A DNA stretch of 22,268 nucleotides from a virus, in the IMG/VR virus record IMGVR_UViG_3300046002_004089, positions 1-22,268 of that record. One strand, written 5' to 3'. A program made the translations under genes and the position numbers. Under the pieces are notes generated by a model that saw nothing but the letters and a program-made list of their open reading frames with translations, made no database searches and was not told where the DNA came from. Below, one piece after another: positions 1-22,268 of the stretch (position 1 is the first letter of the stretch; every line of letters starts with the position of its first letter).

Positions 1-1
1 G

Positions 2-154
2 CCATTCTGGGAGCAAATCGGCTCAAAGGACAATCACTTTTGGGACTGCGAGGTTATCTGCATCCTCCCGGCCTTGGCTTGGCGGCTGACGGGCAAGCCG
101 GACGATGTCATCGCTCCGGAGGAGAAGGAAGCTTCCGGCGAGACTGAGGCTTGA
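2..154 (+). CDS. Terminase large subunit, C-terminal end (partial)
   Basis: This is the last 50 residues of a reading frame that enters from before the window and stops at TGA 152-154. It contains the segment DNHFWDCEVICILPA. A 'D-H-x-x-D-C-E' segment is typical of the C-terminal end of the nuclease domain in lambda gpA-type large terminases, where the aspartate helps hold the catalytic metal. The enzyme packages DNA into the prohead through its ATPase and cuts concatemers. Position supports this: a gpW-like gene and a lambda-type portal follow. The acidic last dozen residues look like a disordered tail. The ATPase half cannot be seen, so the call rests on the short motif plus synteny. Confidence 0.8.
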   Translation, partial: PFWEQIGSKDNHFWDCEVICILPALAWRLTGKPDDVIAPEEKEASGETEA

Positions 155-203
155 CATCCCAACGCGGGCATTCAGATTCAACTCGCACCTCCTTTGCTCG
201 GGC

Positions 204-257
204 ATGGGTTTCGGAGGCGGCACCCATCCCCTCTGCCAACATGGTCAAGGGATGGGC
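204..257 (+). other. Two mutually exclusive hairpins in the terminase-gpW gap
   Basis: The gap 155-284 has no convincing gene. ATGGGT at 204-209 can pair with ACCCAT at 222-227. CCCATCCC at 223-230 can instead pair perfectly with GGGATGGG at 249-256 across an 18-nt loop. The two stems share bases 223-227, so only one can form at a time. The second stem is followed by a pyrimidine-rich stretch ending in TTTT (264-267), so it could act as a weak terminator or attenuator. A 21-codon frame starts at ATG 204 and stops at TGA 267-269, inside the 15-mer repeat, but its product has no recognisable features. Confidence 0.35.
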
Positions 258-265
258 CTTCCATT

Positions 266-280
266 TTGACTCCCGCGTAG
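266..280 (+). promoter_or_regulatory. 15-mer start-associated repeat, copy 1
   Basis: TTGACTCCCGCGTAG, identical at all 15 positions to four other copies (3561, 5100, 6801, 11910). It is preceded by TT and followed by GG, and the start codon of the gpW-like gene begins 4 nt after the 15-mer. Copies 1, 3 and 5 share this close arrangement. TTGACT resembles a sigma-70 -35 box, but nothing like a -10 box follows before the start codon. A phage-specific promoter or protein-binding site is the likeliest role. Confidence 0.75.
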
Positions 281-284
281 GGTT

Positions 285-551
285 ATGGCTCAGGCAACCG
301 GGTGCTTTTTAATCCTATCTCAAGCTCGCATTGAAGCTATCGCTGACAAGGCCGCGAGCCTATTGATGGAAGGAAAGACCATGATGAGCTACACGGACTC
401 CGGCACTTCGGTGACCAAGTCCTTCCCGATGGACATCCAGACGACTCTGATTGAATGCCGATACGCGCTTCAAATCAAAGACCCGGCTCAGTACGGAGCA
501 ATCGACCGAGTCCGTGTTTACAATGGACTTTGGAACTTCCGGGGTCTATAA
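285..551 (+). CDS. gpW-like head-tail joining protein
   Basis: 88 residues, between the terminase and portal genes, the position of lambda gpW (68 aa), which plugs the portal after packaging and lets the tail attach. Visible gpW-like traits are an N-terminal helix rich in alanine (IEAIADKAASLLMEGK), a beta-hairpin-like stretch (TSVTKSFP) and a second helix (DIQTTLIECRYALQ). The C-terminal 30 residues are extra compared with lambda. The start at 285 is chosen because it lies 4 nt after the conserved 15-mer, as in two other genes; a later internal ATG would remove the first helix. The stop is 6 nt before the portal start. Assignment is from pattern and synteny. Confidence 0.6.
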   Translation: MAQATGCFLILSQARIEAIADKAASLLMEGKTMMSYTDSGTSVTKSFPMDIQTTLIECRYALQIKDPAQYGAIDRVRVYNGLWNFRGL

Positions 552-557
552 GAGTTT

Positions 558-2138
558 ATGCCTAAGAAACTTACCAAGTCTCAAGTCCGCAAAGCTGTCG
601 CCGATGTGAAGGCGTATGCCCGCAAAAAGGGACTGAAGACCATGGCCGACGGGTTCGGCGGCGGAGGTTCCGGTATCTTCTCGCAGTTCGAAGGAGCGAA
701 GTATTCCAACAAACGCCAGTGGGTCAATACCCCTTGGCCCGCCGACCAGAAGAAAGTAATGACGGTCTTCGACCGCCAAGAGCTTACGCGCAAGATGCGC
801 TGGCTCGCGGTCAACTCCGGCCTCATCCGTCAGATGATTTCTGACAATGTGATGTACGCAATCGGAGACGGCATCCGCGGTCAGGCCGCAAGCAAAGACC
901 AGAACTGGAACGGGTTGGCGGAACATTACTTCCTCGATTGGGCCAACAAACCTTGCGACATCACCGGGCGATTCAACTTCTGGGAATGCCAGCAGATTGC
1001 TTGCCGTAAGGTAGACGTGGACGGCGAAATGTTCGTCCTCAAGACTTTCTCATCTGACGGAGTCGCCAAGATTCAGCTCATCGAGTCCCATCGCGTCGGA
1101 ACTTCCGCCGCGGCCATGGGCGCTCCTGAAGGCATGTTCGACGGCATCATGTTCAACAAGTACGGAGCGGTCGTCGGCTACAATGTCATCCGTAGCGACG
1201 GCACGACCCGGATGGTTCCGGCCAACTCCATGCTACACTTGCACCACCCTGAGAATGTCTCGGGTGCGCGGGCTTACTCCCCGATGCAACACAGCATCAA
1301 CAACCTAATCGACATCCTTGAGATTCTGTCGATGGAGAAGCTGGCCGTCAAGACCGCCGGGGACATCACCCGAACCATCACTCGCGAGAACCCCCAGTTC
1401 GATGGAAGTGTTTCCGACTTCCAAGCCTTCGGCATGCGTCCGCAGGATTACCCCAACGGAGTTTACGACAACCCGGAACAGGTCGGCGCTTTCATCGGCG
1501 GTAAGATTCTCTCCCTTGCTCCCGGCGAGAAGCTAGACAGCTTCCAGAGCCAGCGTCCCAACGCCACCTTCACCGGATTCATCGAGCATCTCCAGAAAGA
1601 CTCCACCGCGGGAGTCCTCCCGTATCAGTTCACGGCAGACCCCAATGGCATCGGAGGCTCGGCCATCCGTCTCGTTGTCAGCAAGGCAGAACGCCACTTC
1701 GGCGCTCGCCAGCACATGTTCATGACGCGCTTCCTTACCCCGGTTTGGGGCTACGTCATCGGAAACGCCATTGCCCGAGGCGACCTCCCTCCGAACGACG
1801 AATGGTACAAGGTTAATTGGGTCACTCCTCGCCGCGTTACTGTCGACGCTGGCCGGGAATCCGCGGCCAACCAGAAAGACATCGCGATGGGTCTCAAGAC
1901 CCTGTCAGACCACTTCTCGGAGCTGGGCATGGACCCTCGCGAGGAAATCCGCCGCCGGGCCGCCGATGCCAAGCTAATCCAAGAAACCGCGACCGAGTTC
2001 AATGTCCCGGTTTCGTCCATTTACCAGCCTTCTAACAACCCGGCGGACATCGACCAGACGCTAGGAAACAGTCCTGCACCACCGCAGGAATCATTCACCC
2101 CATTCCCTGACGAATCTCAAAATAACTCCAATGCGTAA
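558..2138 (+). CDS. Portal protein, lambda family
   Basis: 526 residues, close to lambda gpB (533 aa). The portal is a ring at one capsid vertex through which DNA enters and leaves and to which the terminase and the head-tail connectors bind. The N-terminal third has the pattern of lambda-type portals: LTRKMRWLAVNSGLIRQMIS followed by IGDGIRGQ, then a DVDGEMFVLK strand. The middle carries the helical stem and wing regions (EILSMEKLAVKTAGDITRTI), and the C-terminus is a proline- and asparagine-rich tail. It overlaps the protease gene by 8 nt, indicating translational coupling. The start at 558 is the first ATG after the previous stop and has no clear Shine-Dalgarno sequence. Confidence 0.92.
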   Translation: MPKKLTKSQVRKAVADVKAYARKKGLKTMADGFGGGGSGIFSQFEGAKYSNKRQWVNTPWPADQKKVMTVFDRQELTRKMRWLAVNSGLIRQMISDNVMYAIGDGIRGQAASKDQNWNGLAEHYFLDWANKPCDITGRFNFWECQQIACRKVDVDGEMFVLKTFSSDGVAKIQLIESHRVGTSAAAMGAPEGMFDGIMFNKYGAVVGYNVIRSDGTTRMVPANSMLHLHHPENVSGARAYSPMQHSINNLIDILEILSMEKLAVKTAGDITRTITRENPQFDGSVSDFQAFGMRPQDYPNGVYDNPEQVGAFIGGKILSLAPGEKLDSFQSQRPNATFTGFIEHLQKDSTAGVLPYQFTADPNGIGGSAIRLVVSKAERHFGARQHMFMTRFLTPVWGYVIGNAIARGDLPPNDEWYKVNWVTPRRVTVDAGRESAANQKDIAMGLKTLSDHFSELGMDPREEIRRRAADAKLIQETATEFNVPVSSIYQPSNNPADIDQTLGNSPAPPQESFTPFPDESQNNSNA

Positions 2139-3564
2139 TCTCTCCAAGGACTTCAAGGGCCAGCGCCCTCTCCTCATCCAGCCCGCTCAGGCGGAGGCCT
2201 ACCTCAACCGGGTCGGCGACATGGAAATCCCCATGGACGCGAAGATGTCCGACATGGGCGAAATGCTTTCCGCCATCTTCGGCGAGAAGCCGACGCTCGA
2301 GAAGTTCCCTCCCTTCGCTATCATCCCGGTCAAGGGTGTCATCGGCAAGAACCTGTCTGAGCTTGAGTCGCTTTGCGGCTGTTGCGACATCCACGACGTC
2401 GAGGAAATGCTTGAGGAGTGCGAACGCGACACTTCCATCAAGACCATCATCCTTGACATCGACTCCCCCGGCGGCACGTCGGTCGGTGTTCCCGAGCTGG
2501 CTAACCGCATCAAGAATTGCTCCAAGGAGGTCATCTCCTTTACGGGCAACGAATGCTGTTCCGCGGCTTACTGGCTTGGCTCTCAGGCTTCCAAGTTCTA
2601 CGCGACCCCTTCATCGTCCGTAGGCTCAATCGGCGTGTACATCGCCTTCCCTGATTGCTCGGAAGCTTTCAAGATGGAAGGCGTAAAGATGGATGTCATC
2701 AAGTCTGGAACTTACAAGGGTGCTGGCATCCCCGGAACGTCCCTTGACGAAAACCAGCGCAAGATGCTCCAGCAGGAAGTCGAAGACATTCATGCCGACT
2801 TCAAGGAGGCGGTTAAGTCCGTCCGCACCTTCGTCGAGGATAGCTCGATGGAAGGCCAGATGTTCTCCGGCAAGCGCGGAGCCGAAGCCGGGCTTGTCAC
2901 CTCCCTGACCAACGGCTTCGATGAAATGATGAAGGAGTTCGATGCGGCTGTCTTCGCTCAGGTCGAGTCCGACGAGGAAAACGACAAGCGTCACGGAGAC
3001 GAGATTGGTGCTTCCTCCGAAGAGGACGGCGAAGAAGAAGAGGCCATGGCCCTCAAGAAGCTTCGGGCTACTGCGGCCTCCCGCGCTCTCTCCGGCCTGA
3101 AGATTAAGCTGTCCGCCGAGGACGAAGACGAGGACAAGAAGTCCGAAGACGAAGACGAGGATAAGAAGTCTGAGGACGAAGACGAGGACAAGAAGTCTGA
3201 AGACGAAGACGAAGAAAAGAAGTCCAAGTCTGACGACGACGACAAGCCAAAGGACGAGGACGAAGAGGACGAAAAGAAGTCCGAAGGCGACGACGAGGAG
3301 CCGAAAGATGAGGACGAGGAGGACAAGCCCGATTCCAAGTCTGACGACGACGAGAAGCCCGAATCCGAGGGCGACGAAGAGGAAAAGAAATCCGAGGACG
3401 ACGATGGTACCGAACCCCAGCCTGACGGCGAGGACAAGCCCGACGAGGACAAGTCCAAGGACGACGCGGACGACGAGAATGACTCCGGCGAGAAAGCTGT
3501 CGAGACGGACTCCAAGCACAACAAGGGTTCGGTCAAGAAGAACCGCTCTAAGGGAGTCGCTTGA
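2131..3564 (+). CDS. Prohead protease (S49/SppA family) with acidic scaffold-like tail
   Basis: 477 residues. Residues about 60-270 form an SppA/lambda gpC-like serine peptidase: DIDSPGGTSVGVPELAN, then GNECCSAAYWLGS with the likely nucleophile Ser144, then SSVGSIGVYIAF and VIKSGTYKGAGIPG with the likely general base Lys196. The Ser-Lys spacing fits the Ser/Lys dyad of this family. Such enzymes mature the prohead by degrading scaffold. From about residue 330 the protein becomes an extremely acidic Asp/Glu/Lys/Ser tail with four 9-residue repeats, then a short basic end. In lambda the C gene carries the Nu3 scaffold at its 3' end, so this tail may be a scaffold or a decoy substrate; that is inference. 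The stop codon TGA lies inside copy 2 of the 15-mer. Confidence 0.88.
   Translation: MRNLSKDFKGQRPLLIQPAQAEAYLNRVGDMEIPMDAKMSDMGEMLSAIFGEKPTLEKFPPFAIIPVKGVIGKNLSELESLCGCCDIHDVEEMLEECERDTSIKTIILDIDSPGGTSVGVPELANRIKNCSKEVISFTGNECCSAAYWLGSQASKFYATPSSSVGSIGVYIAFPDCSEAFKMEGVKMDVIKSGTYKGAGIPGTSLDENQRKMLQQEVEDIHADFKEAVKSVRTFVEDSSMEGQMFSGKRGAEAGLVTSLTNGFDEMMKEFDAAVFAQVESDEENDKRHGDEIGASSEEDGEEEEAMALKKLRATAASRALSGLKIKLSAEDEDEDKKSEDEDEDKKSEDEDEDKKSEDEDEEKKSKSDDDDKPKDEDEEDEKKSEGDDEEPKDEDEEDKPDSKSDDDEKPESEGDEEEKKSEDDDGTEPQPDGEDKPDEDKSKDDADDENDSGEKAVETDSKHNKGSVKKNRSKGVA
3121..3228 (+). repeat. Tandem 27-bp repeat, four units, inside the protease gene
   Basis: Four consecutive 27-nt units (3121-3147, 3148-3174, 3175-3201, 3202-3228) encode DEDEDKKSE-type nonapeptides. 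The first three are nearly identical; the fourth ends EEKKSK. Because 27 is a multiple of three, gain or loss of units changes tail length without breaking the frame. Confidence 0.9.
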
Positions 3565-3575
3565 CTCCCGCGTAG
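3561..3575 (+). promoter_or_regulatory. 15-mer repeat, copy 2
   Basis: TTGACTCCCGCGTAG again. Here the TGA within the repeat (3562-3564) is the stop codon of the protease gene. The 15-mer is followed by GCTCAACTCAAGACCG and then ATG 3592. Copy 4 at 6801 shares the CTCAAC that follows, so copies 2 and 4 form a subclass with a leader of 16-21 nt. Confidence 0.75.
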
Positions 3576-3591
3576 GCTCAACTCAAGACCG

Positions 3592-4056
3592 ATGACCCTC
3601 GAAGAATCCCTCAAGGCGCTCAAGTCCGCCTTCACCTCCAAGTCCGGCGAGGCCGAAAAGATGGCGAAGGAAGTCTCCGACCTCAAGGCCGCGAACAAGT
3701 CCCTCAAGGACTCCGCCGAAGCCTCCGCCAAGGCCTCCGTCAAGGCTGTCGCCGCGGTTGCTTCTGAGCGAGACGCGGCCATTGCCAAGGTCGAGGAACT
3801 GACCAAGGCTCTCGCCGCCACCGAGGAATTGAAGAAGCAAGCTGTCTCGCAGATTGAATCCGTCGGCAAGAAGTCCGCGGCTATCGCGGCTTCCGTCGGC
3901 GTTAACCCGGTGGAAATCTCCGCCGCGGACAGCGTTGCATCCAAGTCCCCGGAAGAAGTCTGGAACGAATACCTCGCTATCACCAGCCCGTCCGAGAAGC
4001 TTGCGTTCTACAACAAGAACCGCGCCAGCATCGTCGCCCATCTGGGCATCAAGTAA
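3592..4056 (+). CDS. Coiled-coil capsid assembly protein, scaffold or decoration candidate
   Basis: 154 residues, Ala/Lys/Glu-rich. Residues about 3-90 are predicted by eye to be one long coiled coil (EKMAKEVSDLKAANKSLKDS, then RDAAIAKVEELTKALAATEE). The last 40 residues (PEEVWNEYLAITSPSEKLAF) look like a small folded helical domain. It sits between the protease and the major capsid gene, where lambda has its scaffold and the gpD decoration gene. The coiled coil favours a scaffolding or chaperone role over a gpD-type trimer. I do not recognise a named family. The gene has its own 15-mer upstream, and the start is the first ATG after it. Confidence 0.6.
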   Translation: MTLEESLKALKSAFTSKSGEAEKMAKEVSDLKAANKSLKDSAEASAKASVKAVAAVASERDAAIAKVEELTKALAATEELKKQAVSQIESVGKKSAAIAASVGVNPVEISAADSVASKSPEEVWNEYLAITSPSEKLAFYNKNRASIVAHLGIK

Positions 4057-4087
4057 TTTTCACCCACCCCTCACTCCCTAAATAATC

Positions 4088-5008
4088 ATGTCGAACAACG
4101 TCCTCAATCAGGGCTTGGCTCCTCAGTTCGTGGCCGCGGAAACCCTCCGCACCCTCGTCCCGGTGCTGGCTCCCCTCAACAAAATCGTGACCACCGACTT
4201 CTCCGCCTATGTCGCTGAGAAGGGTCAGGTCGTCCACACCCGTTTCGCCAATAAGTTCACGGCGAACACCTACGTCCGCGCTAACGGCTTCGTTCCGTCT
4301 GACGCTGACGCTACCGATGTCGCCATCACGCTCGCCGACCACAAGTATGTCGCCGCGGCCTTCGACGACACCGAAGTCGCCACCATCTCGCTCGACATGC
4401 TCCGTCGCGTGTTCATCGCCCCGATGGCTAACGCTACCGTCAAGTCCCTGTTCGATGGCGTTATCGGCCTGACGACTGCCGCCAACTACTCCGGCATCGC
4501 CTACACCGGCACCAAGGCCAACTTCAACCGCGTCGCCATCGCTGGCGCGGCTACCGCCATGACCAAGGCTAACCTCCCGATGGGCGAGCGCTCCCTGCTC
4601 CTCACCCCGGATGCCTTCGGCCAGCTCCTTCAGGATGCCTCCGTGGCCCAGTACCTCTCCATCGGCGACACCTCGGTGATTCGCGATGGTAAGGTCGGTC
4701 GCCTCCACGGCATCGACATCTACGAGTACAACGGCTTCCCCGGCTCGGGCACGACCTTCACCGAGAAGCTCAACGGCATCGCCTCCTGCCGCGAAGGTCA
4801 CGTCATCGTGACGCGCGTCCCTGCCGCCCCGACCACGGGTGGTGGCGAGCAGATTACCGTCCAAGACCCCGACTCCGGCTTCGCTTTCGCGCTCCGTAGC
4901 TGGTACGACTGGACCAAGGGTCTGTCGAACGTCTCGGCTTCGTGGATTACGGGTGAGTCCGTCGGTAACCCCGACGCCGCCCTCCGCGTCGTCATCTCCG
5001 ACCTCTAA
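4088..5008 (+). CDS. Major capsid protein, probably HK97 fold
   Basis: 306 residues, directly after the protease and assembly genes. The N-terminal part (LVPVLAPLNKIVTTDFSAYV, then GQVVHTRFANKF) and the later GRLHGIDIYEYNGFPG and GFAFALRSWYDWTKG resemble P22-coat-like/HK97-fold shell proteins, in which an 'xxG(I/F)xVYxx' strand sits in the A domain. No basic pro-peptide is obvious. The gene is very GC-rich with strong codon bias, as expected for the most abundant virion protein. Its leader (TCACTCCCTAAATAATC) has no Shine-Dalgarno sequence and no 15-mer, so it is probably co-transcribed from copy 2. A strong terminator follows. Confidence 0.85.
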   Translation: MSNNVLNQGLAPQFVAAETLRTLVPVLAPLNKIVTTDFSAYVAEKGQVVHTRFANKFTANTYVRANGFVPSDADATDVAITLADHKYVAAAFDDTEVATISLDMLRRVFIAPMANATVKSLFDGVIGLTTAANYSGIAYTGTKANFNRVAIAGAATAMTKANLPMGERSLLLTPDAFGQLLQDASVAQYLSIGDTSVIRDGKVGRLHGIDIYEYNGFPGSGTTFTEKLNGIASCREGHVIVTRVPAAPTTGGGEQITVQDPDSGFAFALRSWYDWTKGLSNVSASWITGESVGNPDAALRVVISDL

Positions 5009-5018
5009 TCCAGAGGTC
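5000..5018 (+). other. Hairpin spanning the capsid gene stop codon
   Basis: GACCTCT at 5000-5006 pairs perfectly with AGAGGTC at 5012-5018 across a 5-nt loop; the stop TAA (5006-5008) lies at the stem-loop edge. With the terminator 10 nt downstream it gives two stacked hairpins at the mRNA 3' end, which may protect the abundant capsid message from 3' exonucleases. No T-tract follows, so it is not itself a terminator. Confidence 0.5.
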
Positions 5019-5027
5019 AGGCGTAAC

Positions 5028-5057
5028 AAGACCCCGGGCAACCGGGGTCTTTTGTTT
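5028..5057 (+). terminator. Strong intrinsic terminator after the capsid gene
   Basis: AAGACCCCGG at 5028-5037 pairs with CCGGGGTCTT at 5042-5051: ten perfect pairs closed by a GCAA tetraloop of the stable GNRA type. The T-rich run TTTGTTT follows at 5051-5057. It ends the head module. Confidence 0.92.
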
Positions 5058-5064
5058 GGGAGGG

Positions 5065-5108
5065 CCAATAGACCCCTCTAGCTGGCCCGTGGAGGCCTTT
5101 TGACTCCC
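5065..5108 (-). repeat. 44-nt inverted element, copy A
   Basis: The reverse complement of 5065-5108 matches 15944-15987 at 40 of 44 positions. It lies between the capsid terminator and the first tail-module gene and overlaps the first nine bases of 15-mer copy 3. Read on the minus strand it spells the peptide GVKRPPRAS followed by a stop, the same as the C-terminus of the gene at 15636-15974, although three bases differ there. No convincing minus-strand gene carries it. Confidence 0.85.
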
Positions 5109-5114
5109 GCGTAG
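5100..5114 (+). promoter_or_regulatory. 15-mer repeat, copy 3
   Basis: TTGACTCCCGCGTAG, preceded by TT and followed by GGAC and then ATG 5119. It comes directly after a strong terminator, so a new transcript must start here or nearby if the tail genes are to be expressed. This is the best positional evidence that the 15-mer belongs to a promoter. Confidence 0.78.
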
Positions 5115-5118
5115 GGAC

Positions 5119-5460
5119 ATGGGCAGTATCCAAGACGAATGGGCCGCAGATGCCGGGGAAATCCTTAACGAGATTCCCAAGGCTGTTACTGTCCAGAAAG
5201 CTTCCGGCCTTCCGGTGTCTTTCAATGTCCTCATGGGCGACCCCATGGTTCAACAGGACTTGGAAACGGGCGGCTTCCTTGATGCGGCATCGTTTGATGT
5301 TAAGTTCCTCAAAGCGGATACCCTCGCCCACCCCGGCGTGGTCATCTTCGGAAACCTAGTTAGCTTCAACAATAGGCAGTACCGCATCGTTGCCATCAAC
5401 GACCGCCCTCCGTCGGCTTGGGTTATCGTCCGGGTTCAGACCAAGGTCGGCCCGGCCTGA
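5119..5460 (+). CDS. Head-tail connector/stopper-like protein
   Basis: 113 residues, the first gene after the capsid module, where lambda-like phages carry gpFII-type head-tail attachment proteins (117 aa in lambda). The second half has the pattern of small beta-barrel stoppers: FDVKFLKADTLAHPGVVIFG, then NNRQYRIVAINDRPP and a final strand VIVRVQTKV. Such proteins close the portal channel and form the surface to which the tail docks. The N-terminal 25 residues look helical. The start lies 4 nt after the 15-mer. The next gene begins 2 nt after the stop. Confidence 0.6.
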   Translation: MGSIQDEWAADAGEILNEIPKAVTVQKASGLPVSFNVLMGDPMVQQDLETGGFLDAASFDVKFLKADTLAHPGVVIFGNLVSFNNRQYRIVAINDRPPSAWVIVRVQTKVGPA

Positions 5461-5462
5461 TA

Positions 5463-6356
5463 ATGGCTATCAAGCCAACAAAGCATGTCTCGCTTGATGC
5501 TTCTACGCTGATGGCCCACCTTCATGACTATTCCAAGGTCATGGGGAAGGAATTGGGCGAAGTCGTCCGAGAACAGGCTGGTCATTTTTGTTTGGACTTA
5601 GTCAAATACACCCGTCCGTTCACCAGCGCCGGAAAGGGGATGGACCCGGGGTCAAAAAAGAAGGGCGAGGAAAATGTCCACAATGCGTTATTCAAAGTAT
5701 TCCAGCCAATCGAAAAAGCGACCAAGCAACAGGTCGCCGACATGCGAAGCTTCGAAGTATTCAAGCTATGGTCGAAGTCTCAAGGCTCCGGGGAGTCCAG
5801 CATTTCAAAACAAAAACAATGGGAGATGTTTCAGGCACGAAACCCTGCCCGGCGCACTTTAGCCTATGTCGGCTCAGATTCCGGAGCGATGACAAAGACC
5901 CACCAGAAACTGCGTAAATACTCTGGCAAGGGTGGTCTTGTCGATTATGCCAAGCAGTCCAAGTCTGCTTTTGCCTTCGTCAAGAAAGAGTCCGACATCA
6001 CCAAGTACGCCAAGCAGAAGCTAAAGGACATCGGCTCCCTGAAGTCCGGGTATTGGTTTGCGGCCCAGAAGATTCGCTCAAAAGAAATCCGCGCCCCGGC
6101 ATGGATTAAGAACCACCAGATTGGTCAGTCCTACGCTATCGGGCAGGACATGATTCAACAGCCGATGAAGCCAGAGGTTCTAATCGGACACCTTTTCGGG
6201 CTTAGGGCTATGCCGAAAGGACTCCTCAAGGCCGCAATAAGCTACCGTCAATACGCCATGCGCGTCAAGATGGCCGCGGAGCTTAACAAGCGCAAGGTTC
6301 CGCTTTGGCTTGCAACGGCCCAAGGACTCACTACGAACACTCAAAAGCACTTCTGA
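5463..6356 (+). CDS. Tail completion / minor tail protein candidate (gpZ position)
   Basis: 297 residues. The start at ATG 5463, 2 nt after the previous stop, is preferred over an in-frame ATG at 5418 that would overlap the connector gene by 43 nt. It occupies the place of lambda gpZ or HK97 gp10-type proteins. The N-terminal region (MAHLHDYSKVMGKELGEVVR, then FCLDLVKYTRPF) looks like the helical opening of those proteins. The remainder is Lys-rich and basic, unlike the acidic or neutral neighbours. It is considerably longer than lambda gpZ (192 aa). Codon use is more A/T-rich than in the capsid gene. Family membership is inferred from position. Confidence 0.45.
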   Translation: MAIKPTKHVSLDASTLMAHLHDYSKVMGKELGEVVREQAGHFCLDLVKYTRPFTSAGKGMDPGSKKKGEENVHNALFKVFQPIEKATKQQVADMRSFEVFKLWSKSQGSGESSISKQKQWEMFQARNPARRTLAYVGSDSGAMTKTHQKLRKYSGKGGLVDYAKQSKSAFAFVKKESDITKYAKQKLKDIGSLKSGYWFAAQKIRSKEIRAPAWIKNHQIGQSYAIGQDMIQQPMKPEVLIGHLFGLRAMPKGLLKAAISYRQYAMRVKMAAELNKRKVPLWLATAQGLTTNTQKHF

Positions 6357-6357
6357 C

Positions 6358-6804
6358 ATGACCACCTACGGAATCCGCACAATCGCCGAGCAGTCCCTCG
6401 CGGCTTGGTTTGCCACTAACGCATCCATGCTCCCCGGCGTCCAAGTCAACATCGGCCAGACGGGAGAGCTTCGCTCAATCCCGTCAGTAATCCTTTACGC
6501 GGAAGGCGCAGATGCCCACCCGAACTTCGGTTCCCGTCCGTTAGGCAATTTTGAGTTGAGCCTGAAAATCTACATCTATTCCTCCGCCGACGACGCGCCT
6601 ACGGAAGTCGAGGCCTTGAACCTACACCGGGGACGGGTAGAGGCTGTTCAGGCAATCATGCAGGACTTGGCCGGACTCAAGGCCGCATGGACTCAGGGAA
6701 AGCTGTACCATGCTTGGCTACGCTCAGACGAGGAGGGTGTTTCCGACAGACGCTACGGGAATGTCCTCACCTACACCGCAGTAGCCGTCTATCCCACGGC
6801 TTGA
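6358..6804 (+). CDS. Tail terminator-like protein (gpU position)
   Basis: 148 residues from ATG 6358, one base after the previous stop; an upstream in-frame ATG at 6310 would overlap by 47 nt. The alternation of an N-terminal helix (TIAEQSLAAWFATNASML), strands (FELSLKIYIYSS) and a long helix (LNLHRGRVEAVQAIMQDL) fits the alpha/beta fold of tail terminators such as lambda gpU (131 aa), which stop tube growth and join tail to head. The last strand (NVLTYTAVAVYP) also fits. The stop codon TGA 6802-6804 is inside copy 4 of the 15-mer. Confidence 0.55.
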   Translation: MTTYGIRTIAEQSLAAWFATNASMLPGVQVNIGQTGELRSIPSVILYAEGADAHPNFGSRPLGNFELSLKIYIYSSADDAPTEVEALNLHRGRVEAVQAIMQDLAGLKAAWTQGKLYHAWLRSDEEGVSDRRYGNVLTYTAVAVYPTA

Positions 6805-6815
6805 CTCCCGCGTAG
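6801..6815 (+). promoter_or_regulatory. 15-mer repeat, copy 4
   Basis: TTGACTCCCGCGTAG; its TGA ends the tail terminator gene. The following ACTCAACACCAAGCGACCCTC leads to ATG 6837. It shares CTCAAC with copy 2 and drives or marks the tail tube candidate. Confidence 0.75.
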
Positions 6816-6836
6816 ACTCAACACCAAGCGACCCTC

Positions 6837-7178
6837 ATGTCACTCCCCAATACTTACGGCGTTGACCACGATTTTGGCCCGGTCGATGTGACCTCGTCCT
6901 TCATCACTATTCAGTCGGACAATCTGAAGGAAAACACCAACCTTCACGTCGAAGTCAAGGACGCTCAAGGACGCATTATCACCGTTCGAAAAGACGACCT
7001 TCTCAAAAGCGTCAATTTCTCCGGTGTCCTTAAAATCGGCGGCGCGATTCCTGTTCCGGGCAACTTGGTTACTTACGGTGGTATTTCGTACATCATTGAC
7101 GACATTACCAACGACGGCACCAACGAGAGCTTCCGAAAGGTAGCCATCAACGGCCGCAAGTATCAGGAAATCGCCTAA
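6837..7178 (+). CDS. Small beta-rich protein, tail tube candidate
   Basis: 113 residues. It sits between the tail terminator and the tail chaperone, where the major tail tube gene normally lies, and has a 15-mer of its own, as expected for a highly expressed protein. The sequence is rich in short strands (NLHVEVKDAQGRIITVRKDD, VNFSGVLKIGG, VTYGGISYIIDDIT). It is short for a siphovirus tube protein (lambda gpV has 246 aa), although compact tube proteins exist. I do not recognise a family, so the function is from position. Confidence 0.45.
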   Translation: MSLPNTYGVDHDFGPVDVTSSFITIQSDNLKENTNLHVEVKDAQGRIITVRKDDLLKSVNFSGVLKIGGAIPVPGNLVTYGGISYIIDDITNDGTNESFRKVAINGRKYQEIA

Positions 7179-7202
7179 TCCCTTTCAAGGGATAACCCAC
7201 CA

Positions 7203-7781
7203 ATGGAAAAGCGGTGGATTAAAGCGGCAACGATTCTGCAACCCTCAATCGAGGTTTGCGGTGTTCGTCTTTTAAAGTTCAGCCTCAGACACCGGGTTGC
7301 TCTTGAAGCAATCGACAGTCCCGTGTTGAGGCCCGGCGCTCCGATGTCTGCATCTCATTTAGTTGCGGCCGTAAAAATACTTTCAAGCAAGACTATTGAG
7401 GAAATCGCCACTCCGGCGACGTTGAAAGAAAAGTTCTGGGTCAGCCGGATTGAGTTCAATCAGAGCCTGTTAATCAAGGAAATGTCGAAGCTGATTGAAT
7501 ACCTCAACTTGCAGGCATCTTGGCCTCGGTTCTGGCAGGAAGAAGAAAACAAGGACTCAAAAGCAAACAACGGCATCCCTTGGCAACTTGCGGTCGTCGC
7601 ATCCCTTGTGCGTAATGGTTGCACGACCGAAGAAGCTTGGACAATGCCAGAAGCTGAAGCAATCTGGATGCACATGGCAAATTGCGCCTATCAGGGTTCC
7701 GAGGTAAAAATCATCACGGACGAAGAATGGGAAGCCATGAGGAAACACAAAGAAGAACTAAACACAGAAACTCAAAACTGA
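7203..7781 (+). CDS. Tail assembly chaperone-like protein
   Basis: 192 residues, directly before the tape measure, the position of lambda gpG/gpGT. The C-terminal half (AVVASLVRNGCTTEEAWTMP, then EAEAIWMHMANCAY) resembles helical tail assembly chaperones, which keep the tape measure soluble and recruit tube subunits. In many phages a -1 frameshift makes a longer second form. I looked for a slippery heptamer near the 3' end and found none, and only 4 nt separate this gene from the tape measure. The leader contains AAGGG 11 nt upstream, a marginal Shine-Dalgarno match. Confidence 0.55.
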   Translation: MEKRWIKAATILQPSIEVCGVRLLKFSLRHRVALEAIDSPVLRPGAPMSASHLVAAVKILSSKTIEEIATPATLKEKFWVSRIEFNQSLLIKEMSKLIEYLNLQASWPRFWQEEENKDSKANNGIPWQLAVVASLVRNGCTTEEAWTMPEAEAIWMHMANCAYQGSEVKIITDEEWEAMRKHKEELNTETQN

Positions 7782-7785
7782 GAAC

Positions 7786-8997
7786 ATGGCTGACGACGTA
7801 AAAGTTAAATTCGGAGGAGACTTCTCCGATGTATCCAAAGGCGCTCAATCCGCGACGGCTAAGGCCGGGGGAGCGTTGTCTTCTTGGTATCAGGACTTCA
7901 CGAAGTCTACGATGGCGAGCCTTACTGCGGCAGTTGCGTTGAGCGCTTTGTTTGGCAAACTGGTCGAGAACCTCATGGCGACAAGCAAGTATGCAAAAGA
8001 AGTTGACGATGCTTTCAAAAGATTCGGCAAGGGCACTGGCTCAGACGAGTTCCAGAAGGTTGCCAAATACGGCAAAGAGGTAGGCGTTTCCATGGAAGCA
8101 GTAGGTCGCACGATGAACTACTTCGCCAAGGTCACAGACGCCGCATCGAAAGGGAGCGCGTCCCACCGGGCCGCTCTTATCGGATTAAAGTTCACGGAGG
8201 ATGAAATCAGCTCCGGACGAATCTCCGCGATTGAGGTTCTTGCTCGCATGTCCGACGAGTACGACCGAACCGGGAACGAGGCCTTGTCCGCCCAGCGAGC
8301 CGTCCAACTCTTCGGCGTTCAAGGCGAGCAGTTGGCCGCTGTTTACAAGAATGGCCGACATAACCTAGTGGCGTTTACGGAGGCCACTAAGACCCTAGGC
8401 GACGCGCAGATTGAGGCTCTCGCGAAGACAGAGCGCCGAATCGAAAGATTCAAGGAAGGGATGAAGGGAGTCGGTGCTGTGATTTTGGAAAATCTCGGCG
8501 CCGCGTCCGCATGGGTTGAAGGGAAGGGAGTCGCCCAAGAGGTTTTTGCGGGGACTTACGGAGAGACAGGCGGAACGGAAGAACAGGAAGCCCGCTCCAT
8601 TTCTGGTCAAATCTTCGGAGAATTAAAAGGCGACCGGGATGCAGTCACGGCCGCAATCGATAGACTCAAAGGAATTGAAACGTCCTTTTTCTCAAGCGAA
8701 AAGGAGTCCCGGACTGCGAAGCTTGCACAAGAGGGTCTTTACGCGCTTCTTAAGAAGGCGGAAGAAAAGCCGAAGGAGGACAAGAAAGAAACCGGGCCTC
8801 CCCTTTTGAACAATGTCCGCGCTATGGCGGTTTCCTCTTTGCAGGAAATCGGTGGCGGTGACGTTGGCTCAATCATGTCCGGCACATACCAGACTTCGAT
8901 GCTTGACGCGGCAACCAAGACTGCCGAGAATACGGCGAAACTTGCTCAGGCCGCAGAGAAAGCCCCGGTGCAGAAACCTACCAACATCGCAAAATAA
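7786..8997 (+). CDS. Tape measure protein (short)
   Basis: 403 residues. Typical features are a start VKVKFGGDFSDVSKGAQSAT, an Ala/Thr/Ser-rich hydrophobic segment (residues about 40-60, MASLTAAVALSALFGKLVE), long helical stretches and the segment AVQLFGVQGEQLAAVYKNG, common in minitail/tape-measure N-terminal regions. Tape measures set tail length and may help DNA cross the inner membrane. With the usual approximation of about 1.5 Angstrom per residue, 403 residues imply a tail of only around 60 nm, so this would be a short-tailed siphovirus or a compact relative. The TAA stop shares its last A with the next start. Confidence 0.75.
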   Translation: MADDVKVKFGGDFSDVSKGAQSATAKAGGALSSWYQDFTKSTMASLTAAVALSALFGKLVENLMATSKYAKEVDDAFKRFGKGTGSDEFQKVAKYGKEVGVSMEAVGRTMNYFAKVTDAASKGSASHRAALIGLKFTEDEISSGRISAIEVLARMSDEYDRTGNEALSAQRAVQLFGVQGEQLAAVYKNGRHNLVAFTEATKTLGDAQIEALAKTERRIERFKEGMKGVGAVILENLGAASAWVEGKGVAQEVFAGTYGETGGTEEQEARSISGQIFGELKGDRDAVTAAIDRLKGIETSFFSSEKESRTAKLAQEGLYALLKKAEEKPKEDKKETGPPLLNNVRAMAVSSLQEIGGGDVGSIMSGTYQTSMLDAATKTAENTAKLAQAAEKAPVQKPTNIAK

Positions 8998-9878
8998 TGC
9001 CGACCCCTTCTACGACGAGAATTGATTACGGAAACCCTCTTACTTGGGGTGATTACGTTCCGGCTCCTCAAGGTTCTATCACTTGCGACGCATACGGGCT
9101 TGTTCAGTCCCAGCTCGTCTTCACCGTGGACTCCGCAGACGGAGAAATCGTAAACGTCCTGAACACGGCGAGCTTTGCCAACGCTCCTTACCCTTACAAC
9201 ATCGGTATTGAAATGACGGCATACAAGTATGCTATCAGTCTTCAGCCGGGCGGTGTTGCGACTGTGACTATTGATTTCGTCGGAGTAAAAAGAGAGTCCG
9301 GAATTACCGACTGCCAAATCACCGGCGTTTCCAACACGACGGCGCAACCAATCGAGACGCATCCCAATTTCACAATCGTCACGGACGACACGATTGGAAA
9401 TCAGTCTCCGACGCAAATCCTCGCCGGGCCTCCTTCCCAGCCATCCAGCAATCCTAACAAACCAATCTTCATTCCTTCCGGGGATGTTTATGCGCCTTGG
9501 CGCTTTGATGGTTTCGGTCTTGCCGCCGACGGAACTCGCAACCGTAAGGCTGGCATCCGCCACTTCCTTCGACCTATGTATTCCGTCCGTGGCGTCGTCT
9601 TCTTCAACCGGGCGCAGGGATACCGGGCCGCCGCCATGACCAACGGGGTGGGACGAACCTTGTCTAACGAAGATGACATGTTCAAGTTAATCACGCCTAA
9701 CGACATTCTCGGTGCGCTTTCCCCTGACCTATGCTTGCTGACGGCGGCAAACGCCGAGTGCATCGGAAGTCCTGATTATTACGGCGCAATCAAGGTCACT
9801 TATGACATCATGATTGGCGGCGAGCTTGGTTGGGACTCCGACATTTACGGCCCGATGGCTTCGGCCATCTTCGGATAA
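8997..9878 (+). CDS. Distal tail / tail tip protein of unknown family
   Basis: 293 residues, overlapping the tape measure by 1 nt (TAATG), so translation is coupled. It is mostly beta-like, with a Ser/Pro/Asn-rich linker at residues about 140-165 (GPPSQPSSNPNKPIFIPSGD) separating two possible domains. The C-terminal half contains RPMYSVRGVVFFNRAQGYRA and ends YDIMIGGELGWDSDIYGP. By position it should belong to the tail tip or baseplate that follows the tape measure (lambda gpM/gpL region). I recognise no family. Confidence 0.5.
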   Translation: MPTPSTTRIDYGNPLTWGDYVPAPQGSITCDAYGLVQSQLVFTVDSADGEIVNVLNTASFANAPYPYNIGIEMTAYKYAISLQPGGVATVTIDFVGVKRESGITDCQITGVSNTTAQPIETHPNFTIVTDDTIGNQSPTQILAGPPSQPSSNPNKPIFIPSGDVYAPWRFDGFGLAADGTRNRKAGIRHFLRPMYSVRGVVFFNRAQGYRAAAMTNGVGRTLSNEDDMFKLITPNDILGALSPDLCLLTAANAECIGSPDYYGAIKVTYDIMIGGELGWDSDIYGPMASAIFG

Positions 9879-9880
9879 AA

Positions 9881-11428
9881 ATGGAAGACCTTGGATTCAA
9901 CGGCTCCGGCTCGCACTTCAATTCTCGATTTGAAGCCGGGTCGCCAATCCAAGCAAAACAGCTCAACGAGCTTGCGGCCGGGGTTCAGGCAAGCTTGCCT
10001 ATTCCTTACCTTGGCGAAGGACCATCAGTTAGCTTCACGCCGGGAGGTTCTATTATCGTCGACAATCGTTATCGCTTTGAGCCGGGAGACCCTGCCGGAA
10101 CAATCATCCAGCAGTATCAGATGCGCTCAATCGCAGTTGACGGGAGTGCCAGACTTCAGATTGCCAAGGGGACTGTAACATTCACGCAGAGCAACATGCC
10201 GCGTATCCGCCAAGGCGCCCACAGCGACCAGAGGCAGGGTTGGATTAGCAAGGTTGCCATTTACGGCGATGGAGTAACTGTTACTTCCGGCGCTGGTGAC
10301 CCTTTGTGGATGGACGGAAACGGCTATTATAGCTTCAGCAATGTAGGAACATACTACATCACCATCAGCAAGTTCGACATCACGCAGTCCAACGACGACA
10401 CCGACAGCGCACTCCTCAACGCCGAAGCTCCGTGGGTTTCAATCGTCCCGGCCGGAGACGACATCGAGAATATCATCTTTTCCGAGACCGGGCCTTCGCT
10501 TTACGTCAACAAGACCAACGTCCAAAAGATGGTTGGCTACGACGCGATGTCCACGGGACTGCAAGGTGACTGGGGCAACTGCCATACCACTTGGTTCAAC
10601 CCGGTAAAGTGGGGTTACGCGCTGAAGCTAATCGGCATCGTGACGGTGACTAATCCTGCTGGTCAGGGCTTTGTTATCTCGATTGACCAGCACATCGTCG
10701 GCCCTATTGACCTACAGATTCCCGTCCTGTTCAACGGCACGACCCTGTGCAATCAGGATGACCTGACGGAGACGAATGACCCTTACAACATAAACAAGAA
10801 CTCTACGCCGAAATGGGCGTTGATGGCTAACGGTGACACTCTCAGCGGGATGGAGTCTCTCGTTGAAGCAAACGACGATTGGTATCAGGAGTTCGTCGGC
10901 CCGGCGGATTGGACTTCCGCAAACTACGACTACAAGCTTCCCGGAAGCTGTGCCGCGCAGGACGACGGAAAGACTTGCGAGCATCCCTTCCAATTCCATC
11001 CAAAGGTCATCGTCGTCGACCCGCAGGACCCGTCACTTACACTTTACCGCGCCGACGTCTGCTCTGGAATGGTTAACAATCTCGTTCCGTTCGACGAGCC
11101 CGCTTCCGGACAGAAGCTTCCGGCGACCATCGATTTCCTGATTAATCAGGACACCTACATTTACCTGAGAATGGGGACTGAAGCATATCAGTCCGACAAC
11201 CCGGTGTTCCCGGTCACCGACGAGACGGACCCGTACTATCCGACGATGGTGCAATCCCAGACCACGCTCACGGACACCGACGAATACTGCTACATCCTCA
11301 TGGGTGTGGCCCGGAACATCGGCGACCCCGACACCTTCACGATCGACCAGACCATCTCCGGCTCTGTCTGGGCCGAACGTCTGAAGGTCGGAACTGACAC
11401 CGCCCGTTATTACTGGGCGGGAGTCTGA
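9881..11428 (+). CDS. Large tail structural protein, tip or fibre component
   Basis: 515 residues from ATG 9881, 2 nt after the previous stop; the longer in-frame start at 9830 would overlap by 49 nt and is less likely. The N-terminus (GSGSHFNSRFEAGSPIQAKQ) looks like a virion attachment segment. The rest is strand-rich with many Asp/Asn/Thr/Gly, typical of tail proteins. It contains several Cys (for example in SCAAQDDGKTCEHPFQFHPK), unusual among phage tail proteins and possibly metal- or disulfide-linked. It overlaps the next gene by 1 nt (TGATG). I recognise no named family. Confidence 0.5.
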   Translation: MEDLGFNGSGSHFNSRFEAGSPIQAKQLNELAAGVQASLPIPYLGEGPSVSFTPGGSIIVDNRYRFEPGDPAGTIIQQYQMRSIAVDGSARLQIAKGTVTFTQSNMPRIRQGAHSDQRQGWISKVAIYGDGVTVTSGAGDPLWMDGNGYYSFSNVGTYYITISKFDITQSNDDTDSALLNAEAPWVSIVPAGDDIENIIFSETGPSLYVNKTNVQKMVGYDAMSTGLQGDWGNCHTTWFNPVKWGYALKLIGIVTVTNPAGQGFVISIDQHIVGPIDLQIPVLFNGTTLCNQDDLTETNDPYNINKNSTPKWALMANGDTLSGMESLVEANDDWYQEFVGPADWTSANYDYKLPGSCAAQDDGKTCEHPFQFHPKVIVVDPQDPSLTLYRADVCSGMVNNLVPFDEPASGQKLPATIDFLINQDTYIYLRMGTEAYQSDNPVFPVTDETDPYYPTMVQSQTTLTDTDEYCYILMGVARNIGDPDTFTIDQTISGSVWAERLKVGTDTARYYWAGV

Positions 11429-11904
11429 TGGCTACCCGCATCGGCGGGCCAATCGTAGGTGGGTTTGACCCATCTGGTTTTACTTGGGCTTCAATGCGTT
11501 CGCCGCTTGTGCTTAATGCGTTCCTTTGGAATGCGTCGTATACCAAGTTTTCAAGGCAATGGCCGTTGAGCGTCGGAAGTCCTCCCAAGTTCTTCAAATG
11601 GGATAGCGGTTCCTTGTTCCGTCGAGACACATATGGCCCACCGCCATACTATACCATTGGAAACAATGAAGGCCCGGAACCGCCTATTGTCTATACCGGG
11701 TGGAGCATCGGCATTCAATACCCCAACAAGACAGTCGACAACCATGACTTCCTTCAGCTCGTAGGCGAGGCATTGGATACGGATATCGGGACGTTCATCA
11801 TTACGGCAGACGCTCACGACCCCAACCAAGGCGGACAGACCCTTTCCGACCAGCCACCCGGCGGGACTGAGATTTATGACATCGGGAAGCTGACCGGGTT
11901 CTGA
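11428..11904 (+). CDS. Tail-associated protein of unknown function
   Basis: 158 residues, start overlapping the previous stop (TGATG). Rich in Gly, Pro, Trp and Tyr (FTWASMRSPLVLNAFLWNAS; YGPPPYYTIGNNEGPEPP), with strand-like spacing. The setting between two tail proteins suggests a tail tip or fibre base component. Nothing more can be assigned. After its stop there is a 24-nt gap with 15-mer copy 5. Confidence 0.45.
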   Translation: MATRIGGPIVGGFDPSGFTWASMRSPLVLNAFLWNASYTKFSRQWPLSVGSPPKFFKWDSGSLFRRDTYGPPPYYTIGNNEGPEPPIVYTGWSIGIQYPNKTVDNHDFLQLVGEALDTDIGTFIITADAHDPNQGGQTLSDQPPGGTEIYDIGKLTGF

Positions 11905-11909
11905 GGGTT

Positions 11910-11924
11910 TTGACTCCCGCGTAG
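11910..11924 (+). promoter_or_regulatory. 15-mer repeat, copy 5
   Basis: TTGACTCCCGCGTAG, preceded by GGGTT and followed by GGTC, then ATG 11929. It separates the tail body genes from the adhesin genes and is the last copy seen in the window. Confidence 0.75.
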
Positions 11925-11928
11925 GGTC

Positions 11929-12255
11929 ATGGCGGCGCCGACTATTATCTGGAAAAGGGGTCAAACCTTCATCGCGACCGGGCCGTATGTTCCCGGCGCT
12001 GGTGACCCTCCAAACCTGTCCGGAGTGACCATTGAGAGCGAAGTGCAGGATTTTGCCCGTGTCCGCCGCCCTCTTTCCGTTGAAATCGCACCGGACAACA
12101 TCACCGTCACCCTGAGCGCAGAAGCTTCCGATACGGCAAATTGGGCTGTCGGAACTGCGGCTATCGACCTTCGTTGCGTCAAGGACGGGGTCGTCTTTTC
12201 AACCACGACTGTCCGCTTCGTCGTAGAACAGGAAATCACTCTGCCCAATGGCTAA
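11929..12255 (+). CDS. Small beta-sandwich protein before the fibre gene
   Basis: 108 residues, start 4 nt after the 15-mer, 8-nt overlap with the fibre gene. Alternating strands (TIIWKRGQTFIATGPYV; VTIESEVQDFARVRRPLSVE; VGTAAIDLRCVKDGVVF; STTTVRFVVEQEITLP) resemble the small domain often found at the N-terminus of baseplate or fibre proteins, which measures a material-like 'VRF' strand at its end. It may be an adaptor joining the collagen-like fibre to the tail tip. No catalytic motif is seen. Confidence 0.45.
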   Translation: MAAPTIIWKRGQTFIATGPYVPGAGDPPNLSGVTIESEVQDFARVRRPLSVEIAPDNITVTLSAEASDTANWAVGTAAIDLRCVKDGVVFSTTTVRFVVEQEITLPNG

Positions 12256-14191
12256 CATCGAACTCGTCCTCACCCCGGCATCCCCGACCGGGTCGATGGT
12301 CTTCACGCTCGGCGCTCCCGGGCCGCAAGGGCCAGCTGGAACCATCTCCGTAGGGACTGTCACGGCGAGCGCACCCGGAGGCCCGGCGGTAATCGTCAAT
12401 GTCGGAACCTCGACCGCGGCCATCCTTGACTTCACCATCCCTCGCGGCGAGCAGGGAACGCAGGGAATCCAAGGAATCCAAGGTGTCCAAGGTGTCCAAG
12501 GTGTCCCCGGGGAAAAAGGAGACAAGGGCGACCAAGGCATCCCGGGAACTTCTGGTGTCGCCTTCGCCACCGCGCCGCTGGCTTATGATTCCGTAACCAA
12601 GACCGTCAGCATCAGCCCGAATCCGAACTTCGACTCTATCTCCATCGCTACTAGTGGCTACGCAGGTTTATTCCAGAATCAAGTCTTCATCGGCGACGGC
12701 ATCCTGACGAACTACTTGGACATGACTCAGGGTCTTGTCCTTCAGAACGGTTCAATCACCTTCCCCAACTCCACAGTTCAGACGACCGCGTTCCCCGGCT
12801 TCGCTGGCTACGCGCTAGAGTCTTGGGTGACTGCCGGGTTCGCCGTCAAGGCCGCAGGACAGCCCGTATCTGGGACTGTCGGTCAGGTTCTAACCAAGAA
12901 CAGCGGCACGAACTACGACTCGTCATGGACTACGCTAATCCCGGGCGACCGCTACCTGACGACCTCGACGACGAGCCTTCAAATCAATAACCAGACCAAG
13001 ACGCTAACGATTGGGACAGGGTTGTCGTATACTTCTCAGCAGGACGTTGTCATCGCCTACGATGCTGACCACCACATGCATGCCCGGGTGCTGACCTACA
13101 ACTCTACCACCGGGGTGATGACTGTTGATGTTCTGAGCCACTCGGGAACAGGCACGTTTGCCCTCTGGACTGTCAATGTTGGCGGAGCTGTTCCGGCTCA
13201 GTCCGTTGCTTGGGGTTCCATCACCGGGACGCTCGGCAACCAGACTGACCTAGCTACTGCACTCAACGAGAAGCTTTCGACTATTGATGCGGCCGCAACT
13301 TACTATCCGCTGACCAACCCGACCGGGTTCATCACTAGCGCGGCGCTTGCGCCCTACCTGACCAGCGCGACCGCCGCATCGACCTACTTCACCATCGCCT
13401 CTGCCGCCGGAAAAGCGAACCTCTCCGGGGCGACGTTCACGGGTAAGGTCAACTTGGCAACGATTTCGGCATCAAGCCCGAGCGTGAACCTCGGAGGGCA
13501 ATGCGACTCTGCACCGGCTTCGGCAACGAACGGAGACCTGTGGATTTCAAATGCGGCCTCGCCTAAACTGACCTATCGGACTAACGGGATTAACTACAAC
13601 TTGGCCGTCCTGAATCAGTTCAACACCTTTACCGGGCAGATGGTGATTAATACCACTTCTTCTAGTACCGCCGCCCTGCGCGTCACTCAGCTCGGAACCG
13701 CCAACGCCATCGAGGTCGAGGACAGCACCAGCCCTGACTCGACTCGCTTCGTCGTCGATGCGAACGGCAAGGTCGGCATCGGCGTCTCCCCGGATACGAC
13801 CGCCGCGCTCAAGGTCGATACGAACGGCATCATGTTCGGCGACGGCACGACGCAGACGACGGCGGCTATTGCTCCTCCTCCGGCTCCTGATTACAACGCT
13901 CAGGCAAACAAGGCTTGGTTTTCTCAGAACTTCCTTAATGCAATCACATCTTACAACTACGACGGATATGGATATACTGTCGTCTATTACACAAATACGG
14001 AGGTGTTCGATGCAATGTTCCAAAATTATTCCGGGTCGGTAACCCTTGTTGGAAACGACGCCTACTCGGTAGACACTTATGGTAGCGGGTATGTCAGGTT
14101 TATTGGCGACATCCGCAACAGCACAGGGCAGTATTGCTCGTTCCATGTCGGTGGATTTAGCCTTGCTGGTTTGTACAAATTCTTTTCCTAA
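12248..14191 (+). CDS. Collagen-like tail fibre / adhesin
   Basis: 647 residues. Residues about 20-35 contain GAPGPQGPAG, and residues about 65-100 are an uninterrupted Gly-X-Y region (GEQGTQGIQGIQGVQGVQGV, then PGEKGDKGDQGIPG), which should form a trimeric collagen-like rod. Then follow two tail-fibre signatures, FPNSTVQTTAFPG and FGDGTTQTTAA, plus Ala/Thr/Ser-rich repeats (ATAASTYFTIASAAGKANLS). After a Pro-rich hinge (PPPAPDYN) the last 95 residues form a Tyr/Asn-rich tip, more A/T-rich than the rest, probably the receptor-binding domain. It acts at the distal tail. The fibre head is likely exchanged between phages. Confidence 0.8.
   Translation: MANIELVLTPASPTGSMVFTLGAPGPQGPAGTISVGTVTASAPGGPAVIVNVGTSTAAILDFTIPRGEQGTQGIQGIQGVQGVQGVPGEKGDKGDQGIPGTSGVAFATAPLAYDSVTKTVSISPNPNFDSISIATSGYAGLFQNQVFIGDGILTNYLDMTQGLVLQNGSITFPNSTVQTTAFPGFAGYALESWVTAGFAVKAAGQPVSGTVGQVLTKNSGTNYDSSWTTLIPGDRYLTTSTTSLQINNQTKTLTIGTGLSYTSQQDVVIAYDADHHMHARVLTYNSTTGVMTVDVLSHSGTGTFALWTVNVGGAVPAQSVAWGSITGTLGNQTDLATALNEKLSTIDAAATYYPLTNPTGFITSAALAPYLTSATAASTYFTIASAAGKANLSGATFTGKVNLATISASSPSVNLGGQCDSAPASATNGDLWISNAASPKLTYRTNGINYNLAVLNQFNTFTGQMVINTTSSSTAALRVTQLGTANAIEVEDSTSPDSTRFVVDANGKVGIGVSPDTTAALKVDTNGIMFGDGTTQTTAAIAPPPAPDYNAQANKAWFSQNFLNAITSYNYDGYGYTVVYYTNTEVFDAMFQNYSGSVTLVGNDAYSVDTYGSGYVRFIGDIRNSTGQYCSFHVGGFSLAGLYKFFS
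12452..12505 (+). repeat. 9-bp tandem repeat in the fibre gene
   Basis: Six 9-nt units starting at 12452, the last three identical (CAAGGTGTC), encode QG(T/I/V) triplets of the collagen-like rod. Unit gain or loss stays in frame and would change rod length by three residues at a time. Confidence 0.85.
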
Positions 14192-14192
14192 A

Positions 14193-14297
14193 ATGACCCA
14201 CCTAATCTGCATAGCCATCGGCTTCGTCGCCGGAGTCTACCGAAACACCATCGTCGAAAAGGCCCGCGAGCTTTACATCAAGTACTGCTCCAAGTGA
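14193..14297 (+). CDS. 34-residue membrane protein
   Basis: Starts 1 nt after the fibre stop and ends by overlapping the next start (TGATG). Sequence MTHLICIAIGFVAGVYRNTI begins with a short hydrophobic segment (residues 3-16) followed by a basic amphipathic helix. The coupling on both sides and conserved-looking composition argue that it is a real gene. It could be a lysis regulator such as an antiholin-like peptide; this is a guess from position only. Confidence 0.5.
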   Translation: MTHLICIAIGFVAGVYRNTIVEKARELYIKYCSK

Positions 14298-15019
14298 TGC
14301 GTCTCGCCGCGGTCATCGCCCTCCTTGCTTTGACCGGGTGCAAGTCCACGCCGAAGGTCGAGCCTCTCCCTGTCCAGCCTCCCGCTCCGACCAAGGAATC
14401 CGTCGTGACAGGCCTAGGCAAAGACTTGGACAAGGCCGACCACCGGGTTGCCTCGGCGCTGGTCGCCATAGAGAAGAACGCTGACAAGCCGAAGGTCGTC
14501 GTTGCGGAGTCCCGCCTAGCCCAGTCATACCTCCCTGAGCCTCCGGCCGGGGACGTTGCCTTCGCGATGGCCCGGGCAACCAAATCAGACCCTCTGGACT
14601 ACAAGAAGCAGATGGAGTTCGGTCGGCAACTGGCGACTGCGGTCAACAAGGCATGGGAGAAATTGGAGGCCGACCAGAAGGAAGCCGCCCGCGTCTCCGG
14701 CCTGAAGGATGCCCGTATCAAGGAGCTGACCGACGAAGTCGCCCGCGTGAAACAGGAAGCTTCCCAGAACATCTGGACACTCACGGGTGCGGCCTTGTTC
14801 GTCGCCGGAGCGCTCGCCACAGCCTTTGTCGGCCCGCGTATCGGCATCCCCCTAATCGCCTGTGCGGCCTTCGCTGGAGGAGTTCCCTTCATCTACGACT
14901 CGCCTTACTTTCTTATCGTCGCCATCGGAACTGCCGCCATCGCTTCCGGGTTCGGGCTGTGGTGGGTCTGGGACAAGGTGCGTGACTCCGTCAACTCCTC
15001 TCATGTCAAAAGGGATTAA
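14297..15019 (+). CDS. Lipoprotein with C-terminal membrane segments, candidate unimolecular spanin
   Basis: 240 residues from ATG 14297 (TGATG overlap); GTG 14294 is an alternative. The N-terminus MRLAAVIALLALTGCKS is a lipoprotein signal with lipobox LTGC and modified Cys15, then a Pro-rich linker (PLPVQPPAPTKES). Residues about 90-150 form a charged coiled coil (KLEADQKEAARVSGLKDARI). The C-terminus has three hydrophobic segments (WTLTGAALFVAGALATAFVG; IPLIACAAFAGGVPFIY; YFLIVAIGTAAIASGFGLWW). Lipid anchor at one end and membrane segment at the other is the layout of u-spanins such as T1 gp11, which fuse inner and outer membrane in the last lysis step. Three segments instead of one is unusual. 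It overlaps the next gene by 17 nt. Confidence 0.6.
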   Translation: MRLAAVIALLALTGCKSTPKVEPLPVQPPAPTKESVVTGLGKDLDKADHRVASALVAIEKNADKPKVVVAESRLAQSYLPEPPAGDVAFAMARATKSDPLDYKKQMEFGRQLATAVNKAWEKLEADQKEAARVSGLKDARIKELTDEVARVKQEASQNIWTLTGAALFVAGALATAFVGPRIGIPLIACAAFAGGVPFIYDSPYFLIVAIGTAAIASGFGLWWVWDKVRDSVNSSHVKRD

Positions 15020-15299
15020 GGTCGTGTGGCGTAAGCTGGGTCGCGAGGTCGCTTGGGGTCAGGCGCACTTCGACCCGGCGCATCCGCTGATTGAGGTAGA
15101 CCCTCGGCTCGGTTCAAAGAGACAGCTAGAAGTCCTGTGCCACGAAATCCTGCACATCACCCTGTTCCCGAATGACACCACCCCGGCCACGGAGAAGCTT
15201 GTCGATGCCGCGGGAAAGAAGCTGTGCGACACCCTCTGGAAACAGAACTACCGCCGGGTGCTGATGGAAAAGAACGCCAAGCCTCCCCGCATCTCATGA
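15003..15299 (+). CDS. Small HEILH-motif putative metallopeptidase
   Basis: 98 residues from ATG 15003; a longer in-frame start at 14862 would lie deep inside the lipoprotein gene. CHEILHITLF contains HExxH (His47, Glu48, His51), the zinc-binding and catalytic signature of gluzincin/metzincin-like peptidases such as the ImmA and SprT groups. A following Glu/Asp-containing helix (TEKLVDAAGKKLCDTLWKQN) could supply the third ligand. At under 100 residues it is close to a minimal domain. It lies inside the lysis cassette, so it could cleave a cell-envelope or virion protein; that is inference. ATGA overlap with the holin. Confidence 0.55.
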   Translation: MSKGIKVVWRKLGREVAWGQAHFDPAHPLIEVDPRLGSKRQLEVLCHEILHITLFPNDTTPATEKLVDAAGKKLCDTLWKQNYRRVLMEKNAKPPRIS

Positions 15300-15673
15300 G
15301 CGCGGCTCCGTTCACGCCGGAAGACATCCCGAAGGAGGTCAAGGACGGCCTCGTCGCATCCGTCCTCGGAGGCCTTGCGATGACGGCCCGGCTTCTGCTT
15401 TCGACTGAACCCGTGTCGATTGGCTGGGTTGCCCGCCGGGTTAGTGCGGCCGCAATTACCGCGGCTATCGTCGGCTACGCCATACAAGACCACATCGCAT
15501 CGGCGGGACTGCGGATGGGTGTGGTTGGCGCGGCTGGCTACGCGGCTCCCGAATGTCTGGACTATCTGCTCAAGTATGTCAAAGCCCGTGGCGAGAAGGA
15601 AGTTGCCGCGGTCGCAGGGAAACCCTCAAAGCCCAATGGCAAAAAGAAGTCTACCGCCAAGCGCAGGAAATGA
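15296..15673 (+). CDS. Holin
   Basis: 125 residues from ATG 15296 (ATGA overlap). Three hydrophobic stretches are visible: DGLVASVLGGLAMTARLLLS, VSAAAITAAIVGYAIQDHIA and MGVVGAAGYAAPECLDYLL. A strongly basic tail follows (KPSKPNGKKKSTAKRRK), classic for holins of class I, whose cytoplasmic tail controls timing. The arrangement resembles LydA/phage-holin-family proteins. It would open the inner membrane at the end of infection. The gene overlaps the next by 38 nt. Confidence 0.7.
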   Translation: MSAAPFTPEDIPKEVKDGLVASVLGGLAMTARLLLSTEPVSIGWVARRVSAAAITAAIVGYAIQDHIASAGLRMGVVGAAGYAAPECLDYLLKYVKARGEKEVAAVAGKPSKPNGKKKSTAKRRK

Positions 15674-15974
15674 GGGGAACCTCCTTCTCGCGGTATTCCT
15701 GCTGACCGCCTTCGCCGGGCTGTCGGCGCTTGGGTCGGCATACATTTCTGGGTTCGTCCTTGACCAGCTTCAGTCCACTGAGGCGATGGCCCTCATCATC
15801 ACGGACGGCGGCATCAAGTCTGATTCAAAGGAGCTAGAGCGAAACCTGTCCACGGCCACCATGGCTTTGAACGCATGCCGGGACTTGGGCTGGGCTCTCG
15901 CCGTGGGGTGTATCGGGGTGGGGGTGGCCCTTGGGGTCAGGCTGGGGGTCAAAAGGCCTCCACGGGCCTCCTAG
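15636..15974 (+). CDS. Two-segment membrane protein of the lysis cassette
   Basis: 112 residues from ATG 15636, in the frame that overlaps the holin tail by 38 nt. Two hydrophobic segments: LLLAVFLLTAFAGLSALGSA and DLGWALAVGCIGVGVALGVR, with an acidic periplasmic or cytoplasmic loop (IITDGGIKSDSKELERN). It ends GVKRPPRAS, encoded within the 44-nt inverted element copy B. An antiholin or second holin are the plausible roles; no family is recognised. The start is uncertain because GTG/TTG starts further downstream would avoid the overlap. Confidence 0.5.
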   Translation: MAKRSLPPSAGNEGNLLLAVFLLTAFAGLSALGSAYISGFVLDQLQSTEAMALIITDGGIKSDSKELERNLSTATMALNACRDLGWALAVGCIGVGVALGVRLGVKRPPRAS

Positions 15975-15987
15975 AGGGGTCTTTTGG
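15944..15987 (+). repeat. 44-nt inverted element, copy B, with possible terminator
   Basis: Matches the reverse complement of 5065-5108 at 40 of 44 bases. The first 31 bases code for the end of the preceding membrane protein. AAAAGGCCTC (15951-15960) can pair with GGGGTCTTTT (15976-15985) in ten pairs including two G-U, and TTTT ends the stem, so in this orientation it could terminate the structural transcript. Copy A on the + strand folds less well (two or three mismatches). Confidence 0.8.
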
Positions 15988-15999
15988 GGGTAAAAAACG

Positions 16000-16129
16000 C
16001 CGGGCTTGAGCGATACTGCATCGCTTGAACCCCGAAATCGTGCGTGAACATAAAAAAAGGCATTGTGCCAGACCGAGTCATGCCCCAAGGTTACTCTCGT
16101 TCCACCAAACCTCCCTCAAACAAACGACC
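16000..16129 (+). promoter_or_regulatory. Conserved operon leader R1 (no gene)
   Basis: The 155-nt gap before the first small gene holds a block repeated at 19190-19311. Landmarks are CCGGGC at 16000; the hairpin AGCGAT/ATCGCT (16009-16014 with 16020-16025, 5-nt loop); AACCCCGAAATCGTGCG (16028-16044, identical in both copies); CATAAAAAAAG (16049-16059); GCATTGTGCC (16060-16069); and an identical 24-nt stretch (16095-16118) that begins TCTCGTTCC and ends CTCCCTCA. TTGAAC (16025-16030) with CATAAA (16049-16054), 18 nt apart, is a weak sigma-70-like pair, but it is not kept in R2. On the minus strand the A-run follows GGCACAATGCC, a short terminator-like stem. Promoter plus structured leader is the best reading. 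Confidence 0.65.
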
Positions 16130-16393
16130 ATGACCAACGAAATCGACAGTAAGCTCCTCGGCAAAGTTCACTCTCAGACCATGCGGATGAACGAACTTTC
16201 CAGAACCATCATGCGCCTTCACCCGACCAGCGAAGGCCGGGTCAAGTCCATCACTGAGTACTACGACCTCCTCCGCTCCTCCAAGACCGTCCGCGACCAG
16301 ATTGTCGGACGCGAAGACCGCAAGACGGCGACTTGGTTCATCCGTACGGCGCAGAAGCCTGTCGATAACTGCGGAAACCAGATTTTCGCCTAA
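16130..16393 (+). CDS. Small protein of unknown function, first in operon
   Basis: 87 residues from ATG 16130, right after CAAACGACCA; an in-frame ATG at 16025 is rejected because it would translate the conserved leader. Mostly helical and basic (KVHSQTMRMNELSRTIMRLH; SITEYYDLLRSSKTVRDQIV), with a final WFIRTAQKPVDNCG. It could bind nucleic acid or protein, but no family is recognised. Confidence 0.6.
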   Translation: MTNEIDSKLLGKVHSQTMRMNELSRTIMRLHPTSEGRVKSITEYYDLLRSSKTVRDQIVGREDRKTATWFIRTAQKPVDNCGNQIFA

Positions 16394-16415
16394 TCACCAT
16401 CATCCACAAACGACC

Positions 16416-16715
16416 ATGAACATCCACGACCTGTCCGCCGCCCTCGACCACGACGAGCGCATCCTCATCAGCACCAACCGGGAAGCCGGGGAAACCAACC
16501 CTCGCGCCCTCCCGGCGAAGTGGGACGAGCTTAGCGAATCCGCCAAGTGCGTGTGCATGTGGTATGTTCGCAACACCCTGTCCTATTTCGACAAGGCCGC
16601 GGTCGCCCGTCACATCATCGGCTGTGAAATCATCGCCAACGAAGAAGCCGGGGTCAAGCCCGTCATCACCAAGGCCCGCGCCGACGAGCTGTGGGCGACG
16701 GTCTTCGCCAAGTAA
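16416..16715 (+). CDS. Small protein of unknown function
   Basis: 99 residues from ATG 16416, again directly preceded by CAAACGACC. Sequence is helix-like with a Cys/Trp-containing centre (SAKCVCMWYVRNTLSYFD) and AVARHIIGCEIIANEEAG. No recognisable motif. The A/C-rich leader without Shine-Dalgarno supports this start over an in-frame ATG at 16302. Confidence 0.6.
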   Translation: MNIHDLSAALDHDERILISTNREAGETNPRALPAKWDELSESAKCVCMWYVRNTLSYFDKAAVARHIIGCEIIANEEAGVKPVITKARADELWATVFAK

Positions 16716-16740
16716 CTTTTCCCACAACCAAGATAAACCC

Positions 16741-17058
16741 ATGCTCCACAAAATCGCAGTTACTGTCGATGTCGCCCACGAAAGCGGGGAAGAAGCCATC
16801 GCCGCCCGTGCCTTGAAGACCCTGTTCGCGGAGAACAACCTCGACATCTCCGAGGTCGGCGACTCCGCCGGGTCAGTCATCGTTCACGAAGTCACCGAGC
16901 CGGAAGCTTCCGGCCGCCGATACTTCGCCCAGCTCACTTACGTCCTTGTCGTTGAAGCCACCTCCGCCGAAGCCGCGCAGGAAGCTGTCGATGAATCCAT
17001 TTGCTTTTACGCCGATGGCTGGGCCGTTGACCAAATCGCTGTCCGCAACCTTTCCTAA
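16741..17058 (+). CDS. Small acidic protein of unknown function
   Basis: 105 residues from ATG 16741 after an A/C-rich gap. It looks like an alpha/beta sandwich: strand MLHKIAVTVDVAHE, helix EEAIAARALKTLFAENN, strand GSVIVHEVTE, strand FAQLTYVLVVEATS, helix EAAQEAVDESICFY. A ferredoxin-like fold is possible. The acidic charge is common among phage early inhibitors, but no target can be named. Confidence 0.6.
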   Translation: MLHKIAVTVDVAHESGEEAIAARALKTLFAENNLDISEVGDSAGSVIVHEVTEPEASGRRYFAQLTYVLVVEATSAEAAQEAVDESICFYADGWAVDQIAVRNLS

Positions 17059-17074
17059 CCCACCCAATAACACC

Positions 17075-17257
17075 ATGCCCAACCCTAACGAAGTCAAAAA
17101 CATTCTGCTTGAAAAGGCAGAAGAAAACCTGAAAAGCCTCCTCTCCGAATACCGGCGCGGAGAGACCGAGCATTTTAGCGAAAAATACTTAGACGAGCTT
17201 CGCAACGAAATCGAGGTGGCTAAATCCATCGTAGACTTCATTTCTTTCAATTCCTAA
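17075..17257 (+). CDS. 60-residue helical protein
   Basis: From ATG 17075 after CCCACCCAATAACACC. Almost entirely charged helix (KNILLEKAEENLKSLLSEYR; YLDELRNEIEVAKSIVDFIS), so a small coiled coil or helical hairpin. Function unknown. Confidence 0.55.
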   Translation: MPNPNEVKNILLEKAEENLKSLLSEYRRGETEHFSEKYLDELRNEIEVAKSIVDFISFNS

Positions 17258-17269
17258 CCCGACCCAACC

Positions 17270-17479
17270 ATGCCCAACCAAAACAGGAAACCCCACCAGT
17301 ACCGCGAAACCAACCAGCGTGGCCGCGCCGTGAACCTCACCGTCACCGCGCCGTCCGCCTTGGCGAAGCTCGTCCACATCGAGTCCCGGCTCTCCAACAA
17401 GTCCGTCTCGCACTTTATGCGCGACGTCCTCGTTGACCGCTACAAGCACATCATCGGCGACCGCACCAAAGCCCGCTAA
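17270..17479 (+). CDS. Ribbon-helix-helix-like DNA-binding candidate
   Basis: 69 residues, start 12 nt after the previous stop. The order fits an Arc/MetJ/CopG fold: a basic N-terminal arm, a short strand (RAVNLTVTAP), helix 1 (SALAKLVHIESRLS), a turn (NKSV) and helix 2 (SHFMRDVLVDRYKHII). In that family two strands pair to contact the DNA major groove. It is the best regulator candidate in the window and could act on the conserved leaders R1/R2 or on the 15-mer; that is inference. Confidence 0.5.
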   Translation: MPNQNRKPHQYRETNQRGRAVNLTVTAPSALAKLVHIESRLSNKSVSHFMRDVLVDRYKHIIGDRTKAR

Positions 17480-17480
17480 C

Positions 17481-17750
17481 ATGTACAACCTCGAAACGAC
17501 AGGCCGACCCGGAATCTCCATGCTCGGCGGACATGACCCGGCGTGCGCCGGGGTGCTTTACGCCTTCCACAATTCCCTCGGCCGGCCAGAGTGCCGCCTG
17601 ACCTACGGAGAAAGCTTCTCGCTTCACATCCCCAAGGGACAGAGCCTGATGGATGCCTTGTTGTCCGCCGCAGATGCGCTCGACAAGGACTTCACTTCGG
17701 CTCCCTCTCCGACCCGGGAACACGTCACCGCACTTCTCGCCAACCTCTGA
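17481..17750 (+). CDS. Small protein of unknown function
   Basis: 89 residues from ATG 17481, directly after TAAC of the previous stop. Gly/His/Pro-rich start (SMLGGHDPACAGVLYAFH) and a helical end (SLMDALLSAADALDKDF). No recognised motif. The next start is 2 nt after its stop. Confidence 0.55.
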   Translation: MYNLETTGRPGISMLGGHDPACAGVLYAFHNSLGRPECRLTYGESFSLHIPKGQSLMDALLSAADALDKDFTSAPSPTREHVTALLANL

Positions 17751-17752
17751 TT

Positions 17753-17962
17753 ATGAACCCTCCCAAGACCACGCAGACCTTTACGCTCACGCGGGAACAG
17801 CTCATCGGGCTGTCGAAGCTTCAGAGCCGGGGATGGACGCTCGACTTCCACAACCTTCAGCACCTCCCAGCGGAGAAAGCCATCGCCATCCGCGTCACGG
17901 GCCAGACCACCGGGGCGGAGATGTACATGGTCATCGAGCCGGACGGCTACACCCACTCATGA
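17753..17962 (+). CDS. Small protein of unknown function
   Basis: 69 residues from ATG 17753, 2 nt after the previous stop; ends with an ATGA overlap. Helix (TREQLIGLSKLQSRGWTLDF) followed by strands (KAIAIRVTGQ; AEMYMVIEPDGYTHS). Compact alpha/beta protein, no known family. Confidence 0.55.
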   Translation: MNPPKTTQTFTLTREQLIGLSKLQSRGWTLDFHNLQHLPAEKAIAIRVTGQTTGAEMYMVIEPDGYTHS

Positions 17963-18141
17963 TGACCCCGTATCAAATCGTATCGGTGCTTCATGGCATG
18001 AGCCAGATTCCAGAAGACATCGATGAGGTCATCGCCATCGTCGAGGAAATCGAACGCGCCCCGGAAATGTACCTGAACACCGGGTCGGCCTGTCGAGGCT
18101 ACGACCAGCTCAAAGCAATCGCATGGGGGGAGCCTCTGTGA
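17959..18141 (+). CDS. 60-residue acidic protein before the methyltransferase
   Basis: Starts at ATG 17959 (ATGA overlap; ATG 17962 also possible) and overlaps the methyltransferase start by 19 nt. Acidic helix DIDEVIAIVEEIERAPEMYL, then NTGSACRGYDQLKAIAWG. Function unknown; tight coupling suggests co-expression with the methyltransferase. Confidence 0.5.
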   Translation: MMTPYQIVSVLHGMSQIPEDIDEVIAIVEEIERAPEMYLNTGSACRGYDQLKAIAWGEPL

Positions 18142-19172
18142 GATACCTTTCGGTATGCTCAGGGATGGAAGCCGCGTCTGTCGCGTGGCACCACCTTGGC
18201 TGGACTCCTGTCGGCTTCTCCGAAATCGAACCCTTCCCATGTGCTATCCTCAAACACCATTTCCCTAATACACCAAACTATGGCTCACTCACAGAATACA
18301 CCAGCTGGCCCATCCGGCCCGGTTCAGTCGACCTTCTGGTCGGAGGAACACCATGTCAGTCCTTCTCCGTTGCAGGGTTGCGAAAAGGACTTGCCGACCC
18401 GCGCGGCAACCTCGCCCTCACCTTTCTTGGATTGGCTGACAAGCTCAAGCCCAAATGGATTATCTGGGAAAACGTCCCCGGTGTCCTGTCATCGAATGGA
18501 GGACGGGACTTTGGTTCCTTCCTCGGGGCGCTGGTCGAACTCGGGTATGGGTTCGCCTACCGAATCTTGGACGCTCAGTACGTCGGAGGGTCAGGAGCAG
18601 TGCCTCAACGGAGAAGGAGAGTGTTTGTTGTCGCAAGTCTTGGAGACTGGAGAGGTCCATCAGAGGTTTTATCTCTCCGCGAAAGCTTGCGCTGGAATCT
18701 TGAGGCGAGCAAGAAAAAGAGGGACGTCGTTGCCGCCGATGCTGGAGCAGTCCCTGATTCAAGCATGCCGGTAGTAATTGACCGGGCCGCATTCAATCAA
18801 GGAGAGAATGCTAAATTCGACCCACACATCGCTCAGTCTGAAGTTATGGATAGCCTTGTTGCTCGCGGCCCTCATGCCGTGGGTGTTCCGAATTGCAAAA
18901 TCAGCGGAACAATCAGGGCTAACCCCGGTAGTGGCTGGAGGTCTAACGGAACTCCCGTAGAGCCGGTCGTGATTACTTCAATGTCAATACGAAGATTGAC
19001 GTGCGTAGAGACTGAGCGCCTCCAAGGATTCCCTGACAACTGGAGCCGAATTAGTTGGAAGGGTAAGCCAGCTGAAGAATGCCCCGACGGGCCGCGTTAC
19101 AAAGCATGCGGGAACTCGATGGCCGTCCCCGTGATGCGTTTCATCGGCGAAAACATCCACAACCTGACCTAA
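18123..19172 (+). CDS. DNA (cytosine-5) methyltransferase
   Basis: 349 residues, in the usual size range. Ordered C5-methyltransferase motifs are present: motif I SVCSGMEAASVAWHHLGW for S-adenosylmethionine; motif IV GGTPCQSFSVAG with catalytic Cys78; motif VI WENVPGVLSS with Glu116; motif VIII QRRRRVF; a variable target-recognition region at about residues 190-290; motif X GNSMAVPVMRF. It adds a methyl group to cytosine C5 in a short target; the target cannot be read from sequence. GTG 18138 is an alternative start overlapping the previous stop; ATG 18123 adds five residues. No restriction endonuclease lies beside it, so it looks like an orphan protecting or marking phage DNA. Confidence 0.93.
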   Translation: MGGASVRYLSVCSGMEAASVAWHHLGWTPVGFSEIEPFPCAILKHHFPNTPNYGSLTEYTSWPIRPGSVDLLVGGTPCQSFSVAGLRKGLADPRGNLALTFLGLADKLKPKWIIWENVPGVLSSNGGRDFGSFLGALVELGYGFAYRILDAQYVGGSGAVPQRRRRVFVVASLGDWRGPSEVLSLRESLRWNLEASKKKRDVVAADAGAVPDSSMPVVIDRAAFNQGENAKFDPHIAQSEVMDSLVARGPHAVGVPNCKISGTIRANPGSGWRSNGTPVEPVVITSMSIRRLTCVETERLQGFPDNWSRISWKGKPAEECPDGPRYKACGNSMAVPVMRFIGENIHNLT

Positions 19173-19189
19173 AAATGACGATTTTTACC

Positions 19190-19311
19190 CCGGGCAAAAG
19201 CGAACCAGATTCGCTCCAACCCCGAAATCGTGCGCCCGGCATAAAAAAAGCATTGTGCCGAACCCGGTCATCCCCCAAGGTTGTTCTCGTTCCACCAAAC
19301 CTCCCTCACAA
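19190..19311 (+). promoter_or_regulatory. Conserved operon leader R2 (no gene)
   Basis: Second copy of the R1 block. Hairpin AGCGAA/TTCGCT (19199-19204 with 19210-19215, 5-nt loop); AACCCCGAAATCGTGCG (19218-19234); CATAAAAAAAG (19240-19250); GCATTGTGCC (19250-19259); the same 24-nt stretch (19285-19308) ending CTCCCTCA, then CAA and ATG 19312. Compared with R1 the stem has a compensatory T-A to A-T change and the loop differs, which supports a functional RNA or DNA structure. It lies after the methyltransferase and opens the second small-gene operon. Confidence 0.68.
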
Positions 19312-19491
19312 ATGAATACCGAATCCGCCAACGTCATCCTCCGCCAGATGGTCGCCAACCTCAAGACGACCCTCCGCAACGCCAAGCGCCTTGAAGCCAG
19401 CGACGAAGCTATCGCCGCCCTTCAGGCCGCCATCACCGAGTTCGAGGAAGCCATCGTCGTGAACGAGAACTTCATCACCGGCAACTGCTAA
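19312..19491 (+). CDS. 59-residue helical protein, first in second operon
   Basis: From ATG 19312, 3 nt after the conserved leader; the in-frame ATG at 19255 lies within the leader and is rejected. One long Ala-rich helix or helical hairpin (VILRQMVANLKTTLRNAKRL; EAIAALQAAITEFEEAIVV). Function unknown. Confidence 0.55.
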   Translation: MNTESANVILRQMVANLKTTLRNAKRLEASDEAIAALQAAITEFEEAIVVNENFITGNC

Positions 19492-19528
19492 TCACTTTCT
19501 CCCCCACAACCAACAAACACCCACACAA

Positions 19529-19747
19529 ATGAACAGCATCAGCATCACCACCATCATCATCGGCTCCACGCTCGCGAAGCTCTACGGAGCGCCCGGGTTC
19601 GACAACAACACGCTCGTCTCGGTCATCTCGGCGTTCCGCGCCGCGCTCAAGGCCGACCACAAGCGCGTCCCGGCTTGCGACCTCAAGCTCATCGAGCTGG
19701 CCCGGGCCATCCGAAACGACTTCGGCTACTTGGTCGAGGTCGCGTAA
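19529..19747 (+). CDS. Small protein of unknown function
   Basis: 72 residues. The leader is A/C-rich with no Shine-Dalgarno sequence. Thr/Ile-rich start (SISITTIIIGSTLAKLYG) and two helices (LVSVISAFRAALKADHKRVP; DLKLIELARAIRNDFGYLVE). No recognised family. Confidence 0.55.
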   Translation: MNSISITTIIIGSTLAKLYGAPGFDNNTLVSVISAFRAALKADHKRVPACDLKLIELARAIRNDFGYLVEVA

Positions 19748-19781
19748 TCCCTTCCACCACCAACCACAAACGACCAAACAG

Positions 19782-20000
19782 ATGAGCAACGACGAACAGA
19801 AAAACATGAAAAACGCAGACCAGCTTTTGCTGTCTGCCTGCAACGCGGTCAACGGACTCATCCCCTGCTACGGGGAGGGACTGAAGAAGAAGTGGGCCGA
19901 ACTCAATGGAATCGTAATCGAAACCTACAAGTCGGCTCACAAGCTTCCCGCTGACTATGTGCTTGAGGACTGCGTCAGCCATTACAACTCTCGCCACTGA
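19782..20000 (+). CDS. Small protein of unknown function
   Basis: 72 residues, start 5 nt after CAAACGACCA, the leader 10-mer also seen before the genes at 16130 and 16416. Helical (ADQLLLSACNAVNGLIPCYG; LKKKWAELNGIVIETYKSAH) with three Cys. No known motif. Confidence 0.55.
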   Translation: MSNDEQKNMKNADQLLLSACNAVNGLIPCYGEGLKKKWAELNGIVIETYKSAHKLPADYVLEDCVSHYNSRH

Positions 20001-20022
20001 TAACCCTCGCAAGCTTCCCGAC

Positions 20023-20160
20023 ATGAAAGCTCTCATCGCCCTCGCCGCCCTCGTCATCTTCGGATGGCTGGCGGTCGTCACCTTCTGCGGCCCGGAACTC
20101 TACCGGGCCATCAACGGCCCTGACCCGGTGAAAGCCAAGGTCGTCCGTCGCCATCGCTGA
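20023..20160 (+). CDS. 45-residue single-pass membrane protein
   Basis: From ATG 20023. MKALIALAALVIFGWLAVVT is a membrane helix; a short basic tail follows (VKAKVVRRHR). N-out/C-in would fit the positive-inside rule. Early phage membrane peptides often act in superinfection exclusion or host inhibition; function here is unknown. Confidence 0.5.
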   Translation: MKALIALAALVIFGWLAVVTFCGPELYRAINGPDPVKAKVVRRHR

Positions 20161-20171
20161 CCCCTTCCACC

Positions 20172-20516
20172 ATGCCCAAAAAAACCAAAGACCTCGCGGC
20201 GCTCGTCGCCGACCTCTACCCCCACCGGGACATCGCGCTCAAGCCAGAAGCCATGGTCGCCTACTGCGAACACCTCGGCATCACCAACCCGGGCCTGAGC
20301 GACCTTGAGGCCGCCGACGACAGCTTCTACGGCGAACACCGGAGCGACCGGGACTTCGCCTACGATGTCGCCGACGCGACCAGCCTGTTCGGTGACCTCC
20401 CGAAGCACGGGCGACACACCCACCCGTGCGAGCTTTACTTTGACTGGGACAAGTACGCTCGCGACCTGATGTACGACTTCTTTGAATCCTCCGGCTACTA
20501 CTTCCGCAACCAATGA
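20172..20516 (+). CDS. ArdA-like antirestriction protein candidate
   Basis: 114 residues. Two segments resemble ArdA/antirestriction proteins: DDSFYGEHRSDRDFAYDVAD (compare the ArdA pattern Y-x-G-E-x-x-S-x-x-D-F-A) and LYFDWDKYARDLMYDFFESS followed by GYYF (compare Y-x-D-Y-x-x-x-x-R-D-L then G-x-x-F). ArdA proteins are acidic DNA mimics that block type I restriction enzymes; this protein is clearly acidic. It is shorter than typical ArdA (about 165 aa), so it may carry only the central and C-terminal parts. A methyltransferase and a glycosyltransferase-like gene nearby fit a DNA-protection island. ATGA overlap with the next gene. Confidence 0.55.
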   Translation: MPKKTKDLAALVADLYPHRDIALKPEAMVAYCEHLGITNPGLSDLEAADDSFYGEHRSDRDFAYDVADATSLFGDLPKHGRHTHPCELYFDWDKYARDLMYDFFESSGYYFRNQ

Positions 20517-20746
20517 GCAACCTCCTGCATCCTAAGCTAGAGCGCCTTGAAGGAATCACCGACGCGAATGGCTACCCAAGCCGGGACGAGTTCAGCTGGC
20601 GACCCTGCCCGTGCTGTGGCGACCACCTCGGCGGCGAACGCTACGAGGTCAAGGCAATCTACTACAACCGGAAGTCACCGTCTACCATCTCAGTCATGCG
20701 CGGAAGCTTCTGGGTCTGCCAAGACTGCGTAGTCGAATACCAATGA
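20513..20746 (+). CDS. Zinc-ribbon protein of unknown function
   Basis: 77 residues, ATGA overlaps at both ends. PCPCCGDHLGG (Cys32, Cys34, Cys35) and WVCQDCVVEYQ (Cys69, Cys72) form a likely four-Cys zinc ribbon, with strands between (YEVKAIYYNRKS). Zinc ribbons of this type bind nucleic acid or proteins. No specific role can be stated. Confidence 0.6.
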   Translation: MSNLLHPKLERLEGITDANGYPSRDEFSWRPCPCCGDHLGGERYEVKAIYYNRKSPSTISVMRGSFWVCQDCVVEYQ

Positions 20747-21003
20747 GCGACCCGACCATTGAACAGATTTACGCGGCCCTGATGGAGAATGGCTATGGCG
20801 GCGACGAGCTGACCATTGACCGCTCTATCGCCATCCACTACTTCGCGGAAGCATGGTACGACGGGCAATTCTCCAACCTCTACCGGGTCATGTGTTCCAT
20901 CCGTTACGATTCCAGAGGACTCGTCCTTGACAGCGAGAGCGACATGGTTCAGGAAATGTATCGCTTCCTTGAGCGCCACTTCTACCCTCAACACCACAAC
21001 TGA
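20743..21003 (+). CDS. Small acidic protein of unknown function
   Basis: 86 residues from ATG 20743 (ATGA overlap), stop overlapping the next start (TGATG). Helical and aromatic (TIEQIYAALMENGYGGDELT; AIHYFAEAWYDGQFSNLYRV; SDMVQEMYRFLERHFYP). Acidic charge again suggests an inhibitor-type protein, but nothing specific is recognised. Confidence 0.55.
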   Translation: MSDPTIEQIYAALMENGYGGDELTIDRSIAIHYFAEAWYDGQFSNLYRVMCSIRYDSRGLVLDSESDMVQEMYRFLERHFYPQHHN

Positions 21004-21803
21004 TGAACTACCAAATTGCCATCCCGACCTACAAGCGATACGCCGACGTTCGCAAGAAGACCATCGAGACGCTCCTGCGCCACGACGCTGACCCTGCCCG
21101 CATCACCGTCTTCGTAGCCTCTGAGGCCGAACGCGAGCGATACGCCGCGGCCATCGGCCCGGGCTTCCGAATCGTGGTCGGCCAGCTTGGAATCTCGAAC
21201 CAGCGCAAGTTCATCAGCAACCACTACCCTGCCGGGACTCGCATCCTTTCCCTTGACGACGACGTCACCGCGCTCAAGGAGAAGCAAGGCAAGCGCATGG
21301 TGGACTGCCGCCTGTCCATCGACGAAATCTCCTCCATCGGCTTCGGGCTATGCGAGAAGCATAACGCAAAGCTGTGGGGAATCTACCCGGTCGCTAACGG
21401 ATTCTTCCTGAAGGACAAGGCAAGCCTCGGACTCAAGTTCGTCTGCGGCATCTTCTTCGGTTCATACGCGGGCGACCCGGTGCTGGCTGGCTTCCGCGAC
21501 AACCAAAGTTCCGGCGAAGACTTGGAGACGACGCTCCTTTCCTTCAAGCGATACGGCTCGACTGTCCGCATCGACTGGATTTGCCCGACCACGAAATACT
21601 TCGCCGACGGAGGCATCGACGCGGAACTGAAAGACCGCGGCATCGGTGAACGCAACGCGGACAACACCCGGTGCTTGCTCAACATCGAGGCGCGTCACTC
21701 CGACTTGGTGACCAGCTACGTCAAGGCCGGAGATGTGACCAACCTGAGGTTCAAACGCATCACGACAGCGGAATACTCCCGGTCACAGCTAACCGACAAA
21801 TGA
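21003..21803 (+). CDS. Glycosyltransferase-like protein, TET-associated (TAGT) type candidate
   Basis: 266 residues. The opening YQIAIPTYKRYADVRKKTIE is a GT-A nucleotide-sugar start; ITVFVASEAERERYAAAIGP and VVGQLGISNQRKFISNHYP follow; ILSLDDDVTALKE carries the DxD-type metal site (Asp85-Asp87). The combination VFVAxExE...Y, GIxNQRxFI and SxDDDV is the pattern I associate with TET-associated glycosyltransferases, described in phages as enzymes acting on hydroxymethylated cytosine. Later SSGEDLETTLLSFKRYGSTV could supply the catalytic acidic residue. The DNA cytosine methyltransferase 1.8 kb upstream fits a hypermodification route, but no TET/JBP dioxygenase is in the window. A general sugar transferase is the alternative. 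Confidence 0.62.
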   Translation: MNYQIAIPTYKRYADVRKKTIETLLRHDADPARITVFVASEAERERYAAAIGPGFRIVVGQLGISNQRKFISNHYPAGTRILSLDDDVTALKEKQGKRMVDCRLSIDEISSIGFGLCEKHNAKLWGIYPVANGFFLKDKASLGLKFVCGIFFGSYAGDPVLAGFRDNQSSGEDLETTLLSFKRYGSTVRIDWICPTTKYFADGGIDAELKDRGIGERNADNTRCLLNIEARHSDLVTSYVKAGDVTNLRFKRITTAEYSRSQLTDK

Positions 21804-22231
21804 GACGCGCCATGTCGATTGTGTTCGCGGCCATGCTGAGTCACGCCGCACTTGCGGTCACCGACGCAAAGCTGTTGAACGCAATCGGCATGGTCGAGTC
21901 CGGCATGAATCACCGCGCCATCGGCGACGGAGGTCTTGCTCTTGGTGCGTATCAGATGCACCCGGAAGCTTGGCAGGATGCCAATAATTTCCTTGCCTCA
22001 AAAGGCATGGCGACATGGCCGCGTTCTGCGTGGCACGATGCCCGCGTTCAACGCATCATGGCTGGCGCGTATCTGTCCGTCATCCGCAAAAGGTTACGCG
22101 ACATGGGCTACCTGAACCCCACCCCGGCCCAGCTGGCCCTGTGCTGGAACTTCGGCCCGGGCGGCGCACGTCGCGAAGGGTTCCGGATTACCCCATACGC
22201 TCAAAGGGTCGTTTCTATCGCTAAGAACTGA
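21800..22231 (+). CDS. Secreted lysozyme / lytic transglycosylase-like protein
   Basis: 143 residues from ATG 21800 (4-nt ATGA overlap). MRRAMSIVFAAMLSHAALAV is a signal peptide with an Ala-x-Ala-type cleavage site. LLNAIGMVESGMNHRAIGDG carries the likely catalytic Glu33 of the lysozyme-like/SLT fold ('E-S-G/S' followed by Gly-rich turn), then LALGAYQMHPEAW, typical of the 'G-x-x-Q' region, and ALCWNFGPGGARREGF like the C-terminal 'A-x-N-x-G' motif. It would cut peptidoglycan glycan strands. Unlike a cytoplasmic endolysin it should be exported by Sec. It is far (6 kb) from the holin. It could be the endolysin or an entry enzyme. Confidence 0.7.
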   Translation: MRRAMSIVFAAMLSHAALAVTDAKLLNAIGMVESGMNHRAIGDGGLALGAYQMHPEAWQDANNFLASKGMATWPRSAWHDARVQRIMAGAYLSVIRKRLRDMGYLNPTPAQLALCWNFGPGGARREGFRITPYAQRVVSIAKN

Positions 22232-22246
22232 ACTCAACTTATTCCT

Positions 22247-22268
22247 ATGGAAAACAAACACCGCATTG
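22247..22268 (+). CDS. Start of a further gene (partial)
   Basis: ATG 22247 opens a frame (MENKHRI) that runs off the end of the window, 15 nt after the lysozyme-like stop. The leader AACTCAACTTATTCCT has no Shine-Dalgarno sequence, like its neighbours. Too short to identify. Confidence 0.4.

Follow-up and report, generated by a model that had tools for sequence, protein, structure and literature searches.

What does the protein encoded at 14297-15019 do for the virus that carries it? The gene lies in a stretch of 22,268 nucleotides (hereafter the window), positions 1 to 22,268 of the IMG/VR virus record IMGVR_UViG_3300046002_004089. A sequence-only reading of this DNA had proposed that the product is an unusual lipoprotein resembling a unimolecular spanin (u-spanin), with three membrane segments instead of one and a place just before the holin gene. 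We followed up this proposal computationally, looking at the gene, its relatives and its neighbours, which in the window are the following:

14193..14297, + strand: small single-segment membrane protein of 34 aa, ending at the lipoprotein start codon
14297..15019, + strand: u-spanin-like lipoprotein gene, 240 aa
15003..15299, + strand: M78/IrrE-like metallopeptidase (HExxH; PF06114, E=2e-5, 24.8 bits for a cutoff of 22)
15296..15673, + strand: putative LydA-type holin (phrog_6384 holin, E=2.6e-6)
15636..15974, + strand: two-membrane-segment protein after the holin, with matches in 69 of 82 loci
21800..22231, + strand: candidate endolysin, a lysozyme/transglycosylase-like protein that carries a signal peptide (phrog_4067, E=2.6e-7)

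Architecture and conservation of the lipoprotein

The ORF at 14297-15019 begins with an ATG, and a GTG in frame at 14294 would lengthen the protein by 1 residue. A signal peptide (residues 1-14) is followed by Cys15 of the lipobox LTGC, at which the protein would be lipidated. Residues 16-38 form a Pro-rich linker that leads into a helical periplasmic part, whose stalk helix starts at residue 99 and continues into the first of three C-terminal membrane segments (161-179, 182-200 and 206-224 by hydropathy; about 160-178, 183-199 and 207-224 when all evidence is combined), and a short tail closes the chain. In a six-frame scan, this ORF was the sole one of the window with a lipobox. Resampled windows contained 0-2 lipobox ORFs each (n=15 windows), and none of at least 100 aa was found in another 15 resampled windows.

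We then gathered relatives in IMG/VR. A single-protein search with the window lipoprotein gave 87 related stretches (the best 80 of 87 were kept), a search by alignment gave 214 (the best 80 of 214 were kept), and more were collected by scans with the family member L050, with the neighbouring holin and with the distant member L231. Many loci were the same contigs fetched repeatedly, and counts are on distinct proteins where so stated. These searches provided 119 distinct complete proteins, the window's own not counted, with identities to the window protein down to 31% (L305). The N-terminal lipobox that the sequence-only reading had pointed out, present in the window at Cys15, was detected by script, together with a usable start, in 118 of these 119 distinct relatives. 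The remaining one, L245, carries the lipobox LAGC by eye and was missed, as fusion to the next gene takes it beyond the length limit of the script. The strict lipobox consensus given in PMC6139136 was matched by 112 of the 118. Position +2 is occupied by S, K, A, T, E or R, and Asp was found there in 0 of the 118 proteins. Similarly, no periplasmic Cys was found in the 119 aligned members of the family.

The gene is under purifying selection throughout, as dN/dS between the window and four relatives (L001, L002, L003 and L005) was 0.05-0.08 for the whole gene and 0.03-0.09 for the part encoding the membrane segments. At the same time, the periplasmic and membrane halves have been exchanged between phages, as seen with L258 and L048, whose identity is 97% over the membrane segments' half but 52% over the periplasmic one. 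The architecture of the lipoprotein persists despite this swapping of its parts. Moreover, neither the periplasmic nor the membrane half was found encoded alone, as none of 2710 matches fell outside the gene (0/2710), in loci that had been picked via the lipoprotein gene or the holin. Half exchange was also observed in the pairs L253/L007 and L246/L008, where identity jumps from around 50% in one half to at least 94% in the other, and the window protein shows the reverse pattern with L240 (80% identity in the periplasmic half, 31% in the membrane half). The family is unannotated, and three of its members found no match among GenBank phages (0 matches at E limits of 0.01, 1 and 1).

Membrane topology and predicted structure

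The three hydrophobic segments at the C-terminus, claimed from the sequence of the window alone, are seen by hydropathy and hold in the family. Using an alignment of 119 proteins (the window's and 118 others), we found three uncharged runs of at least 14 residues after residue 120 in 117 of them and two runs in 2, while no such run was present within residues 16-150 in any of the 119. The number of segments counted by hydropathy varies with the threshold chosen: a 17-residue mean of 1.5 gave three segments in 115 of the 119, and a 19-residue mean of 1.6 gave three in 27, two in 77 and one in 15. The third segment is the weakest, peaking lowest of the three when the family is averaged (1.51). 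Considering that this segment is only weakly hydrophobic (27/119 at the strict threshold), the protein may instead have two segments and its C-terminus outside. Among 33 representatives sharing less than 85% identity, all 33 showed three segments on one or both of two measures. Two proteins depart in detail: L240, in which two segments are merged into one run of 43 residues, and L012, in which only two segments pass the hydropathy cut.

The distribution of charges points to the orientation of these segments. Across the 119 aligned proteins, almost no charged residues occur inside the three segments, while a single K/R without any D/E is present in loop 1, and 1.76 D/E with about no K/R in loop 2. 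Following the positive-inside rule, by which positively charged loops lie inside, loop 1 would be inside and loop 2 outside, which would leave the N-terminus outside. The charges thus predict an N-out/C-in topology, and an N-terminus outside is what a lipoprotein requires. With 2.9 K/R and 3.05 D/E, the tail is close to neutral and is little informative on topology.

Structure prediction was also used to characterize the protein. The first AlphaFold model had a mean pLDDT of 56 and a pTM of 0.26, while a second AF2 model, for which 33 more diverse sequences were aligned, reached a mean pLDDT of 71 and a pTM of 0.32 and is of moderate confidence. In this second model, helices are predicted at residues 34-60, 65-78, 84-95, 99-176, 180-200 and 205-238, with the stalk passing into the first membrane segment within the one helix 99-176, and no beta strands are predicted in the AF2 models. 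Residues 105-158 are amphipathic, with a period of 3.6 (p=0.004) better marked than a period of 3.5 (p=0.04). The middle of the protein, where a coiled coil had been placed, is a long amphipathic helix that may or may not form a coiled coil proper. Neither topology nor structure prediction placed the segments in a soluble fold.

The gene cassette and the probable role of the lipoprotein

The cassette of the window runs, in order, from the 34-aa membrane protein through the lipoprotein, the M78-like metallopeptidase and the LydA-type holin to the two-segment protein, each gene overlapping the next. By tblastn over 82 loci, several of them too short, we found matches to the M78 peptidase in 78, to the holin in 75, to the two-segment protein in 69 and to the lysozyme in 40. 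The window holin itself scores below the cutoff against Pfam Phage_holin_3_3 (E=0.071). The candidate endolysin lies about 6 kb from the cassette, and its 40 matches have to be read with the fact that several loci are too short to contain it. A small membrane ORF precedes the lipoprotein in 73 of 75 loci, of which 67 were recognized by hydropathy and another 6 through tblastn searches with the window ORF. In relatives this ORF encodes 40-44 aa, with one N-terminal segment followed by a basic helix (for example in L015). The 34-aa protein is perhaps an antiholin or a pinholin-like partner. The two-segment protein at 15636-15974, which overlaps the end of the holin gene in another frame and has no family match below E=0.2 in Pfam or PHROGs, is possibly an antiholin or another partner of the holin. 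We also observed an extra small two-segment ORF between the peptidase and the holin in L084 (10972-11137), in L053 and, less clearly, in L075, suggesting that small membrane genes come and go in the cassette. The gene preceding the cassette (12248-14191) encodes collagen-like GxY repeats and was found by tblastn in 67 of 82 loci with widely varying identity; its product is probably a tail fibre.

The lipoprotein gene had been described as lying just before the holin. A holin is indeed close in nearly all loci, but in the window the M78-like gene (15003-15299) intervenes. This gene, whose first bases overlap the last ones of the lipoprotein gene, comes next in 81 of 86 loci, while it does not adjoin in the other 5 of 86. 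In L245, starting from 2994, the lipoprotein and the peptidase form a single ORF of 336 aa, a single case that may stem from a sequencing error; should the tail be inside, the peptidase of this fusion would be cytoplasmic. As 24 of 110 loci in one count had been fetched via the holin, which made that count circular, we used two non-circular ones. Starting from the lipoprotein gene, a holin homologue was found within 1 kb in 84 of 86 loci, counting distinct proteins in loci with 1 kb of room downstream. The two exceptions, L053 and L075, have a different LydA-like ORF in the place of the holin, which in L053 is a phrog_785 holin (E=0.0022). Starting from the holin, the lipoprotein gene was found upstream in 76 of 80 loci, and the 4 others begin less than 300 bases from the holin. 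The M78 gene is dispensable, and the pairing with a holin is the constant.

Taken together, the predicted lipid anchor, the three helices and the neighbouring holin make it most likely that the protein helps to break the host outer membrane at the end of infection. We consider that it is probably a u-spanin-like lysis protein with a polytopic, three-helix anchor in the inner membrane. The lipobox, the helical stalk, the three segments and the holin neighbourhood all recur in the family, in keeping with this role, while the periplasmic part is predicted to be helical and not beta-rich. Other points that speak against the reading are the moderate confidence of the AF2 models, the weakly hydrophobic third segment, the failure to detect homology to a tested spanin, the distance of 6 kb to the candidate endolysin and the occurrence of other lipobox-like ORFs in the loci. 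As the beta-rich character of the phage T1 family is not predicted and the function is inferred only, we call the protein u-spanin-like and not a proven u-spanin.

The protein would act as follows. After export it would be lipidated at Cys15, and its lipid would be sorted to the outer membrane while the three C-terminal helices remain in the inner one. In E. coli, Asp at +2 is the usual signal for retention in the inner membrane; the fact that Asp never occupies this position in the family suggests sorting to the outer membrane, although the rule may not hold in the host. The Pro-rich linker and the helical stalk would then cross the periplasm inside the peptidoglycan mesh. Once the holin has fired and the endolysin has degraded the wall, the freed molecules may gather and fold back, and so pull the inner and outer membranes against each other to the point of fusion or rupture. 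More tentatively, with the chances slightly below even, the family may represent a distinct mechanical class of one-protein spanin, having a lipid in the outer membrane, an unbroken all-helical stalk and a three-helix platform in the inner membrane, working as a helical (class I-type) fusogen and not as the beta-rich T1 type, and serving as a main agent of outer-membrane disruption in a large group of uncultured phages whose hosts are probably Verrucomicrobiota.

Other explanations have to be weighed against this reading. The tight linkage to the holin gene, the two further small membrane proteins of the cassette and the helical nature of the periplasmic part could also be expected of a lipoprotein with lipid and helices all in the inner membrane, which would regulate the holin as an antiholin or a lysis-timing sensor and use its periplasmic domain to sense the envelope. 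We regard such a regulator as unlikely, considering that by the E. coli rule the lack of Asp at +2 (0/118) argues against inner-membrane retention and that it would leave the phage without a visible spanin, even if about 13% of the genomes in PMC6139136 were without any spanin. Phages also carry lipoproteins for superinfection exclusion, as Cor of phage T1, which is annotated so at 29623-29850 of NC_005833 and was flagged by our same lipobox scan. That the protein is one of these, or alters the envelope in some other way and only happens to sit in the late operon, appears improbable: its position before the holin is kept when the M78 gene is missing or the holin is divergent, and such a function has no evident need of an extensive conserved membrane part.

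The sequence-only reading had itself raised a holin fused to a spanin, in which the C-terminal three-helix part would make the inner-membrane lesion. Class I holins have an N-out, C-in topology, which the three-helix part resembles; this part was also exchanged as a unit between L258 and L048, and residues 144-229 of the window protein match Pfam Phage_holin_3_6 (PF07332; E=0.0015, 19.0 bits, below the cutoff of 28.4), as do 7 of the 33 representatives at E<=0.01. Against this, nearly every locus with enough room has a holin-like gene of its own behind the lipoprotein gene, which makes the fusion less likely, and the membrane module was never found alone in the 2710 matches from loci picked via the lipoprotein gene or the holin. 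We give this explanation very little probability and keep the u-spanin-like lysis protein as the preferred one.

The hosts are likely Verrucomicrobiota, on weak evidence. The sole cellular match of the lipoprotein, at 62% identity, is on one contig, possibly a misbinned phage contig, of an uncultured Opitutae MAG, and that same MAG was the only one of 384 Opitutae genomes to carry the gene. For the portal protein, the first among the matches listed was Akkermansia phage Moulinsart (25.8% identity), with Verrucomicrobia phage P8625 also present. The MAG match and the Akkermansia-phage-like portal together suggest a Verrucomicrobiota host. By title, we found no paper on this phage group in the spanin literature on Verrucomicrobia phages, and the string 'verrucomicrob' is absent from the main text of a 2025 survey (PMC12596118). 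If our reading is true, 'one lipid, one helix' is too narrow a rule for spanins made of one protein, and such proteins would escape pipelines that look for one segment only or for resemblance to known spanins. It would also provide a candidate for outer-membrane lysis in a phage group for which we found none described, and a helical u-spanin would permit helical and beta-type fusion models to be compared within one chain.

Comparison with known spanins and other families

We looked for a homologue with a known unrelated role and found none, and the comparison with u-spanin families and other named families likewise gave no meaningful match. Searches of Pfam, PHROGs and NCBIfam returned weak partial matches only, covering the stalk, the first 31 residues or the membrane segments in those matches for which ranges were given. 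A head-scaffolding identity proposed by PHROGs for 4 of 33 members (best E=7.1e-5) was set aside. In the PDB, the best match by sequence had E=0.013 for the window protein and E=0.47 for the profile, and no match was found by fold at E<=0.001; fold Z scores of up to 6.4 over 49 residues were discarded, being not meaningful for helical hairpins. At E<=0.001, BFVD gave two uncharacterised phage proteins for the first model and one for the second. The bacterial family TIGR04211 (SH3_and_anchor) matches some of the relatives over the stalk and first membrane helix (for example L246 residues 98-178, E=4.2e-6), but this match reaches 26.5 bits for a cutoff of 65 and leaves the first half of the profile unmatched, and the window protein does not match it. 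Holin superfamily III is similar only by the weak Phage_holin_3_6 match below the curated cutoff, over the stalk end and the membrane segments, and differs by the N-terminal lipoprotein and periplasmic domain that it lacks and by the separate holin that the window has nearby.

PMC6139136 names phage T1 gp11 as a u-spanin and has 13 u-spanin families, describes u-spanins as beta-rich, with a periplasmic domain that is mainly beta-sheet in the T1 family, reports periplasmic Cys in 0 of 58 u-spanins, and uses criteria that leave out other membrane topologies. We measured one membrane segment each in T1 gp11 and in the u-spanin-type proteins of SIO1, VpV262, RAP44 and 11b. T1 gp11 is the named u-spanin gene, and the other four were chosen from phages in Table 5 of that paper, those of RAP44 and 11b being picked by eye where the scan had flagged other ORFs. 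No u-spanin was found in positions 1-40000 of PB1, and the protein after the endolysin of phi12:1 has a lipobox and no segment in the partial sequence covered. A u-spanin with several membrane segments is undescribed in the accessible parts of PMC6139136, PMC12596118, PMC9636201, PMC8705779 and PMC8776804.

We also considered that the two anchors could be split over two proteins; in the window, no other ORF has a lipobox. No separate o-spanin candidate recurred in six contigs of 32-45 kb. Over 83 loci (995,662 bases), 25 other lipobox-like ORFs were found. In 10 cases this was the two-segment protein following the holin, which has the Cys inside its first segment, and the remaining ones are dispersed or, in close relatives, lie on the opposite strand.

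With the o-spanins of the lambda Rz1 type the lipoprotein shares a Pro-rich lipoprotein N-terminus (phrog_3198 Rz-like spanin, residues 1-31, E=5.5e-4) and with the i-spanins of the lambda Rz type a helical periplasmic stalk, and it differs from the Rz/Rz1 pair by having both anchors in one chain and no periplasmic Cys. The u-spanin plan, as described in PMC6139136, places an outer-membrane lipid and an inner-membrane helix at opposite ends of the chain. The window protein differs from the u-spanins in having three membrane segments and not one, a periplasmic part predicted to be all-helical where that of the T1 family is beta-rich, and no detected sequence similarity. On the other hand, it resembles them in its N-terminal lipobox, the absence of periplasmic Cys, a C-terminal membrane anchor, although with three segments, and a lysis neighbourhood with a holin.
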